The notes below the pieces were generated by a model. It saw only the letters and a list, made by a program, of their open reading frames with translations, had not been told where the DNA came from and made no database searches. From positions 124,001 to 188,000 of the forward strand of contig JAJDAC010000048.1 in NCBI GenBank assembly GCA_029262065.1: DNA of 64,000 nucleotides, read 5' to 3'. The DNA is from Candidatus Krumholzibacteriota bacterium (lineage in GTDB: Bacteria > Krumholzibacteriota > Krumholzibacteriia > JAJRXK01). Both the position numbers and the translations under genes were made by a program. This document shows positions 1 to 64,000 of the stretch, piece by piece (within the stretch, counting starts at the first letter, position 1; each line of letters starts with the position of its first letter).

Positions 1-1
1 C

Positions 2-472
2 AACATCAACTGCACGGTCCATGCCGGCGAGGCCTGGGGCCCCGAGAGTATTCAGCAGGCGCTGCACTATCTGGGCGCGCACCGGATTGGGCACGGAGCT
101 CGGGTCGAAGAGGATTCCGATCTCACGCACTACATTGCCGACCATCGAATTCCCATCGAGGTGGGGCTCAGCAGCAGCGTGCGAACGCAAAGCGTGCCGA
201 GCCTCGAGCGGCATCCATTGCGTCGATTCCTCCGACGGGGACTTCGATTGACCCTGTGCAGTCACAACCGTCTGTTCCTGGACAACTCCTTGACGCATGA
301 GATGCGCCTGGCGGTCGACACGTTCGACCTGACGTTGCTCGACATCGAGAACCTGATCGTCATGGGGTTCAAGAGCGCGTTCTTGCACCAGACCGACCGC
401 AAAGAGCTGCTACGGGGAGCCGTGCAGGAATTCGGTGAAGTTCGCCGTCGGCATGGACTGGAGGGTCCGTGA
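2..472 (+). CDS. Adenosine deaminase-like protein, C-terminal part (5' truncated by window edge)
   Basis: This is the last 156 residues of an amidohydrolase of the adenosine/AMP deaminase family, which hydrolyse adenosine to inosine. Two family blocks are clear: HAGE near the visible start (a zinc-ligand His and the catalytic Glu) and HRIGHG (the catalytic His). The third block normally reads TDD or TDN-RLMS and carries the zinc-binding, catalytic Asp. Here it reads SHNRLF, so that Asp is a His. The stop codon overlaps the GTG start of the purine nucleoside phosphorylase gene by the sequence GTGA, so the two are probably translationally coupled. Coupling to PNP supports a nucleoside salvage role. 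The altered metal site makes ordinary deaminase activity uncertain. The N-terminal HxH zinc motif lies outside the window. Confidence 0.85.
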   Translation, partial: NINCTVHAGEAWGPESIQQALHYLGAHRIGHGARVEEDSDLTHYIADHRIPIEVGLSSSVRTQSVPSLERHPLRRFLRRGLRLTLCSHNRLFLDNSLTHEMRLAVDTFDLTLLDIENLIVMGFKSAFLHQTDRKELLRGAVQEFGEVRRRHGLEGP

Positions 473-1350
473 GTCATCTAAAGGCCGCGGACGGCTGGCG
501 CTTGGACGACGCCTTCGCGCAGCGCGTGGAAGCGGCGGCTGAGTCGTTGCGAGCCGAAGGGTTTGGCGCGCCCGTGGGCATGGTGCTCGGAAGTGGACTG
601 GGCAACGTGGTCGACCGCATGGAGGTCCAGGCCGTGCGGCCGTTCGGTGAGATACCGGGATTCCATGCTCCCACGGTGGCCGCCCACAAGGGCCAGCTGG
701 TGCAAGGGACTCACGACGGGCGCTCGGCCCTGATTCTGCAAGGCCGCCTGCACGCCTACGAGGGCCTGGACATGGCCGACGTGGTGTTTCCCATCGCCAC
801 GTTGGTAGCGCTTGGTTGCCGTACCATTCTCATGACCAATGCGGCCGGTGGTCTGCATCCCGATTCCCGCGCGGGCGATGTCATGGTCATCTCCAGCCTG
901 ATCGACTTCCACTGGGCGGACGCGACGCGCGGTCTGGTATTGCCCCCGGCCAATGTCGACACCGAGGTCGCCTTGCGGGCGGCCACCCACGCGGGGCCAT
1001 TCGATCGTGCGCTGGCCCACGGTCTGGTGAAGGTTGCGGCCTCTTGCAAGGTCTTCGCTCGCACCGGTACCTACGTCTCGTTGTGGGGTCCCAACTACGA
1101 GACGCCGCGAGAGATCGGCTTTCTGCGCCGTATCGGCGGCGACGCCGTGGGCATGAGCACGGGTCCCGAGTCGGCCTTCGCGCGGCGAATGGGCGTGCGC
1201 CTGGCGGGGATATCGCTGATTACCAATGTCGCGGTGGAATCCGGTGGCGAAGTGGTTACGCACGACGAGGTGATCGAAGTGGGGGCGGCCAGTCGGGAGT
1301 CGCTGGCCGACGTCATTCTGGCCGCGTTGCCCCTTCTGCACGGGTCGTGA
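469..1350 (+). CDS. punA: Purine nucleoside phosphorylase (trimeric PNP family)
   Basis: This 293-residue protein cleaves purine nucleosides with phosphate to free base and ribose-1-phosphate. Trimeric-PNP motifs are present: an N-terminal GSGLG phosphate loop, the GRLHAYEG block, TNAAGGL, the purine-pocket Glu in GPNYETP, GMST, and the base-binding Asn in SLITN. Length fits the roughly 270-300-residue family. The start is GTG, overlapping the upstream deaminase-like stop. No strong Shine-Dalgarno is needed if it is coupled. With NupC, uridine kinase and Hpt nearby it forms a nucleoside salvage neighbourhood. The sequence does not show whether it prefers inosine, guanosine or S-methylthioadenosine. 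Confidence 0.93.
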   Translation: MSHLKAADGWRLDDAFAQRVEAAAESLRAEGFGAPVGMVLGSGLGNVVDRMEVQAVRPFGEIPGFHAPTVAAHKGQLVQGTHDGRSALILQGRLHAYEGLDMADVVFPIATLVALGCRTILMTNAAGGLHPDSRAGDVMVISSLIDFHWADATRGLVLPPANVDTEVALRAATHAGPFDRALAHGLVKVAASCKVFARTGTYVSLWGPNYETPREIGFLRRIGGDAVGMSTGPESAFARRMGVRLAGISLITNVAVESGGEVVTHDEVIEVGAASRESLADVILAALPLLHGS

Positions 1351-1428
1351 AGTCGACCGGCCGCGGCCGGCTTGAACCGGTCGCCGCAGTATGCAAAGCT
1401 TGCGGCTCATCTTGAGCAAGAGAGTGCC

Positions 1429-2853
1429 ATGAGCCGCGCGCAGCGCCGATTCTTCCGCATCGTGATCCTGGTAGGGCCACTGCTGTTTCTGCAGGCGGCC
1501 CTGGCTTTCGCGCGTCCCAACCTGGTCGTGTTCGCGGTCGATACGTTGCGGGCCGATCGCCTGTCCTGTTATGGCCACAACCGGCCCACCAGCCCCAACA
1601 TCGACTGGATCGCCGAGCGTGGTGTTCGCTTCGATCACGCCGTGGCCACCGCGCCGTGGACGCTACCCAGCTTCGCCAGTCTATTCACCGGCCGGTACCC
1701 CACGCGTCATGGCGCGGGCCTGGTAGGGCCCACGCGCAACCTGGGATCCGACGTTCCGCGCGTGCTGAGCGCCGAGGCCACGACGCTGGCCGAGGTGTTG
1801 CGCGAGGCCGGCTATCAGACCGGGGCCGTGGTGACCAATCCGTACCTTTCGCTGGGCCTGCACCGCGGCTTCGACCACTACCGGTATAGCGCCATGGCGG
1901 CGCCGCAGGTGGGGGTTCTGGCGCGCAGTTGGTTGGCCAGCACCAGCGACGACGAGCCGTTCTTTCTGCTGTGTCATTTCAACGACCCGCATGAGCCCAC
2001 CGACGCGGCCACGCCGTACCTGCGGGCCGTGGACGCCGACCAGTCGGTTGTAGGCGACCCGCAGCGCCGCGCGTTGCAACGCTGGGGCAGCGACGACGCC
2101 GTGCACCTGGGCCGCGTGACCGACCCGGCCCGGGCCGCGGACGCGCTTCGTACCAAACTCGCGTTGTACGACGCCAACATTCTCGAAGTCGACTACGAGA
2201 TCGGGCGCGTGCTGCGACAGCTGGACCGGCAAGGCCAGCTGGAAAACACCCTCGTGGTCGTCGTCAGTGATCACGGCGAGGAGTTTCTCGAGCACGCCGA
2301 GGAAGAGCGGTTGGCCGGCGTCGATCCGCGCGGAATCTGGGGAATAGGGCACGGTCACAGCTTGTTTCGCGAAGTCACCCGCGTGCCCCTGATTCTCATG
2401 GGCCCCGGGCTCGAGCCCATGGTGCCGACGGTGGTTCCCCAACAGATCTCGCTGGTCGACTTCATGCCCACCGCATTGGCTTTGCTTGGGGTGGAATCGC
2501 CGGACCAGATGGATGGCACCGACCGCGTGTCGTGGTTGCAGGCCAGCGATCGCGAATCGCTACCGGCGGCCGTGGAGTCGATGGCCTACGGTCCCGATTG
2601 GATCGCCTACAGCGACGGCCACCGCAAGGTGATCACCAGCCGTACTGGCGATGTGCAGTGGGCCTTCGACACGTTGCGCGATCCGGCGGAAACCAACGAT
2701 CTGTCCGACCAGATCGACGTAGACGATGCGTCGTTGAACGAAGCGCTCGTGTGGTCCGACCTCGTCCAGTCCATGGCGCCGCCGCCGCCCGACCTGGCGA
2801 CGCTCGACGCGGCCACGATCGAGGCGTTGAAGATGCTGGGTTACGTACAGTAG
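1429..2853 (+). CDS. Exported sulfatase-fold (alkaline phosphatase superfamily) hydrolase
   Basis: This is a 474-residue protein. I chose the ATG at 1429 because it gives a clean signal peptide (basic MSRAQRR, hydrophobic core, AFA cleavage). A longer TTG-initiated frame from 1372 has no such feature. Metal-binding blocks of the sulfatase/phosphatase superfamily are visible: VDTLRADRLSCYG near the mature N-terminus, VVVSDHGEEF in the middle and GIGHGHS after it. The nucleophile block reads PWTLPSFASLFTG. The residue that would be Cys or Ser (formylglycine) in a true sulfatase is Thr, and the following Arg is Phe. Activity as a phosphoesterase or phosphotransferase is therefore more likely than sulfate ester hydrolysis. 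The substrate is unknown. It converges with the Rieske gene 4 bp downstream. Confidence 0.85.
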   Translation: MSRAQRRFFRIVILVGPLLFLQAALAFARPNLVVFAVDTLRADRLSCYGHNRPTSPNIDWIAERGVRFDHAVATAPWTLPSFASLFTGRYPTRHGAGLVGPTRNLGSDVPRVLSAEATTLAEVLREAGYQTGAVVTNPYLSLGLHRGFDHYRYSAMAAPQVGVLARSWLASTSDDEPFFLLCHFNDPHEPTDAATPYLRAVDADQSVVGDPQRRALQRWGSDDAVHLGRVTDPARAADALRTKLALYDANILEVDYEIGRVLRQLDRQGQLENTLVVVVSDHGEEFLEHAEEERLAGVDPRGIWGIGHGHSLFREVTRVPLILMGPGLEPMVPTVVPQQISLVDFMPTALALLGVESPDQMDGTDRVSWLQASDRESLPAAVESMAYGPDWIAYSDGHRKVITSRTGDVQWAFDTLRDPAETNDLSDQIDVDDASLNEALVWSDLVQSMAPPPPDLATLDAATIEALKMLGYVQ

Positions 2854-2857
2854 CCAT

Positions 2858-3943
2858 TCAATCTTCGCAGCGTTCCATCCATAGTTGATGAAAATGATGC
2901 ACGCCCTGCTCTTGCGAGGGCGCGTAGCGGCCACGGTCATAGAGGCGCGACCTCACGCCGCGTTGGACACCCTCGACCACGGCCTCGTCTTCCATTTCCA
3001 CGGTGTGCAGGTCGGCGCCGGCTCCGATGTCGAGCTTGCTCTTGTCCCATACGTAACTCATGAAGCGCACCCGCGTGGATTGCGGGCCGGTGGGCTCTAC
3101 CAGGTTCAGCGAGATTCCCCACGGGTAGACGTTCAGCATGAGGTTGGGAAACAACCAGAAATACAGGGCGGCGACCCACGAGCCGTCGCGTTGGTCCGGA
3201 TGGTCAACGGGCAACGAAAGAGCACGCTCGGGTGAATCACCGCGACCGATCTGCAGTGTGCCGTGTGGCAACAGCACCGTCTCGTAGCCTTTCCAGTCGA
3301 GCTCCTGGTTCAGGCCGGCGTGCACATACGGAATGTGGAAACCCTCGAGGAAATTGTCGAGGTACAAAGCCCAGTGCGCGTTGACGTGGTACGTGTGACT
3401 GCGCGCGACATCCAGGCGCATGTCGTTCAACGGAGCGAACGACAGCCGCTCTCGCACCGGTTGCATCCAGGTGTCGAAATCGGTCGCCTGCAGGTTCAGG
3501 TTGGTGAACGCCAATGGTCCCAGCCACTGTAGTGGGAGTTGGGGCAAGTCATCCCGGGGGCGGGGGAAGTCCTGGGCACCCTCGAAGCGAGGGGCCGATT
3601 CAAGCGCCCCATCCAGGTGAAAACAACGACCATGGTATCGGCATCGAAGACCGTGGGCCTCGCTGGCCGATTCGATCATTACGTTGCCGCGGTGGGTGCA
3701 CACGTTGGACAGGCAGTGGAATTTCCCGTCGTGACGCGTGCACAACAACGGTTCGTCGAGCGAACCGGGCAACAACGTGAACGGCTGCACGGCGGGTCCG
3801 TCCCGATCGACCTCGGGCAGAAACTGCCAGCTTGCCGCGAACACCGTGTCCAGTTGGCGCGCGTACGACTGCGCCTGCGAATAGTGGTGCGACGCGGGAG
3901 TCGACGCTCTCTCGATTGGTAATGAGTTCGGATCGCTGCTCAC
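2858..3943 (-). CDS. Rieske non-heme iron oxygenase, large subunit-like
   Basis: This 361-residue protein belongs to the aromatic ring-hydroxylating oxygenase alpha-subunit family. The Rieske [2Fe-2S] ligands are C82-T-H84 and C101-R-Y-H104, inside CTHRGN and CRYHGRCFHLDG. The mononuclear iron motif follows as DNFLEGFHIPYVH, with the expected spacing of two His. The start is GTG with AGGAG six bases upstream. No ferredoxin, reductase or beta subunit is adjacent, so it must borrow electron-transfer partners, and the substrate cannot be read from context. Many single-component family members in non-pollutant-degrading bacteria act on amines or sterols; that is family knowledge, not evidence here. 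Confidence 0.9.
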   Translation of the reverse strand: MSSDPNSLPIERASTPASHHYSQAQSYARQLDTVFAASWQFLPEVDRDGPAVQPFTLLPGSLDEPLLCTRHDGKFHCLSNVCTHRGNVMIESASEAHGLRCRYHGRCFHLDGALESAPRFEGAQDFPRPRDDLPQLPLQWLGPLAFTNLNLQATDFDTWMQPVRERLSFAPLNDMRLDVARSHTYHVNAHWALYLDNFLEGFHIPYVHAGLNQELDWKGYETVLLPHGTLQIGRGDSPERALSLPVDHPDQRDGSWVAALYFWLFPNLMLNVYPWGISLNLVEPTGPQSTRVRFMSYVWDKSKLDIGAGADLHTVEMEDEAVVEGVQRGVRSRLYDRGRYAPSQEQGVHHFHQLWMERCED

Positions 3944-4006
3944 GCTGGGCTCCTGGGTAGGGCCTCGATCGTAGCAGACGGCGTGGGACCAGGCGAAGAC
4001 TCTCGT

Positions 4007-4393
4007 CTAGCGCACCGGCAGGTTCTTCAACTCGCGATGCAGCTGTTCGAACAAGCGCACCGCATCTTCAATGCGGACCGGCTTTCCCAGGCATCGATGA
4101 GCACCCGCCTCGAAGGCCTTGCCCATCATGTCCGACGACCCAAACGCGCTACAAGCTACGACCAGCGTGGCGGGGTGGACGTCGAGGATGGCCTGAATCG
4201 TAGCCAGTGCGGTGGGTTGTTCGGCGAACGCCATGTCCATGAAAACCACCGACGGGCGCTGTGCGTGTACGTAGGTCAATGCCTCGTCGGCCGATTCGCA
4301 TGCCTCGATGACAGGAAACCCACTGGCCACGGCCGCTGCGTTGACACGTTGGCGTAGGGTATCTCGGTTATGCAGAATCAAGACCGGTTGCAT
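4007..4393 (-). CDS. Single-domain response-regulator receiver, atypical acidic pocket
   Basis: This 128-residue stand-alone receiver (CheY-like) has no output domain. The phospho-acceptor Asp is present in VVFMDM, with the switch Ser in ACSAFG and the conserved Lys in LGKP. The Mg-binding acidic pair after the first strand, usually DD or DDD, is replaced: the strand reads VLILHNRD. Metal binding and phosphorylation are probably weakened or altered. It lies alone between the Rieske and nupC genes on the same strand, with no histidine kinase nearby. A perfect 12-bp palindrome lies about 18 bp upstream of its start. It could be a partner of the degenerate chemosensory proteins at 36-43 kb, but nothing in the sequence links them. 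Confidence 0.85.
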   Translation of the reverse strand: MQPVLILHNRDTLRQRVNAAAVASGFPVIEACESADEALTYVHAQRPSVVFMDMAFAEQPTALATIQAILDVHPATLVVACSAFGSSDMMGKAFEAGAHRCLGKPVRIEDAVRLFEQLHRELKNLPVR

Positions 4394-4410
4394 CGGGCGC
4401 CTTCACTGAC

Positions 4411-4422
4411 GGGGTATACCCC
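4411..4422. promoter_or_regulatory. Perfect 12-bp palindrome upstream of the receiver gene
   Basis: GGGGTATACCCC is a perfect inverted repeat whose near edge is 18 bp before the start codon of the minus-strand receiver gene. The position and two-fold symmetry are what an operator for a dimeric regulator would show. A 12-bp palindrome can arise by chance, so this is a weak call. Confidence 0.3.
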
Positions 4423-4532
4423 GAGCCTGGCAAAGCAGGTGCCGGGTCCAGTGCTTCCCCGTGGTTCCCGTTGGTTTCCGGTGGCGCCGGGCGACCGTGC
4501 ACAGTGCGCCCGGGCCTGTGCTTGGTTGAAGT

Positions 4533-4559
4533 CACTACCGGGCGGTTCACCCGGTAGTG
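4533..4559 (-). terminator. Stem-loop directly after nupC
   Basis: A 10-bp perfect stem (CACTACCGGG paired with CCCGGTAGTG) with a 7-base loop begins two bases after the nupC stop on the minus strand. There is no T-run behind it. It may be a Rho-independent-like terminator without a U tract or an mRNA-stabilising 3' hairpin. Confidence 0.5.
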
Positions 4560-4560
4560 G

Positions 4561-5799
4561 CTAGAGCATGATCCCGGCGACCGCCGCGGTCATCCATGAG
4601 GCAAGGGCGCCGCCCAACAGAGCCCTCAGCCCCAGCTGGGCCAGGTCGGCTCGACGCTCGGGGGCCAGTGCTCCAATGCCACCGATCTGGATGGCGATGG
4701 AGCTGAAGTTCGCGAATCCGCACAACGCGTAGGTGCCCAGGATGACCGAGCGCTCGCTCAGAACCCCCGCCTCGACTGCCTCCATGAGGCTGGCGTAGGC
4801 CACGAACTCATTCACGGCTATTTTTTCGCCCAGTAGACCGGCAAACGCGAAGGCGTCGTCGCCTGGTACGCCGATGGCCCACGCCAACGGGAACAGGACC
4901 ACCCCGAATACCGCGTCCAGCGACTCCGGAAACGAGGCCCAGCCCAGTTTGTCGGCGCCTCGCGCCAATTGGCCGATGCCCGCGTCGAGCATGGCAATGA
5001 TCGCTCGGAAGGCCAGTAGCATGGCGCCCACGTTCAGCGCCAGGGTCAGACCCTGGCTGGCGCCCTCGGCCGCGGCATCGATCATGTTCACCGTGGTGCG
5101 CTCATCGGCGATCTCGACGCGACCCTGGGTCAGGCTGTGCCCCGTCTCGGGAATGAGGACCTTGGCCATGACCAGCGCCGCGGGCGCACTCATGATGCTG
5201 GCGGCCAGCAGGTGGCCGGCGTCCACGCCGAAACTCACGTAGCCCGCCAGCACGCTGCCCGCGATCGTGGCCATGCCGCCGGTCATGAGCACCATGAGCT
5301 CGCTCCTGGTCATCGTGGCGATGTAGGGGCGCACCACCAGTGGCGCCTCGGTCTGCCCGATGAATACGTTGGCGGCCACCGATAGGCTCTCGGCGCCACT
5401 TACGCCCATGGTCTTCGACATGAACCAGGCCATGCGGCCCACGACCTTTTGCATGATCCCCAGGTGGTACAGCACCCCCATGATCGAGCTGAAGAAGACG
5501 ATGACCGGCAATACCTGGAACGCGAAGATGAAGCCGAAGGTGTCGGTTCGGGTCACCAGGTCGCCAAACAGAAAGGAACTACCTTCGAGCGTAAAGGCCA
5601 GCAGGCTTGCAACCCCGGCCCGAACCGTGTCGAACAGGATTCGACCCGGTGGCAGAAGAAGAATAGTGGCCGCGAATGCCAGTTGCAGAGCCAGCCCCGT
5701 GGCGACCAGCCGCCAGGGTATGCGACCGCGGTCGACGCTGAACACCCAGCCGATGCCTACCAGTGCGACAAGCCCGCAGGCGCTGATCACGTGCTCCAT
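4561..5799 (-). CDS. nupC: Concentrative nucleoside transporter (NupC/CNT family)
   Basis: This 412-residue inner-membrane protein imports nucleosides using an ion gradient. It is hydrophobic throughout and carries CNT core motifs: GQTEAPLVVRPY in the re-entrant/TM4 region, SELMVLMTGGMATIAG after it, and a late EFVAYASL segment followed by TYALCGFANFSSIAIQIGG. The length matches bacterial CNTs (about 400). It is divergent from uridine kinase with a 235-bp shared upstream region. A transporter, a nucleoside kinase, PNP and Hpt together suggest uptake and salvage of nucleosides. It could favour purine or pyrimidine nucleosides; the sequence does not decide this. Confidence 0.93.
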   Translation of the reverse strand: MEHVISACGLVALVGIGWVFSVDRGRIPWRLVATGLALQLAFAATILLLPPGRILFDTVRAGVASLLAFTLEGSSFLFGDLVTRTDTFGFIFAFQVLPVIVFFSSIMGVLYHLGIMQKVVGRMAWFMSKTMGVSGAESLSVAANVFIGQTEAPLVVRPYIATMTRSELMVLMTGGMATIAGSVLAGYVSFGVDAGHLLAASIMSAPAALVMAKVLIPETGHSLTQGRVEIADERTTVNMIDAAAEGASQGLTLALNVGAMLLAFRAIIAMLDAGIGQLARGADKLGWASFPESLDAVFGVVLFPLAWAIGVPGDDAFAFAGLLGEKIAVNEFVAYASLMEAVEAGVLSERSVILGTYALCGFANFSSIAIQIGGIGALAPERRADLAQLGLRALLGGALASWMTAAVAGIML

Positions 5800-5953
5800 G
5801 AAGCTCCTGGGGAAATTGGCTTTCGCCTAGAGGACACGATGTCTCGTCTCGTCCGCCACCCGTACGGGCCGGGTGCAGCCGGGAGTCTCGAAGCCGCGAT
5901 TCTCCCGGGGGTACGCCGCGGGTGTCAAGGTTGGGGAATCGTGCGCAGCTGCA

Positions 5954-5982
5954 TTGACCTGGCCAGATCCCATCGGTACCAT
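5954..5982 (+). promoter_or_regulatory. Candidate sigma-70 promoter for udk-hpt
   Basis: TTGACC at 5954-5959 and TACCAT at 5977-5982 are separated by 17 bp. The match is 5 of 6 at -35 and 4 of 6 at -10. It lies about 50 bp upstream of the udk start in the nupC-udk divergent region. The rest of the 235-bp gap shows only GC-rich sequence. Confidence 0.45.
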
Positions 5983-6034
5983 TTTCGCGTCTGTACGAAA
6001 CTGTTCTTCCTATTCCGACCCGGCCAGAGGCCCC

Positions 6035-6727
6035 ATGTCCCAGCCCTTCGCCGAACCGCCCTCCGCCCATCAGCCCTCGGTGATCATTGGCATTGCCGGT
6101 GGTTCCGGCAGTGGCAAGACGACCGTGGCGTTCCGCGTGAAGGAGCACTTCCCGCGCGAGACCGTCGAGATCGTCCACCACGACAGCTACTACCACGATC
6201 AATCGAACCTGATGCCCGAAGAGCGCGTGCGGATCAACTACGATCACCCCAACGCGTTCGAAACCACGCTATTGGTGGATCACCTGGACCGGCTTTGCGA
6301 GGGTCGCTCGGTGGAAGAGCCCGTGTATGATTTCCAGACGCAACGGCGGTCGGCCCAGACCAAGCATGTGGAGCCGGCCGATATCGTGTTCGTGGAGGGT
6401 ATCCTCGTGCTCGAGAGCGCGCAGTTGCGCCAACGCATGGACATTCGCCTGTTCGTGGACGTCGACAGCGACGAACGATTCATTCGCCGCCTACAGCGCG
6501 ACATGGCCGAGCGCGGGCGTGACATGCCCTCGGTCATTGCGCAGTACCGGCAGACGGTTCGACCCATGCATCAGCAGTTCGTCGAACCCAGCAAACGCTA
6601 CGCGCAAGTGATCATTCCCGAGGGGGGGCACAACGCCGTGGCCATCGATATGATTTGCGCCAAGATCCAGGAGATCCTGGGACGACGGCGGTCAGCTGAT
6701 ACGGTCAACAAGGGATACGGGGGGTAG
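6035..6727 (+). CDS. udk: Uridine kinase
   Basis: This 230-residue P-loop kinase phosphorylates uridine and cytidine. Walker A is GGSGSGKT (residues 22-29). HHDSYYHD, YDHPNAF, VYDFQ and VEGILVLES are the uridine-kinase blocks that bind nucleoside and magnesium. The ATG at 6035 is preceded by AGAGG and gives the normal family length. The frame stays open upstream to 5873, but that stretch has no coding character. It is followed 2 bp later by hpt, so the two form one transcription unit. Together they cover pyrimidine and purine salvage. Confidence 0.95.
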   Translation: MSQPFAEPPSAHQPSVIIGIAGGSGSGKTTVAFRVKEHFPRETVEIVHHDSYYHDQSNLMPEERVRINYDHPNAFETTLLVDHLDRLCEGRSVEEPVYDFQTQRRSAQTKHVEPADIVFVEGILVLESAQLRQRMDIRLFVDVDSDERFIRRLQRDMAERGRDMPSVIAQYRQTVRPMHQQFVEPSKRYAQVIIPEGGHNAVAIDMICAKIQEILGRRRSADTVNKGYGG

Positions 6728-6729
6728 GC

Positions 6730-7284
6730 GTGACATTCGATGACCAGGAACATCTCGAAAGAGATCCGCTGATCGATCAGATTCTCATTTCCAGCGCTGA
6801 GATTCAGCGCCGCGTGGCCGAGTTGGGACGCGAGATCTCGGTCGAGTACCGCGAGACCGTGCCGATTCTCGTGAGCATTCTCAAAGGTGGCGTGGTGTTC
6901 CACGCCGATCTCATGCGGCGCCTATCGGTGTTGCACGAGATAGATTTCCTGAGCGTGAGCAGCTACGAGGGGGGCACGCAGTCCACCGGGGTCGTGAAGA
7001 TCCTCAAGGATCTGGGCAACAGTATTACCGGGCGCGATGTGTTGCTGGTGGAAGACATCGTCGACACGGGTCTCACGCTGCAGTACCTGCGCGAAATCCT
7101 CAACGCTCGCCATCCGAATTCGCTGAAGGTGTGCACCTTGCTGAACAAGGTGGACGCCCGCCAGGTCGATGTACCACTCGAATACGTTGGGTTCGATATT
7201 CCCAACGAATTCGTCATTGGTTACGGCCTCGACTACGACGAGAAGTATCGTCACCTGCCGTTTATCGGGGTGATGAAGGGGTAG
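6730..7284 (+). CDS. hpt: Hypoxanthine phosphoribosyltransferase
   Basis: This 184-residue enzyme converts hypoxanthine or guanine plus PRPP to IMP or GMP. The PRPP-binding loop is VLLVEDIVDTGLTL. The early block VSILKGG and the late VGFDIPNEFVIGYGLDYDE are typical of bacterial Hpt. The GTG start lies 2 bp after the udk stop, with a G-rich Shine-Dalgarno overlapping the end of udk. In many bacteria hpt sits between tilS and ftsH. Here tilS and ftsH are adjacent at 47-50 kb and hpt has been placed with udk. A small acidic gene follows 36 bp downstream. Confidence 0.95.
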   Translation: MTFDDQEHLERDPLIDQILISSAEIQRRVAELGREISVEYRETVPILVSILKGGVVFHADLMRRLSVLHEIDFLSVSSYEGGTQSTGVVKILKDLGNSITGRDVLLVEDIVDTGLTLQYLREILNARHPNSLKVCTLLNKVDARQVDVPLEYVGFDIPNEFVIGYGLDYDEKYRHLPFIGVMKG

Positions 7285-7320
7285 GTCCGAGGTCGTTTTT
7301 GTTGCGCGGGAGCATCAAGA

Positions 7321-7455
7321 ATGTTTGATGAAAGCCTCGAATACGACGACGAATACAATACCAACGACGAGCTCGACTTCGACGACGACGTTGGTGACGA
7401 CGATGAAGAAGAGTACCTCATCGACGACGATGAGGACGAAGACTACGAGTACTGA
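7321..7455 (+). CDS. 44-residue highly acidic microprotein
   Basis: This short frame begins at ATG 7321 with GGGAG eight bases upstream, a good ribosome-binding site, and ends at TGA 7453-7455. Of 44 residues, 26 are Asp or Glu (16 D, 10 E), six are Tyr, and there is no Lys, Arg or Cys. It starts MFDESLEYDDEYN and ends DDEDEDYEY. It follows hpt by 36 bp on the same strand and is probably in the udk-hpt transcript. I recognise no family. A DNA mimic, a metal or cation buffer, or an RNA polymerase/ribosome-binding acidic tail are all possible. Low-complexity GAC/GAA runs could also give a chance frame, but the Shine-Dalgarno argues against that. Confidence 0.6.
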   Translation: MFDESLEYDDEYNTNDELDFDDDVGDDDEEEYLIDDDEDEDYEY

Positions 7456-7461
7456 GACCGT

Positions 7462-10400
7462 CTAGGGCGTGGCCACCGGGCTGCCCGTCGCCGTGAAGCC
7501 GGCCCAAAGGAACGGGTATTCAGGTCGGTCCTGACCGCGAAGGTCCATCAGCTGCGCCAAGCTGGTCGCACGTACCGCCTCGATCGTGCTCAGCCCCCGG
7601 CGGAATTTCGCCTCGTACAGGGTGTGCATCCAGCGGCGCGTGGCGTCGTCATCTACTGGCCACAAACTGGTGATGACCGTTTGCACGCCGGCCAGTTCGA
7701 ACGCGCGCCGCAGTCCGAACACGCCCTCACCACTTTCAATGCGCCCGGTTCCACTGTCACAGGCGGACAACACCGCCCACTCGACTCCCTCCAGGCGAAG
7801 CTCGACGATTTCCTCGGCCGTGAGGATACCGTCATCGTTGCGTTCAGGCTGCGCCTCGTGACGTTGATTGGCACCGGCCAGGGCCAAGCCAGCCAACAAC
7901 AATGGGCTGGTGCGAGCCAACGATTCGACCTGCCCGGTGGCGCGCGGTGATAGCCCGCCGATGCCTCGCGTACCGGCGCCGGAGCGGACGGGCCGTGCCG
8001 TTTGACAACTGGCCAGGAAGAATCCGTGCGTGGCCAGATGCAACACGCGCTTGCCCGGCGCCAATTTCTTGAACGTGGTTTCGTCAGCCGCGTTGCCCGT
8101 GAGTATCACCCGGCGGTTGGCGGGCCAGTATCCCGCGACCAGGCGAACCTCGTCGCCCGAGGCCGGAAGCGGCTCGAACTGTACCTCGGCCAAGCGCGGA
8201 CACACCGTGCCGCGTAGAGCGGTGGCCTCCATGGTTTGGCGGGGGCCGAAATCAACGTTGCCCAGGGCCAGAAGACCGTTGGCGTCGCTGGATGCGGGCG
8301 TCGCGGCCTTGGTAGACAGATCGCGCTCGGTCGAGAGCACCACCAACGCAGGTCCCGTCTCGATCAGATACGCGGCGTCGTCGTGGGAGGCATCGTGCGT
8401 GGGCAACGCCTGGAAGTTCACCAGATGTAGCCCGCCATCCAGGACCATCCGAACGTGGGTGGCACGGGTCAGATGGGGGGCCAAGGGATCCCAAACCAAC
8501 TGGCGCAGGGTGGCGCCGGTGCGGTGTGAGGGCAAAGGAGCCGCCTGTCCCCGAGTGGCTTCTTCGAGGATCGTTGCCCGCCAATCGTTCACGGCCGTGT
8601 CGATGGTGGCGACGGGTCCCAGATCGACACAGGTAAGGTTGCTTTGCCCGCCGGTCTTGGTGGCAATGAAGGCGCAGTACTCACGCTCTTGGGCCAGCGG
8701 ATCACCGTGGGCACGGTATTGAAAGTAGGCCACCACGGCTTCGGTGGTAGCCAGTTGGTCGAGGGCCTGGGTCCACGCCGTGGACCGGGCGTCTACCACC
8801 TGGCGGAAGGCCTGGCTCTCGCGCGCCAGGTTGCGCTCGGCTTGTTCGCGTTGCTGGCGCAACACTTCGAGTTGGGCGCGCTGGGCGGTGCCCCTGACCA
8901 TTCCCGTGGCCAACCGTTGCCGCGCCCGCCGCAATTCGTCGGCAAGTTCGGTCAGGGCGGGATCTTGGCTCGTGGTGACCGCGCGACGCCGCGCGGCCAT
9001 TTCCTCCAGCACCATGCCTCGACTTTCGGCCACCGCGTCCCAGGCGGCGGCCGCGCGGTGGGGCGAAGGGTGTTGGACCGCGGTGGCGATCAAGAGATCC
9101 ACTCCCGCGTGGCCTTCGGTCAGGTACCGCAGCGATTGACGTTCGGGGAACGCGCGCGACGTCAGAAAGATGTGATCAAGGCTGATCGCGTGCGCGCGTT
9201 GCGCCGCTTCGAAGGCTTCGTCCACGTCGCCGTTGGCCAGGTGGGCCACTCCCACGCGTTCCAGAGCCCAAGCCAACTTGGGATGATCGGCGCCGAACGC
9301 TTCCTCGATGCGGGCGATGGCCAGGGCGAAGGTGGCCATGGCCGAATCGTCGCGGGTTGCGAACTGGATTTCGGCCAGTCTCAGTAACACGTCGCCATGA
9401 ATGCCGTGCTCGGCCCGTAACGATCGTTGGGCCAGATCGCGAGCCTCCAGGCTCAGGGCAAGGGCGGGTTCCAGGTCGTCCAGCTCCAGGTGCATTCCGG
9501 CCAGGTTGTGCAGAGCGAACACCAGATTGGCGTCGTCCTCGCCCAACGAGTTGCGAAACAACTGCAACGACTCTTGCAGGGTGGCCATGGCGCGCTCTCT
9601 TTGCCCCAGCGATTTCTCGACCACCGCCACGTTGTTCATGGCTCGCGCGACGATCTCGTCGGGGGCGTCTGCCTCTCGGTATAGGCGCACCGCTTCGCGG
9701 TTGGAACGCAGGGCCGAGTGGTAGTCGCCCGTGGAACGCTGGACTCGCCCCAGGCGCAACAGCGTGTTGGCTTTGGCGCGAGGGTTGGCTTTTTGTTCGC
9801 GCACCCGCAGCGCGAACTCGAGCAGCTCCTGCGCCTCGGCTACATTGCCCAGGTCCAGACTGACCTCGGCCAACCGTTCGGCCACATGGAGGGTGCGTGA
9901 ATGCTCGGGTGAGTACGCGCGTTGGCGCAGGTCGAGCGATTCGCGCAACGACCTCGCGGCGGCTTCGAGATCTCCCATATCGCGTTCAAATGTACCGCGG
10001 CGTAGCAAGGCCGAGGCGAGAGCCTTCGGCTTGTCGTTTTCACGGCGCCAGTCAACGGCGGCGTCGAGTGCCTGGTGAGCTGATACCGGATCCAGGTTGG
10101 CTTCGTAGGCGTCGGCCAGATCGCTCAGAGCCGCGGGGATGGCCGTGTAACGCGGGTCGGTTTCGCGAAACATCTCGACCGATTGTTCCAGTTTTTCGAT
10201 CGCGGCCGCGACCATGTCCTGGGCCAGGTCGAGTTGCCCAAGACGTTGTAGCTGGTTGGCCACCGCCACCGAACGTGGCCCGGTGATCGCTTCGCGAATC
10301 TGCAACGAAGTTTCGTAGTGGGAGCGAGCCTGCTCGTACCGGCCGGTCTCGAAGTAGATGGTTCCCAACCCAAGGTGGCTGGCCGCCAGATCCTTGTGGT

Positions 10401-10824
10401 CGGGGGGCAGATGTCGCTGTCGCAATTGAAGAGCTCGCCGATAGTCGGTTTCCGCCGCTCGCAGGTCTTCGTGGTTTTTCAGGATGATGGCGCGGTTGAA
10501 CCAGCTCACGGCCAGCGACAGCGAATCGATCGCCGCGGTCGATTCCTTGATGCGTACCGCCGCCTCGGCCCATTCGCGCACGTTGGCGTCGCCACCGTGG
10601 TTCGTGCGCCAGCCCACCTCGACCAGGACGTCGAGCAAGCGGGCTTCCTCGGGTGTGTCCTCGGTGGTTTCGTTCAGCGCCGCGATGGCTTCGGTACGGG
10701 CCAACTCGAGATCGCGGGCGTCGAGGGCGGTCTGGGCTTTGGTCCAGACCTCAGGCGCGGCTTGAGCCAAGACGCAGGGCCCAACGATGGCCAGGCCCAT
10801 GGTCAGGAGCAGCGCCCGCTTCAT
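7462..10824 (-). CDS. Exported TPR-CHAT protease (caspase-HetF-like)
   Basis: This 1120-residue protein has an N-terminal signal peptide (MKRALLLTMGLAIVG, cleavage near AQA). A long array of tetratricopeptide repeats spans roughly residues 30-560, and a linker/coiled-coil rich in Arg, Glu and Gln lies near 600-690. The C-terminal CHAT domain covers about 790-1115. The clan CD Cys-peptidase dyad is visible: His933 in LATHGFF and Cys1022 in LSACDSG. Its start is 12 bp after the stop of the exported FlgD-tailed protein, and the Shine-Dalgarno GAGG overlaps that stop, so the two are co-translated. TPRs normally recruit a substrate and CHAT cleaves it. The neighbouring exported proteins are the obvious candidate partners, which is inference. 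Export separates it from cytoplasmic CHAT defence effectors. Confidence 0.9.
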   Translation of the reverse strand: MKRALLLTMGLAIVGPCVLAQAAPEVWTKAQTALDARDLELARTEAIAALNETTEDTPEEARLLDVLVEVGWRTNHGGDANVREWAEAAVRIKESTAAIDSLSLAVSWFNRAIILKNHEDLRAAETDYRRALQLRQRHLPPDHKDLAASHLGLGTIYFETGRYEQARSHYETSLQIREAITGPRSVAVANQLQRLGQLDLAQDMVAAAIEKLEQSVEMFRETDPRYTAIPAALSDLADAYEANLDPVSAHQALDAAVDWRRENDKPKALASALLRRGTFERDMGDLEAAARSLRESLDLRQRAYSPEHSRTLHVAERLAEVSLDLGNVAEAQELLEFALRVREQKANPRAKANTLLRLGRVQRSTGDYHSALRSNREAVRLYREADAPDEIVARAMNNVAVVEKSLGQRERAMATLQESLQLFRNSLGEDDANLVFALHNLAGMHLELDDLEPALALSLEARDLAQRSLRAEHGIHGDVLLRLAEIQFATRDDSAMATFALAIARIEEAFGADHPKLAWALERVGVAHLANGDVDEAFEAAQRAHAISLDHIFLTSRAFPERQSLRYLTEGHAGVDLLIATAVQHPSPHRAAAAWDAVAESRGMVLEEMAARRRAVTTSQDPALTELADELRRARQRLATGMVRGTAQRAQLEVLRQQREQAERNLARESQAFRQVVDARSTAWTQALDQLATTEAVVAYFQYRAHGDPLAQEREYCAFIATKTGGQSNLTCVDLGPVATIDTAVNDWRATILEEATRGQAAPLPSHRTGATLRQLVWDPLAPHLTRATHVRMVLDGGLHLVNFQALPTHDASHDDAAYLIETGPALVVLSTERDLSTKAATPASSDANGLLALGNVDFGPRQTMEATALRGTVCPRLAEVQFEPLPASGDEVRLVAGYWPANRRVILTGNAADETTFKKLAPGKRVLHLATHGFFLASCQTARPVRSGAGTRGIGGLSPRATGQVESLARTSPLLLAGLALAGANQRHEAQPERNDDGILTAEEIVELRLEGVEWAVLSACDSGTGRIESGEGVFGLRRAFELAGVQTVITSLWPVDDDATRRWMHTLYEAKFRRGLSTIEAVRATSLAQLMDLRGQDRPEYPFLWAGFTATGSPVATP

Positions 10825-10836
10825 GCGTGGGAAACC

Positions 10837-13800
10837 TCATCGAATGAGAGCCATCTTGTGCGCGATGGACGATTCGGGGGTTTGCACTTCGTAGATGTAC
10901 ACGCCGCTGGCCACTGGCCGTCCGTCCCCGTCACGTCCGTTCCATACTACCGTATGCGAACCGGCCTCGCGAACCTCGTCGCTCAGTATGCTCACGAGTT
11001 GGCCGCGCACGTCCAGAATGCGCAGCACCACGTGCTCACGGCGGGGAACGGAGAAGCGGATCTCCGTGGCCGGGTTGAAGGGATTGGGAACGTTGGGCTG
11101 AACCCGAAGCACGCCGGGCAGTTCGTCGTTGCCCGTGGCGGCGCCATTGTTCGGGGGATGGGCAAAGCCGCCCAGGACCTCGCCCAGGAGACGGGCCCAG
11201 CCGTTGGCTCCGGGGGGTGCCTTACCCAACGACGTGTCGTACACACTGGTGAGCGCGAACGGAAACACCACGTCCAATCGGCGCGAGTTGTCGGGGCCCC
11301 CAATACGATCGTGCCAGACGCCCGCGGCAGCGGAGTAGCCGGGCAAGCCGTTGGGCTTGAGGAACTCATGGCTGCGCACGGCCGGGGGGTCGGGCTCGAT
11401 ATGGTCGAACTGCTCGCTCGTGAAGCACTGGCCGGCCACGAAACTGGTGGAGAAAACGCCGGCCGAGGTACCGCTTCCGGTGGGGGCAACCGTGGGGCTC
11501 ACCTGCCCGCCGATGAGCGGTCGCACGTCTTCGTTGATCAATGATACCGACAAGAACGCGTTGACGTAGTTTGCGCCCAGTACGCTCTGCTGCAGTAGTC
11601 CCGATACGAGGTTGTCGCCGAAGTACACGGCTGAGCGGGCCTCGGGTTGGGTGTGCCAGTTGGCCATGCGCAATACGTCGTTGCCATCGTCGTTGCGTCC
11701 GTCTCCCGAACCGTCGTTCATGAGGAAGGTCTGTTCTTCTCCGGCCAGGTAGACCAGGCAGTGGTACTGGCTCAACTGGATGAGCGATGGCCCCGGACGC
11801 CCCGCAATACCGTTACCCAATCCCGCGTGCGGCATCTTCACCGTGTACATGTCGTAGTCGACGTGCTCTTCCAGGCCGTTTTGTTGCATGGCCAAGCGGT
11901 GGATGTACTCCTGATCGCCGTGTCCGGTGTCGTTGATGACAAGGATGTCCGGCTGGTCGGGTTCGACCGAAAACACGCTGGGCAATCCGCGCACCCGGAA
12001 ACGAGGGGCGTAGGGGCTGCAGTCGCGAAAGTCGGTCACACCGGTAAGGTCTTCGGGCAGCGTGGTGGTGTTGCCCAGCGTGTCGTTGGCTTCGATGTAG
12101 TAATGCAGTTCGTCGCCGGCGAAGAAGAAGGCCGCTTCCGAAGACTGCCACGCCGCGTTGGTGTTGGGTCCGTCGGCCAGGTCAAACGTGTACCAGCCCG
12201 GTACGATCTGTCCCGCGCTGTTCATGAGCGGTTGTCCTACCACCGAATTGGTGAAAACAGAAGTGCCCACGGGTGAATTGCAGTTACCGACAGAAGACGC
12301 GAGCGCCGTCGTGCCCGGCGGCAAGACGCGGCTGGAGTTGAACAGGGGATTGCCGCGTAGGTACCAGCGCAACACGGGAACGCTGGCCAGCTGCGAACCG
12401 GGCACGCTGGGCGTGACCTGGACCACGATGGAGTCGCCGGGGACGATGGTGCCACTGGGATCGATGTCGGTCGCCATGTCCAGGCGCACCGCGTAGTCGA
12501 ACGGTGCACCGGCGGGATCGTTCGCGTTCAACACCGGGAACGAGTCCTGGAACAGATGAGCGTCGGACGCATAGATGGCCGGACCCTCCAGAGCGAACCG
12601 GCCAAAACGTACGTTGTCGAACCACGGCGAGGGCGTCGCATCCTGACCGGGAAGGCCCAGGAAGTCAGCCATGTCGATGACGCCCAGGCATACCTGGAAA
12701 CTATCGGCGTCGGCCGGCAGCAGCGTGGTGACTTCCACCGCGTGGATATCGTACTCGGGCGCGCCCGGCGAGTAGTACACCTGGCTGTGATTGCGCCACG
12801 GGCTCCATTGGCCGCTCACGGCATCGCGACCGCGTACTTCCCACAGATAGAACATGCCATTGTCCAACGGTAGATGCTTCCACACGCCGAACTCGAGCTG
12901 AAGTCCCTGTTTGGTGGGGTCGGGATCGCAGGGAAACGGTACGGAGTACACCACGTTGTGGATGCCGCGCCCGTCGTTGGAGACGCCGCCGTCGTAGTTG
13001 ACTACGAAACCGCCGGGGGCGTAGGCGTAGTCGGGGTTGGCCGGCACCGCACCGCCCGTGCTGGGACCACCGTTGCGCGGCGGCGTGCCATCGTCGATGA
13101 AATTGATCTGTAGCGTCGAATTCTCGCGACACGGATCCAGATCTTGCAGGCCGGCCATGACATTCGAGAAATCGCCAAAGAAGCTATTGGGTACCTGCTG
13201 CCAGTTTCCCAGGCCCAGATCGAAGTTGTCGGCCGTTTGCAATACGTCGTTGAACTCGACGCGCAGGTCGTCGACCTGGGCCGCACCATCGCTGGGCCAA
13301 CGCCCGTCTTCGTCGCTACCGGCGAAATCGCTGACGACCCGCAGGCGAAGTCGCACCTCGTTCAGGCCCGCCCCGCCGTACTCTCCGGGCAGAACCGGAA
13401 ACACCTGATCGAACACGGCCGGCGTGGGGAACAATCCATTCGGAGCCTTGTTGCTGCCCGACACCTCGACCAACGGAACCCACACGCCGGACTTTTCCAC
13501 TTCGAACCGAAAGAAGTCGTGCTCGGGTTCGGTGTCGTAGTTGTATGCGAACGTCACGTGGACATTCGTAGCCACCAGCGGGTTGCCCACCGGTTTGGCC
13601 CACTGCATGCGTACGTCCCAGTTGTTACCGTAGCCCGGAGCCGTTGCGTACCCCGGACCCGGGTTCAATTCGCACAGGCACAGCGATCGATCCACGCCGC
13701 CCTTGGCGGCCACGTTGGTTTTGGTGGGCAGATCCACGTCGCCAAAGGTGGAAACGCCGATGGTGGGGAATACCACCTCGGTGAGGTCGACCTTGACCCA

Positions 13801-14088
13801 TCCGCCCACGTCGAATGTCTCGGCGCCACCACCGTCGCCATCCTCGCCGTCTTCTTCTTCGTCGTCGGGCGGGTTGTAGCAGTAGTCGACGTCGCGCGCT
13901 TTTTCGGGTCGCTCGGGCGCGTCGTCGAGGGCTCGCTGGGTGGGGGCCGCGGCAATGCGGTAGCGGCGCCAGTCGGGGTGATCGGTTCCGCGTCGTTCCT
14001 TGGCGTCGGGCGTGGTTGGTGCCGCCAGAAGCCCCACCGTCACCAGGAACAGTAGAAACCGGAAGCTGGAAACAAGGCGCTTGCGCAT
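10837..14088 (-). CDS. Large exported protein with C-terminal FlgD-like domain
   Basis: This 1083-residue protein starts at ATG 14088, where a signal peptide begins (MRKRLVSSFRFLLFLVTVGLL). The frame is open to 14169, but that extension lacks signal features. After the signal comes an acidic low-complexity stretch (DDEEEDGEDGDGGG), then beta-rich segments of unknown family. A late segment, ILVINDTGHGDQEY, may be a Rossmann-like or amidotransferase-like domain. The last 90 residues form a FlgD-like Ig fold opened by NVPNPFNPATEIRFSVP and closed by VASGVYIYEV. Such tails are common on secreted proteins of FCB-group bacteria. It is followed 12 bp later by the CHAT protease gene. The function is unknown; a cell-surface or extracellular location is likely. 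Confidence 0.85.
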   Translation of the reverse strand: MRKRLVSSFRFLLFLVTVGLLAAPTTPDAKERRGTDHPDWRRYRIAAAPTQRALDDAPERPEKARDVDYCYNPPDDEEEDGEDGDGGGAETFDVGGWVKVDLTEVVFPTIGVSTFGDVDLPTKTNVAAKGGVDRSLCLCELNPGPGYATAPGYGNNWDVRMQWAKPVGNPLVATNVHVTFAYNYDTEPEHDFFRFEVEKSGVWVPLVEVSGSNKAPNGLFPTPAVFDQVFPVLPGEYGGAGLNEVRLRLRVVSDFAGSDEDGRWPSDGAAQVDDLRVEFNDVLQTADNFDLGLGNWQQVPNSFFGDFSNVMAGLQDLDPCRENSTLQINFIDDGTPPRNGGPSTGGAVPANPDYAYAPGGFVVNYDGGVSNDGRGIHNVVYSVPFPCDPDPTKQGLQLEFGVWKHLPLDNGMFYLWEVRGRDAVSGQWSPWRNHSQVYYSPGAPEYDIHAVEVTTLLPADADSFQVCLGVIDMADFLGLPGQDATPSPWFDNVRFGRFALEGPAIYASDAHLFQDSFPVLNANDPAGAPFDYAVRLDMATDIDPSGTIVPGDSIVVQVTPSVPGSQLASVPVLRWYLRGNPLFNSSRVLPPGTTALASSVGNCNSPVGTSVFTNSVVGQPLMNSAGQIVPGWYTFDLADGPNTNAAWQSSEAAFFFAGDELHYYIEANDTLGNTTTLPEDLTGVTDFRDCSPYAPRFRVRGLPSVFSVEPDQPDILVINDTGHGDQEYIHRLAMQQNGLEEHVDYDMYTVKMPHAGLGNGIAGRPGPSLIQLSQYHCLVYLAGEEQTFLMNDGSGDGRNDDGNDVLRMANWHTQPEARSAVYFGDNLVSGLLQQSVLGANYVNAFLSVSLINEDVRPLIGGQVSPTVAPTGSGTSAGVFSTSFVAGQCFTSEQFDHIEPDPPAVRSHEFLKPNGLPGYSAAAGVWHDRIGGPDNSRRLDVVFPFALTSVYDTSLGKAPPGANGWARLLGEVLGGFAHPPNNGAATGNDELPGVLRVQPNVPNPFNPATEIRFSVPRREHVVLRILDVRGQLVSILSDEVREAGSHTVVWNGRDGDGRPVASGVYIYEVQTPESSIAHKMALIR

Positions 14089-14199
14089 GGGCTGACCGTC
14101 TAACGCTGGGAGCCAGGCTGAAACCGGGAGCCGGGCTGAAACTGAGTGTTTGGGAGCTGTGTAGATCATAACATGTTCACCCGGGGCATCGACGCCCGC

Positions 14200-14226
14200 G
14201 GGGCGCCCACCGGCTGTGGGCGCCCC
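14200..14226 (-). terminator. GC-rich stem-loop between two exported-protein genes
   Basis: GGGGCGCCCA pairs with TGGGCGCCCC around a 7-base loop, 78 bp after the stop of the 906-residue protein gene. There is no T-run. It may terminate or attenuate transcription between the two genes. The rest of this gap shows no other structure. Confidence 0.4.
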
Positions 14227-14303
14227 CGGGAACGCTCAGGGAGGCGCTCCGCTCAGCCGGACCCCAAAACGGGGAGCTGGCTCGGCTTCCTCCAATTCAC
14301 GCT

Positions 14304-17024
14304 CTATTTCACAAGCGTGGCCCGCTGGGTATGGACCTCCAGTCCTGCTTGTAGGCGTATCACGTACACACCCGACGCGACGCGTTGGCCGCCGCCGTCG
14401 GTTCCATCCCACTGGACCTGATGCGTGCCCGCCGACAGCGTGCGCTGCGTCAGGGTGCGCACCACGCGCCCGCGCAGATCGATTACGTCGATCCGGGCGG
14501 TTTCGGCCCGCGTCAACTCGAAGCGGATCTGCGTCATCGGGTTGAAGGGATTGGGAGCCGGCGGTTGCAGTACCGCCAGGTGACCGGCGCGGACCGCGGG
14601 GCCGTCGCCCGCGCTCACGATGTCGCGGCCCGACCAACACACCTCGAGAATCCAGCACTGCGTGCCGACGATTTCGATGGTTCGAATCGCGGCGCTGCCG
14701 GTGCTGAACACCAGGGTCTCGGGAACCAGGGCGCCGGCCGTATGGACCGCGGTGCCCAACAAGGCGCCGCCGTCGTCGTACGCCCGCAGCTCCAGGGTGG
14801 TACTGGGGGCGCACGTCACTTCGACCAGATCGGGGCCGCTACCAAACTTGGCGGCGGGAAACACGATCTTGGCGGTTTCTTCCGGCGCCGGCGCCGGTAC
14901 GCTGTAGCCAATGAAGAACTCACCGACGCCGTCGCTGCCCGCGGCGGGCAGATTGTCGGTGATCACCACATCCATCGGCGTGCCGGCGGTGTTGTGCCAG
15001 CCGTGCACTTCCATGTCGTTGTCGGTGAATACATGCTTCATGTCACCAATCGGGAAGCTGGATGCGTCGGCGTACTCCTCGCAAGGGTCGGGTCCCAGCT
15101 CGTAGCAGATCTCCTCGATACCGATCTCCGAGCCGATGATATCGATGTACCGAATGCCGCCGGCGTTGTTCAGGACCAGAAGGTCCCACGCCTGCTGCGG
15201 TTGGGTGTGCACGTCGACGTCGACCAAAGCACCGAAGCGATCATGCGCTTCCATGCTCAGGAAATTGGTGTGTGAACTCTTCAGCTGCACCTGGATGGGT
15301 CCCTTGCCAAACGCGCCGGCCGGGAACAGGATCCGCGCGTAGCGAGCCGGAGCCGGCGCGTTCAGTTCGCTCCAGGGTACGTTCAGTTCGGGTATGCCGT
15401 TGCCGCCGAAGTCAAAGTTGTCGGCGGTGAACAGGTCGGCTACCGCGCCACCCGGCGTAACACCCGCGGTGAACACGGCTCCACCGACCGTGAGGGTGGG
15501 GCCGACAAACGCGCCGACTCCGGCGAAGTCTATGTACGTGGGATCGACCGGCGGCGGTATGTCACCACCCTCCCAACAGATTTCCTGAATCCACAGCTGG
15601 GTACCCACCACTTCGATTTCCCGAATGTTGCCGCCGCTCAGTAGCAATGGCTGCAGCACCAGGGCGCCGGCGGTGTGAGTCTTCGTGTCGATCACGTTGC
15701 CCACCTTGTCGTAGGCAATGAGATCGAGCGTGACGCTGGGCGCACACAGGACCTCGACGCTGGTGGGTCCATCGCCGAACTGCGCGGCCGGAAAGCGAAC
15801 CCGGGCGGGCACCGACGCGCCCACTCCTGGCATCGACCAACCCACGAAGAACTCATGCGTGCCGTCGCCACTGGGAGGGGCCAGCGCGTCGTCCACCATG
15901 AGATTCAAAGGGGCGCCGGCGGGATCGAAGGCGGCTTCGAACTCGACTCCGTTTACCGTGAACAGGTGAGCCGACGCGCCGCGGGGGTACGGATCCGCGC
16001 TCGCGTAGGTCGACGGTGGTCCAGCTTCGTAGCACAGTTCTTCGATCCCGATTTCGGCGCCCACGATATCAATGCGACGAATTCCGGTGGCCGATGTCAG
16101 TGGCAGCCACTCGAAAACGTCCGGGCCCAGCGTGTGCGCACGCACATCCACCAATACACCGAAACGGTCGTATGCTCGAAGTTCGAGCGCGTTCAGATGC
16201 GCACCCTTTACCTCAACGTTCATGGGCCCCACGCCAAAGTCGGCCGGGGGAAAGAGAATCTTCGCAAACCGGGCCGGCGCCGGCGCGTCTACTTGACTCC
16301 AGGGCACGTTGATCTCGTTCACGCCATTGCCGCCGAAGTCGAAGTTGTCGTCGACAAACAGGTCGATGACCGTTCCCGCGGGCACCACACCCGCCCGGAA
16401 TACAACTCTGTCCACGACGATTTCGGGCGCCGTGAGACCCGTGGGCAGGCCGGCGATATCGATGTAGGTGCGCGCAGGCACCGGTCCCGTGGGTTGGTAG
16501 CACACACTCGTGAGCGCGATCTCCGAACCGCGGATTTCCACGCGGGCAATGGGGGCGACGAAGTTCATGGTGAACGTCTGCAGGTTGCCGCTACCCGCGG
16601 TGTGAATCAGCGGCAGACCCAGCGGAGCGCCGCCGGAGTCGAAGGCCTGGAACTCCAGAAAGTTCTGGTGACTGGCCTTGATCTCCACCATGTCCACGCC
16701 GGCGCCGTAGACGGCGGGGGTGAAGACGATCTCGGCGAACTGGTTTCCTCCCAGGTTGTTCTCGGACCAGGGAACCCAGACGTCGAACGCGGCATCGGGC
16801 GCGCCGAATGGGTACACGTGCTCGACCGAAATCAAGTTGCCCGTGCTGGGAGCAATGAACGCGGCGTTGAAATCGATGCCGTCGATCGTGAACGAGGTCG
16901 TGGCCGGAATTGGACCCGCTGCGTTCAGATCGACGCAGGGTTGGGCGAAAGAGGCGGTCGCCAGAAGCAGCAGCGGCAGGAACACCGCGGCTGCGAATCG
17001 GCGTGCGAAAGGCATGGATTGCAT
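14304..17024 (-). CDS. Exported five-repeat beta protein with FlgD-like tail
   Basis: This 906-residue protein has a signal peptide (MPFARRFAAAVFLPLLLLATASFA). ATG codons at 17024 and 17015 are both possible. Five repeats of about 150 residues fill residues 30-800. Two repeat types alternate. One type contains FDFGGNG, NVPWS, ARFAKILFP and EIGIEELCYE. The other contains HLF, SGDGTHEFFVGWS, RVRFPAAQFG and LWIQEICWE. Each repeat ends with a paired-Cys-like ICY/ICW block. The tail (PAPNPFNPMTQIRFE to ASGVYVIRL) is a FlgD-like Ig domain. I recognise no enzyme family. A modular carbohydrate-binding or adhesive surface protein fits the architecture, but that is inference. It heads the cluster that continues into the 1083-residue protein and the CHAT protease. 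Confidence 0.85.
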   Translation of the reverse strand: MQSMPFARRFAAAVFLPLLLLATASFAQPCVDLNAAGPIPATTSFTIDGIDFNAAFIAPSTGNLISVEHVYPFGAPDAAFDVWVPWSENNLGGNQFAEIVFTPAVYGAGVDMVEIKASHQNFLEFQAFDSGGAPLGLPLIHTAGSGNLQTFTMNFVAPIARVEIRGSEIALTSVCYQPTGPVPARTYIDIAGLPTGLTAPEIVVDRVVFRAGVVPAGTVIDLFVDDNFDFGGNGVNEINVPWSQVDAPAPARFAKILFPPADFGVGPMNVEVKGAHLNALELRAYDRFGVLVDVRAHTLGPDVFEWLPLTSATGIRRIDIVGAEIGIEELCYEAGPPSTYASADPYPRGASAHLFTVNGVEFEAAFDPAGAPLNLMVDDALAPPSGDGTHEFFVGWSMPGVGASVPARVRFPAAQFGDGPTSVEVLCAPSVTLDLIAYDKVGNVIDTKTHTAGALVLQPLLLSGGNIREIEVVGTQLWIQEICWEGGDIPPPVDPTYIDFAGVGAFVGPTLTVGGAVFTAGVTPGGAVADLFTADNFDFGGNGIPELNVPWSELNAPAPARYARILFPAGAFGKGPIQVQLKSSHTNFLSMEAHDRFGALVDVDVHTQPQQAWDLLVLNNAGGIRYIDIIGSEIGIEEICYELGPDPCEEYADASSFPIGDMKHVFTDNDMEVHGWHNTAGTPMDVVITDNLPAAGSDGVGEFFIGYSVPAPAPEETAKIVFPAAKFGSGPDLVEVTCAPSTTLELRAYDDGGALLGTAVHTAGALVPETLVFSTGSAAIRTIEIVGTQCWILEVCWSGRDIVSAGDGPAVRAGHLAVLQPPAPNPFNPMTQIRFELTRAETARIDVIDLRGRVVRTLTQRTLSAGTHQVQWDGTDGGGQRVASGVYVIRLQAGLEVHTQRATLVK

Positions 17025-17139
17025 AGGGGGTCTTCTCCTGGTGCGGACAGTGAAAAACGAGAGATCGTCGTCACAGATCGTCGTTTCCCCCTAAAACGAC
17101 GCCCACCGGCCGACCGCACACACCGAACGGCCTTTTCTC

Positions 17140-17177
17140 AAAAAAAAAGGCGTCCCCGGGAGCTTCCCGGGGACGCC
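17140..17177 (-). terminator. Strong Rho-independent terminator of the sugar-dehydrogenase-like gene
   Basis: Read on the minus strand, a perfect 13-bp stem (GGCGTCCCCGGGA with its complement) and a 3-base loop are followed by nine T residues. It begins 25 bp after the stop at 17203. This is one of the best intrinsic terminators in the window, and it separates this gene from the downstream repeat-protein gene. Confidence 0.9.
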
Positions 17178-17202
17178 AGCCGAAATGCCCGTACGGACTG
17201 AC

Positions 17203-19164
17203 TCAGCGAATCAGGGCGATGCGCTGGATGTCGGAGGCGTCGGTTGCCACCAGTCGTACCGTATACACGCCACTGGCCACGCCGTGGCCGCGCTCGTCGG
17301 TGCCGTTCCATACCACTGAACCGGCGCCAGCTGGTTGATCGCTCAGGTCGAACGTCCGCACCAGACGACCCGCGGCGTCGAAGATCCGCAGGCTTGCTCC
17401 CTGCGTTGACACCAACTGGAATCGCAGCTGCGTGGCGGGGTTGAAGGGATTGGGCACGTTGGAAACCAGATGGCTCAGCGTTCGACCCGGCGCTCGGGCC
17501 ACGACGATTTCCTCGGAACGGATTTCGAGGTCTCCCACCTGCGCCACCAGTCGGTAGTGGTACTCGCGTCCGAACTGGGTATCGACGTCGGTCCAGTCAT
17601 CGATCGAGTTCGGGTTCGACCAGTTCGCAATCACCTGATTGGTGCCGCCGTCGACGCCGCGCAGAATGGCGATCTCGTCGACGCCACCAATCGCGTTGGC
17701 CACGTTCCACTCCAGGCTCACGCCGTCGGCCGTGGATCGGGCTGCGAGTTGCGCGGATACTACTGGTACCACATCGAGCACGCGCAGGCGTTGAACCACG
17801 CCGCCGCTGCCGGTGGGAGCCAGCTCGCTTGATCCGCAGACATAGATCTCGCCCATCTGGTCTTCGCCGAAACCCTTGAGATACAGGCCGTAAGGCGCGT
17901 TGGGAACGCCAAGCTGGAGCTCGCGAATTTCCGGCGAGCCTGCCGCATCGGCCAGGTAGTACAGGCGACCGCTGGGTATGAAGAAATCACCGCTGAAATC
18001 GCCGAACACGTAGGTGCCGGTGATGGTGGGGTTCATCAAGCCGCGATACACGAACCCGCCCACGATGCTCAGGCCACCCTCGACGTGGGTGTATTCCACG
18101 ATGGGATCGAGCAAGGGCTCGCCCAAAGGACCCGTAGTGGGGCAATTGGCCGGCGGCGTACCGGGATTCAGCGGATCGAAGCAGTTGAAGCCTTCGCGCG
18201 TGACCCAACCGTAGTTGCCACCGTTGGTCACGATGTTCAGCTCTTCGATCAGGTCCTGCCCGACATCAGCTACGTACAGGTCGCCCGTGCCACCGGGTCC
18301 GTTGTCGAACGAGAACTTGTAGGCGTTGCGAAAACCGTACGCATAGATTTCGTCCAACCCCGGTCCGCTCGCGAAGGGATTGCCCGGGGGAATGGCGTAG
18401 GGCAAGCCGGGAGCGGGTGTGGAATCCACGTCGATGCGGATCATGGAACCCAGCGCGGTGTCGACGTTCTGACCGTTGCCGTTGGGGCCGTGACTTGGGG
18501 GTAGATCGGCCAGGCCATCGTTGGCACCGCCGCCGTCACCCAGTGTGAAGTACAAGAATCCGTCCGGGCCAAAAGCGACTTCGCCCGAGTTGTGGTTGAA
18601 CTGAGGCTCATCGACCGAGAACAGAATGATTTCCGAAGAAGGGTCGGCCACGTTGGGGTCGGCCGCCGAAACCTGGAATTCGGCCAGGACCTCGCTGTGG
18701 CAACCCACGATGAAACCGGCGGGGTCATTGCACGGTTCGGCGGGGTCGCCCGCACGAGGCGCGCTGTAGCGGACGAAGAACCGTCCGTTGCTGGCGTAGT
18801 TGGGGTGGAACGCCAGTCCCAACAACCCTCGTTCATCAAAGAAGGAGTTGAGCCCAACCATTGATGCGGAGATGTCGAGGAACGGGGTGGGCAGCAGTAC
18901 GCCGCCGCCATCGACGATTCTGATCTGACCGGTCTGTTCCCAGATGAACAACCGGCCCGAGCCATCGTTGACGTGGGTCACGCCCAGTGGGGACACGAGT
19001 CCTGAAGCCACCGTTTCCAGTTCGACCACAATGTTTCCCTGCGGAATCACGGCGCCACTGGGTGATGAGGCCACGGACAGCAAGACGATCGCGAGCAGAA
19101 CGCTGGCGGTGTGCGAGAAATGAGAGAAGACAGACCGGCCGTTGGGCCGGACGCAATGGATCAT
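17203..19164 (-). CDS. Exported PQQ-type glucose/sorbosone dehydrogenase-like protein with FlgD-like tail
   Basis: This 653-residue protein starts at ATG 19164, which has GGAGG four bases upstream and leads into a hydrophobic signal region ending PSGA. Residues about 55-420 match the soluble glucose dehydrogenase beta-propeller family: ASGLVSPLGVTHVNDGSGRLFIWEQ, ERGLLGLAFHPNY, FVRYSAP, HNSGEVAFGPDGFLYFTLGDGG and AYGFRNAYKFSFD. These bind PQQ and oxidise aldoses in characterised members. A fibronectin/Ig-like segment follows, then a FlgD-like tail starting NVPNPFNPATQLRF. PQQ use is inferred from the family, and no pqq genes are visible. It ends at a strong terminator. Confidence 0.88.
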   Translation of the reverse strand: MIHCVRPNGRSVFSHFSHTASVLLAIVLLSVASSPSGAVIPQGNIVVELETVASGLVSPLGVTHVNDGSGRLFIWEQTGQIRIVDGGGVLLPTPFLDISASMVGLNSFFDERGLLGLAFHPNYASNGRFFVRYSAPRAGDPAEPCNDPAGFIVGCHSEVLAEFQVSAADPNVADPSSEIILFSVDEPQFNHNSGEVAFGPDGFLYFTLGDGGGANDGLADLPPSHGPNGNGQNVDTALGSMIRIDVDSTPAPGLPYAIPPGNPFASGPGLDEIYAYGFRNAYKFSFDNGPGGTGDLYVADVGQDLIEELNIVTNGGNYGWVTREGFNCFDPLNPGTPPANCPTTGPLGEPLLDPIVEYTHVEGGLSIVGGFVYRGLMNPTITGTYVFGDFSGDFFIPSGRLYYLADAAGSPEIRELQLGVPNAPYGLYLKGFGEDQMGEIYVCGSSELAPTGSGGVVQRLRVLDVVPVVSAQLAARSTADGVSLEWNVANAIGGVDEIAILRGVDGGTNQVIANWSNPNSIDDWTDVDTQFGREYHYRLVAQVGDLEIRSEEIVVARAPGRTLSHLVSNVPNPFNPATQLRFQLVSTQGASLRIFDAAGRLVRTFDLSDQPAGAGSVVWNGTDERGHGVASGVYTVRLVATDASDIQRIALIR

Positions 19165-19291
19165 GAGGCCTCCGGGAGATTCGAGGAGACAGAGAGGGGT
19201 GCTCACAGGTGCGCACGCGCCTGCGCCGTGATACACCGCCTCGAAATTCCCGGTTTTGTTTCCCATTTCTTTGCCGCGACGGCGAAAACTA

Positions 19292-20131
19292 TCAGAAGGC
19301 GATTTCGACACCCGGCGACAGCGACCACGCGTGCGTGTTGCCCCACTTGGCGTTGGGCAGGTTGAACTGCGACACGTCCTCGGTGAGCATGAAACGCCAG
19401 GCCCAGTCGGCCTGCAGGCGAATGTTGTCGGTGATGGAGTAGCTCACACCGATACCCAGGCTGCCCGTCACGTCGGTGGCGGTCAGTTCCTGTTGGGAGA
19501 TGGTATGACCGTTGCCACCGCGACCGTCCTGGCTGAGGGTCCAGTCGACCACGCCGCCGCTCAGATGCAGGTAGGGGGAGAAGCCGGCGCCCTTCACGGG
19601 CGGATCGGCCAGGTACAGATTCAGACCGACTTCGAGGACCTTGGCCTCGTACAGCGTGCTGGTGCTGATGGCGGGGACCAGGTCGGTGAACTGAGCGCCG
19701 TCGATCTCGTCCATTTCCAATCCGCTCTGGATACCGCGGCCGAACACCGACACCTTGTTCGATACATACCAATGCAGCGCCACGTCAAAGCCCGTGCCCG
19801 TGTTGGTCACGTCGTTGATCTTGGGCTCGTTGGCTTTGGTGATGTGGATGGGAAGCCAGAAGCTACCGCGGAATATGATCGCGATGGTACCGACGTCGGC
19901 CTCGGCGAATTCGTCGAACAGGTCATCCGCGTCTTCCAGCGCGTCATCGCTGGGAGCCACTATGGGCGTCGATTCGTCGATCACCGGCTCGTCTTCGTCG
20001 GGCGCCTGGGCCCAGGTGGGCGTCGTCGACAGCAGCGGTGGCGACATCAGCAACGCCAGCAACCATGCCGCCAGCAGTGTGGCGGACAAATTGGTCCGGG
20101 TGGCCGAGTTGCGGCCCAAAAACAGACTCAC
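19292..20131 (-). CDS. Outer-membrane beta-barrel protein, unknown role
   Basis: This 279-residue protein starts at GTG 20131. That codon has a near-perfect TAGGAGGT Shine-Dalgarno seven bases upstream and leads into a signal peptide (cleavage near TWAQA). An in-frame ATG at 20242 lacks these. An acidic mature N-terminus (PDEDEPVIDES to DEFAEADVG) is followed by alternating amphipathic strands such as FRGSFWLPI, TGFDVALHWYV, KVLEVGLNLYL and NIRLQADWAWRF. It ends in Phe (SPGVEIAF), the classic signature of a BAM-inserted barrel. It resembles OmpW/OmpA-barrel-size porins in length and strand number. The ligand is unknown. Confidence 0.8.
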   Translation of the reverse strand: MSLFLGRNSATRTNLSATLLAAWLLALLMSPPLLSTTPTWAQAPDEDEPVIDESTPIVAPSDDALEDADDLFDEFAEADVGTIAIIFRGSFWLPIHITKANEPKINDVTNTGTGFDVALHWYVSNKVSVFGRGIQSGLEMDEIDGAQFTDLVPAISTSTLYEAKVLEVGLNLYLADPPVKGAGFSPYLHLSGGVVDWTLSQDGRGGNGHTISQQELTATDVTGSLGIGVSYSITDNIRLQADWAWRFMLTEDVSQFNLPNAKWGNTHAWSLSPGVEIAF

Positions 20132-20268
20132 CGTCGGGTACCTCCTACGTGGGATCGGACAACGTTTGTCAATCGCGACGTAGATGTCAACCGCGCGCTC
20201 TGCTACTGACGTTGCCCAAAGGGCGGGCGACGCTGATCCCAAGCCGTTGATTCGTGTAACGTGTTGGT

Positions 20269-22095
20269 TTATTTGGGGTTATTCAAATCGATACGTCTCA
20301 CCCACACGCCCTCCGTGGATGAAGGTCCGCGGGTGAGTTCGGCGATTTCGTCGAAGATCCCGGGCTTGGCCCCGGTGCCGGACGGGCGCGCCGACAGGCC
20401 ACCGATGCCACGAAGGTTGAGTAGAGATTGGTCGTCGAGCTTCACGTAGGCTCCATTCCCGCCCGCGGCCGGCAGCGAAGCCAGCTTAGCTTCCAGGTCT
20501 ACCAACGGCTCGCGCGAGGCCACCACCAGCACCTGTTCGCGATCGCCGCTGCTATCGACGGTCCAGGATGAGTCCACGCCGTCGCAGATCCCCGGCAAAC
20601 GATGGGTCGTTTCCGCGGCCAGTGGATTGGTCGTTTCGCACCCGGCGATGGGAAACAACACATACGCGTTGCCCACGGCATCGACATTCACCACGTACGC
20701 GTAGACCTCGGTTGACGGGTTCAGTTCGAACGACAGCTGGTCGCCCACGCCGACCGCGGCGCCCGACATGAGTTCGGTTCGCGACGTGGCATCTTCGCGC
20801 AGCAGGCGCCCCTCCACGGTGAACTGCGCGGGTCCAAACAGATTCAGCTGACTGGTTAGCGTCAACGCCGCCAGCGCGGCCAGCGCGGCGATGGCCAGGG
20901 TCCAGCGTCGTCTGCGGTTGGGGGTCGGTGCGGTGTTCAGCTGGGTTTCAGATGTGCCGTGCTGGAGTTGATCGAGGGCCTGCGAAAGCTGACCCGCGGT
21001 GGCGAATCTCTCGCTGGGGTCGGACGCCAGGGCGGTGCGCAGCACGTTTACGAACGCCGGGCTCAACTCGCTTCGCAGGTCGGCCGCGCTGGTGGCGTTG
21101 CCGCTTGCGTGCATGGCCTTCAGTTCGTCGAGCGATGTTGCGGTTACCGGGAAGCTGCCGGTGACCAGGTGAAAAAGCAGAACGCCCAGACTGTAGACAT
21201 CGGAGGCGGGCGTGACGTCTTCGCCGCGCAATAGTTCGGGGGCCAGGTACATGGGTGTCCCCGGAACACTGCGTTGGGTCCCGGCCTGCGCATCGTGGTC
21301 GGGGGTGGTGCCCGCTCCAAAGTCCATCAAGACCAACCGCCCACCTTCGGCGCGCATCACGTTCTGGGCTTTGACGTCGCGGTGGATCAGTCCGGCCGCG
21401 TGTACCGCGGCCAGGGCACGGGCCAACGATTGACCTACGACGATGCCTTCGCTTTCGCTGAACGGACCGTCGTTCTGCACGATGTTGGCCAAGGTGCGTC
21501 CACGCACCAATTCCATCCAAAGGCCGAACTGTCCCTCGTGTTCTTCGATGCCGTAGATGCTGACCACGTTGTCGTGTTGAATGCGGGCCAGGTGGCGTCC
21601 CTCCTGGCGCAAGCGCTCGCGTGCCGCTTCGGGCAGTTGTTTGCCCGGATGCAGCAGCTTCAGGGCAACGTCGCGCTGCAGCTGGGGATCGTGCGCGCGA
21701 TACACGGTGCCGTAGGACCCGTAGCCCAATCGCTCCTTGATTTCGAGTCGGCCCCATTGTTCGAGGTTGGTGTCGAACACGCCGCGGGCGTTGGCGTCGG
21801 TGACCGCGTCGTCGGCGTCGGCATCGGTGACCGCATCGCCGGCGCCGGCGTTCAGCGCTTGGTCACTGGAATGGAGTTGCGTGATGGATGCAATCGAACC
21901 CAACGAGCGCAGGATGGCACGGTCGTTTTCATCGGTTGCGGTCAGTCCGGCCGCGGCCCAGTCGACGCTCTCGCCGCGACTGATCTGGTCGGCCAGTTCA
22001 AGCCAACGTGCGTCGGCTTCGCCATCTCCGGACGATCCTTCCGGCGTCGCCTCGGCCAGGCGAAGACGGTGGTGACGGTGGGGATCATGAATCAT
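20269..22095 (-). CDS. Membrane-anchored Ser/Thr protein kinase (PknB-type) with extracytoplasmic sensor region
   Basis: This 608-residue protein has an acidic N-terminal 115 residues with a DADADDAVTDANA repeat, then a Hanks-type kinase domain at about 117-375. The kinase has a Gly loop LGYGSYGTVYRAHD, Lys146 in VALKLL, the catalytic loop HRDVKAQN, DFG, and GTPMYLAPE with SDVYSLGVLL. A single transmembrane segment lies near 397-415 (WTLAIAALAALAALT). The C-terminal part (VEGRLLREDA to VLVVASREPL) resembles DUF4384-like domains. All catalytic residues look intact. Its start overlaps the end of the ECF sigma gene by 11 bp, so the sigma factor and kinase are co-expressed and the kinase may act on it. 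That pairing occurs in other phyla, but the link is inference. Confidence 0.93.
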   Translation of the reverse strand: MIHDPHRHHRLRLAEATPEGSSGDGEADARWLELADQISRGESVDWAAAGLTATDENDRAILRSLGSIASITQLHSSDQALNAGAGDAVTDADADDAVTDANARGVFDTNLEQWGRLEIKERLGYGSYGTVYRAHDPQLQRDVALKLLHPGKQLPEAARERLRQEGRHLARIQHDNVVSIYGIEEHEGQFGLWMELVRGRTLANIVQNDGPFSESEGIVVGQSLARALAAVHAAGLIHRDVKAQNVMRAEGGRLVLMDFGAGTTPDHDAQAGTQRSVPGTPMYLAPELLRGEDVTPASDVYSLGVLLFHLVTGSFPVTATSLDELKAMHASGNATSAADLRSELSPAFVNVLRTALASDPSERFATAGQLSQALDQLQHGTSETQLNTAPTPNRRRRWTLAIAALAALAALTLTSQLNLFGPAQFTVEGRLLREDATSRTELMSGAAVGVGDQLSFELNPSTEVYAYVVNVDAVGNAYVLFPIAGCETTNPLAAETTHRLPGICDGVDSSWTVDSSGDREQVLVVASREPLVDLEAKLASLPAAGGNGAYVKLDDQSLLNLRGIGGLSARPSGTGAKPGIFDEIAELTRGPSSTEGVWVRRIDLNNPK

Positions 22096-22702
22096 GGGCC
22101 ATCTCCTCGGCGAGGCGGACGAGAGCTCGATTTACGGTCATGCGTGCGGTGTTGGCCGACGCCTTTCCGATTGCAGCCGCAACCTGTTCGAAGCTCATGC
22201 CCATTTCGACGCGCGCGATTACGGCCTCGCGATCGAGTGGCTTGAGCCGGGCCAGCGCCCGTTCGTAGATGGCCACCGATTCACGACCGATCAACGCATC
22301 CAGGGGCGAAGGGCCCCGGTCGCGTTCCACGGGCGCGTCGGGCAGGTCGATTTCCACCGGCTTGCGTCCCACGCGTCGTGCCTCGTCGCGGATCCGATTC
22401 ATCACACCCTGGCGTAGGTAGGCCAGGAGTGCACCGTCGCGTCGAACTTCGAAGTTCTTCACGTTGCGTACGGTGCGGATGACTGTTTCCTGCACCACGT
22501 CGGAGGTTTCGAGAAGGTCGCGGGCCCGGTTGGGAAGCCGTCCTGACGCCCACCGCTGCAGCAGCGGAATGTATCGCTGGCACAGCACATCCAGGGCGAC
22601 GTCGTCACCCTGTTGCGCGTGCACCAGCAGTTCCACCGATGCTTCGGCCAGGAATCGCTGGCGGCGTTCCGCCTGCGTTGCGTCGTGGGAAGGCTCGTCC
22701 AT
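22085..22702 (-). CDS. ECF-type RNA polymerase sigma factor
   Basis: This is a sigma-70 family protein of about 205 residues. Region 2 is visible as LLVHAQQGDDVALDVLCQRYIPLLQRWASGR and DLLETSDVVQETVIR. Region 4 is a helix-turn-helix, LKPLDREAVIARVEMGMSFEQVAAAIGKASANTARM. The ATG at 22702 is my preferred start because the family pattern begins soon after it. An ATG at 22840 in the same frame would add 46 poorly coding residues, and no site has a strong Shine-Dalgarno, so the start is uncertain. It overlaps the kinase gene by 11 bp. No anti-sigma factor is adjacent, so kinase control is plausible. Confidence 0.87.
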   Translation of the reverse strand: MDEPSHDATQAERRQRFLAEASVELLVHAQQGDDVALDVLCQRYIPLLQRWASGRLPNRARDLLETSDVVQETVIRTVRNVKNFEVRRDGALLAYLRQGVMNRIRDEARRVGRKPVEIDLPDAPVERDRGPSPLDALIGRESVAIYERALARLKPLDREAVIARVEMGMSFEQVAAAIGKASANTARMTVNRALVRLAEEMAHDS

Positions 22703-22886
22703 GCGCCGTTTGCGAATCCTTCGTCGAAGTGACAGATCCACAACAGTATAGCTGTTCAGCGGGCAGTCCCGAAGGGTCAGGTGGGTGGTGGACAGGTTCA
22801 TTGGTTGCATTCGTAGCGGGTTGGGAGGAATCCCTTCCATTTCTAACCGCTATAACGCCACCAGGGGCCCGACCGCACAGAAAACG

Positions 22887-23561
22887 TCAACTCAACAGCA
22901 GTTCGAGCACCGCCTGGGTGTCGGTCAGGTCGTCCACCACGTAATCGGCGCCGCCAAGGGCTTCTCGGGAGTGAAACCCGGTGGCCACGGCCAGCACGCG
23001 GGCCCCCACCGATCGTCCCGCCCGTACGTCATCTTGAGTGTCACCGATGACCCACGGCGGGTCGGTGTGTTCAATGGCGTAGTGGTCGCGGGAATTGCTG
23101 ATGGCCGCGGCGAAGACCTGATCGCGGCGTGAATGCTCGCCGCCGAACCCGCCCGTGGGAAAAAAAGGCTCCAGCCCAAAGCGTCCCAGTTTGATGTAGG
23201 CGCTCTCTCGCAGGTTGCCGGTAGCCAGGCCAAGGGCTACCGAATCCACCGATGCCAGTGCCCCCAGCAGTTCGCTGACCCCCGGCAACATGTAGGGGTC
23301 GGGCGCCTGCGGATACCGTTGCCGCAGCGAATGCGGATACTCCCGGCAGAATCGGGCAAACAAGGCCTCGGCGTCGCCGCGAGATCCGCTTCGTTCATAG
23401 AGTTGCTCGAAAATGCCCCGGTCGGTGGCGCCCGCGAACGACAGTCCGTCGAAGTGGGGCTCGACCTCCACCACGTTGGCGAACGTTTCCAGAAACGTCG
23501 ATTGGGCGATGGCTCCGTTGAGCAGCATGGTGCCGTCGATGTCGAACAAGATGAGTTTCAT
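22887..23561 (-). CDS. HAD-family phosphatase (phosphoglycolate phosphatase-like)
   Basis: This 224-residue haloacid dehalogenase-superfamily hydrolase carries motif I FDIDGT, with a cap domain inserted after it. Motif II is LGLATGN, and motif IV is VIGDTQDDVRAG with the metal-binding Asp pair. The pattern and length resemble phosphoglycolate/beta-phosphoglucomutase-type subfamily members. The substrate cannot be assigned. It starts 18 bp after the M14 carboxypeptidase stop and is probably cotranscribed with it. Confidence 0.88.
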   Translation of the reverse strand: MKLILFDIDGTMLLNGAIAQSTFLETFANVVEVEPHFDGLSFAGATDRGIFEQLYERSGSRGDAEALFARFCREYPHSLRQRYPQAPDPYMLPGVSELLGALASVDSVALGLATGNLRESAYIKLGRFGLEPFFPTGGFGGEHSRRDQVFAAAISNSRDHYAIEHTDPPWVIGDTQDDVRAGRSVGARVLAVATGFHSREALGGADYVVDDLTDTQAVLELLLS

Positions 23562-23579
23562 GTAAGACTCGCGAAATGG

Positions 23580-25436
23580 TCAGCGGGACATGACCCGGCC
23601 AACCGGGTACACGCGATACTCCTGATCGTAGTAGGGGGTGCGTTCGTAGAACCACTCCAGGCGCGCCCGCGCGTTGCCCGCGAACGCGCTGTCGTTCAGT
23701 AGTTTCTGTTGGAATTCGACGGCAAGCTTGGGATCACTGTCCAACATGGCCTGCGCCATGGGTTCCAATGCGTAGGCTTCGAAGTACTCGGTGCGTTGCA
23801 GAATCTCGAGGAAGAATCCCCACTGCAGAAACGAATCGGGCGACTCGGGCTCCAGCAACAGCATGGCCAGATCGCCCAGCGGTTGGTCGCACGATATGAA
23901 CCACGAACCCGCGGGGTAGGTGCGGTCCTCCCGTGTCACAGCCAACGCGCCTGGTGTTACGCGCGCGTGACCTTCGAAGGGAGCGTCGTCGAGCGAAGCT
24001 TCGGGCAGTCGAATGACCTCGACGTCGAACGCCCGCGCCTCGGTTACCTGCTCCATGACGATCCCGTGGATCGCCATCCGTTCCGCGACTAAAGGCCAGG
24101 ACGCGGGCACCACGTATCCCGAGGGGCGATTCGCGCGTGTCGTCGCGTGGTCGGACGTAACCACGGGAGCCTGGATCGTCACCGGTCGTCCGGTCCAGCG
24201 CACCACCGGGGCGCCCGAAACAGGCGACAGCTCGGTGCGCGATTCGATGCCCCGGAACGCAATTGTCTCGGGCACCAGGTCGGGCGCGGTCTGCCAGCTC
24301 AGGGCGAGTTCGCGGGGGCGACGTGATTGATCCGCGCTTGTGGCCTTGGTGAGATCCGCGTGGTATTTGGCCAGTGAACGCATGGACGCGCGCAGGAAAA
24401 CGTACGTGCCCAGCACGCGCTGGTCGTACGGTTTCAGCGAGTGGTTCTCGAGCAGTACCGTGGGCAGGTGCCGGGCGTCGCCGTACGAGTTCGAGAATCG
24501 GGGACTGCCTGTCCAGTCGTAGATTCCGGCTGATATGTCGCGGCCGTTGACGCCAAAGATCAGGGGTCCGGGTACATGGCCCTGGTCGGTAAGCGCGCGA
24601 TCCACGGTTGGTCGATAGTGTTCGTCGAGCCAACGACTGATGTTGGGCGACCACGCGTGATCACCGTGGTAGCCGTAGGTAATGTCGTACTGGTAGTCGA
24701 CGCCGTCGGTGACATGCAGGTCGAGGTACAGGTCCGGCTCGTACTCCCGAATAGCCCGCACCATCGCCTGCATCTCCGGCGTGTCCAACTTGGAGTAGTC
24801 GCGGTTGAGATTGAGATTGCGTCGGTTGGTGCGCCACCCCAGCTCGGCGGGTCCGCGCTGGTTCACGCGACCGTAGGCCGAGAATCGTTCGTGGCCGTCG
24901 ACATTGAAGATGGGGACGAACAGGAAGTTGGTCTGATCCAGCAAGCTGGTCTCGCGCTGACCCACGGTCATGTCGCGCAGCAGCATGAGGCCCGCGTCCT
25001 TGCCGTCGATTTCGCCGGCGTGGATTCCAGCCTGGGCCAGCAACGTGGGGCGGCCCGTCAACGCCAGCTGGGCTGCCGTCTGGGCTCCTTCGCGCGAAGC
25101 AATGACCATCCAGACATCGCGGCCCTCGTGACTTTGGCCCAGCGACACCATGTGCAACTCGGGCGCCGCGTCCACCAGACGGCGTAGCCAGGCCACGGTT
25201 TCGTCGTAGCGCGGAGTCTGGGTCAGGTTGGTACGCTCACTGGGCGTGATCCATGGATCGTCGGCCGCCACCACGAGCGAGCGGCTCGCGCCGTCCCACG
25301 GCTGAATCGGCGGCAGCACACTCGTGCGCGCGGCTTCTTCGTAGGCCCGCGGTGGCGAGACGCTCGTGGCCGCGACTACCGTGGCCGCCAGAAACGGTAG
25401 CTGCGCCAGCACCAAAATGATTCGTCCCACCCACAT
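23580..25436 (-). CDS. Exported M14-family zinc carboxypeptidase
   Basis: This 618-residue protein starts at ATG 25436 because AAGGAG lies six bases upstream of it. An in-frame ATG 15 bp earlier has that Shine-Dalgarno inside its own codons. A signal peptide (MWVGRIILVLAQLPFLAATVVAA) follows. The zinc ligands are in GIHAGEIDG (HxxE) and the later LDLHVTDG, with the catalytic Glu in LLENHSLKPYD and the NLNRDYSK substrate block between them. These are M14 carboxypeptidase A-like features. A C-terminal beta-rich region of about 200 residues follows the catalytic domain. Its role is probably periplasmic or extracellular peptide trimming. Confidence 0.9.
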   Translation of the reverse strand: MWVGRIILVLAQLPFLAATVVAATSVSPPRAYEEAARTSVLPPIQPWDGASRSLVVAADDPWITPSERTNLTQTPRYDETVAWLRRLVDAAPELHMVSLGQSHEGRDVWMVIASREGAQTAAQLALTGRPTLLAQAGIHAGEIDGKDAGLMLLRDMTVGQRETSLLDQTNFLFVPIFNVDGHERFSAYGRVNQRGPAELGWRTNRRNLNLNRDYSKLDTPEMQAMVRAIREYEPDLYLDLHVTDGVDYQYDITYGYHGDHAWSPNISRWLDEHYRPTVDRALTDQGHVPGPLIFGVNGRDISAGIYDWTGSPRFSNSYGDARHLPTVLLENHSLKPYDQRVLGTYVFLRASMRSLAKYHADLTKATSADQSRRPRELALSWQTAPDLVPETIAFRGIESRTELSPVSGAPVVRWTGRPVTIQAPVVTSDHATTRANRPSGYVVPASWPLVAERMAIHGIVMEQVTEARAFDVEVIRLPEASLDDAPFEGHARVTPGALAVTREDRTYPAGSWFISCDQPLGDLAMLLLEPESPDSFLQWGFFLEILQRTEYFEAYALEPMAQAMLDSDPKLAVEFQQKLLNDSAFAGNARARLEWFYERTPYYDQEYRVYPVGRVMSR

Positions 25437-25563
25437 ACACCACTCCTTCATTCCAAGGCCGGGGAATACCGAGCATGCCTGGACCCCGGTGCCGGGTCAA
25501 CCGCACGTCAGCGAGTTCTTTCGGGCCCAGGGACCTTGAGCTAGAGTTGGCCTACCCAAGGCC

Positions 25564-26427
25564 ATGCATACGATCAACCCCCCCGACTACGCCCACCCCT
25601 CGCGGGGTCCGTTGCTCCCCTGTCCACGCGGGCGCATCATCGCGTTGGTCCTGTTCTGCGCGGCCACGCTGTGCCTGCTTCCGCTTACCCGCTTGTCTCC
25701 GCTCACGCGGATTCCCGGCGTCCTCTTGTGGGTGGCGTCGGCGTGGGCAGTCTGGGGCGATCCCGACCCCCGGGTTCGCCGGCGGTTCGGCGTCCTGCTG
25801 GGTTGTGTGGCCATCCTGGCTGCGTCTCCCATCAATACCGATACCAGCCCGCGTCACTTCCTGACGCTGGGGATTCCCTTTCTGGCCGTCATACTGGGCC
25901 CGGCGATTTTTCTCGGCCGCACCGACCCGGACGTCATTCGCTATCGGTTCTGGCCGCGCAAGCTGCGCTGGCTCGATCTGTTCTACACCGCCATATCGGT
26001 GCCGCTGGCCATGTGGATCATCGGTTGGTACTTCCGGTTCAATCCCAACATGTACCAGCAATGGACGCTGCCGGCTGAAATCGACCACGGGGCCGTGAAC
26101 CGACTGTTCTGGGGCATCAACGGCGTGGGGGTGTGGGACGAGCTGTTCTTCGTGAACACCGTATTCGCCGTGCTACGGAGCATGTTTTCCTTCCGCGTGG
26201 CCAATCTGGCCCAGGCGGTCGTGTACATGTCGGTCCTGAACCGCATGGCGTTCATCGGCGTGGGACCCGCCCTGGTGTATCTGTTCGCCCTGACCCAGGG
26301 CTCGATGTTCGAGGAATCGGAAAACCTGTTGTACGTGCTCATCGTGCACCTGGTGGTCGACTATTTCCTGGTGAGTGCGATCGTGGCGGGCTACTACCCG
26401 GCCTACGAGGGCTTTCTGTTCCATTGA
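25564..26427 (+). CDS. Polytopic membrane protein related to CPBP/Abi family, degenerate motifs
   Basis: This is a 287-residue protein with about seven or eight hydrophobic helices. The segment GVWDELFFVNTVFAVLR lies where CPBP intramembrane proteases carry EExxxR, and IVHLVVDYF lies where they carry HxxxN/D. The Glu-Glu pair is Asp-Glu, and the paired Arg three residues on is not in register. It is either a divergent member or an inactive homologue. CPBP proteins process prenylated or bacteriocin-type substrates. It sits alone between the divergent M14 gene and guaB. Another membrane family remains possible. Confidence 0.65.
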   Translation: MHTINPPDYAHPSRGPLLPCPRGRIIALVLFCAATLCLLPLTRLSPLTRIPGVLLWVASAWAVWGDPDPRVRRRFGVLLGCVAILAASPINTDTSPRHFLTLGIPFLAVILGPAIFLGRTDPDVIRYRFWPRKLRWLDLFYTAISVPLAMWIIGWYFRFNPNMYQQWTLPAEIDHGAVNRLFWGINGVGVWDELFFVNTVFAVLRSMFSFRVANLAQAVVYMSVLNRMAFIGVGPALVYLFALTQGSMFEESENLLYVLIVHLVVDYFLVSAIVAGYYPAYEGFLFH

Positions 26428-26452
26428 GTCGGTCCGGCGCCTACGCGCTGGT

Positions 26453-26481
26453 TTGACACCCACAGCCGCGCTCTCTATATT
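26453..26481 (+). promoter_or_regulatory. Near-consensus sigma-70 promoter of guaB
   Basis: A perfect TTGACA at 26453-26458 and TATATT (5 of 6) at 26476-26481 are spaced by exactly 17 bp. Transcription would start near 26488, leaving a short leader with AGGAG at 26513-26517 before the ATG. This is the best sigma-70 promoter in the window. Confidence 0.88.
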
Positions 26482-26524
26482 GCCTGGCACTCAAAAAAGG
26501 CACCCGTAATCGCAGGAGCACGTC

Positions 26525-27988
26525 ATGGTCGAGAGGATCCGCCCCGAAGGTCTGACGTTCGACGATGTGCTGCTGGTGCCACGCTACAGCGAGGTGATCC
26601 CGGCCGACACCCAGGTTCACTCGCGGCTCACGCGTCAGATTTCCCTGAACATCCCCATCGTCAGCGCGGCCATGGATGCCGTCACCGAGGCCGAACTGGC
26701 CATTGCCATGGCTCGTCAGGGCGGCATCGGGATGATCCACAAGAACATGTCAGCGGCCGACCAGGCGTCTCACGTCGACCGCGTGAAACGCTCGGAGAGC
26801 GGCATGATCACGCAGCCGTTCACCCTGACTCCCGAAGCCAAGGTGAGCCAGGCCATGGAACTCATGCACCGTTACCGCATTTCGGGCATCCCCATTACGC
26901 GGGATGGACAACTGGTGGGAATCCTCACCAATCGCGACATGCGGTTCATTGAAGATTCCAGCGACCTCATTGCCGACCATATGACCAGCGAAGGCCTGAT
27001 CACCGCGCCCGAGGGCACCACGCTCGACGCCGCCACGCGCATCCTGCATGACAACCGCATCGAGAAGTTGCCGGTGGTCTCAGGCGATGGAAAGCTACGC
27101 GGCCTCATTACCATCAAGGACATCCAGAAGCGAATCGACTATCCGCACAGTTGCAAGGATGAGCGAGGTCGATTGCGAGTGGGCGCGGCCCTGGGCGCGT
27201 CGAGCGATCTCATGGATCGGCTGGGAGCGTTGGTAGACGCCGGCGTCGACGTGGTAACACTCGATTCGGCCCACGGTCACACGCGCAACGTCATGGACGC
27301 GGCGTTGGCCATAAAAAAGGAATACCCCGATCTGCCCATGATTGTGGGGAACGTAGCCACCGAAGATGGCACCAAGGCTTTGCTCGACGTAGGCGCCGAC
27401 GCCATCAAGGTGGGCATGGGGCCGGGCAGCATCTGCACCACGCGTGTCGTGGCCGGCATTGGTGTACCACAGGTCACGGCGATCCTCGACGCAGTCAAGG
27501 TGGCCTCGAAGGCTGACGTTCCCGTGATCGCCGACGGCGGCATCAAGTTCAGCGGAGACCTTACCAAGGCCTTCGCCTGCGGCGCCGAGTCGGTCATGGT
27601 GGGAAGTCTGCTGGCGGGTACCGACGAGAGCCCGGGTGAAAAGCTTCTGTACGACGGTCGTGCCTTCAAGGTGTATCGAGGCATGGGTTCGGTGGGCGCC
27701 ATGCAGATCGGTGGCCGGGATCGCTACTTCCAATCGAACGAGGACAGCGTGGAGAAGTTGGTTCCCGAAGGAATCGAAGGTCGGGTACCATTCAAGGGCC
27801 CTCTGTCGGATACCATCTACCAGTTGGTGGGTGGGTTGCGTTCGGGCATGGGGTATTGCGGCGCGCGCACGCTCGAAGAACTTCGGAATGAAACCACGTT
27901 CATCCGAGTGAGCCCGGCGGCGCTACGTGAGAGCCATCCTCATGATGTGACCATCACGAAAGAGGCTCCCAACTACCCACGCGCCTGA
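26525..27988 (+). CDS. guaB: Inosine-5'-monophosphate dehydrogenase
   Basis: This 487-residue enzyme oxidises IMP to XMP, the committed step of GMP synthesis. The TIM barrel starts [19 protein letters not shown] pair is inserted at about 95-205 ([41 protein letters not shown]). The catalytic Cys loop is [11 protein letters not shown], and the flap region contains [10 protein letters not shown]. Length and order are those of bacterial GuaB. AGGAG lies seven bases before the ATG, with a strong promoter upstream. It complements the purine salvage genes at the left end. Confidence 0.98.
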
Positions 27989-28020
27989 TCTCGGGTGCAT
28001 CGCCCCTGAGGATGATTGCG

Positions 28021-28644
28021 GTGGATGAAGCGGCGCACACCCCCGATCCGACACCTTCCTCTGCGGCCACCGACGCCAAGGCGCAACGCATCCTGTCGGG
28101 TGCGGCCAAGGTCTTCAGCGACAAGGGCTATCACAACGCTTCCATGCGCGACATCGCGCGGGAAACCGGCATCAGCCTGGCCGGCATGTACTACTACTTC
28201 GCGTCGAAAGAAGAGATGCTCTTCAGCATCCAGCAGTTCTGCTTTCGCGCGGTGCTCGAAGGTCTGCGCGAACGTCTGGACCAAACCAGCGGTGCCCACG
28301 ATCGACTACGTGCGTTCTTCCACAATCACCTCTCGTTCTTCATTGCCAACGTTCGTGAAATGCGGGTGTTGAGCCACGAGGGGGAGTCGCTCACGGGCGA
28401 GCATCACCGCGAGGTGGCCGACCTGAAGCGCGAGTACTTCCGGGCGCTTACTGAAATTCTCGAAGAGATGCCCGGCCTGCAGTGGAACGAATCCGAACTG
28501 CGACGCGTGGGTCTTTCGATCTTCGGAATGGTGAACTGGATCTACACCTGGTACGACCCACGCCGGGACGGAACGGCCGATGAGCTGGCCGACCGCATGT
28601 GCGCCCTGGTCACGCGTGGTATCGACAACCTCGATAGCGTCTGA
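28021..28644 (+). CDS. TetR-family transcriptional regulator
   Basis: This is a protein of about 207 residues. The N-terminal helix-turn-helix reads AAKVFSDKGYHNASMRDIARETGISLAGMYYYFASKEEML, a typical TetR pattern. The ligand-binding C-terminal half (about 70-205) resembles fatty-acid-responsive TetR members with a C-terminal tetracyclin-repressor-like fold. GTG 28021 is preferred because TGAGG lies nine bases upstream. The ATG at 28012 sits directly against that motif with no spacing. It starts 32 bp after guaB, and its stop is 4 bp before queG, with which it is likely cotranscribed. Confidence 0.88.
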   Translation: MDEAAHTPDPTPSSAATDAKAQRILSGAAKVFSDKGYHNASMRDIARETGISLAGMYYYFASKEEMLFSIQQFCFRAVLEGLRERLDQTSGAHDRLRAFFHNHLSFFIANVREMRVLSHEGESLTGEHHREVADLKREYFRALTEILEEMPGLQWNESELRRVGLSIFGMVNWIYTWYDPRRDGTADELADRMCALVTRGIDNLDSV

Positions 28645-28648
28645 GTCC

Positions 28649-29860
28649 ATGGACATCCAACGTCTTCGCGAGTTGGCGCGACTGGCCGATCTGGCTGACG
28701 TGGGTATCGCGCCCTGCACGCAGGAGCCCCACTCCGAGAATCTGCGGGCCTGGCTCGACGCCGGCTACGCCGGCTCCATGGCTTGGCTGGAACGCGATCC
28801 CCAGACCCGGGTGGATATTCGCCGGCGCTTTCCCTGGGCTCGTTCGTTGATAGTGGCTATTGCTCCGTACCAAACGCCACGACTGGCGCCCCCTGCGGCG
28901 GCGCCGGGCGCGCGTGACTCGCGTCTGCTGCGTTTCGTTTCGCGTTACGCTCGAGGCAACGACTATCACGATGTCGTGTTGGCCCGCATGAAACAGCTGG
29001 CGCAGTATCTGAAGGCGGAAGTTGGGGAGAACAGCGCCGACGGCGAGCTTCTCGTGCACGCTTACGTCGATACCGGTCCGGTGCTGGAACGACAGGCGGC
29101 GCAGAGCGCCGGCCTGGGTTGGTTGGGAAAGAACGGGCTCGTCATGAACTCCACCCACGGAAGCTGGTTTTTCGTGGGCGTGCTGGTAACCAGCCTGGAG
29201 CTGGAACCGACGTCGAACGATGTGGCCAGTTGTGGTACTTGCCGCGCCTGTCACCCCGCTTGTCCCACCAACGCGTTCGTGTCGCCCGGCGTACTCGACG
29301 CTCGTCGATGCATCAGCTACCTGACGATCGAGCACAAGGGTCCCATCGATCGGGAGCTGCGGCGGGGAATAGGCGAGTGGTTGTTTGGTTGTGATCTGTG
29401 CCAGACCGCGTGCCCTTTCGATGCCAAAGTGGAGCCGGCGAACGATGAGCAGTTGGGGGGCGTGGGGCCAGGCATGGAAATGTCGTTGGTCGATCTCTTG
29501 CGTATCGACGAGGCTGAGTTTCGCGCTCGCTTTCGGCGCTCGCCCCTGTGGCGACCGCGACGCGAAGGCATGGTGCGCAATGCACTCATGGTCGTGGCCA
29601 ACGGCGAACATCGCGACTGTTTGCCCGCGGTGCGCGAACGACTGTCCGACGAGTCGCCGGTGGTGCGTGAAGCGGCGAGCTGGTGTTTGGCCGAACTCGG
29701 CGATGTGCCCGGCGATGCACCCGGCGATGCACCCGGTGACGCACCCGGTGACGGGCCGGCCGACGGAACTTCGGCGGCCGCGTTGACCCGGGCCCTTGCG
29801 CACGAACCCGAAGAGTGGGTGCGTGCCGCCATGGCCGAAGATCTGCGTCGTATCGTGTAG
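28649..29860 (+). CDS. queG: Epoxyqueuosine reductase, with C-terminal tandem-repeat insert
   Basis: This 403-residue enzyme carries out the last step of queuosine synthesis in tRNA, a cobalamin-dependent reduction of epoxyqueuosine. Two ferredoxin-like [4Fe-4S] motifs are visible, CGTCRACHPACPTNAF and CDLCQTACPF, after the family block SAGLGWLGKNGLVMN. HEAT-like helices form the C-terminus. Within them, at about 29697-29763, a Gly-Asp-Ala-Pro unit is repeated four to five times from a 12-bp DNA repeat. The ATG lies 4 bp after the TetR stop without a clear Shine-Dalgarno, so coupling is likely. It is slightly longer than most QueG proteins because of the insert. Confidence 0.95.
   Translation: MDIQRLRELARLADLADVGIAPCTQEPHSENLRAWLDAGYAGSMAWLERDPQTRVDIRRRFPWARSLIVAIAPYQTPRLAPPAAAPGARDSRLLRFVSRYARGNDYHDVVLARMKQLAQYLKAEVGENSADGELLVHAYVDTGPVLERQAAQSAGLGWLGKNGLVMNSTHGSWFFVGVLVTSLELEPTSNDVASCGTCRACHPACPTNAFVSPGVLDARRCISYLTIEHKGPIDRELRRGIGEWLFGCDLCQTACPFDAKVEPANDEQLGGVGPGMEMSLVDLLRIDEAEFRARFRRSPLWRPRREGMVRNALMVVANGEHRDCLPAVRERLSDESPVVREAASWCLAELGDVPGDAPGDAPGDAPGDGPADGTSAAALTRALAHEPEEWVRAAMAEDLRRIV
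29697..29763 (+). repeat. 12-bp in-frame tandem repeat in queG
   Basis: The unit GGCGATGCACCC and one-or-two-base variants repeat about five times, encoding the GDAP tetrapeptide. The position in a loop between HEAT-like helices suggests that copy number can vary without destroying the enzyme. Slippage is the probable origin. Confidence 0.8.
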
Positions 29861-29865
29861 TCGGG

Positions 29866-30663
29866 TCAGCGCGGCGCGCGTATTTTCACGTCGATGTCTA
29901 CCCGGCTGTTGAAAAGCCCGCCGTTGGCCGGAACCGAGAAGGGCTCGTTGGTGAGCTCGTTGCCGTAGAAACCCCACCAGTCGTCCCGCGGGTCGTAGAT
30001 TCCGTCGCCGGAGGTGTCCTTTACGACTACGACCAGGAACACGTCGTTGGTATCGGCTCCGCTGACACCGTACAGGCCTTCATCTACCGAGTTCACGAAT
30101 CCGACCGAACTGATTCGCTCGGCGCGAATGTCCAGGAACGACTCGGGTTGAAGCGGTGAGAACGGCGACAGTTCGTCGAGGGCGAAGATCACCGCGCCTT
30201 CGGGTGATTCCACCGCCGGGGCTTCCGACGTCACGACCCCGCTGAAACGACCGAACGGTCGGGGCCCGGTGTTCCATTCCAATAGGAATGGATTCTCCAT
30301 GGCCTGCGAATCGATGAGCAACGTGTGCACGTTCCGGGTGGGGTTCACGCTCAGGTCGAACCACGTGATGTTGCGACCCGAACCCGTGGTCTGGAGCGTT
30401 CCGGCGGCCGCGGGCACGGGATACAGGTCGAGGATCACCTCGGAGACCTTCGTGACGCGATTGAAGGTGATGCTCAGGTTGATCGGGTCGGGCTGGTCCA
30501 GTTGGGCCGAATCGGCGGGGGTGGTGGAACGAACGAACAGGGGCGGCGGCAGGACCGAGACCTGGAAATCGTCGTCACAGCTCTGGCCCATGCAAATCAA
30601 CAGGCTGGCCACGACAAACGGGCCAAGACCGCGACGGAGTCGCTGAACGCGAGATTCGTTCAT
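29866..30663 (-). CDS. Putative exported lipoprotein with Big-like domain
   Basis: This 265-residue protein has an N-terminal basic/hydrophobic region, RRGLGPFVVASLLICMGQSC, ending at a Cys that could be lipidated, although GQSC is a poor lipobox. The mature part opens with VRSTTPADSAQLDQPDPINLSITFNRVTKVSEV, which resembles a bacterial Ig-like (Big_5) domain, followed by beta-rich sequence. The late segment VVVVKDTSGDGIYDPRDDWWG looks calcium-binding. The function is unknown. It follows the large subtilase gene on the same strand by about 91 bp, with a hairpin between them. Confidence 0.75.
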   Translation of the reverse strand: MNESRVQRLRRGLGPFVVASLLICMGQSCDDDFQVSVLPPPLFVRSTTPADSAQLDQPDPINLSITFNRVTKVSEVILDLYPVPAAAGTLQTTGSGRNITWFDLSVNPTRNVHTLLIDSQAMENPFLLEWNTGPRPFGRFSGVVTSEAPAVESPEGAVIFALDELSPFSPLQPESFLDIRAERISSVGFVNSVDEGLYGVSGADTNDVFLVVVVKDTSGDGIYDPRDDWWGFYGNELTNEPFSVPANGGLFNSRVDIDVKIRAPR

Positions 30664-30697
30664 GGCGCTACCACATGAGAGGGAAGACAGACTGCGA

Positions 30698-30743
30698 GCG
30701 AGCGGGGCCCGTGCTCGAAAGATACGACGGACCCCCCGCTCGC
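30698..30743 (-). terminator. Stem-loop downstream of the subtilase gene
   Basis: GCGAGCGGGG pairs perfectly with CCCCGCTCGC across a 26-base loop, just after the stop at 30755 on the minus strand. There is no U tract. It is a candidate terminator or mRNA 3' structure before the lipoprotein gene. Confidence 0.4.
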
Positions 30744-30754
30744 GAAAGGACCGT

Positions 30755-33700
30755 TCAGTCCGACAGGCGTATCAGCCGCTGGGTGCGCACCGCGCCCGAG
30801 TTCTCCAAGCGCACGAAATATGACCCCGCGGCGGTGGCCCGTCCTGCGGCGTCGCGTCCGTTCCACTGCACGGTGTGCGAACCGGCGGTCAACGAGCCCT
30901 CGATCAGGGTGGCCACGTGGCGGCCCCGCAAGTCGTGGACGGTCAGACGGGCCGGTCCGGCACCAGGCATTTCGAACGAAATGCTGGTCGAAGTTCGAAA
31001 CGGGTTGGGTTCGCCCGGCCGCATCGCCAGTCGCAAACCGCTGGTAGCCGCGGCGGCTATGGCTGGTCCATGGACGCTCGAGCTGCCATCGTCCTCGGCG
31101 AACCGAAGCCAATAGTTCGTGGCTCGCACCGGCGCGTCTGGGTCGTGGAGGGTTCCGTTGGGCCGGTCATCGAGTATGGCCGCGCCAATTGGTTGGGCCT
31201 CGTGCTCATTCGGACCGCGTAGAATTTCCATCTGGCGCCAGCCACGCGGAGCCACCGACCAACGGATTTCCACGGCGCGACCGTCGCGCACCGCCGCGAA
31301 GTTGCTCACGAAGACGGCTACCACCGCGCAGGTTCCGGTGCTGGCACCAATGTGGTCGCAGGCCGGACCGTTGGGGTTGTTGGCGGCGAGCGCGGGTGAA
31401 GTGGTCGCGACGTTCCAGTTGCCCTCGCTGCGACAGAACAACGGGTCGGCGTCGAAGTTGCCGGCGGTACCGGTGGGGTCGGGGCAGCCTCCGTAGTTTC
31501 CCCCGGCGTTGGTTGAAGTGAGATTGCAGGCGAACGTCAGGACGGCGCCGTTGCATTGCACGCCATCGGCCATTGTACCCGTACCGTCTCCGTTGAACGC
31601 GAAGATGTTGTTGCTCAAGTCGGCATCGCCCGCGCCGAAAACGGCGCCGCTGCCGCCCTGCGATCCACTGAAGTTGTCGGCCACCGTGCAGCCGTTGAGT
31701 TGCGTTCCGGCGGCGCTCGTTGCGTTGAGGCCCGAGCCGAAGAAACCCGCGGTATTCAGGACAAACAGGGAATTTTCGATCGTGGCTCCGCTCGTATTGC
31801 GGAAGTCCAGACCGCCGCCCGTGAAGTCAGAGTGGTTCGCTTCGTAGTGGCTTTGGTCAATGGCCAGAGTCGTGCCGTCGAAGTAGGCGCCGCCTCCATT
31901 GGCAAGCGTGGCGGCATCGAGTTCGTTGCCCGAAACGGTATTGCGAAGGCCCGTGTAGCTGCCTCCGGTCACGTGTATTCCGCCACCGTCGTCGGCGGCG
32001 AAATTGTTCGAGATCTGGGTATCGCTGACGGTGAGCTGGGTGTTGGTCGCGTAGATGCCGCCGCCCGGGCCCGCTACGTCGTGGCCGGTTACCACGCACT
32101 CTTCCACGAGCACGTTGCCGGCATCGGTCAAATGTATTCCCCCGCCCAGGGGTGTGTTGCCGACGGTCGAAACGTTGTTGCGCACGGTCACGCGGCGGAA
32201 GGTGGGGTTGCCGCCGCTTACGTAGATGCCGGCACCGCTCACGGCCGAGTTGTTTTCGATGATGCAGTCTTCCAATGTGGGATCGCTGTCGAATACCACG
32301 ATGCCGCCGCCGCCGCTGGTCTGACCTGCGTCCTGCACGGTGCAATTGCGTATCGCGCAGTTGCGCAACAGGGGGGCGGCGCCGTTGCGCACCACCATGC
32401 CGCCGCCGAAGCGGCCAGCCACCGGGAACGAGAACGTCTGGCCCGTGCCGTCCCGGACCTCGAAGCCATCGAGTATCAAGCGGTTGTCGATGTTGCCGTC
32501 GACGGCCAGCAACCCAGGCCCGGACGACAGGGGCGAGATTACGCTGAGGTTGCTTACCACGTCGCGGGTCGTGTAGGTGGCGTCGAAGCCGCCCAGGATG
32601 GCGACGTCGCGGGCCGGAAGCTCGAGCGTGGTACCGATCATGTGGCCGCCCAGAACACGAATCTCGCCGCCGGGTGCCGTGAGGTTGAAGGCGTCGATGA
32701 GTTCGGGAAGAACCTCGGGCACCGTCCATTGCGCGGGCAACGGAAACAACTTCGCCATGTTCAGACGACCGCTCCCCAGTTTTCCTTCGAAGCCCGGGTT
32801 CAACGCGTCGATATCGTCGGTGGCCGCGATCAACGCGGCCAGAACCTGTTGCCCGGTCCAGCCTGGGTTGGCCGAGAGTGCCAGGGCCCCCGCGCCCGCG
32901 ACGATGGGGGCCGAAAAACTCGTGCCCTGCGTGGTGCCGTAGGTGTGTTGCGCGGCTCCAGCCGCGGTAACGTCGAACGCCGTGGTGTAGATTGCGCTGC
33001 CCGGCGCGGCCAGATCGACCCAGCTACCGTAGTTGGAGAATCCCGAGCGTTGGTCGTTGCGATCGGTGGCGGCTACCGACAAGACGTCGGCCCGCGTGGA
33101 TAAGTAGGTGGCCGGTACGTTTGCGTTGCTGGTGGGGTCGGTGTTGTCGTTGCCAGCCGATTCCACGATCAGCATGCCCGCATTCACGGCCATGGTGGTC
33201 GCGGTGGGCAGTCCACCGGAGCTGGAGTTGCCGTAGCTCAGGTTGAAGACCTTGGCTCCGTTCACTCGGGCATAGTCCAGGGCCTGCGCCATCCAGATGG
33301 TGAAGCCCACGCCAGTCACCTGCACCAGGTTTCCCTCGTTATCGTAGATTTCGGCCCGGTAACCGATCTTCAACGGCATGATCGTGCATCCCCATGACGT
33401 GCTGGCGATGCCGACGCCGTTGTCCGTCAGCGAAGAGATGCATCCCGACACGAGTGTTCCGTGACCGTCGTAGTCGCGCGGGTCGGGATCGGGATCGGTG
33501 ACTTCCTGTGGTGGGTTTTGGACGGGAATCGCGTTGGGAATGGTCTGCATGGTCCAGTGCACGAAGTCCCAGCCGCGGACGTCGTCGAGCTTGCCGTTGC
33601 CATCGTCGTCTACCCCGGCCGTACCGTTCAGTTCGAGTTGGTTCGTCCACATGACGCCGTCGTGGAAGCCGTTGGCTTGCGTACCGCCCAGGTCGGGGTG

Positions 33701-34345
33701 CATCCAATCCACGCCCGTATCGGCCACGGCTACGATGACGTTGGGGTCGCCTTTTGCGTGGTACCAAGCGGGCACGGCACGGATGTCGCCACCATCGAGT
33801 TCGGTGTTTCGCAGCCACCACTGCGAGTTCAAACCGGAATCGTTGGGCAGTTCGGCCTGGGCGAAATGAATCGCGTCGGGTTCCACGGCAACGATTTCCG
33901 GCAGGGCCAGGAATGCCCGGGCAATTTCCTTGAGAGGTCGGTCGCGATCGGCGAATTCGACCACGTACAAACGCGCCCGTGCCGGCGGTTGCGACGCGCG
34001 TTTGGCCGGCGGCAATTCGGCGAACAGCCGCTCGAATCCAGTGGTACCAGCGTCGGCGAGCACGGAATTCAACGCCGGCTGATCGGTGGTGACCGATCCG
34101 TCGGCCTTGTCGATGGTGCGCGGAGTCCTGGTGGGCGCGAAGTGCAGCACCAGGCGACCTGGCGCCAGCATACCGTCGGTGACCTCGCGATCGGTCCGGA
34201 TCACGTTGTTCCACCGGACTTCCGGCGACTGCGCGAAAGAGCCGGTTACCGTCAGGGTTACCGTGGCCAGGGCCGCCAGGGACAGGATGACCGGGGTCAG
34301 GCGGTGAGAAAGCCGGGCCTGAGGGCGAGAAAACCGGGTGAACAT
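30755..34345 (-). CDS. Exported subtilisin-family protease with beta-helix and FlgD-like tail
   Basis: This 1196-residue protein starts at ATG 34345 with GAGGT upstream and a signal peptide ending GSFAQ. The frame is open further upstream but is not coding. An inhibitor_I9-like propeptide covers about 60-165. The S8 catalytic triad is Asp209 (VADTGVDWMHPDLGG), His295 (DGHGTLVSG) and Ser476 (GTSFSAPIVAG), with oxyanion Asn399 in ESAGND. Residues about 560-950 are right-handed beta-helix repeats rich in GGGIYV and TVRNN patterns. The last 100 residues form a FlgD-like domain opening GEPNPFRTSTSISFE. It is likely a surface or secreted protease whose helix binds polymers. Confidence 0.93.
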   Translation of the reverse strand: MFTRFSRPQARLSHRLTPVILSLAALATVTLTVTGSFAQSPEVRWNNVIRTDREVTDGMLAPGRLVLHFAPTRTPRTIDKADGSVTTDQPALNSVLADAGTTGFERLFAELPPAKRASQPPARARLYVVEFADRDRPLKEIARAFLALPEIVAVEPDAIHFAQAELPNDSGLNSQWWLRNTELDGGDIRAVPAWYHAKGDPNVIVAVADTGVDWMHPDLGGTQANGFHDGVMWTNQLELNGTAGVDDDGNGKLDDVRGWDFVHWTMQTIPNAIPVQNPPQEVTDPDPDPRDYDGHGTLVSGCISSLTDNGVGIASTSWGCTIMPLKIGYRAEIYDNEGNLVQVTGVGFTIWMAQALDYARVNGAKVFNLSYGNSSSGGLPTATTMAVNAGMLIVESAGNDNTDPTSNANVPATYLSTRADVLSVAATDRNDQRSGFSNYGSWVDLAAPGSAIYTTAFDVTAAGAAQHTYGTTQGTSFSAPIVAGAGALALSANPGWTGQQVLAALIAATDDIDALNPGFEGKLGSGRLNMAKLFPLPAQWTVPEVLPELIDAFNLTAPGGEIRVLGGHMIGTTLELPARDVAILGGFDATYTTRDVVSNLSVISPLSSGPGLLAVDGNIDNRLILDGFEVRDGTGQTFSFPVAGRFGGGMVVRNGAAPLLRNCAIRNCTVQDAGQTSGGGGIVVFDSDPTLEDCIIENNSAVSGAGIYVSGGNPTFRRVTVRNNVSTVGNTPLGGGIHLTDAGNVLVEECVVTGHDVAGPGGGIYATNTQLTVSDTQISNNFAADDGGGIHVTGGSYTGLRNTVSGNELDAATLANGGGAYFDGTTLAIDQSHYEANHSDFTGGGLDFRNTSGATIENSLFVLNTAGFFGSGLNATSAAGTQLNGCTVADNFSGSQGGSGAVFGAGDADLSNNIFAFNGDGTGTMADGVQCNGAVLTFACNLTSTNAGGNYGGCPDPTGTAGNFDADPLFCRSEGNWNVATTSPALAANNPNGPACDHIGASTGTCAVVAVFVSNFAAVRDGRAVEIRWSVAPRGWRQMEILRGPNEHEAQPIGAAILDDRPNGTLHDPDAPVRATNYWLRFAEDDGSSSVHGPAIAAAATSGLRLAMRPGEPNPFRTSTSISFEMPGAGPARLTVHDLRGRHVATLIEGSLTAGSHTVQWNGRDAAGRATAAGSYFVRLENSGAVRTQRLIRLSD

Positions 34346-34462
34346 TGCGACCTCGATCACGGGGGCATGGTGCGATGGGCGAATTGGGATATAGTGGTGT
34401 TCGGAGTGACCTAACAAGATTAGTGCTGAATTGCTGGGACAAACGCAAATCGGCCCGGCCCC

Positions 34463-35323
34463 ATGACCCCCGCGAGCAAGGACGTTCCTTTGGAACCCGC
34501 ACTGGCACAAGCACTTACACACAATATCTGGGAACTGGAACAGAAGCTGGAGGAGGGGCGTCCGAACGCGATGACGCGGGCGATGTTGCTGCGTGCCTAC
34601 TCCCAACACCTGGACAACCGGGAAGAAATGCTCCAGATACCGCCTGAAAATCGCAGTCGCATCCGAGTGGTCGACGGCGCCAAGAAGGCAGTGCTGTTGA
34701 TCCACGGTTCCACCGGGTCGCCGGCCGATCTGGCTGAGATCGCCGATCGTCTCTACGAAGCCAACTGCACCGTCCATCTGGTGCGGCTCCCCGGTCACGG
34801 CGACGACACGGCCGATCTCTCGCAGTCTTCGTGGCGGGCCGCGGTGAGCCACGCCGAATCGCACTACCGCATGCTTTCCAACTGCTTTCTCGAGCCCTAC
34901 GTCCTGGGCTATAGCTTCGGCGGAGCGGTAGCCCTCACCATGACCATGAAACCCCGCCCGAAGGGCCTGGTGCTATTGGCGCCGGCACTGTACCCCAAGC
35001 TCTCGTGGTTGCAGCGGCTGCTGGTTGGCGTGGGGTTGGACCGGGTAGGACTGATTCGGCGGATTCTGGGTTGGCGTGGTCAGGTGCTCGACAGCATGGA
35101 AGCCGCCCGTCGACAGACCTGGTGGAAGGGTATTCCGGTGCATGCGGCCATGGCGCGTGACGACGAGCGAATCGACCAGCAGAGCCTGACGTTCGTGAAG
35201 CATCGCGCCAAGCACGAACAATCGAACTTCGTTACCTACGATTCAGGTGGCCATGGTTTCGTGCGGGGAGCCAACTCGGCACGCGTAGCCGATGACATCC
35301 TGAAGTTCATTCTGCACGACTGA
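34463..35323 (+). CDS. Alpha/beta hydrolase (esterase/lysophospholipase-like)
   Basis: This 286-residue cytoplasmic protein lacks a signal peptide. Its first 65 residues are helical and unusual for the family. The hydrolase core begins VLLIHGSTGSPADL (oxyanion HG), with the nucleophile elbow GYSFGG, an acid candidate in ARDDERID and the catalytic His in GGHGF. Spacing matches carboxylesterase/monoglyceride lipase-type enzymes. The substrate is unknown. It is divergent from the subtilase over 117 bp and overlaps the 3' end of the converging unknown gene by 17 bp. No clear Shine-Dalgarno precedes the ATG. Confidence 0.87.
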   Translation: MTPASKDVPLEPALAQALTHNIWELEQKLEEGRPNAMTRAMLLRAYSQHLDNREEMLQIPPENRSRIRVVDGAKKAVLLIHGSTGSPADLAEIADRLYEANCTVHLVRLPGHGDDTADLSQSSWRAAVSHAESHYRMLSNCFLEPYVLGYSFGGAVALTMTMKPRPKGLVLLAPALYPKLSWLQRLLVGVGLDRVGLIRRILGWRGQVLDSMEAARRQTWWKGIPVHAAMARDDERIDQQSLTFVKHRAKHEQSNFVTYDSGGHGFVRGANSARVADDILKFILHD

Positions 35324-36119
35324 GATCGTCGTCTTCGCCTTCAGGTAGTCGAAACGAGAAGCTTTCGTCCACGGCCTCCAGGCTGTGCGCCGCGTCGTAC
35401 AGAGATTCACGGGTCTTGGCCGACGGGTCTTCCTTCCAGGCTGAAAACGCATCCAGGAAATCATCGTACAGATCGGCGATCAGTTCCGGCGTTGACGCGC
35501 CGGGCTCGATCGAACCGTTTCCCAGATGGAACAGCGTGCCCTCGCTCAGGCGGGCGGTAAGGTGGAAGTACGAAACCCGCACGCGTTGCAGAACGTCCGC
35601 GTAGTCGCCGAATCGTGCGGCCAATTTGTCGAGTGCGGCCTCGGTGCCTCCCGTACGACGGCGTAGCCGCCGTAAGCTGGAAGAAGCAAGCTGGTAGTAG
35701 ATTCCGCCGCGGCCAATGAATGCCTCGGGCTCGCGATGGGCCAGCGGATTGGCTTCGTGGTGCGCGCCAGGAACGTGGCGAAACAGCCCCACGGCCAGCA
35801 AGAGGTGATCGGCGTTGGTCTTGTACACCCGGTAGGTGTGCCGGTCATCGTCGCGTCGCGCGATGTCTCGCGCCAGATCCGTGTCGTACAACTGAATGTA
35901 GCGGGCCAGTTCGCTATGGTACTGGGGCGACAGGAATCGCTGTAGCAAGCCCACCACATAGACGTTCACGTCTTCGTCGAAGCCGCGCTCGTTGCTGGGA
36001 AACTCGGCTTCCTCGCGGGCACCCAACAGACACCGCAGCAGAAACTCCGCCGACGTGGAATGAGCGCCGTCCACCCGCCCCTGGGCGTCGAGACTCAGAT
36101 AGGAATCATTGGGCAGCAA
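35307..36119 (-). CDS. Conserved-looking protein of unknown function
   Basis: This is a 270-residue soluble protein, mostly helical, with no signal peptide or transmembrane segment. Codon use and GC-rich third positions match neighbouring genes, so it is real. Features include a YIQLYDTDLARDIARRDDDRHTYRVYKTNADHLLLAVGLF segment and a charged C-terminus. I do not recognise the family. Its start lies across an intergenic region of about 250 bp from the MCP-like gene, and its stop overlaps the hydrolase gene by 17 bp. It is divergent from the sigma-54 signalling island, which may mean shared regulation. Confidence 0.75.
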   Translation of the reverse strand: MLPNDSYLSLDAQGRVDGAHSTSAEFLLRCLLGAREEAEFPSNERGFDEDVNVYVVGLLQRFLSPQYHSELARYIQLYDTDLARDIARRDDDRHTYRVYKTNADHLLLAVGLFRHVPGAHHEANPLAHREPEAFIGRGGIYYQLASSSLRRLRRRTGGTEAALDKLAARFGDYADVLQRVRVSYFHLTARLSEGTLFHLGNGSIEPGASTPELIADLYDDFLDAFSAWKEDPSAKTRESLYDAAHSLEAVDESFSFRLPEGEDDDLSRAE

Positions 36120-36162
36120 GGTTCGACCGGCTCCTGGATCTAGGAGGAATAGGAATTACGGG

Positions 36163-36175
36163 GCACGTCTCGTGC
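36163..36175 (+). promoter_or_regulatory. Candidate enhancer site for a sigma-54 activator (GCAC-N5-GTGC)
   Basis: GCAC-GTCTC-GTGC lies inside a larger GGCACG/CGTGCC inverted repeat. Its centre is about 112 bp upstream of the -24 element at 36280, the usual distance for an enhancer-binding-protein site. The same GCAC-N5-GTGC pattern sits upstream of the second sigma-54 promoter of the cluster. This is inference from pattern and position. Confidence 0.45.
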
Positions 36176-36278
36176 CAGCGCATCGGAAGTAAGGTCCCTT
36201 CGGCCGAATTGGCCCCGCTGCCGCGTGCTTCCCGGGCCGGGGAATTCTGCCGTGTCGGGTCGAATACGGCGGCGTTGG

Positions 36279-36295
36279 GTGGCATGTGAATTGCC
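36279..36295 (+). promoter_or_regulatory. Sigma-54 (-24/-12) promoter of the MCP-like gene
   Basis: TGGCATG, four bases, then TTGCC reproduces the -24/-12 consensus with exact GG-to-GC spacing. The predicted start of transcription near 36306 lies about 60 bp before the GTG start of the MCP-like gene. RpoN and an activator are not encoded in this window. Confidence 0.72.
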
Positions 36296-36367
36296 CCTAG
36301 TCCTGCGGAACGCTCTGGGGAGGTCGATTTTTCCTCCCCTTCCTCTATCAATGTGCAGGAGCCAACC

Positions 36368-38044
36368 GTGGCTAAGCAACGTGTCGTCCTGACTACCCCG
36401 TGGAAATTGGGGCTCTTCGTATTCCTACTGGTCGTAGGATGCGGATTTGGACTCATCTACGCATACTTGACGCTTCTGGGCGGTACGCTTGAGTTTGGCG
36501 ACTCCGAGTCATTGCAAGCGTTCTACATCGTCTGCGGTAGCGTGGCGTTGCTGGGCATAACTGGCTACCTCGCGGTGGTTACGCAGGCTCGTCCCATGGA
36601 CCAGGCCCAGAAGGACTCGCGGAAGCGAGAGAAACTTCTGAAGAAGCTGGCCAAGGTGGACGACCCCACCGACGTCGACGTCGACGACTTTGAGGGAGAC
36701 TCAGCCCTGCACAACGTGATCGAGCGTTGGCAGGAAGATCATGGCGTGGCCACCCAGGCCCAGATGGCTATTTCCAACCAGCGCGCGGCCATCGACGGAC
36801 TCATCACCAAGGTCCAGTCGGCGGGCGCGGGTGAAGTCGAGTGGTTGGAAACCCGTGAGGACGACGAGATCGCTCCACTGGTTAGCGCCATCAACTCGAT
36901 CCTGGCCAAGTCTTCTCCCGGGGCCGGAATGGCGGGTAGCGCGGACCCGGTCGGTTCGGCCGATGAGGTTCTTCTCAGCGTCGACGCGCTGACCCAGCAA
37001 CAATCCCAATTGCGCGGCTTCGCGGCTTCGGTGGCGTCCAGTTCCGAAGAGCTGGCGCGCCGTGCCCAGACGAACATGTCTTCCAACGGTGGCCAGTCGC
37101 TGGCGCGCCAGCTCGACAGTGGCAGCCTGGGCGATGTATCGCGCCGCAACTCCAACCGCCTGGCTCAGCTTCGTGCCACGCTCGAGCAGTTGGCCGAGGA
37201 ATCGAACCGGTTGGCGATCAACGCCGCGCTTCAGGTCAGTCGCCTCGGCGAGTCGGGAACCGACCTGCTGAATGTGACCGAGGAAATTCGATCGCTGTCT
37301 ACGCGGTATCAGCGGATGGTGGCTGAGCTGCGCCTGTGCGAGCACGACCAGGAGCTCACGCTCAACGAGTTGCGTGCGTTGGCCAATGCCGACGATTCCA
37401 CTCCCAGCGCTTCGGCCGGGCTGTCGCCCGATGCGGTACAGAAGCTGGCCATGGTTCTCGATCAGAACTCCGGTGGTCTAGAAGAGATCGCTTCGCAGTT
37501 GGGCAATCACGTTGCGCATCTGAAGTGGGTGGCCGATCCGTCGCAGCCGCGACCGACCGTGGCCGCCAGTCGCGGTGTGACGCCGTTGCCCGGAGCCTCG
37601 ACTCCGCCGATGCCGCCGGCGACGGAGACCCCAACCGACCACTCTCCGGTCGATGCGCCGATGGCCGCGCCCACGTCATTTGGTGCCATGGAATCGGCGC
37701 CGCCCGCGGTGGACCCCGGTGCGGCGGTAGATTCCGCGCTGGGATTCCAGGCCAGCGCGCCCGCGGCCGATTCAGGCCCCGCCATCGGAGGCGCGAACGG
37801 CCCCGGCAACGGTCCCATGTTTGAAACGCCGACGTCCCCGCCTGCTGCTTTTGGTGGCGGTGCCTCTTCCGGCCGTCGCGACGTGATTGATTTCAGCGGC
37901 CCGGTGACCCCGGTATCGGTCGCTCCGACCGAAGACGATGCGATTGATCTCACGAGTCTTGGTGCCGTCGAACTGCCGGCCGATCTTGACGCCGAGGGAA
38001 ACCCCGTCTACGACCTAATGGAGCTTGGCGCCGTTGAAGTATGA
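36368..38044 (+). CDS. MCP-like membrane signalling protein without a periplasmic sensor
   Basis: This 558-residue protein starts at GTG 36368, which has GCAGGAG six bases upstream. Two transmembrane segments (about 13-37 and 51-72) are joined by only about 13 residues, so there is no periplasmic ligand domain. A charged region and helical coiled coil follow. Residues 276-310 read LAEESNRLAINAALQVSRLGES and then TDLLNVTEEIRSLS. This aligns with the methyl-accepting chemotaxis protein hairpin tip (QTNLLALNAAIEAARAGE and on), but EAARAGE has become QVSRLGE. From about 390 a Pro/Ala-rich tail leads to two copies of LGAVE, the last at the extreme C-terminus. It probably organises a signalling complex with the CheA-like protein encoded 46 bp downstream. 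Confidence 0.82.
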   Translation: MAKQRVVLTTPWKLGLFVFLLVVGCGFGLIYAYLTLLGGTLEFGDSESLQAFYIVCGSVALLGITGYLAVVTQARPMDQAQKDSRKREKLLKKLAKVDDPTDVDVDDFEGDSALHNVIERWQEDHGVATQAQMAISNQRAAIDGLITKVQSAGAGEVEWLETREDDEIAPLVSAINSILAKSSPGAGMAGSADPVGSADEVLLSVDALTQQQSQLRGFAASVASSSEELARRAQTNMSSNGGQSLARQLDSGSLGDVSRRNSNRLAQLRATLEQLAEESNRLAINAALQVSRLGESGTDLLNVTEEIRSLSTRYQRMVAELRLCEHDQELTLNELRALANADDSTPSASAGLSPDAVQKLAMVLDQNSGGLEEIASQLGNHVAHLKWVADPSQPRPTVAASRGVTPLPGASTPPMPPATETPTDHSPVDAPMAAPTSFGAMESAPPAVDPGAAVDSALGFQASAPAADSGPAIGGANGPGNGPMFETPTSPPAAFGGGASSGRRDVIDFSGPVTPVSVAPTEDDAIDLTSLGAVELPADLDAEGNPVYDLMELGAVEV

Positions 38045-38090
38045 GTTCTGTCTGGATCTCCTTCTTTCCACCTCTCGCTGACGAGGAGCC

Positions 38091-40307
38091 ATGAGTCGTT
38101 CCGGTTCCCAGACGTCGCAGGTCGGATTGTTCTCAACCCAGATCTCCGAGCAGATCGTGCGGCTACGAGCGCTTGCAAGCATCGATGCCGCCGGCACCGA
38201 CTCGGTGTCGGTGAAGCGGGCCGTCATGGCTACCCGATTGTTGGGCGGCAGCGCGCGCATTCTGCAGCTGGGTGCGCTGCAGGATTTTCTCGATGAGCTG
38301 CTCCTGTGGTTGCAGGGCGTCGAGCACGCCAATGATGATCTGAACACCACTCAGACGCTGATTCTCGACAGTGTGATCGAGTTGGAAGAGTCGCTCATGC
38401 TGCAGCTTGACGACACCGACGGTGAAGCACCCGATTTCAGCATGCTCGAAGATGAGATTCGCGAGCTGCTTCAGTTGATGAAGCGCAATCGTGGACCGGT
38501 TACGCAGCGCCTTGATCCCGAACTGATCGACCCGCTGGCGCCGCCCACCGCGCGCGAAGTTGCGGCCGACACGCACGCGGCGGTCGAATCCGTCGTGGAC
38601 CTGGTCGAAACGGCGGCGGATCCCGCTTCCAAGCCAACCGAACGTCGGTCCGATGAGCGCGGCGAGCGGGCTGAGCCGACGAATCCAGTCACCGAAGCGG
38701 CGCCGGTCGTCGAAGCCAAGCCGACTGCGGAAGCCAAGCTGCCCGCCGACGCCAAGCCGACCGCCGAAGCGACACCGGTCGCGAAGGCCAAGGCCACTGA
38801 CTCCCCGACCACCATGTCCGGCCAGGCTGGCGTGGTGGCGGAGCACCTGGCCGCCGCAATGGACAGCCTCGATGGGGCGGACGGTACGTTTACCGCGGCC
38901 GAACTGATGGCCCTGGGTGAGCTGGGCCGGCGCGTACATACGGTGCTGGGTCAACTTGAGCCCATGCCGATCGAGGAAGTGGCCGAAGACGACTACGACG
39001 CCGATGATCCGCTCTTTGCCAAGTTGGCCAAGCACGTGGCGTCGCTGAGTGTGGCCCAGGAAGATCCTGTTGCATTTCGCTCGCGCGGATCGTCCGACGG
39101 CGTGGGAGCGGGGCTCCTGGATCCCGTCCGAGACATTCTGCAGAGCCTCATCACCGATAGCGGTCGCGCGATCGACCAGGCGCTGCGCGAGGAAGAGACC
39201 CTGTCTGGAGGCGCCTGGATCGAGATATCCGTGGCCGAGAACGACGGGCGACTGGAACTGGCCGTTCGCGACAATGCGCCGCGCATGGAGGGTCCCTCGC
39301 TGGATACCGGCGATCGACTCAGCGTATACCGCGGTCTACGCCGCGCACGTCAACTGCTGCAACAACTTGGCGGCGTGGTCCTGGTGGAGCCGCAGGAACG
39401 CAAAAACGATCGATTTTGTTTGATGCTTCCGGCGGCGCTGGGGCGTCAAACGTATCAACTTATTTCGATCAATGATGCCTTGGTCGCTGTTTCGTGGGCT
39501 TTGGTGGAAAACGCCGTATCCACGGCCGGCCTACTGTTCGAAACCGATATCCACGGCGAGAGCATCGTCCATCACGGCCGCAACACGCCGCTGGTCGAGC
39601 TCAGTCAGTTCACGCCGGCGACCGACCCAATCCACGAGACGGCCCAGTGCATTCTGGTATCGGGCTCGGTGGAGAAACGCGTGGGGCTCTACTGTTCCGA
39701 GGTGCGTGAGCGGGTCGAGGTGTCGGAGTTGTTCGACCCTTCCGATGACTGGGCGGGCGTGGCCTACGCCGCATTCCAGTACGGCGAGCAGACGGTGCCG
39801 GTGCTCGATATCCAACGGCTCCTCATGCTCCGGTTCGACGCCAACGTCGATGGCGCCGTGCCCGGCTCGGTCAACGATCCGGTGCTCGATGCCTACATCC
39901 CGTCCGATCTCGCGGCCCCGGTCGATACCTTCGAAGACGAAGTGCCCGACGATGACGGATCGCGACGCGTGTTGCTGATCAATCAGTCGGATTTCCGCCG
40001 TCGCGAAATGAAGCGGGTCCTGGAGGGCATGGGGTTTGTCGTGGTGGCGACCGACACCATCGACAACGCCCTGGCGATGGCGCCCGCGAAACTGGACCTG
40101 ATCATTACCGACCTGCGCTTGGGGCAGGCGGCCAGAGAGAGTGTTCCGACGCTTCGAACGCAGATGGGTGAGCCTCCGGTGGTACTCACCAGTGCAGCAT
40201 CGCATGAACAAGCGCAGATTCTCGCGCGTAAGGTAGGGGCTCAGGCCTTCTGGCTCGATCCCTACCGACCGGACGCGCTCGACAGGATTCTCGAAGCGGT
40301 CTCATGA
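38091..40307 (+). CDS. CheA-like pseudokinase fused to CheW and receiver domains
   Basis: This is a 738-residue protein with GAGGAG just before the ATG. Domains in order are an Hpt-like helical bundle (17-105), a Lys/Ala/Pro linker, a dimerisation-like segment (about 245-325), a HATPase-like domain (340-448), a CheW-like domain (452-600) and a receiver (about 622-738). In the Hpt block GGSAR is kept, but the phospho-His position is Arg49. The ATPase N-box RNAxDH has become GRAIDQ, and the glycine lid motifs read RDNAPRM and GDRLSVY. The receiver keeps its Asp (ITDLRLG), but the acidic pair is NQ and the Lys is Asp. It is probably a scaffold rather than a kinase. Confidence 0.83.
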   Translation: MSRSGSQTSQVGLFSTQISEQIVRLRALASIDAAGTDSVSVKRAVMATRLLGGSARILQLGALQDFLDELLLWLQGVEHANDDLNTTQTLILDSVIELEESLMLQLDDTDGEAPDFSMLEDEIRELLQLMKRNRGPVTQRLDPELIDPLAPPTAREVAADTHAAVESVVDLVETAADPASKPTERRSDERGERAEPTNPVTEAAPVVEAKPTAEAKLPADAKPTAEATPVAKAKATDSPTTMSGQAGVVAEHLAAAMDSLDGADGTFTAAELMALGELGRRVHTVLGQLEPMPIEEVAEDDYDADDPLFAKLAKHVASLSVAQEDPVAFRSRGSSDGVGAGLLDPVRDILQSLITDSGRAIDQALREEETLSGGAWIEISVAENDGRLELAVRDNAPRMEGPSLDTGDRLSVYRGLRRARQLLQQLGGVVLVEPQERKNDRFCLMLPAALGRQTYQLISINDALVAVSWALVENAVSTAGLLFETDIHGESIVHHGRNTPLVELSQFTPATDPIHETAQCILVSGSVEKRVGLYCSEVRERVEVSELFDPSDDWAGVAYAAFQYGEQTVPVLDIQRLLMLRFDANVDGAVPGSVNDPVLDAYIPSDLAAPVDTFEDEVPDDDGSRRVLLINQSDFRRREMKRVLEGMGFVVVATDTIDNALAMAPAKLDLIITDLRLGQAARESVPTLRTQMGEPPVVLTSAASHEQAQILARKVGAQAFWLDPYRPDALDRILEAVS

Positions 40308-40326
40308 TGGTGTGTCGCTCCCGCTT

Positions 40327-40339
40327 GCACCTTGGGTGC
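40327..40339 (+). promoter_or_regulatory. Candidate enhancer site for a sigma-54 activator (GCAC-N5-GTGC)
   Basis: GCAC-CTTGG-GTGC, within the wider imperfect repeat TTGCACC-TTG-GGTGCGCAA, lies about 143 bp upstream of the -24 element at 40475. It matches the pattern found upstream of the first sigma-54 promoter of this cluster and resembles NtrC-type sites. No protein can be named. Confidence 0.45.
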
Positions 40340-40473
40340 GCAATGGCACGATGCAACGTCCGATGGAGGCATGGAAGTCCATCGTGGGCCCGTACTGAAT
40401 CCGACAACATCGGGATGTGCCTGTAAGTGCCTTCAAACAGCGCTTCTAGGGAGCCAAGGGGCCTAACGTGTCC

Positions 40474-40490
40474 TTGGCATACGGGTTGCT
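40474..40490 (+). promoter_or_regulatory. Sigma-54 (-24/-12) promoter of the HTH and HD-GYP-like genes
   Basis: TTGGCAT, four bases, then GTTGCT gives TGGCA and TTGCT with the exact GG-to-GC spacing of the sigma-54 consensus. Transcription would start near 40501, 54 bp before the ATG of the small DNA-binding gene. The surrounding 247-bp gap has no other gene. Confidence 0.72.
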
Positions 40491-40554
40491 GATGTCAATG
40501 GCAGGCACACATCATTTTGTCCAAGACACCTTTGAGGGCTAAGGGGATTCTGGA

Positions 40555-40779
40555 ATGAGCAACAAGCACGGCGGAGACTACGCCAACATCTACATCGGCG
40601 CCGAGGACGCAGCCTCGCCCGTGATGACGTCTGGCGAAGCTGCCGATTATCTGAAGATGCACGTCAAGACCGTTTGCCGTCTGGCCAAGGAAGGCAAGAT
40701 TCCGGCAAAAAAGGTGGGCAGCGAGTGGCGCTTTCTCAAGAGCGTGCTCGATCAGTGGCTTACCAAGGAACTCGTCTAG
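40555..40779 (+). CDS. Excisionase-family (MerR-like) DNA-binding protein
   Basis: This 74-residue protein is almost entirely one HTH_17/excisionase-type winged helix. TSGEAADYLKMHVKTVCRLAKEGKIPAKKVGSEWRF forms the helix-turn-helix and beta-wing, and SVLDQWLTKEL forms the last helix. Small free-standing members such as BldC and excisionases bind DNA cooperatively. A G-rich AAGGGGA ribosome site lies upstream. It follows a sigma-54 promoter and precedes the STAS-GAF-HD-GYP gene by 104 bp. No integrase is nearby, so a regulatory role is more likely than excision. Confidence 0.9.
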   Translation: MSNKHGGDYANIYIGAEDAASPVMTSGEAADYLKMHVKTVCRLAKEGKIPAKKVGSEWRFLKSVLDQWLTKELV

Positions 40780-40883
40780 CTCTCTTGCTTCGCACTCGCC
40801 TTTCGGCGAACAACGAGACGCTTTGATGGCGCGCGGTGGATCCTCCTGATCGCCGCGTGCTTTCGTCTGCACAGGTGTCATCC

Positions 40884-43109
40884 ATGCAAAAGGCCACCTT
40901 TTCAAGCGTGAAGCACCCGGACCCCGAGCTCTTCGTTGTGAAGGTCGGGGGACACCTGGGCACGCGTCAGAAGCGCTCGATCGAGGGTTTGGTGGAGAAG
41001 TGTCGTGAGCGCGAGAAGCATCGCGTGATCTTCGACTTTTCCGAACTCGATAGCATGGGCGGGGTAGTCGCTTCCATCCTGGGTGATTTCTCGTTTGAAT
41101 TGTCCCAGGCCGGAGCCGGCGCTTGCTACGTGGGTGCGTCCGAGCTGGTGCAGAACTTCATGCGAGCGCGCTTCACCCAGGTGAAGCCGGTGTTCGCTCT
41201 GGACATCGAAAAGGCGCAGGCCCTGGTGAACGGCGAGGCATCCGTGTTCGCTGAGCCGGCCATTGGTGACGACAAGACTGACGAAGCGGAGTCCAGCGCA
41301 TCGGCCAAGGGCTCGGATTCCAAACGGGTTCCGAAGGTCGAAGCCAAGAAGAACCGGCAGGCCGACCCGAAAGCGTCGGTCCCGGTCGAATCACCCTCGA
41401 AGGGGCAAGCGGCCGAGTCCACGAAGTCGGTGACGGCCCCGCGCCCATCGCCGCCGCCCGACGATGCCGACTCCGACGATGCCGACCCCGATGATGTGGT
41501 CGAAGAGATCATCAGCGAGGGCAACACGGCGCCCGAGCGCCGGCCGAGTTACCTGACGCTGGAACAAGCCGAGGAGAAGTTGCGTGACGCCGGCTCTCCC
41601 GAGATGGAGAAGCTGGCCTTCGCGGGACTGTTGTTTGGCAGCAGCCTGGCCGAAACCTGCTACTACTTCGTGCGTCGTGGTGATCATCTGGTCGAGGCCG
41701 AGGACTCCGATCTACAGCTACCCATCGACGGGTCGTTGGCCAAGCTACTGGATGAACGCGGCAACTCGATTCCCATGGAAGACCTGGTCCACGTCGATCT
41801 CGACGAGCTCGAAACCGACGTCCTTGCCCGCGTCAATTGCCAGGCCATGATTCCGCTGGGTGGTCAACGAGGGCTGCGCGGCGTGTTGTTCGTGCGCAAG
41901 AACCAGGCGGGCGAGGTCTACGAAGCGGGCGAAACCCTCGCTCTCGATTTGCTGGCCCGGCAGTTCGACACGTCGGCCCGCGCCAGTCGTCCCGGAGCGG
42001 AACGTAAGAACAAGCGCGATCGCTACCGTCACCAAACCATCGTGCGCGTGAACCGCGAATTCAGTGCCATCAAAGACGACGAGCATCTGTTGAACGTCCT
42101 GCTGGTGACCATCATGGGCGAGCTGGGTGTATCTGGCGGTGCGGTGTTCCGCGCGGACGGCGAACAATTCACACCCCAGTGCGCGCGTGGTTGCGAGCTC
42201 GAACAAATGCCGATTCTGCAGGCACCGTCCGCCGAGCATCTGGAAGATTGGACCAAGCCGCTCGATGTGGTAGCCGATCCTGATGCCCTCTCGCAGGAGG
42301 GTGTAGGCGAGCTGGTGCGGGCACTGGTGGCGGTCAACATGCAGGTGGTCGTGCCGTTGCGCGGCCAGAAGGAAGTATTGGGTATCGTGGCCCTGGGACC
42401 CAGCCGATCGGGTGATGCCATCACCGATCACGCTGAGTTCCTGACCGCCCTGGTACACCAGGCGGGCATTTCCATGGAGAGCGCGCGACTGTTCCGCAGC
42501 CTCCATGACCAGACCCTGCGTGTCGTGCGCACCATCATGACGTTGCTCGAGCGCCGCACCGGCGCCACCGGCGACCCTACCACCGAGGCCGTGACGTTCT
42601 ACACGGGTCGGGCGGCCCAGGAGCTGAATTATCCGTCGGAACAGATGCGCGATCTGCTTTATGGCACCGCACTACGCGACATTGGCATGATCGAAATCAG
42701 CGATCTGGTTCTGAAGAGCCCGCGCAAGCTGAGCCCCGAGGAGTGGAAGCTCATTCAGCGGCATCCCATTTCAGGCGTCGAACTGATCCGTTCCATGGAC
42801 TTCAGCGACGTAGCTTGTGACGTCGTCCTGCACCATCATGAGCGGTTCAACGGTGAAGGTTACCCGCATGGGTTACGCGGCACGGCCATTCCCCTCGGTG
42901 CGCGTATCGTGAGCGTCGTGGAATCCTACGTGGCCATGACGCACGAACTGCCCTACCGCGCAGCCCTGAGTTCCGAAGAGACCATTGAGGTCCTCAAGGA
43001 GAACTGGGAGATGCGCTACGACCCCGACGTGGTCGAGGCCTTCGTCCGCATTCTCGAGGCCGAGGGATCGCGGGACGCCTCGCACGAGGACCTGCTGGCC
43101 CTGTTGTAG
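40884..43109 (+). CDS. STAS-GAF-GAF-HD-GYP protein with degenerate HD site
   Basis: This is a 741-residue protein; the ATG at 40884 has AGGTG seven bases upstream. An N-terminal STAS-like domain (5-115) has DFSELDSMGGV, where Met58 replaces the phosphorylatable Ser. An acidic/Ser linker (120-215) and two GAF-like domains (about 235-365 and 385-535) follow, with an HD-GYP domain at 545-725. In HD-GYP the first ligand His (HSxRV) is Tyr573, and HD reads Arg598-Asp599 in TALRDIG. RHPISG, HHHERFNGEGYP and YR remain, and the later DAYDAM is VESYVAM. Cyclic-di-GMP hydrolysis is doubtful; a binding or scaffold role is more likely. It is probably cotranscribed with the small HTH gene. Confidence 0.85.
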   Translation: MQKATFSSVKHPDPELFVVKVGGHLGTRQKRSIEGLVEKCREREKHRVIFDFSELDSMGGVVASILGDFSFELSQAGAGACYVGASELVQNFMRARFTQVKPVFALDIEKAQALVNGEASVFAEPAIGDDKTDEAESSASAKGSDSKRVPKVEAKKNRQADPKASVPVESPSKGQAAESTKSVTAPRPSPPPDDADSDDADPDDVVEEIISEGNTAPERRPSYLTLEQAEEKLRDAGSPEMEKLAFAGLLFGSSLAETCYYFVRRGDHLVEAEDSDLQLPIDGSLAKLLDERGNSIPMEDLVHVDLDELETDVLARVNCQAMIPLGGQRGLRGVLFVRKNQAGEVYEAGETLALDLLARQFDTSARASRPGAERKNKRDRYRHQTIVRVNREFSAIKDDEHLLNVLLVTIMGELGVSGGAVFRADGEQFTPQCARGCELEQMPILQAPSAEHLEDWTKPLDVVADPDALSQEGVGELVRALVAVNMQVVVPLRGQKEVLGIVALGPSRSGDAITDHAEFLTALVHQAGISMESARLFRSLHDQTLRVVRTIMTLLERRTGATGDPTTEAVTFYTGRAAQELNYPSEQMRDLLYGTALRDIGMIEISDLVLKSPRKLSPEEWKLIQRHPISGVELIRSMDFSDVACDVVLHHHERFNGEGYPHGLRGTAIPLGARIVSVVESYVAMTHELPYRAALSSEETIEVLKENWEMRYDPDVVEAFVRILEAEGSRDASHEDLLALL

Positions 43110-43140
43110 GGTTCTTGCTGCCCGCCGGGAAAGCCCGGAG

Positions 43141-44484
43141 TCATTCCAACAATCCATGTAGGCTCATTACCGTGATCACGTTGAGCAACCCGGGAATGTC
43201 ATGGGAATCCTGTCCCGTTATCTCTTCGACCCTGTGAAGACGATGATAGACCGTGTTGATGTGGATCGATAGTGAGCTGGCGGTTCTCTTCACCGACAAA
43301 CCCGCATCAAGATAGGCGCGAAGCGTGGTCAGCAGAGCGCCATCGCTCTTGTTGTTCTCGGCCACGAGGGTTGTGAGCCACGCGGGTCGCAGTCGGTAGG
43401 TCGAAGAGTCGGCGGTGGCCACCAGATGGTCGAATGGCGGTACATCGCAAAAGCGCACGATGGGGTGGGTCGTTGACGCGTGATTGATGGCGTGACGTGC
43501 GTCTTCGTAGCAGCCGACCACACTATCCAGACCGGGACGGATGGTGCTGACTCCCACAAAGAATGGGGACCCTCCCATCCACTGGCCGGAGAACTCGCGC
43601 AGAATGGTCTCGAGTTTCAGGTCACAGGCCGTGGTGGCCGCGTTGATTACGCCTACGATTTCCGTATGGCGCACTCCCACCAGGTATTCCTTGCTGTTGT
43701 TCGACAGAATTCTCTCGACGTTGCGTGCTGCATCCAGAAGTTGTTCGTCGCTCGTCGATTCACCCTCATCCAGTCGGGCCACGAATGCAACGAACTCACC
43801 CTCGGGTTTCAGGCTGAAGCGACGCGCGATCGCCGCGGATGCTTCCAGGGGTTCGGTCAACAGACCTTCCAGGAATTCAGTCCGCGCGTGGCCGGTTATC
43901 CGGGCGATGTGCTGGGCCTCGGCTGAGTAGGCCTCGGCCGCGGTGTTGCTGGCCAGGTTGGTATACTCCATGGCCAGAAGACTGAGTGCCAGAACGGTTC
44001 GCCATGAATCGGCGCACAGTGGTTCCCCGGGCCCTGCGAAGAGCCCACACATGGTGCCCCAAGTTGCCTTGTGACCTGCGCGGTACGCTTGTAGCAACGC
44101 TGACAACGGGTAGCCCTCGCGCGCCCGTATCGCGGCATTTTCGCGCACGAACGAAAAGTCCCGACGCTCCAGGTCGAAACCCGCGTGCATGATTTTCACC
44201 GTCGATTCGACGTGTTGCACGCAATGTGCATGGACCCGGTCGATGATCTCGGTGGGCGCCGCCGCGAGCTCGGGCACGTCGGCTTTGGTTTGCAGAAGCA
44301 TTGCCATCGCAATCTCCGAAACGTGGGTTTCGAAGTATTGGACGACCCCCGGCGTGCGTGGGCTCTGCAAGAGGTCTTCCCGCCAGTGGGAAAGAACGGA
44401 TTCACTCGTCGCTCGTTGCTTGTGAGGTTTCACAACGAAAGGCCTCCATAGTTGTAATCGAGCCCATTGAATGAGCTTCAGCAT
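43141..44484 (-). CDS. PucR/CdaR-type transcriptional regulator
   Basis: This is a protein of about 447 residues. The C-terminal HTH_30 domain is LRAYLDAGLSVKRTASSLSIHINTVYHRLHRVEEITG, the PucR family signature. The N-terminal half (FETHVSEIAMAMLLQTKADVPELA and on) resembles the RsbR/RsbRD N-terminal globin-like sensor fold, and a GGDEF-like/CdaR middle region connects them. ATG 44484 is preferred by family length, although no Shine-Dalgarno is seen. The open frame to 44691 is not coding in character. It converges with the HD-GYP-like gene with 31 bp between stops. The target is unknown. Confidence 0.85.
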   Translation of the reverse strand: MLKLIQWARLQLWRPFVVKPHKQRATSESVLSHWREDLLQSPRTPGVVQYFETHVSEIAMAMLLQTKADVPELAAAPTEIIDRVHAHCVQHVESTVKIMHAGFDLERRDFSFVRENAAIRAREGYPLSALLQAYRAGHKATWGTMCGLFAGPGEPLCADSWRTVLALSLLAMEYTNLASNTAAEAYSAEAQHIARITGHARTEFLEGLLTEPLEASAAIARRFSLKPEGEFVAFVARLDEGESTSDEQLLDAARNVERILSNNSKEYLVGVRHTEIVGVINAATTACDLKLETILREFSGQWMGGSPFFVGVSTIRPGLDSVVGCYEDARHAINHASTTHPIVRFCDVPPFDHLVATADSSTYRLRPAWLTTLVAENNKSDGALLTTLRAYLDAGLSVKRTASSLSIHINTVYHRLHRVEEITGQDSHDIPGLLNVITVMSLHGLLE

Positions 44485-44877
44485 GTGAGATAGTACCAAA
44501 GTCGCCGTCGGGATGCTCGCACTCTGCCGCTCCCAATGGAGTGCGGGCCCCGACGATGACGCCTTCCCTTTCGCCAAGTACCTGGCGTGTCCCGATTTGT
44601 TGCCCGGTTTTCCGCGCGGGACGCTGGCTGTCCCCTCGCGTTCCATCCCGGTTTCCCAGCGCGCGAACGTAAGCTGCGCCGGGGATTCCACTTGGACCTT
44701 TCTCCCGGCCGCGGCTCAAGGCTGGTTCAGATTCTGCGTTGGCGTGTTCCTGCAGGCGGCGGACGTCGCGACGCCCGCGGCCTGCGGATCGTGGCCCCAC
44801 GCTTGTCGAACACGGTCCTCGTTCGCGCGCCTGGAATGACGGCGTTGACCCTGTAGCGGGAGGGAAGGCGTTCGTCA

Positions 44878-44923
44878 GGGGGCGGAGAAAAGAGACACAA
44901 CCTCGTCGCTTTTCTCGGCCCCC
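44878..44923 (-). terminator. Long stem-loop downstream of cdaA
   Basis: GGGGGCGGAGAAAAG pairs with CTTTTCTCGGCCCCC with one mismatch around a 16-base loop. It lies about 100 bp beyond the cdaA stop, after the 14-bp repeats, and lacks a U tract. It may end the folP-cdaA transcript. Confidence 0.4.
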
Positions 44924-44956
44924 CAGGCGCGTTGGGACGGAAGTGTTCGCGAACAG

Positions 44957-45022
44957 ATGCTCGGGGCGAAATGCTCGGGGCGAAATGTTCGAGGCGAAGT
45001 GTTCGGGGCGAAATGTTCGGGA
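44957..45022. repeat. 14-bp tandem repeat array abutting the cdaA stop codon
   Basis: Units ATGCTCGGGGCGAA (twice, identical), ATGTTCGAGGCGAA, GTGTTCGGGGCGAA and a partial ATGTTCGGGA run head to tail for 66 bp. The partial unit ends exactly at the base before the cdaA stop codon (minus strand). The period of 14 is not a codon multiple, and the array is non-coding. Confidence 0.9.
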
Positions 45023-45898
45023 CTACTTGCCCCGGGTGGGTCCGGTGGGTTCGGTGGGAGTGCTGGTCGACGTTGCCGCCGCTCGCGTCTTGGTGGGGTT
45101 CAGATCGGGTGGGATCTCCATCTCCACGTAGTCACTGCCCAGGCCGTACACGCGGACCAGCTCGGCCTGTAGCGATTCGATGTCGATGCGACGGCGCAGC
45201 GTTCCATTTTCGGCCACGCTGATCTGGCGGTTTTCTTCGCTCACCACGATCACGAACGCATCGCTCTCTTCGGTGAGACCCAGGGCGGCGCGATGGCGCG
45301 TGCCCAGCGTGTACGCCAGGTTCTCGTTCCGACTCAGCGGCAGAATACAACCGGCGGCGACGATTTCTTCATCACGCATGATCACGGCTCCGTCGTGGAG
45401 CGGCGTCGGCGGCGTGAAGATGGTTTCGAGGAGTTCAGCCGATACCTTGCCATGCACGCGGGTGCCGGTCTCGATGTGGTTCTTCAGGCCGGTGTTGCGT
45501 TCGATCACGATGATCGCACCCAGCCCCGACCGCGATAGACGGTTCACCGCGCGCACGATCTCGGCAATGGCGGCGGGTTCCTCGTGCCGGATGAAGTAGC
45601 GGAAGTACCGCGTCTGGCCCAGATAGCTGAGAGCACCGCGTAGTTCAGGCTGGAAGATGATGATGAACGCGATGAGCCAGATGGTTTGCAGCTTCACGAT
45701 GATCTCGTTCAGCAGCAGCAGGCCGAGGCTGCGGGCGAACAGCGAGAAGGCAAACATGATGGCGAGCCCCACGAACATCTCGGTGGCTCGTGTACCGCGA
45801 ATGATCAAATAAAGTCGATAGAACAGGAAGGCAACGATCAGGATATCGAAGAAGTCCAGCAGGTAGCTGTCCCGAAGGAGATCCAGAACGTCGCCCAT
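45023..45898 (-). CDS. cdaA: Diadenylate cyclase (c-di-AMP synthase, CdaA type)
   Basis: This 291-residue enzyme makes c-di-AMP from two ATP. Three N-terminal transmembrane helices (about 14-82) precede the DAC domain. The signature DGA (169-171, in PLHDGAVIM) and RHR (201-203, in GTRHRAALG) are intact. ATG 45898 has AAGGA six bases upstream; a further in-frame ATG at 45946 overlaps folP. It starts 16 bp after the folP stop, and the folP-cdaA order is common. The C-terminal tail is Thr/Pro-rich. No CdaR or GlmM gene follows, and a 14-bp repeat array begins at the stop codon. Confidence 0.96.
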   Translation of the reverse strand: MGDVLDLLRDSYLLDFFDILIVAFLFYRLYLIIRGTRATEMFVGLAIMFAFSLFARSLGLLLLNEIIVKLQTIWLIAFIIIFQPELRGALSYLGQTRYFRYFIRHEEPAAIAEIVRAVNRLSRSGLGAIIVIERNTGLKNHIETGTRVHGKVSAELLETIFTPPTPLHDGAVIMRDEEIVAAGCILPLSRNENLAYTLGTRHRAALGLTEESDAFVIVVSEENRQISVAENGTLRRRIDIESLQAELVRVYGLGSDYVEMEIPPDLNPTKTRAAATSTSTPTEPTGPTRGK

Positions 45899-45914
45899 AT
45901 TCAATCCTTCGACG

Positions 45915-46853
45915 TCAATCCGTGGTCGGGCCGGTGCCACCGTCATCGGGGCTGGCTTCGTTGGGGCCGGCCGTTGGCGGGCCGGCTTGGGACTGCTGTC
46001 TCAACTCAGGCACTGCGGGAAGTTGCCACTCCACCCGCTCGCCCCGCTCGATCGACTTGCGTACCAGCAGGTACTGCCGCGTGGCGGCTACGTCGTGCAC
46101 CCGAAGCACGGCCTGCGGAATGTGAAGGGCTGCCGACGCGGCGGCCAGACTGCCACCCAACCGCTGCTCTGGAACGGCGGCCTGGGCGACGTCATCGATG
46201 AACCGCTTCCGGCTGGCTCCAAGAACCACAGGGTATCCGAGCCTTGCCACCTGGTCGAGCCCGGCGAGCAGGGCCAGGTTGTGGCTCAGGTTCTTGCCGA
46301 AGCCAATGCCCGGGTCGACCCAGATCTTCTTCGAGTCCACACCCCTCGATTCGGCCCTGGCCACGGCGGTGGCCAGGATTCGAATCACGTCGTCCACCAC
46401 GTGGGCGTACTGGGGTTCCTGTTGCATGGTCTGGGGTTCGCCCTGCATGTGCATGATCATGACCCCGGCACCGTGCTCGATCACGACATCAGTCATGGCG
46501 CGGTCGCGGAGTCCGCCCACGTCGTTCACCCAACTGGCTCCGGCCTCCAGGGCCGCGGCCGCCACGGAGGGCTTGCGGGTATCGATCGACAATGGCACCT
46601 GGGTTTCTCCGTGCAGCGCGCGAATGACCGGCAACACCCGTAACAGCTCCTCGCCCGGCGGTACTGCCTCGGCCCCGGGACGAGTGGACTCGCCGCCGAT
46701 ATCCAGGATATCGGCGCCTTCCCGAACCAGTTGCAACCCGTGGGCCACAGCGTCTTCCCAGTGGGTGTAGCGGCCGCCGTCCCAGAAACTGTCGGGCGTG
46801 ATGTTCAGGATGCCCATGATCATCGGGCGATCGGGCCATGAAGAGCGGGTCAT
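45915..46853 (-). CDS. folP: Dihydropteroate synthase
   Basis: This 312-residue enzyme joins p-aminobenzoate and dihydropterin pyrophosphate in folate synthesis. Motifs are MGILNITPDSFWDGG at the N-terminus, GADILDIGGESTRPGA, PLSIDTRKPSVA, WVNDVGG, IWVDPGIGFGKN and LGASRKRFI. ATG 46853 gives the family start just before them. The frame is open to 47042, but that sequence overlaps the ftsH end and its terminator. A Pro/Gly-rich C-terminal extension of about 25 residues is unusual. It is followed by cdaA. Confidence 0.96.
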   Translation of the reverse strand: MTRSSWPDRPMIMGILNITPDSFWDGGRYTHWEDAVAHGLQLVREGADILDIGGESTRPGAEAVPPGEELLRVLPVIRALHGETQVPLSIDTRKPSVAAAALEAGASWVNDVGGLRDRAMTDVVIEHGAGVMIMHMQGEPQTMQQEPQYAHVVDDVIRILATAVARAESRGVDSKKIWVDPGIGFGKNLSHNLALLAGLDQVARLGYPVVLGASRKRFIDDVAQAAVPEQRLGGSLAAASAALHIPQAVLRVHDVAATRQYLLVRKSIERGERVEWQLPAVPELRQQSQAGPPTAGPNEASPDDGGTGPTTD

Positions 46854-46868
46854 GTAGATGCGTACCTC

Positions 46869-46908
46869 AAAAAAAAGCTCTCCGCGCCAAGCGGCAGCGG
46901 AGAGCTTT
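46869..46908 (-). terminator. Rho-independent terminator of ftsH
   Basis: On the minus strand a perfect 12-bp stem (AAAGCTCTCCGC with its complement) and an 11-base loop run into a tract of eight T residues. It sits 25 bp after the ftsH stop and ends 16 bp before the folP start, so folP probably has its own promoter or receives read-through. Confidence 0.88.
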
Positions 46909-46932
46909 GGTGTCAATTCTGCCGGCTCGCGA

Positions 46933-48984
46933 TCAGCTCGCCGTGGGTGGGGGCACCTCGCCGCCCAGAATACCCGGGTTGATGTTGGGCTTCTTGAAGC
47001 GCTCGTCCACGTCCTCGGACACGGGATCGTTGCCGGCGTCATCGGCGGGGTCGGGCGGAGACTTCATGGGTCCCAGCTTGTCGCCCGCAAGAATGAGCTT
47101 CACGTCGACGCCGTCGAGGGTTTCACGTTCGAGAAGCGCCTCGGTCATCAGGTGAAGCTTGTCTTCGTTTTCACGCAACAGGCTTCGCGCTTCCTCGTAG
47201 CCCTCAGTCACGATGCGGTGCACTTCCTCGTCGATGGCCACCGCGGTCTGTTCGCTGTAGCTGCGTCGATGCGCGAGGTCGCGTCCGAGGAATACGGGCT
47301 CCTGGCTGTCGCCGAAGGCCAACGGTCCCAGGCGCTCGCTCATGCCCAGCTCGGTCACCATGCTGCGCGCCCACGAGGTGGCTTTCTTTATGTCGTCGGA
47401 GGCTCCCGCGCTGACCTCGGGGAAGATGATCTCCTCGGCGGCGCGTCCGCCCATGGCCATGGCAATGCGGCCCTCGAGCTGCGTGCGCGTGAAGTTGTAC
47501 TTGTCGCTTTCGGGCAGCGTGAACGTCAGACCCAACGCCATACCGCGCGGAATGATGGTGACCTTGTGCACCGGATCATGGCCGGGGGTCATGGCCGCCA
47601 CGATCGCGTGGCCACACTCGTGGTACGCGGTACGTCGCAGTTCTTCCTCGGGCATCACGCGGGCGCGACGCTCGGGACCCAGCATGACGCGCTCTTTGGC
47701 GTCTTCCAGATCGTCCTGCATGACCTTGTCGTGGTTACGACGAGCGGCCAGAAGCGCGCCCTCGTTGATCACGTTGGCCAGGTCGGCGCCGCTCATGCCG
47801 GGCGTGCCACGCGCGATGGCGCGGGGATCCACATCGGGGCCCGCCTGAATCTTGCGCAAATGAACCTTGAGGATGGCTTCGCGGTCGAGCACGTCGGGCA
47901 GCGGTACCATGATCTGACGGTCGAAGCGACCCGGGCGCAGTAGCGCCGGATCGAGGACGTCGGGTCGGTTGGTGGCCGCGATCAGGATCACGCCCTCGTT
48001 GGTTTCGAACCCGTCCATTTCCACGAGCAACTGGTTGAGCGTCTGTTCGCGCTCGTCGTGTCCGCCGCCCATGCCGGCGCCACGATGGCGACCCACGGCG
48101 TCGATTTCGTCGATGAACACAATGCACGGCGCGTGCTTCTTGCCCTGCTCGAACAGGTCACGGACCCGCGACGCACCCACGCCCACGAACATCTCCACGA
48201 AGTCCGAGCCGCTCATGGTGAAGAACGGCACCGCCGCTTCACCCGCGATGGCCTTGGCCAGGAGCGTCTTGCCGGTACCCGGAGGTCCGATCAGCAATGC
48301 GCCCGTGGGAATGCGACCGCCGAGGCGTTGGAACTTGCGCGGCGATTTCAGGAACTCGATGATCTCTTCCAGCTCGACCTTGGCTTCTTCGGCGCCGGCA
48401 ACGTCCATGAACGTAACCTGTGGACGGTCGGCGTTGATCAGCCGCGCCTTGCTCTTGCCGAAGCTGAAGGCGCGATTGCCACCCGCCTGCATCTGTCGCA
48501 GGAAGAACAGCCATACGCCCAGCAATATAATGAATGGCAGGTAGGTGAGGATGGCTCCCCACCAGTTCATGCCGGTGATCTCGCCCTTGATCACAACGCC
48601 GGGATTCTTTTCCATGATCAAGGCCGGAGTGATCGCTTCCTCGGTGGGAAGGATAACCTTGAAGCCCTCGACGTCTTGGTGCGAGCCGTCTTCGACCTGG
48701 ATCATTTCCTTCGCGCGCAGGGTGCCGGTGACGGTGCGACTGTTCTGCACCATCTCGGCCAGGTTGCCCTTGTCCACCTGCTCAAGGAACGTCGTGTAGG
48801 TAATGGCGTGCTGCGGTTGCCGCTCGAGCAGCAGCAACTGGAACCCGAAGAATAGGAGCAGGATGACCACCAGCCAGAAGCCGATGGCGCGGCCGGGCTG
48901 CATGGGACGCTGGGGTCGGCCCAGGGGTGGCCGCTTGTTGGGGCCACCGCCTTGCCCGCGGCGATCTCGCATAGGTCCAGTCAT
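46933..48984 (-). CDS. ftsH: ATP-dependent zinc metalloprotease FtsH
   Basis: This 683-residue membrane protease degrades unassembled and regulatory proteins. A Pro/Arg-rich cytoplasmic N-terminus is followed by two transmembrane helices (about 33-53 and 141-163) flanking a small periplasmic domain. The AAA+ module has Walker A GPPGTGKT (233-240), Walker B VFIDEIDA, the second region of homology [20 protein letters not shown], and a zinc site HECGH (455-459). The ATG is preceded by AAAGGA. It lies between tilS and folP; hpt, often found in this block elsewhere, is absent. Confidence 0.98.
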
Positions 48985-49113
48985 GTGTAGAGCGATCCTT
49001 TCGGGTCAGCCGGTACGCCGTGGTGGGGCTATCCGGTCTGATTTGGGCTCTTCTGAGTCATATGAGGGGGGCGAGTCTACGCTCCCCTCCAAGCACTGTC
49101 TGTGCCCAATCCG

Positions 49114-50481
49114 TCAAACCTCGGATATAGGCTCCAACGCGAGTTTGAGCACGCGTTGGGTGGTATTCGTGATCTGGGTTTCGTCGGATGTTGTAATCCC
49201 GACCACCCAGATGATTCGCCCGGCGTCCTCGACCACCATGGTCGACGCTCGTCGCTGAGAAGGAATGTCTCGCTCCCTCAGGAGGTCACTCACCTTCTTC
49301 TGACCCGCCATTCCGTGAGGCCGGATGCGATCGCCGGGCGCCAGCAATCGCAGGGTCACGGGAAGATCTACCCGATCAGCGTCAAAACACGCCGACCGTG
49401 CTGAAACCAAGGTAACCCCAACATCAGAGGGGGGCAAAAGCTGCTCCGTAACCCGATGCTGTAGTTCAGCCTGCACCTCGATCGAACAAAACTCGAACTC
49501 GTGGCCGTGGACATACAACCAACCGCCACCGGGTAGGGGCATGCGCTTGCCCGGCTGCCCTGATTCCATGAACCCAAGTACGCGAAGAAGCGCTTCCTCG
49601 TTCCACATCTGGTCGTGGTGGAGCTGGGCCCAGGGCCCCACGATGAGGCGTAGCGCGTGCAGCTGCAGTGGGTTGGACAAACCCATCCAACTTTTTCGAT
49701 GGATTCGACGAGACGTTGGCGTCAGCTCCAGGCTGCACTGCTCCAGGGCTTCGTGGGCCAGGTCCTCAACCAGCTGACCATCGATGGCCACGCGCCGGGC
49801 AAAGCCCGCCAGGCGGTCGGTGGGGTCGCCATCGAAAATCTCGCGCAACGTGGGAATCAGCCGCTGGCGGATACGGTTGCGCAGGAACCGGTCGTCCTGG
49901 TTCGTGGTGTCGGTCTGGGTGGGTAGTCCGCGCCAGTCTGCGTAGGCCTCGATCTGGTCGCGACGAAACGATCGCAGGGGGCGCATCAGGTGATCCCGGC
50001 GGGCTGCGATTCCCGTCATGCCGCGCGACCCGGTTCCCCGGAACATCCACATGAGAAGGGTTTCGATGTGGTCGTCGAAGTGATGTCCCGTAGCGATGGA
50101 ATCGGCTTGCTCGGCCACTCGCACCGACTCGAGCCACTCGTACCGCGCCGCCCGCGCGGCGGCTTCGATCCCGCCCGATCGGGACGGGTCGAGTGGACCG
50201 GCGCGATGCGTACGGAAGGACAAGCCCCGTTCGGCACAGAAGCGCGCGCAGGCTACGGCGTCGTCGGCACTGTCGTCGCGCAATCCATGATCGAAGTGCG
50301 CGGCAATCAGGCGGAGGGGCGGATCAAGCGCGTTTCCCGTACGGTGCAACAGGTCCAGGAGCACCGCCGAGTCCGGGCCTCCCGAGAAGGCCACGATCAC
50401 CGACTCGCCCGGGCACAAGCCACCGTCCTCGGGCGCCAGCGCGAGCAAGCGGGGCAACAGATCATGGGGCCGGTCAGACAT
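49114..50481 (-). CDS. tilS: tRNA(Ile)-lysidine synthase
   Basis: This 455-residue N-type ATP-pyrophosphatase adds lysidine to C34 of tRNA-Ile(CAT) so that it reads AUA. The PP-loop is VIVAFSGGPDSAVLLDLL. Family blocks HFDHGLR, ATGHHFDD, RGMTGIAARR and FLRNRIRQRLIP follow, and a C-terminal TilS domain (LLAPGDRIRPHG, KKVSDLLRERDIP) completes it. A tRNA gene with a CAT anticodon starts 36 bp upstream on the same strand. ftsH follows after 129 bp. Confidence 0.96.
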   Translation of the reverse strand: MSDRPHDLLPRLLALAPEDGGLCPGESVIVAFSGGPDSAVLLDLLHRTGNALDPPLRLIAAHFDHGLRDDSADDAVACARFCAERGLSFRTHRAGPLDPSRSGGIEAAARAARYEWLESVRVAEQADSIATGHHFDDHIETLLMWMFRGTGSRGMTGIAARRDHLMRPLRSFRRDQIEAYADWRGLPTQTDTTNQDDRFLRNRIRQRLIPTLREIFDGDPTDRLAGFARRVAIDGQLVEDLAHEALEQCSLELTPTSRRIHRKSWMGLSNPLQLHALRLIVGPWAQLHHDQMWNEEALLRVLGFMESGQPGKRMPLPGGGWLYVHGHEFEFCSIEVQAELQHRVTEQLLPPSDVGVTLVSARSACFDADRVDLPVTLRLLAPGDRIRPHGMAGQKKVSDLLRERDIPSQRRASTMVVEDAGRIIWVVGITTSDETQITNTTQRVLKLALEPISEV

Positions 50482-50516
50482 GGCCGGTCAGACGTGGCAG
50501 GTGGGATATGATGATG

Positions 50517-50593
50517 TGGTGGCGGCGCAGGGATTCGAACCCCGGACACGCGGATTATGATTCCGCTGCTCTAACCAACTGAGCTACGCCGCC
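50517..50593 (-). tRNA. tRNA with CAT anticodon (elongator Met, or Ile2 if lysidinylated)
   Basis: A 77-base cloverleaf with encoded CCA. The acceptor GGCGGCG pairs perfectly with CGCCGCC. The D arm is GCTCAGTTGGTTAGAGC, the anticodon stem GCGGA/TCCGC encloses loop ATCATAA, and the T arm carries GGTTCGAAT. A G1-C72 pair excludes the initiator. Positions 4-69 and 5-68 are G-C rather than the C-G pairs reported as TilS determinants in E. coli, which favours elongator Met. The adjacent tilS gene keeps the Ile2 option open. Confidence 0.93.
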
Positions 50594-50614
50594 CCCGAAA
50601 AGCCAAGACCAACA

Positions 50615-50643
50615 AAGCTAAGCTCTGGACGGAGCGCTGTCAA
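50615..50643 (-). promoter_or_regulatory. Candidate promoter of the CAT tRNA gene
   Basis: On the minus strand TTGACA is followed after 17 bp by TAGCTT. The -35 is perfect and the -10 is weak. The expected start near 50607 is 14 bp before the tRNA. It may also carry transcription into tilS. Confidence 0.45.
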
Positions 50644-50661
50644 ACCTGTGAAACTTCCGCC

Positions 50662-51750
50662 ATGAACAAGCCAATTTCCGACGCCGAATACGCTCCCGAG
50701 CCCTCAGCGCGAAGGTTCGATCGCAGTCACGCGGACCGGTCACTCCTGGCGGGGCGGACGGTAGCCATTCTGGGCTACGGCAACCAGGGCCATGCCCACG
50801 CCCTGAACCTGCGCGACAGCGGCGTGCAAGTCGTCGTGGGCCTGCGTGAAGGTAGTGCGCGGTGGTCACAGGCCGCCGACCAGGGACTCATGGTCACCAG
50901 CGTGGAGGAAGCATCCCGCCGTGGTCAGATCATCATGTTCCTGCTGCCCGACGAGGTACAGGGCCGTGTCTACGACGAGCAGGTCGCGCCCCAGCTCGAA
51001 GCCGGAGACGTCCTGGCTTTCGCCCACGGCTTCGCCCTGGCGTTCGACCAGGTGCGACCGCCGGCCGACCAGCCCGCCATTCTCATTGCTCCCAAGGGGC
51101 AGGGCCACGCGCTGCGCCAGGCGTTCGTGGCCGGCGGTGGATTGCCGAGCCTGCTGGCGGTGGAGGGTCCGCATCCTGAGGAATCATTGGCCCTGGCTCT
51201 GGCCTACGCGGACGCCTGTGGCGCGCTGGCGGGTGGGGCCACGCTCACGACCTTTCGTGAAGAGGCGGTAACTGATCAGTTCGGGGAACAAGCGGTGCTG
51301 TGTGGGGGTATGGTAGAGCTGATCCAGGCTGCGTTCGAAACCCTGACCGAACGCGGATATTCGCCTGAGATGGCCTACTTCGAATGTCTGCACGAGGTAA
51401 AGATCATCGCCGATCTGATCCACGCGCATGGCGTGGACGGCATGCGCACAATGATCAGTAGTACCGCCGCCTACGGTGGCCTTCGCGCGGGACGTCGCGT
51501 CATTGGTGAGGAGAGTCGTACCGCCATGCGGGCGCTGCTGTCGGACATCGAAGAGGGGCGTTTTGCGCGGGATTTCCTGGCCGAGCAGAACCACGGTTCG
51601 CCTGAGTTGGCTCAACAAGTAGAAGAAGAACGCGAGCACCTGATGCAGCGTACCGGTCGTGGTCTGCGCAGATTCCTGGACGACTGTCGACTAACGGATC
51701 CCCGCGTAGATCCCCGTGCAGATCCCCACGTAGATAGAGAGACGGAATGA
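50662..51750 (+). CDS. ilvC: Ketol-acid reductoisomerase (class I), orphan
   Basis: This 362-residue enzyme isomerises and reduces acetohydroxyacids in branched-chain amino acid synthesis. The Rossmann motif is GYGNQGHAHALNLRDSG. The cofactor loop LREGSARW fits NADPH. Catalytic blocks AFAHGFAL, IAPKGQGH, EEAVTDQFGEQAVLCGG and YFECLHEVKIIADLI carry the Mg-binding acidic residues. It is about 25-30 residues longer than usual, with an extra N-terminus and a C-terminal Asp-Pro-Arg-Val repeat (DPRVDPRADPHVD) encoded by a 12-bp tandem repeat near 51698-51736. No ilvB, ilvN, ilvD or leu genes are near. Its stop overlaps the next gene by ATGA. Confidence 0.95.
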   Translation: MNKPISDAEYAPEPSARRFDRSHADRSLLAGRTVAILGYGNQGHAHALNLRDSGVQVVVGLREGSARWSQAADQGLMVTSVEEASRRGQIIMFLLPDEVQGRVYDEQVAPQLEAGDVLAFAHGFALAFDQVRPPADQPAILIAPKGQGHALRQAFVAGGGLPSLLAVEGPHPEESLALALAYADACGALAGGATLTTFREEAVTDQFGEQAVLCGGMVELIQAAFETLTERGYSPEMAYFECLHEVKIIADLIHAHGVDGMRTMISSTAAYGGLRAGRRVIGEESRTAMRALLSDIEEGRFARDFLAEQNHGSPELAQQVEEEREHLMQRTGRGLRRFLDDCRLTDPRVDPRADPHVDRETE

Positions 51751-52724
51751 ACTCGAAGATCCCATTGCTGCTGACCCTCGCTGTCCTGGGTCTGCTCGTC
51801 TCCCCTGCCTTCGCGCAGGAACCCTCGGCCGGGCGGGGTTTGTTCTACCGTGTTCTCGACCACGTGGCTACCCAAGGCTACCCCGACAACCAAAGCGATT
51901 TCGCCGACGCCGATTGGGGCGTGCTGTACGACGAGAACAACGTTCCGTACGGACCGCGCAGTTACTACCAGGACTCCGTGAAGCAGGAAAATTCGAATCT
52001 GAACATTACCGAAGCACTCATGGAGACGCCCTGGGTGCGCGTGAATCGCAGCGGATGCTGCAGCGAAATGCTCATGGCACAGTTCCTCGAAGTGCTCGAT
52101 CTGCAGTGGCATGAAATGCGCGACCTGCTGAACTACACGCCCGATCGCAAGATCAATGCGCTGGTGCCGGCGGCGTTGCCCGACTACCAGGCGGTTACGG
52201 GTCGCGAGTACTGGTTCACGCACGAGGTCAATGGTGATCATATCGTGTTCGAACCCATTGACATCCTGGTGCGGCGCACCTTGTACGGACACGTGGCCCG
52301 CGCAGCCATGGTGCAGAGCTTCATCGATCTGAAGTGCCACGGATTGGCGCCGCCGTGGTTTCGTGAAGGTCTATCGAGCTACCTGGCCGAAGAGGGTCTC
52401 GAACACCTGAGCTTCATGGGCGAGTTCAGGCCCAATCGGGAGATCCTTCTGTCGTCGCTCGACACCATCAAGGGTGTCTACCCGCTGCTCGAGCGCGAGT
52501 CCGCGCGCGTGGCCCGCTACAACGCATTTCTCATGGTCTGGCACCTTTCCGAGAACTACGGGTGGGATCGCGTGGTGGCCTTGCTCGATGCCATGGAAAA
52601 CGGAGTGGACTTCGCAGCCGCGGTGGATACCGTCTACGGCGTCGAGTACGCAAGGCTGCTCGAACTGATCGACCCCATTGAACGCGGCGAGCCCACGACG
52701 GTCATCCCGCAAGCCCCACGCTAG
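51747..52724 (+). CDS. Exported protein related to gluzincin MA-like peptidases, active site lost
   Basis: This 325-residue protein has a signal peptide (MNSKIPLLLTLAVLGLLVSPAFAQ). The region LYGHVARAAMVQSFIDL followed by PPWFREGLSSYLAEE matches the layout of peptidase MA-like proteins, in which HExxH precedes LPRWFxEGLAEY. Here the HExxH position reads ARAAMV, so no zinc site is seen. Tandem Cys occur in RSGCCSEM. It starts by ATGA overlap with ilvC, an odd pairing of an exported protein with an amino acid enzyme. It is probably a non-catalytic homologue; the fold assignment rests on one motif. Confidence 0.7.
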   Translation: MNSKIPLLLTLAVLGLLVSPAFAQEPSAGRGLFYRVLDHVATQGYPDNQSDFADADWGVLYDENNVPYGPRSYYQDSVKQENSNLNITEALMETPWVRVNRSGCCSEMLMAQFLEVLDLQWHEMRDLLNYTPDRKINALVPAALPDYQAVTGREYWFTHEVNGDHIVFEPIDILVRRTLYGHVARAAMVQSFIDLKCHGLAPPWFREGLSSYLAEEGLEHLSFMGEFRPNREILLSSLDTIKGVYPLLERESARVARYNAFLMVWHLSENYGWDRVVALLDAMENGVDFAAAVDTVYGVEYARLLELIDPIERGEPTTVIPQAPR

Positions 52725-52751
52725 CTACGACTCCACCAGAACAGGCATTCC

Positions 52752-54215
52752 ATGAGTTCCATTCGTGTGAGGTTCGCACCCAGCCCCACCGGCACCCTGC
52801 ATGTGGGCGGTGCGCGGACCGCGCTGTTCAACTGGCTGTACGCCCGCCTGCAGAAGGGCGTGTTCGTGCTTCGTATCGAAGACACCGACCAGGAGCGCAG
52901 CACCGACGCCAGTACGCAACAGATCTTGCGTTCGATGCAGTGGTTGGGTTTGGACTGGGATGAAGGTCCCACCGAAGACGGCGCCGACAGCCGCGGCGAC
53001 CATGGTCCCTACTTCCAATCGCAGCGGCGCGACAAGTACGACGAATTCGCGGCGCGCCTGCTTCAGGAAAACCTGGCCTATCCGTGTTACTGCACACCCG
53101 ATGAACTCGATGCCATGCGTCAGAAGGCCAAGGCGGAAAAACGCGATTTTGGTTACGACGGTCGCTGTCGCGATCTTTCCCACGACGAACGAAAAGAGCG
53201 CGAAGCGCGGGGTCGAACGTCGGTATTGCGAGTACGTACTCCCGACGAGGGATCCATCCGCTGGACCGACATCGTGCACGGCGACATGGAAATCGCGGCC
53301 GACACGGTCGAAGACTGGGTGGCCGTGAAAGGCGATGGGTTTCCCACCTACAATTTCGCCGCGGTGGTGGACGACGGCCTGATGGAGATTAGTCACGTAC
53401 TGCGGGGCGACGATCACATCAGCAATACCCCCAAACAGATTCACCTGTTTCGCGAGCTGGGTTTCAGGATTCCCAAGTTCGGGCATATGCCCATGATCCT
53501 GGGCAGCGACGGTAAGCGTCTCAGCAAGCGACATGGCGCGGCCAGCGTCGAGGAATTCCGCGACGAGAACTTCCTGTCCGCCGCACTGGTCAACTACCTG
53601 GCTCTGCTGGGGTGGTCGCCGGGCAACGATCAGGAAGTGTTCACCGTCCAGCAGCTCACCAAGAAGTTCAGCCTGAAACGACTGAACCATTCGGCCGCCG
53701 TGTTCGATCCCGAGAAGCTGGCCTACATCAACGCCGAGCATCTGAAGTTGCTGAGCGACAAGCAGCGCCTGGCCATGGCCTGGCCCATTCTGGTGGACGC
53801 CGGTCTGGCCGAAGCCGACGATGGCCAGGCCCGGGCGAAACTGGGCCAGGTGCTCAAGATCATGGGTGCCCGCGTGTCCCACCTGAACGATGTGCCCGCC
53901 TACTGTGCCGCCTACTTTTCCGATGACTACGAGCTGGATGCCGAGGCCGCGGCCGAGTTCGACGACGAAGCCCAGGCCCACATGGCGAAACTGGCCGAGG
54001 CGATGGCCAAGGTGGAAGGGTTCGACGCCGCTTCCGCCGAGGCGGCCCTACGGGCTCTGGCCGACGAGTTGGGTCTGAAGGCCGGTCAGCTCATCCATCC
54101 GGCCCGCTTCGCTGTGAGCGGCCAGAAGGTGGGTCCCAGCGTCTTCGATGTGCTGGCCACCGTGGGGCAGGAGCGCGTGGTCCAGCGCCTCAGGGCCCCT
54201 CGCCGGCCCGCCTAG
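52752..54215 (+). CDS. gltX: Glutamyl-tRNA synthetase
   Basis: This 487-residue class I synthetase charges tRNA-Glu and, in species without GlnRS, also tRNA-Gln. The HIGH-type motif is RFAPSPTGTLHVGGARTALFN and the KMSKS equivalent is GKRLSKRHGA. RGDDHISNTPKQ and a C-terminal anticodon-binding helical domain are present. Length is normal. Downstream tRNA-Gln and tRNA-Glu genes suggest coordinated supply. Whether it is discriminating cannot be told here. No Shine-Dalgarno is obvious at the ATG. Confidence 0.97.
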   Translation: MSSIRVRFAPSPTGTLHVGGARTALFNWLYARLQKGVFVLRIEDTDQERSTDASTQQILRSMQWLGLDWDEGPTEDGADSRGDHGPYFQSQRRDKYDEFAARLLQENLAYPCYCTPDELDAMRQKAKAEKRDFGYDGRCRDLSHDERKEREARGRTSVLRVRTPDEGSIRWTDIVHGDMEIAADTVEDWVAVKGDGFPTYNFAAVVDDGLMEISHVLRGDDHISNTPKQIHLFRELGFRIPKFGHMPMILGSDGKRLSKRHGAASVEEFRDENFLSAALVNYLALLGWSPGNDQEVFTVQQLTKKFSLKRLNHSAAVFDPEKLAYINAEHLKLLSDKQRLAMAWPILVDAGLAEADDGQARAKLGQVLKIMGARVSHLNDVPAYCAAYFSDDYELDAEAAAEFDDEAQAHMAKLAEAMAKVEGFDAASAEAALRALADELGLKAGQLIHPARFAVSGQKVGPSVFDVLATVGQERVVQRLRAPRRPA

Positions 54216-54263
54216 CCGTACCACCAGCTCAGGCCCGGCTGGGCCAACTACCCGGCGCGGCGC

Positions 54264-54292
54264 TTGCCAGCGCCCCGTGTCTGTTTTAGATT
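54264..54292 (+). promoter_or_regulatory. Candidate sigma-70 promoter of the tRNA-Gln/tRNA-Glu unit
   Basis: TTGCCA at 54264-54269 and TAGATT at 54287-54292 are spaced 17 bp. Transcription would start near 54299, immediately before tRNA-Gln. The matches are 5 of 6 and 4 of 6. Confidence 0.45.
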
Positions 54293-54303
54293 CAACGGCT
54301 TGA

Positions 54304-54377
54304 TGGCCCGTCGTCTAACGGCAGGACAACTGGTTCTGGTCCAGTGAATGGGGGTTCGAATCCTCCCGGGCCAACCA
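54304..54377 (+). tRNA. tRNA-Gln (CTG)
   Basis: A 74-base cloverleaf with encoded CCA. The acceptor TGGCCCG pairs with CGGGCCA, the anticodon stem ACTGG/CCAGT encloses TTCTGGT with CTG at 34-36, and the T arm contains GGTTCGAAT. It lies 88 bp after gltX and 87 bp before tRNA-Glu. Confidence 0.96.
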
Positions 54378-54464
54378 CTCTCCATGGGCGCCCCACGCAA
54401 GAGCCACGGCTCTTGACCGGCCTGGGTCGCCCCACCAGAATGGGGAGAATCTGAGAGATCTCGT

Positions 54465-54540
54465 GGCCCCTTCGTCTAGTGGCCCAGGACGCCTGGTTCT
54501 CAGCCAGGAAACAGGGGTTCGATTCCCCTAGGGGCTGCCA
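54465..54540 (+). tRNA. tRNA-Glu (CTC)
   Basis: A 76-base cloverleaf with encoded CCA. The acceptor GGCCCCT pairs with AGGGGCT (G1-U72 wobble), the anticodon stem CCTGG/CCAGG encloses TTCTCAG with CTC, and the T arm has GGTTCGATT. It is followed at once by two terminators. Confidence 0.96.
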
Positions 54541-54545
54541 CTTGA

Positions 54546-54583
54546 AGAGGCCCCTCGATCGCTGATCGAGGGGCCTCTTTTTT
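54546..54583 (+). terminator. First of twin intrinsic terminators after tRNA-Glu
   Basis: A perfect 15-bp stem (AGAGGCCCCTCGATC with its complement), loop GCT and six T residues. It begins 6 bases after the tRNA CCA end. Confidence 0.95.
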
Positions 54584-54591
54584 CGAGTTTC

Positions 54592-54630
54592 GAGGGGCCC
54601 CTCGATCGCTGATCGAGGGGCCTCTTTTCT
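54592..54630 (+). terminator. Second of twin intrinsic terminators after tRNA-Glu
   Basis: A near copy of the preceding terminator: a 12-bp stem GGCCCCTCGATC with its complement, the same GCT loop, and a TCTTTTCTTCTT tail. The shared core of about 30 bp indicates a local duplication. Confidence 0.88.
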
Positions 54631-54649
54631 TCTTCGGATTCGAGCCAAC

Positions 54650-55606
54650 GTGTCCACATCAGTGTCTGGCTCGGCGCCTCTACCTGGCTCTAGCTCAGGT
54701 CCTGAATCGACCCCGCAGGCGATCGCCGCCGGCCGCGAGCAACGGGCGGGAATCGCCTACGGTCTGGCCGCCTACCTCTGGTGGGGGTTCTGCGTGGTGT
54801 ACTTCAAGGCGGTGGCCCACGTGCCCGCTTTCGAAGTACTTGGGCATCGCATTGTCTGGTCGGTCGTATTCCTGGGGCTGTTGTTGGGCCTGCGCGGCCG
54901 ACTGCCCGAGGTGCGCGCGGCGTTTCGACATCGGCGCACGCTGCTCACGCTCATGGTCACGGCCTGTCTGGTTTCGACCAACTGGGTCGTATTCATATGG
55001 TCGGTCGCCAACGATCACGTCGTCGAAGCCAGCCTGGGGTACTTCATCAATCCGTTGGTGAACGTTCTGCTGGGGTTCATGTTCCTGAAGGAACGGTTGC
55101 GGCCGGTCCAGTGGTTCAGCGTGGCGCTTGCGGCCGCGGGTGTGGTCTTCCTTACGCTAAGCATCGGTCACGTGCCGGTGATCGCGCTCACGCTGGCGTT
55201 CTCGTTCGGCTTCTACGGACTGCTGCGCAAGGTGGCGGGAGCTGGACCCACGGTGGGCTTGGCGGTCGAGACGCTCCTTCTTCTTCCTCTTGCATTGGGC
55301 TATCTGGTGTTCACCCACACTCAGGGTGAACTCGTGTTCATGCGCGATGGTTGGCCCATCAACGGGCTGCTCATGTTGGGCGGAGTGATCACCGCGCTGC
55401 CGTTGCTGTGGTTCGCCAACGCGGCCAAGCGACTTCCGTTGGCCACCATTGGATTCCTGCAGTACCTGGCGCCGTCGCTACAACTCATGCTGGGCGTGCT
55501 GGTCTACGGCGAAGCGTTCGGGCGCGATCACCAGGTGGCGTTTGCGTGCATATGGACCGCGCTGATCATCTACAGTTTTTCCGCCGCCCGGCGCGCCCGC
55601 ACCTAG
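54650..55606 (+). CDS. rarD: RarD/EamA-family permease
   Basis: This 318-residue protein has about ten transmembrane helices and two EamA halves. Family blocks include YLWWGFCVVYFKAV near the N-terminus, HRIVWSVVFL, TNWVVFIWSVAND, SLGYFINPLVNVLLG and a late PLLWFANAAKRLPLATIGFLQYLAPSLQLMLGV. These match RarD (named for chloramphenicol sensitivity in E. coli). The transported substrate is unknown. The start is GTG 54650, although a later start is possible because the first 30 residues are Ser/Pro-rich and no Shine-Dalgarno is clear. Confidence 0.9.
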   Translation: MSTSVSGSAPLPGSSSGPESTPQAIAAGREQRAGIAYGLAAYLWWGFCVVYFKAVAHVPAFEVLGHRIVWSVVFLGLLLGLRGRLPEVRAAFRHRRTLLTLMVTACLVSTNWVVFIWSVANDHVVEASLGYFINPLVNVLLGFMFLKERLRPVQWFSVALAAAGVVFLTLSIGHVPVIALTLAFSFGFYGLLRKVAGAGPTVGLAVETLLLLPLALGYLVFTHTQGELVFMRDGWPINGLLMLGGVITALPLLWFANAAKRLPLATIGFLQYLAPSLQLMLGVLVYGEAFGRDHQVAFACIWTALIIYSFSAARRART

Positions 55607-55744
55607 AGGGCATTGCTTGGGGCGGGCCGAATTGCTTAGTCTGAGAGCAGTCTGGCCTTACACCCGGGACGTACTTGCCGCCGATGGCACCCAGGTTGCG
55701 GCCCGAGACGTTCGAGGCCGTGGCCGAGCCCTAGGGGGCGCAGC

Positions 55745-56656
55745 GTGAAGTTCAGAGTTGTGGTAATTCTCGTGGTTCTTGTTTCGATGGCGAATGGAGA
55801 GGACTGCGCGGCGGCAGAGCCGGTCGCCGCTGGCCGGTTGCGATTGCGATCCCCGGAGTCGTCATTCTTGGATTTCTTGCAACCAGGCGAGGTGTTTGAG
55901 TTTTTCGTCGAGGCCAGTTTCGACTACGAAAAGATCTGCCAACCGGAACAGAACCAGGTCAACGGAGCGTCTCGCGTCGAGTTTTCCGTGATCGCCCCGC
56001 CCGAGGTCGAGTTGTTGGCCCGCCAGGTCCTCGTCACTCTGTACACCGATGAAGGGGATGGTCAGGACAACTGGATCCTGAATTTTGCCAATCCGCTGCC
56101 GAGCGGGGGAGAGACAACACGCCTTGTTCGGTACTTTGCGCGGCTTCGTGAATACGCCCACGCGGAGATAGCGCTGGGACCTGCCAGTCCAAGTCAGTTC
56201 GGTAACGAATACCCTGCGTTTGGCTGGACCGAGTCACAGTCGAGCGTCGAGTGTGCAGGGCCGTGCGACCGAAGGTTTCTTGCGAGCCGACTCCGATCTT
56301 CGCTATTCATCAATGAACACATAACGGAGCGTGATTGTCCGGTAACATTCGACTCGCCGCGGGCGGGTGCTACGTACCAGGTCGGGCAGATCGTTCAGAT
56401 TCGGTGGGTCGAAACCAGAAGCGATCTCACGTTCTACTTCTCCGAAGACGGTGGTGAGACTAGCCACTGGATCCCCGTTTTTGATAGTAAGTGCTTGGAA
56501 TGGACGGTTCCCGACATGCCGACAGAAACGGGTAGAATACTAACGTACGCCTGCCCTGGTTTTCCGTTCGCCGCAGAAAGCGGTGTTTTCCGAATAGAGC
56601 GCCCGGTCGCGAACGACATATCGAGTTGGGGGGCGCTCAAGGCACGGTTCGAATGA
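55745..56656 (+). CDS. Exported protein of unknown function with AT-richer codons
   Basis: This is a 303-residue protein with a GTG start. The signal peptide is MKFRVVVILVVLVSMANGEDCAAA. The mature part is beta-rich and contains several Cys (KICQPEQ, VECAGPCDR, RDCPVTF, SKCLEWT). The second half, VTFDSPRAGATYQVGQIVQIRWV and then SEDGGETSHWIPV, resembles Ig-like/Ser-Thr-rich-anchored extracellular domains. Codon choices (aat, gaa, tta-like codons, fewer G/C third positions) differ from neighbouring genes, suggesting later acquisition or weak selection. I recognise no family beyond this. Confidence 0.7.
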   Translation: MKFRVVVILVVLVSMANGEDCAAAEPVAAGRLRLRSPESSFLDFLQPGEVFEFFVEASFDYEKICQPEQNQVNGASRVEFSVIAPPEVELLARQVLVTLYTDEGDGQDNWILNFANPLPSGGETTRLVRYFARLREYAHAEIALGPASPSQFGNEYPAFGWTESQSSVECAGPCDRRFLASRLRSSLFINEHITERDCPVTFDSPRAGATYQVGQIVQIRWVETRSDLTFYFSEDGGETSHWIPVFDSKCLEWTVPDMPTETGRILTYACPGFPFAAESGVFRIERPVANDISSWGALKARFE

Positions 56657-56676
56657 TGGTGTGCGGACAGGCGGGC

Positions 56677-56706
56677 AAAAAAAGGGCTCCCTTGTCGGGA
56701 GCCCTT
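56677..56706 (-). terminator. Rho-independent terminator of the fusA-ATPase unit
   Basis: On the minus strand AAGGGCTCCC pairs with GGGAGCCCTT around a 5-base loop and is followed by a seven-T tract. It lies 26 bp after the stop of the ATPase gene. Read on the plus strand it has only a short T tail, so it may serve both converging genes. Confidence 0.85.
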
Positions 56707-56731
56707 CTACAAACCGAATGTCACTGACCGG

Positions 56732-57439
56732 CTAGCGCCACTTCAGTAGCAACGTGCGCGGATCCAGTTCGATGAACAGGTTGCTCACGTGGCTGTTGTC
56801 GTGGTCTTTCAGCAGCTCGAGTTTTACGTGGTCGGCGGCCGGATCCAGACGGACCATGACCGACAGGTATTCTTCGAACCGAGCCAGGAAGTTGGGCACG
56901 CCGCGCTCGTCGCATTCGTCGTCTCGCTGCGTGCGGCAGTTCAGCCACATTTCGCAGTTCAGTTCGACGGCCAGATCCTTGAAGGCTCGTATCTCGTCTT
57001 CGGTGTTGTGCCGGAACTGCGGGTAGCCGTCGACTACCATGCAGTAGGGCTCGAAGTGCATGAGCTCGCGGGCCATATCGATGGCCGCGCGCATCTTGTC
57101 CATCGAAAACGCACCGTTGGTGTACGTGTGGATAATGCGATTGCGTTCGACTTCCAGATGCACCCCGGCACGATTTTCCAGTTTCGTACTCTCGGCCAGG
57201 TCGTGGAACACCTCGTCGTAGAATGCGCGGACCTTGTCCAACGGATCCTCGGTGTTGATGTGCAGCACCTTGCGGTCGCGCATCAGATCGTCCAGTGCCA
57301 CACCCACCAGGAACGCGGTCTTACCCACGCCGGCCCGGCTCATGACTACGCCAACGTTGCCGCGGCCCAGGCCGCCGTTGGTCGAGCGTTCGAACACCCG
57401 CAAGGGGCTGCGCTCGCTGACTTCCTTTTGGTAAACCAT
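56732..57439 (-). CDS. RecA/KaiC-like P-loop ATPase of unknown role
   Basis: This is a 235-residue protein. GGLGRGNVGVVMSRAGVGKTAFLVGVA (split here: GGLGRGNVG, then VVMSRAGVGKTAF) resembles the RadA/KaiC Walker A region, with GVGKT at 37-41 and Ser in place of the usual first Gly or Ala. HINTEDP and the strand CMVVDGY look like Walker B. The second half carries ELNCEMWLNCRTQRDDE. There is no zinc finger or Lon-like tail, so it is not RadA itself. It starts 13 bp after the fusA stop with a full AGGAGG, so it is in the fusA transcript. I do not recognise a named family. Confidence 0.78.
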   Translation of the reverse strand: MVYQKEVSERSPLRVFERSTNGGLGRGNVGVVMSRAGVGKTAFLVGVALDDLMRDRKVLHINTEDPLDKVRAFYDEVFHDLAESTKLENRAGVHLEVERNRIIHTYTNGAFSMDKMRAAIDMARELMHFEPYCMVVDGYPQFRHNTEDEIRAFKDLAVELNCEMWLNCRTQRDDECDERGVPNFLARFEEYLSVMVRLDPAADHVKLELLKDHDNSHVSNLFIELDPRTLLLKWR

Positions 57440-57452
57440 CGATCGACGCCTC

Positions 57453-59555
57453 CTAATTGGTGGATCCCGCTGCGCGTTTTTCCAGGAACTTCTCGCGTAG
57501 GCCCTCAGCTATATCGTTGGGAGCCTTACCGTAGCGCGCGAACTCCATGGAGAACTCGGCCTTACCTTGTGTCGAAGAGCGCAGAACGGTCGCGTAACCG
57601 AACATCTCCGCCAGCGGCACTTCAGCCTCGACGCGCACGAATCCGTCGTCTTCGGTCGTTCCAACCACCATGCCGCGTCGCTGCATCATGGTGGCCAGGA
57701 TCTCGCCCTGGAACTCGCTGGGGCCTTCCACCGAAACCATCATGATGGGCTCGAGGGCCACCGGCTTTGCACTCAGATAGTACTCGCGGAAGGCGCCGCG
57801 ACCGGCCGCCTGGAACGCGTTGTCGCTACTATCCACGGCGTGAGAGCTACCGTCGGTCAGCTTTACGCCGATTCCCACGACCGGGAACCCGATGTACTCA
57901 CCCTTGCCCAGGCAGGCCTTGAAACCCTTTTCCACCGAGCTGATGTACTCGGTGGGGATGTTGCCACCCACGACCTTGCTCTCGAACGAGAACTCGCCTT
58001 CGTCGATGGGTCCCATGGTTCCCATGATCTTTCCGTACTGACCCGAACCACCCGTCTGCTTCTTGTGCGTGTAGTTGAAGTCCACGGTCTTGGTAATTGT
58101 TTCGCGGTAGGCCACCTGCGGCTTACCGGTGGTCACCTCGGCCTTGAACTCGCGTTTCATACGTTCGACGTAAACCTCGAGATGCAACTCGCCCATACCG
58201 GCGATGATGGTGTCGTTGGTTTCCTCGTCGAGGTACGTGCGAAACGTGGGGTCTTCCTTGGTGAAGCGTTGCAGCGCCTTGGACATGTGATCCTGGGCCT
58301 TCTTGTCCACCGGGACCACGGCCAGCTTGATGACCGGATCGGGTACGTGGATCGACGTCATCGAAGCGGCGACGCTGCCATCGGTGAACGTGTCACCTGA
58401 TGCGCAATCGATTCCGAACAACGCGACGATGTCGCCAGCCGAAGCCTGTTCGATGTCTTCCATCTGGTCGGCATGCATACGAGCCAAACGTCCCACCTTC
58501 ACGCCCTTGGTGGTGCGTGAGTTGTAGATCGTGTCGCCCTTCTTCAAGGTGCCCTGGTAGATACGCACGTACGTAAGCTGTCCGTACGGGCTGACCTCCA
58601 GTTTGAATGCCAACGCGATGAGGGGCGAGTCGGGGTCTACCTTCACCTCGAACGTGGTCTCTTCCTCTTTGTCGACGAGGATGGCCTGGTTCGTCACGTC
58701 GGTGGGATTCGGCAGGTACGCCAACACTGCGTCGAGCAGAAGTTGAACGCCGCGGTTCTTGTAGGCCGAGCCCATGAAGACCGGGGTGACTTCGCGCGAG
58801 ATGGTGGCGGCGCGTACCGCTTCGTAGATGAGCTCCGGAGTAACCTGCTCTTCGAGCATGGCCTCGGTCAGGTTGTCGCTGAACATCGAAACCGCGTCGA
58901 GCATGACCTCGCGTCGAGCCTCGGCCTCGGGCAGCAGCGCGGCGGGGATATCGCCTTCGATGATCTGCTCGCCGTTTTCACCGCGGAAGGTGAACGCGCG
59001 CATGGTGACCAGGTCGACCACACCCTCGTGTTCGGCTTCCAGGCCAATGGGAATCTGCATCATGACCGCGTTGCGCTTGAGCTTCTCACGCAACTGATCG
59101 GCCACGCGTGCCGGATTGGCGCCGCTGCGGTCGCACTTGTTCACGAACGCGAGGGCCGGAACGTTGTAGCGACGCATCTGCCGGTCCACCGTAATGGATT
59201 GGCTTTGGACGCCGGCTACCGCGCACAACACCAGCACCGCACCGTCGAGCACGCGCAGCGCACGTTCCACCTCGATGGTGAAGTCCACATGGCCCGGAGT
59301 GTCGATGATGTTGATGTGGTGATCTTTCCACGTACAGTGCGTAGCCGCACTGGCAATGGTGATCCCGCGCTCGCGCTCCAGCTCCATGGAGTCCATGGTG
59401 GCGCCGATGCCGTCCTTTCCACGAACTTCGTGGATGGCGTGGATGCGATCGGTATAAAAAAGGATTCGCTCGGTCAGCGTGGTCTTACCTGAATCGATAT
59501 GCGCGCTGATCCCGATGTTGCGAAACTTCGAGAGTTCGGGAGTCCCCTTGCTCAC
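57453..59555 (-). CDS. fusA: Elongation factor G, mitochondrial (EF-G1/spdEFG1) type
   Basis: This 700-residue translational GTPase moves tRNA and mRNA through the ribosome. The start is GTG 59555 with AGGAG eight bases upstream; the open frame to 59720 is not coding. G1 is AHIDSGKTT (18-26), followed by [35 protein letters not shown] and NKCD at G4. [27 protein letters not shown] and [13 protein letters not shown] match mitochondrial EF-G1 and its bacterial spdEFG1 relatives rather than the common AHIDAGKTT form. It is not in a str operon here. A P-loop ATPase gene follows. Confidence 0.96.
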
Positions 59556-59786
59556 TGTTCCTGCTCCTGAATGAGACCTTCTCGTCGGCCGACAGAGGCC
59601 GACGGATATCGGCAGTTCTGGACCTAAACCGCCGCAATATAGCGCCTGACCAGGGAATGGCAAGGGCACCAGACATATTAACCGTTGCCCAGGGTGCCGC
59701 GGGCGCGGATCCTGGGGCAACGGGATTTCATGGAAGCGGGGGGTCGGGGTCGGACCCGGGTTTCGGGCCCGACCCGTTAGGTTGGA

Positions 59787-59867
59787 TCAGCCAGCCAGCG
59801 CGTGAGCCGCGACCAGCCATATGGCGGTGATGGTAAGAGCCGCCATCTGGAGTTTCCTCTGACGCAT
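59787..59867 (-). CDS. 26-residue single-span membrane microprotein
   Basis: ATG 59867 is preceded by GAGGAGG with a six-base spacer, one of the strongest ribosome sites in the window. The peptide begins MRQRKLQMAAL, runs through a hydrophobic stretch (TITAIWLVAA) and ends HALAG before TGA. The basic N-terminus and about 16 hydrophobic residues predict a positive-inside transmembrane helix. It lies between fusA and the TPR-like gene on the minus strand, transcribed separately from fusA's start by about 230 bp. It has no known family; it could also be a leader peptide. Confidence 0.55.
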   Translation of the reverse strand: MRQRKLQMAALTITAIWLVAAHALAG

Positions 59868-60029
59868 GGTCTTCCTCCTCAATGAATCCGGCCGTGCGAG
59901 CAGCCAGACTCGATGCATGGATTAGAGGTTTGGAGGTCGATCAAGACCCCGTAATTGTACCATGTGGCGAAAGTGCGGTGCAAATTGCTTAATATCAGTG
60001 GGTTACAACGTCACGCCGGCGGCTCTGGG

Positions 60030-60554
60030 GTGGCCTGGAGTCCGGCGTTTCTGGCGACCGTGGCGTTCGTGAGCGCCATCTGGGGTCTCGCGGTCGCGCC
60101 CGCGCAGGCCCAATCGGAGTCGGCCCAGGTGATCATCGCCCAATCCATGTACGACCGCGGCGACTTCCAGGAAGCGGCCGAAACCCTCGAGCGCCTCCTG
60201 CGCCGAGGCCGTCCGGCCGCCGAAGATCGCCTCACCGCCGGCGTAATCCTGGCCAGGTCGTTCACCCAGCTGGGCAAACAGGGCGCCGCCCAACAGGCGT
60301 TCCTGGGAGTGCTGCGACAGAACCCCGAGTGGAAGCCCGAACCCAACTGGCCGGCCAATGAACGCGGAGTAGCCCGCGCCGCCGCCGTGGAGTTCGCCGT
60401 GAGACAAGCCGAAGGGCTCGAAGAAACCCCAACCAACGCGGTGGAGCAGGGGGCCCAGGCAAGTCCGGACGCCGGAGACAATTGCGGCAAATGGTGGATA
60501 TGGCCCGCCGCCGGCGCAATTGCCATAGGCGGTCTGTTGGCTGCGTTGTTGTAG
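60030..60554 (+). CDS. Exported TPR-like protein with C-terminal membrane anchor
   Basis: This is a protein of about 174 residues. GTG 60030 begins a signal peptide (AWSPAFLATVAFVSAIWGLAVAPAQA). A TTG start at 59955 is also possible, and neither site has a good Shine-Dalgarno. The mature part, AQSMYDRGDFQEAAETLERLLRRG and LARSFTQLGKQGAAQQAFLGVLRQNPEW, is TPR-like. The C-terminus WWIWPAAGAIAIGGLLAALL is a transmembrane anchor. Proteins of this shape often accompany surface or secretion complexes. It converges with the M48 gene. Confidence 0.75.
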   Translation: MAWSPAFLATVAFVSAIWGLAVAPAQAQSESAQVIIAQSMYDRGDFQEAAETLERLLRRGRPAAEDRLTAGVILARSFTQLGKQGAAQQAFLGVLRQNPEWKPEPNWPANERGVARAAAVEFAVRQAEGLEETPTNAVEQGAQASPDAGDNCGKWWIWPAAGAIAIGGLLAALL

Positions 60555-60576
60555 GTCGCACAACCGAAGACCGCGA

Positions 60577-62055
60577 CTAAATCCCTCCACCCCCACGAAC
60601 CAGCACCTTCATGATCTGCCCCGGCCGAACAATCGACTCCAAGCTCATCCCGTTCATCAACGCCAACCCCGCCTCATCGACCTCCGCCCCTGCGGGCAGC
60701 GGGTACCTGGACACGAATTCCGAAAACGGCCCGTTCACCGTGGACTCCACGATGCTCAGCCGAATCGGCTGCACGTTCAGTCGCGACGGGTCGGAAAGGC
60801 CAGCGAAACCGTCGGCCGGTTGGATCAAGACGTTGCGGAACTGCGTGTAGCTGTCATCGGTCGTCAAGCCGTGGAATATGAACACGCGACCGCCGCGCTC
60901 GATGAACGTGGATACGACGCGTTGCGTCTGCTGCTCGGTGGCGATACTGGCTTCAATGCGAACCGCGGGCGCGCCGTTGATGTTCAGGTTCTTCCGCGAT
61001 TGCACCGTGAGTCCTTCTTGCTGTGCGAACGCATCGGCGGCCGCGCCCACGTTGGCCTGTGAAGCCAGCTGCATGAGTACGGCTGCGTCCTGCTCGGGTG
61101 AAACCACCGTCACCTGGGTACGGCCGTTCTGCAGTTTCCAGTTGGCCGGCACGGGAAATTTGAAGGCCAGCTCGGGATGGTAGAACACACCGTCAGCCAC
61201 GTAGCCTTCGCGCGGGTTCGAGCCGAAAGTAAGGCCGTCGAGCTTGCGTAGGAACTCCTCGCGGTTACGACGATAGGTAGCACGCCCAACCTGTTGCTGC
61301 TGCAGGCCGGTTAGATGCAACACGGTATCGTAGCGCTCGCCCGGGTCGGGATGGGTGCTGGCCCACGACGGCAGTCGCCCGCCTTCGCCGCTCAGCGCCG
61401 ACAGCGTACCGAAGAACGATGCCATGTTCGTCGTGTCGTACCCCAGCTTCGTGGCGTATTCCACGCCGAGCTGGTCCGACTGCCGTTCGTCGTCGCGTCC
61501 GTATTTCAACAGCAGAAGTTGTCCCGCGCCGCCGGCGACGCCTGCGTATTGCGCAAACGTGTCGCTCAGCACCGAGCCCAGGCCCAGTCCCAGTCCGAAC
61601 AACGCCTGCTGGGTGTACCGTTGGGCGCCGTGGCGCGCGGTCACGTGACCGATTTCGTGCCCCATGACTCCGGCCAGCGCGCCTTCGTCCTGCAGATAGG
61701 CCAGGATGCCACGCGTGATGTAGACGTATCCCCCCGGCAGGGCAAACGCGTTCACCACCGGGTCGTCGAGCAGGCGAAAGTGAAAGTCCAGGTCGGGCAG
61801 ATGGCTCACCGGCACCATGTTCTCGCCGATCTGTTCGACGTAGGCAGCGAGCTGGGGGTCATCGTACACACCGTACTGTCCGACGATGGCCTGATCGCTC
61901 TCGGCCCCGATCTGGAGCTCCTGGCCCTCGCTCAGCAAGCTGAACTCACGACGACCGGTCACGGGGTTGGTGGCGCAGGCCTCGAGCATGAGGCACCCGA
62001 TCAACGCGAGCGAAAGAGTGCAGGCCGGCCGCAGCCGGCTCGAAAGGCGATTCAT
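60577..62055 (-). CDS. M48-family metalloprotease, lipoprotein
   Basis: This is a 492-residue protein; ATG 62055 has AGGAG ten bases upstream. The signal ends in the lipobox LEAC with Cys27. Zinc motif HEIGH (133-137) and the third-ligand block DDERQSDQLG are those of periplasmic M48 proteases such as BepA/YfgC and LoiP. A C-terminal domain (about 300-490) contains HPELAFKFPVPANWKL and ends with MSLESIVRPGQIMKVL, a common M48 tail. Likely roles are quality control of outer-membrane proteins or the envelope. The upstream 295-bp gap to vanZ holds repeats and a terminator. Confidence 0.93.
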   Translation of the reverse strand: MNRLSSRLRPACTLSLALIGCLMLEACATNPVTGRREFSLLSEGQELQIGAESDQAIVGQYGVYDDPQLAAYVEQIGENMVPVSHLPDLDFHFRLLDDPVVNAFALPGGYVYITRGILAYLQDEGALAGVMGHEIGHVTARHGAQRYTQQALFGLGLGLGSVLSDTFAQYAGVAGGAGQLLLLKYGRDDERQSDQLGVEYATKLGYDTTNMASFFGTLSALSGEGGRLPSWASTHPDPGERYDTVLHLTGLQQQQVGRATYRRNREEFLRKLDGLTFGSNPREGYVADGVFYHPELAFKFPVPANWKLQNGRTQVTVVSPEQDAAVLMQLASQANVGAAADAFAQQEGLTVQSRKNLNINGAPAVRIEASIATEQQTQRVVSTFIERGGRVFIFHGLTTDDSYTQFRNVLIQPADGFAGLSDPSRLNVQPIRLSIVESTVNGPFSEFVSRYPLPAGAEVDEAGLALMNGMSLESIVRPGQIMKVLVRGGGGI

Positions 62056-62149
62056 GGGCAAATGTCTCCTGATGAGCGGATTGGCGTATCGAGGGGCTTG
62101 GTTGAACCCTAGTGCCGCAGTCGGCAGCTCACAAGGGAGAAGGCATCCA

Positions 62150-62204
62150 GGGGGGCACTGGGATAGGACAACCCGGGGGGCACCGGGATAGGAACAACCC
62201 GGAG
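62150..62204. repeat. Two copies of a 25-26-bp direct repeat
   Basis: GGGGGCACTGGGATAGGACA plus ACCCG is followed directly by a copy that differs by one substitution and one inserted A. The pair lies in the M48-vanZ intergenic region with no open frame. It is a local duplication; no function is evident. Confidence 0.75.
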
Positions 62205-62225
62205 GGGAGGGGGGTTCCGGGCACG

Positions 62226-62259
62226 AAAAAGCCGGGTGCACTCGCCAGGCACCCGGCTT
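62226..62259 (-). terminator. Terminator of the mqnE-vanZ unit
   Basis: On the minus strand AAGCCGGGTGC pairs with GCACCCGGCTT (11 bp) around a 9-base loop, followed by five T residues. It lies about 90 bp beyond the vanZ stop. Confidence 0.7.
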
Positions 62260-62350
62260 GCCTCCGTAGGATCCGGGCGGATCGGGAGGTGTCCCACGAA
62301 ACGACCTTCTCGCCGGGTCGTTCCGCGTTAGTGGTATACGCGCGAAACCG

Positions 62351-62770
62351 TCAGTGGGTTTCGGTGGTAGACCGTGGCTTCGCATAATTGTGACAAGTGG
62401 CAAGTAGAACGGCGCCGGCCGCGTTCAGCGTCATGTCGATCAGCGAAAAGAACCGACCTGGTACGTAGTACTGGTGCACCTCATCCAGGGCACCGTAGAC
62501 AGAGGCAACGATGACGGCAATGACGAGGTGCCGGCGCGTCGTGCTCGACCAGGCGGACATCGCCCGCACGAGCAGAAAAGTAAGCCCGGCGTAGGCGGGG
62601 ATGTGCAGCAGGTTGTGCCACCGCGGTTCCAGCAGCATCATGCGCCGACCCAGCACGTCCTGTGTGTCATCGGGAATGGAAGACAGGGCGAACAGTCCGC
62701 CCATATAGGCCAGGGCCAGGACCGTCCATCCGGCCCGCCAGGCTCGTGCCGGTTCAGGCGAGCGCGCCAT
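62351..62770 (-). CDS. VanZ-family membrane protein
   Basis: This 139-residue protein has about four transmembrane helices. The VanZ signature is ALDEVHQYYVPGRFFSLIDMTLNAAG, and WHNLLHIPAYAGL precedes it. VanZ proteins confer low-level teicoplanin resistance in enterococci, but most family members have unknown roles. Its start overlaps the end of mqnE by 17 bp, so the two are cotranscribed. Confidence 0.9.
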   Translation of the reverse strand: MARSPEPARAWRAGWTVLALAYMGGLFALSSIPDDTQDVLGRRMMLLEPRWHNLLHIPAYAGLTFLLVRAMSAWSSTTRRHLVIAVIVASVYGALDEVHQYYVPGRFFSLIDMTLNAAGAVLLATCHNYAKPRSTTETH

Positions 62771-63974
62771 CCTGCAAATCCGCGCCGGCCCAGGCGGGCC
62801 CCTGCCAGCTGCCCTCGGTGCGTACGAGTTCGCGGTGCTTGGGGTCGATGGGGCGGTACAGCGTGTCCCGCTCCACCGGAACGCGTCCGGCTTCGGAGAT
62901 GAACGTGCACAGTTGCTCGCGCGTCATGCCCTTGCCGGCCTTGCCGCCGGCGGCGTGGGTGATGCGTTCGTCGACGATGGTGCCGTCGAGGTCGTTGGCG
63001 CCGAAGTGCAGCGCAACCTGAGCGATCTTCTGCGTCAGCATGACCCAGTACGCTTTGATGTGCGCGAAGTTGTCCAGCATCAGCCGACTCACGGCAATGA
63101 CCTTCAGGTCGTCGAAACCGTCGGTGGCGGGCATGTGGCCCTCGAACGGCGTGTTCTCGGGGTGGAACGCCAGCGGAATGAGGCAGTCGAACCCCTGCGT
63201 CTCGTCCTGGAGTTCGCGCAGCTTGATGAGGTGGTCGACGCGTTCCTCGAACGTCTCGACGTGTCCGTATAGAATGGTGGCGTTCGTGCGGAGGCCCTTC
63301 AGATGGCAGATCCTGGCCACCTCGAGCCAGCGCTCCCCCGTCATCTTCTTCTGCGCAATGATATCACGGGCGCGCGGATGGAAGATCTCGGCGCCACCGC
63401 CGGGGCAGCTGTCCAGGCCCGCTTCCATGAGCTCGTCCAGCGTGTCCTCCACGCTTTTCTTGTTCAGTTTGGCCAGCCAGTCCACCTCGACCATGGTGAA
63501 CGCTTTCAGGTGCACCTTCGGAAAGGCTTCCTTCAGGGCGCGCAAGATGTCGAGGTACACGTCGTACTTCCACTGCGGATGCAGTCCACCCACGATGTGG
63601 AATTCGCGTACATCGGGCGTGTAGTCACGGCGCGCCACGTCGACCGCTTCCTGCGGTGAGTACGCCCACGTGCCCGGCGCGTTGGGAATGTCCTTGTATG
63701 CGCACAACTCGCATCCCACGAAGCAAACGTTGGTGGGATTGAGGTGACGATTGGTGTTCCAGTAGGTGACCCGGCCGTGCATGCGTTCGCGTACCAGGTT
63801 GGCCAGTCGGCCCACGGTGAAGACATCCGAGCTCTCGAACAGCCGGACGCCGTCGTCGAGGTTCAGGCGTTCGCCGGCCTCGACCTTGGCCACGACGGCC
63901 GACAGATCGACATTGGCGGAAGGGTTCTTCGCGGGGCGCTCGCGCGGGACATCGGTGCGGGGCTTCTTCGACAT
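62754..63974 (-). CDS. mqnE: Aminofutalosine synthase (radical SAM)
   Basis: This 406-residue radical SAM enzyme makes aminodeoxyfutalosine from chorismate-derived 3-enolpyruvylbenzoate and SAM, an early step of the futalosine menaquinone pathway. The [4Fe-4S] Cys are C84, C88 and C91 in CFVGCELC. YWNTNRHLNPTN before it, FHIVGGLHPQW, SCPGGGAEIF and LFGANDLDGTIVDE-type sequence (HFGANDLDGTIVDERI) distinguish MqnE/MqnC from CofH. It shows that the organism makes menaquinone by the futalosine route. Other mqn genes lie outside the window. It overlaps vanZ by 17 bp. Confidence 0.95.
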   Translation of the reverse strand: MSKKPRTDVPRERPAKNPSANVDLSAVVAKVEAGERLNLDDGVRLFESSDVFTVGRLANLVRERMHGRVTYWNTNRHLNPTNVCFVGCELCAYKDIPNAPGTWAYSPQEAVDVARRDYTPDVREFHIVGGLHPQWKYDVYLDILRALKEAFPKVHLKAFTMVEVDWLAKLNKKSVEDTLDELMEAGLDSCPGGGAEIFHPRARDIIAQKKMTGERWLEVARICHLKGLRTNATILYGHVETFEERVDHLIKLRELQDETQGFDCLIPLAFHPENTPFEGHMPATDGFDDLKVIAVSRLMLDNFAHIKAYWVMLTQKIAQVALHFGANDLDGTIVDERITHAAGGKAGKGMTREQLCTFISEAGRVPVERDTLYRPIDPKHRELVRTEGSWQGPAWAGADLQDGALA

Positions 63975-64000
63975 GTGCCAAGTATAGGTAGCGTGAGCGG

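What the first reader, a model, noticed from the sequence alone, without database searches (positions are those of the whole stretch)
59787..59867. 26-residue membrane microprotein with an ideal ribosome site
GAGGAGG six bases before ATG is stronger than the site of most genes here. The peptide has a basic start and one hydrophobic helix, like known regulatory small membrane proteins or type I toxins. No longer gene uses that ribosome site.
Basis: seen in the sequence. Interest (0 to 1): 0.5.

Follow-up and report, generated by a model that had tools for sequence, protein, structure and literature searches.

The report
Orphan signal-peptide-like short reading frame
A 26-residue reading frame with a very good ribosome site and the look of a bare export signal sits upstream of fusA in an uncultured bacterium, but no examined relative shares it, so it is either a young small membrane peptide, the stump of a lost exported-protein gene, or chance.

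Summary
On the minus strand at 59867..59787 an ATG frame encodes MRQRKLQMAALTITAIWLVAAHALAG, with GAGGAGG six bases upstream. The ribosome site alone is not beyond chance: 1 strong-site frame of 20-60 aa in the window against 0.83 in shuffles. Strong site plus ATG, basic start and hydrophobic stretch is unusual: 1 in 1.26 Mb of this genome against 0.007 in shuffles, with thresholds set after seeing the sequence. The peptide reads as a Sec signal peptide (basic start, hydrophobic core, ALA before the last Gly) without a mature protein. It is an orphan: a search of 80 genomes of the phylum found at E up to 0.5 only itself and one signal-peptide resemblance (E 0.23). In three same-family genomes the M48 protease gene runs directly into fusA, without this frame or the neighbouring TPR gene. 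Two hairpins and a fusA promoter with counterparts in relatives lie between it and fusA, so it is probably not a fusA leader. Consensus scans saw no antisense promoter; no toxin family matched. Best reading: a lineage-specific single-helix membrane peptide; a decayed exported-protein gene is the close rival. Low interest.

The parts
59787..59867 (-). 26-aa frame MRQRKLQMAALTITAIWLVAAHALAG, TGA stop; n-region RQRK, hydrophobic residues 8-26, ALA|G end
   Evidence: G+C by codon position 0.63/0.52/0.70 over 27 codons
59874..59880 (-). ribosome site GAGGAGG, 6 bases before the ATG
   Evidence: pairing energy -11.5 kcal/mol with a recalled anti-SD
59954..59984 (-). weak promoter-like boxes (TTTGCA-19-TACAAT, 9 of 12; TTGCAC-18-TACAAT, 8 of 12), -10 ending 86 bases before the ATG; chance level (46% of shuffles of this region hold such a site)
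59741..59775 (-). GC-rich hairpin starting 11 bases after the stop, 12-bp core with one mismatch, no T run
59682..59723 (-). second GC-rich hairpin, 20-nt arms 80% complementary, followed by TTAATAT
59636..59663 (-). fusA promoter-like TTGCCA-16-TATATT, with a counterpart upstream of fusA in relatives
57453..59555 (-). fusA (elongation factor G), downstream
59964..60554 (+). divergent TPR protein gene (start codon uncertain), also absent from this spot in the three same-family genomes
60577..62055 (-). M48 metalloprotease gene, directly upstream of fusA in relatives (start codon read by eye)

Best explanation
It is a lineage-specific small membrane peptide gene with its own short transcription unit. 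Shown: strong ribosome site, ATG, 26 codons, hydrophobic segment after a basic start, hairpins after the stop, a fusA promoter-like site downstream of them, absence from the same spot in three relatives. Inferred: a promoter in the divergent spacer towards the TPR gene makes a transcript of roughly 200-270 nt ending at the hairpins; the basic start stays in the cytoplasm and the helix is inserted by the Sec/YidC route like a signal peptide; with nothing after the ALA|G site the product stays as a single-helix membrane peptide or is cleaved before its last residue. Its physiological job is not shown; most likely it binds or perturbs a membrane partner in this lineage only.
For: Ribosome site and frame. 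The combination of ATG, strong site, 20-40 aa, hydrophobic stretch and basic start occurs once in the intergenic DNA of 1.26 Mb and 0.007 times in shuffles. Given the ATG, 1 of 20,000 local shuffles gave so hydrophobic a 20-60 aa frame. In this genome GAGGAGG-N4-9-ATG occurs 53 times against 21 for the reversed control, and 37 of 54 starts so marked open frames of 100 aa or more, so the site is a used signal. Two hairpins and a fusA promoter-like site separate it from fusA. The frame has coding-like codon-position G+C (0.63/0.52/0.70); the 77 codons after it do not (0.66/0.64/0.58).
Against: No homologue at E up to 0.5 in the other 79 genomes of the phylum search except a signal-peptide resemblance at 0.23; none in phages or plasmids at E up to 10. 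Absent from the gap in three same-family genomes. Promoter-like boxes at chance level. The ribosome site is mostly paired in the four predicted folds. Looser criteria give 1 observed against 0.25 expected. Only 26 codons, so codon bias says little. The 16S tail of this genome was not found. No transcript or translation data.
Confidence: 0.4

Rival explanations
1. Stump of a lost exported-protein gene: the ribosome site and signal peptide of a secreted protein or lipoprotein remain, the rest was deleted or decayed. The peptide ends LAG just where a lipoprotein would have Cys, or one residue after an AxA cleavage site.
For: The best non-self match is the signal peptide of a lipoprotein in G059 (63% over 24 residues, E 0.23; I read the protein as fasciclin-like from recall). 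Of the 37 GAGGAGG starts opening 100 aa or more, 19 have a hydrophobic stretch (15-residue mean at least 1.6) in their first 40 residues, so this site is common on exported or membrane proteins here. The gene content of the M48-fusA gap differs from relatives.
Against: No Pfam match in the DNA after the stop, alone or read through, no coding bias in frame and none clear in the other two phases. No second copy in the genome of which it could be a fragment. A hairpin begins 11 bases after the stop, which fits a real gene end.
Confidence: 0.27
2. Chance: a spurious frame in the spacer between the TPR gene and fusA that happens to have a good ribosome site.
For: Strong-site frames of 20-60 aa are expected 0.83 times per window by chance, and strong-site short frames are not enriched in this genome (10 observed against 24 in shuffles). 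No homologue. Promoter boxes at chance level. The reversed control suggests about 21 of the 53 GAGGAGG-N4-9-ATG are chance.
Against: Hydrophobic stretch and basic start together with the site are rare in shuffles (0.007 per 1.26 Mb).
Confidence: 0.25
3. Type I toxin of a toxin/antisense-RNA pair, acting like ShoB or TimP on the inner membrane.
For: Size and composition fit (ShoB is 26 aa, passages of PMC8309996; TimP is a 38-aa toxin with an uncleaved signal sequence, passages of PMC7667032). By my reading of the folds the ribosome site pairs with a CCTCC/CCTC run in the leader, as in some toxin mRNAs (recalled).
Against: No promoter-like site on the opposite strand at either threshold. Single copy. 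No toxin or defence family match.
Confidence: 0.06
4. The UGA is read as selenocysteine: the genome has tRNA-Sec and SelB and a hairpin follows the UGA.
For: SelB 354 bits and tRNA-Sec 71.6 bits, both over cut-off; hairpin 11 bases after the UGA.
Against: Read-through would run 77 codons without coding bias straight into fusA and matches no family.
Confidence: 0.02

Closest known systems
TimP (Salmonella small inner-membrane protein, repressed by sRNA TimR)
   Same: Very short, with a hydrophobic segment that reads as a Sec signal sequence (PMC7667032, abstract and passages).
   Different: 38 aa with residues after the signal, Leu at -3 (cleavage unfavourable), found in other enterobacteria, and an antisense-type sRNA upstream on the other strand; here 26 aa, Ala at -3, orphan, no antisense promoter-like site seen.
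ShoB/OhsC and IbsC/SibC type I toxins of E. coli
   Same: 26- and 19-aa hydrophobic peptides (PMC8309996, passages).
   Different: Paired RNA antitoxins and shown membrane depolarisation; neither is shown here.
Sec and lipoprotein signal peptides of Krumholzibacteriota exported proteins
   Same: Basic n-region, hydrophobic core, ALAG end; 63% over 24 residues with one in G059.
   Different: No mature protein follows; a stop codon stands where the lipobox Cys would be.
Other single-helix small membrane proteins (KdpF, CydX, MgtS; recalled)
   Same: Size and topology type.
   Different: Those sit with or regulate a known membrane complex; the neighbours here are EF-G, a TPR protein and an M48 protease.

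Membership tests
Type I toxin-antitoxin systems | antisense or small RNA antitoxin gene overlapping or adjacent | tested here: inconclusive
   No promoter-like site on the + strand at 9 of 12 (59400-60700) or 8 of 12 (59700-60050); consensus scans cannot rule out an RNA.
Type I toxin-antitoxin systems | short hydrophobic peptide with a membrane helix | tested here: met
   26 aa, residues 8-26 mean hydropathy 1.75; no dedicated helix predictor was run.
Type I toxin-antitoxin systems | toxicity on expression | not testable with these tools
   needs experiment
Type I toxin-antitoxin systems | sequence match to a known toxin or defence family | tested here: not met
   PADLOC, NCBIfam and PHROGs none for the 26-mer; Pfam only TraQ at E 0.058, below cut-off.
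Exported protein with signal peptide | n-, h- and c-region with small residues at -3 and -1 | tested here: met
   RQRK / hydrophobic core / A-L-A|G, by reading; no SignalP run.
Exported protein with signal peptide | mature part after the cleavage site | tested here: not met
   Stop one residue later; downstream DNA lacks clear coding bias.
Lipoprotein | lipobox cysteine | tested here: not met
   LAG followed by a TGA stop.
fusA leader peptide / attenuator | shared transcript with fusA | tested here: inconclusive
   Two hairpins and a fusA promoter-like site with counterparts in relatives lie between them; read-through not excluded.
Selenoprotein | coding sequence continuing after UGA | tested here: not met
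   Frame continues open into fusA, with G+C by position 0.66/0.64/0.58; no Pfam match.
Selenoprotein | SECIS element after the UGA | tested here: inconclusive
   A hairpin is present; the Rfam scan of 57000-62500 listed no match at E up to 1; no dedicated bacterial SECIS search was run.

The most novel reading that the evidence does not exclude
A recently born, single-lineage membrane peptide gene: a bare signal-peptide-like helix with a near-optimal ribosome site, made from a divergent spacer that appeared together with the TPR gene when the ancestral M48-fusA gap was opened in this lineage, possibly held off by pairing of its ribosome site with the CCTCC/CCTC run in its own leader.
Probability: 0.15. 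Interest if true: 0.35.

Novelty: new member of a known kind. Interest (0 to 1): 0.15.

Why it matters
If translated, it adds one lineage-restricted small membrane peptide from an uncultured phylum and a case of a signal-peptide-only gene, a possible intermediate in gene birth or gene loss. If not, it illustrates that a strong ribosome site before a short frame is weak evidence by itself: such frames are not enriched here over shuffled DNA.

Tried and rejected
fusA leader or attenuator: set aside because hairpins and a fusA promoter-like site intervene. Hairpin as a genome-wide repeat: no match with up to 3 mismatches of the pattern used, but by its fixed spacing that pattern missed the window's own hairpin too, so the test is void. 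DNA search of 80 class genomes with 301 bases: 68 of 80 had matches at E up to 1, short pieces of mostly under 45 bases, best non-self E 0.001; the listing was cut. Among them is a 28-base match over the ribosome site and start in same-family G002 (L007, E 0.003), where the printed DNA has no GAGGAGG. Several matches at query 100-129 recur; in the two I read (L018, L020) they fall on the ribosome site and start of a gene that I recognise from recall as rpsC. I take these for chance likeness. TPR homologues with a divergent short hydrophobic frame: none among the seven homologues inspected (L135-L141 of 10 non-self matches); a few non-hydrophobic short frames with ribosome-like sites are listed there. 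Selenocysteine reading: machinery present, frame not coding. The 16S tail pattern was not found in this genome, so the anti-SD is a recalled consensus. Literature: searches (10 of 36 papers listed; 6 of 6; 7 of 7; 8 of 50) list no title on small proteins of Krumholzibacteriota; I read no paper on that phylum.

Full report
What is there. On the minus strand, 59867 to 59787 is an ATG frame of 26 codons, MRQRKLQMAALTITAIWLVAAHALAG, ending in TGA, with GAGGAGG six bases before the ATG. An in-frame ATG at 59918 would extend it to 43 residues but lies upstream of the ribosome site. The genome belongs to Krumholzibacteriota by its fusA: the two closest named relatives are Candidatus Krumholzibacteriia and Krumholzibacteriota MAGs at 78 and 76%.

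Is it more than chance? Ribosome site alone: no. In the window's intergenic DNA (5.9 kb by my own gene calls) one frame of 20-60 aa has a site of -11 kcal/mol or better, shuffles give 0.83; at -9 or better 2 against 4.4. In 1.26 Mb of the genome (six further stretches plus the window, 134 kb intergenic), 10 frames of 15-60 aa at -11 against 24 in shuffles; adding a hydrophobic 15-residue stretch (mean 1.8 or more) 1 against 0.25, or at -8 5 against 2.25. Requiring ATG, 20-40 aa and a site of -10 or better, 3 frames are seen against 6.2; with the hydrophobic stretch 1 against 0.053; with a net charge of +2 or more in the first seven residues 1 against 0.007, that is one event in 150 shuffle rounds. 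Given the ATG, 1 of 20,000 local shuffles gave a 20-60 aa frame as hydrophobic, none with a basic start as well; the local DNA is G+C-rich, which probably lowers that figure. All thresholds were chosen after seeing the peptide. I judge it unusual, not proven.

The ribosome site as used in this genome. GAGGAGG-N4-9-ATG occurs 53 times against 21 for the reversed pattern. My recount around these places gives 54 starts (three ribosome sites are counted with two ATGs each): 37 open 100 aa or more, 9 open 26 aa or less, this one included. Not all 37 need be genes. Of the 37, 19 have a hydrophobic stretch (mean 1.6 or more) in their first 40 residues, so strong sites are common on exported or membrane proteins here.

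Signal-peptide character. Basic n-region, hydrophobic core, and A-L-A before the last Gly. In the phylum search (80 genomes, E up to 0.5) the only non-self match is the signal peptide of a lipoprotein in G059 (63% over 24 residues, E 0.23). In one search, 3 of 38 genomes matched at E up to 1: itself and two at E 0.88; one (L003) falls at the C-terminal part of a long frame that reads like a dihydrolipoamide dehydrogenase (label recalled), the other (L002) I saw only as DNA. Phages and plasmids gave no match at E up to 10. Pfam gave only TraQ at E 0.058, below cut-off; NCBIfam, PADLOC, PHROGs and the PDB gave nothing for the 26-mer.

Neighbourhood in relatives. All 38 genomes have EF-G-like matches at E up to 1e-100. 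In the three same-family genomes held (G001, G002, G003; fusA 78, 76 and 77% identical) the M48 protease gene runs into fusA on the same strand with gaps of 230, 161 and 435 nt. In these gaps the only frame with a hydrophobic stretch of 1.2 or more is an 83-aa frame on the opposite strand in G003, without a strong site. The TPR gene is missing there too, and its 10 other matches in 80 genomes are weak (E 1e-8 to 9e-4). So both the TPR gene and the short frame are additions of this lineage, or losses in the others. No genome closer than family level was returned, so this cannot separate a young gene from a decayed one.

Transcription. Two hairpins (59741-59775 and 59682-59723) lie between the stop and fusA, neither with a T run that the terminator scan accepts. 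Below them a promoter-like TTGCCA-16-TATATT has counterparts in the six other loci examined: TTGCCG-16-TATCTT or TACCTT, and TTGCCT-17-TAGATT, starting 77-158 bases before fusA (no shuffle control was run for this). L024/L105 and L025/L107 look by eye like the same genomes twice, so there are about four independent relatives. fusA therefore probably has its own start. For the short frame only chance-level boxes exist. The 291-nt stretch folds better than shuffles (z -4.7), driven largely by the hairpins in my reading; the ribosome site is mostly paired in the four folds tried, by my reading of the brackets largely with a CCTCC/CCTC run in the leader.

What it is. The evidence favours a lineage-specific signal-peptide-like membrane peptide (0.40), then a stump of an exported-protein gene (0.27), then chance (0.25). 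A type I toxin has only size and composition on its side (0.06). The selenocysteine reading was tested because the genome has SelB and tRNA-Sec and a hairpin follows the UGA; the downstream frame lacks coding bias and runs into fusA.

Known parallels. TimP of Salmonella is a 38-aa inner-membrane toxin whose signal sequence, not cleaved, places it in the membrane (PMC7667032, abstract and passages). ShoB is a 26-aa hydrophobic toxin (PMC8309996, passages). Hydrophobic short proteins selected from random sequence can act in cells (PMC10065794, abstract and passages). These show that such a peptide could work; none shows that this one does.

Noticed in passing
window 59964-60554 (+): TPR protein gene with weak resemblance to TssQ-family T6SS lipoproteins (E 0.0022, below cut-off); several homologues in other class members lie beside FHA, lipoprotein and TssK-like genes (recalled labels). 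It stands alone here, and I saw no good ribosome site before its possible starts.
   Followed up: partly
window 59636-59663 (-): fusA promoter-like TTGCCR-16-TAYNTT has counterparts upstream of fusA in relatives although the gene order around it differs.
   Followed up: partly
G000:C17:51993-52084 and G000:C58:35488-37347: tRNA-Sec and SelB over cut-off in this genome and in the 6 relatives searched: selenocysteine decoding may be general in this group.
   Followed up: no
G000:C12:29571-31631: An EF-G paralogue (35% to fusA) is reported with one in-frame TGA.
   Followed up: no
G000:C22 about 78338-79632 (in L246): A 54-aa small membrane protein frame with a good ribosome site and strong helix (MGKFGYSATLLKEFFRFARAHKAYW...), perhaps a known small family (recalled: DUF5989-like).
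   Followed up: no
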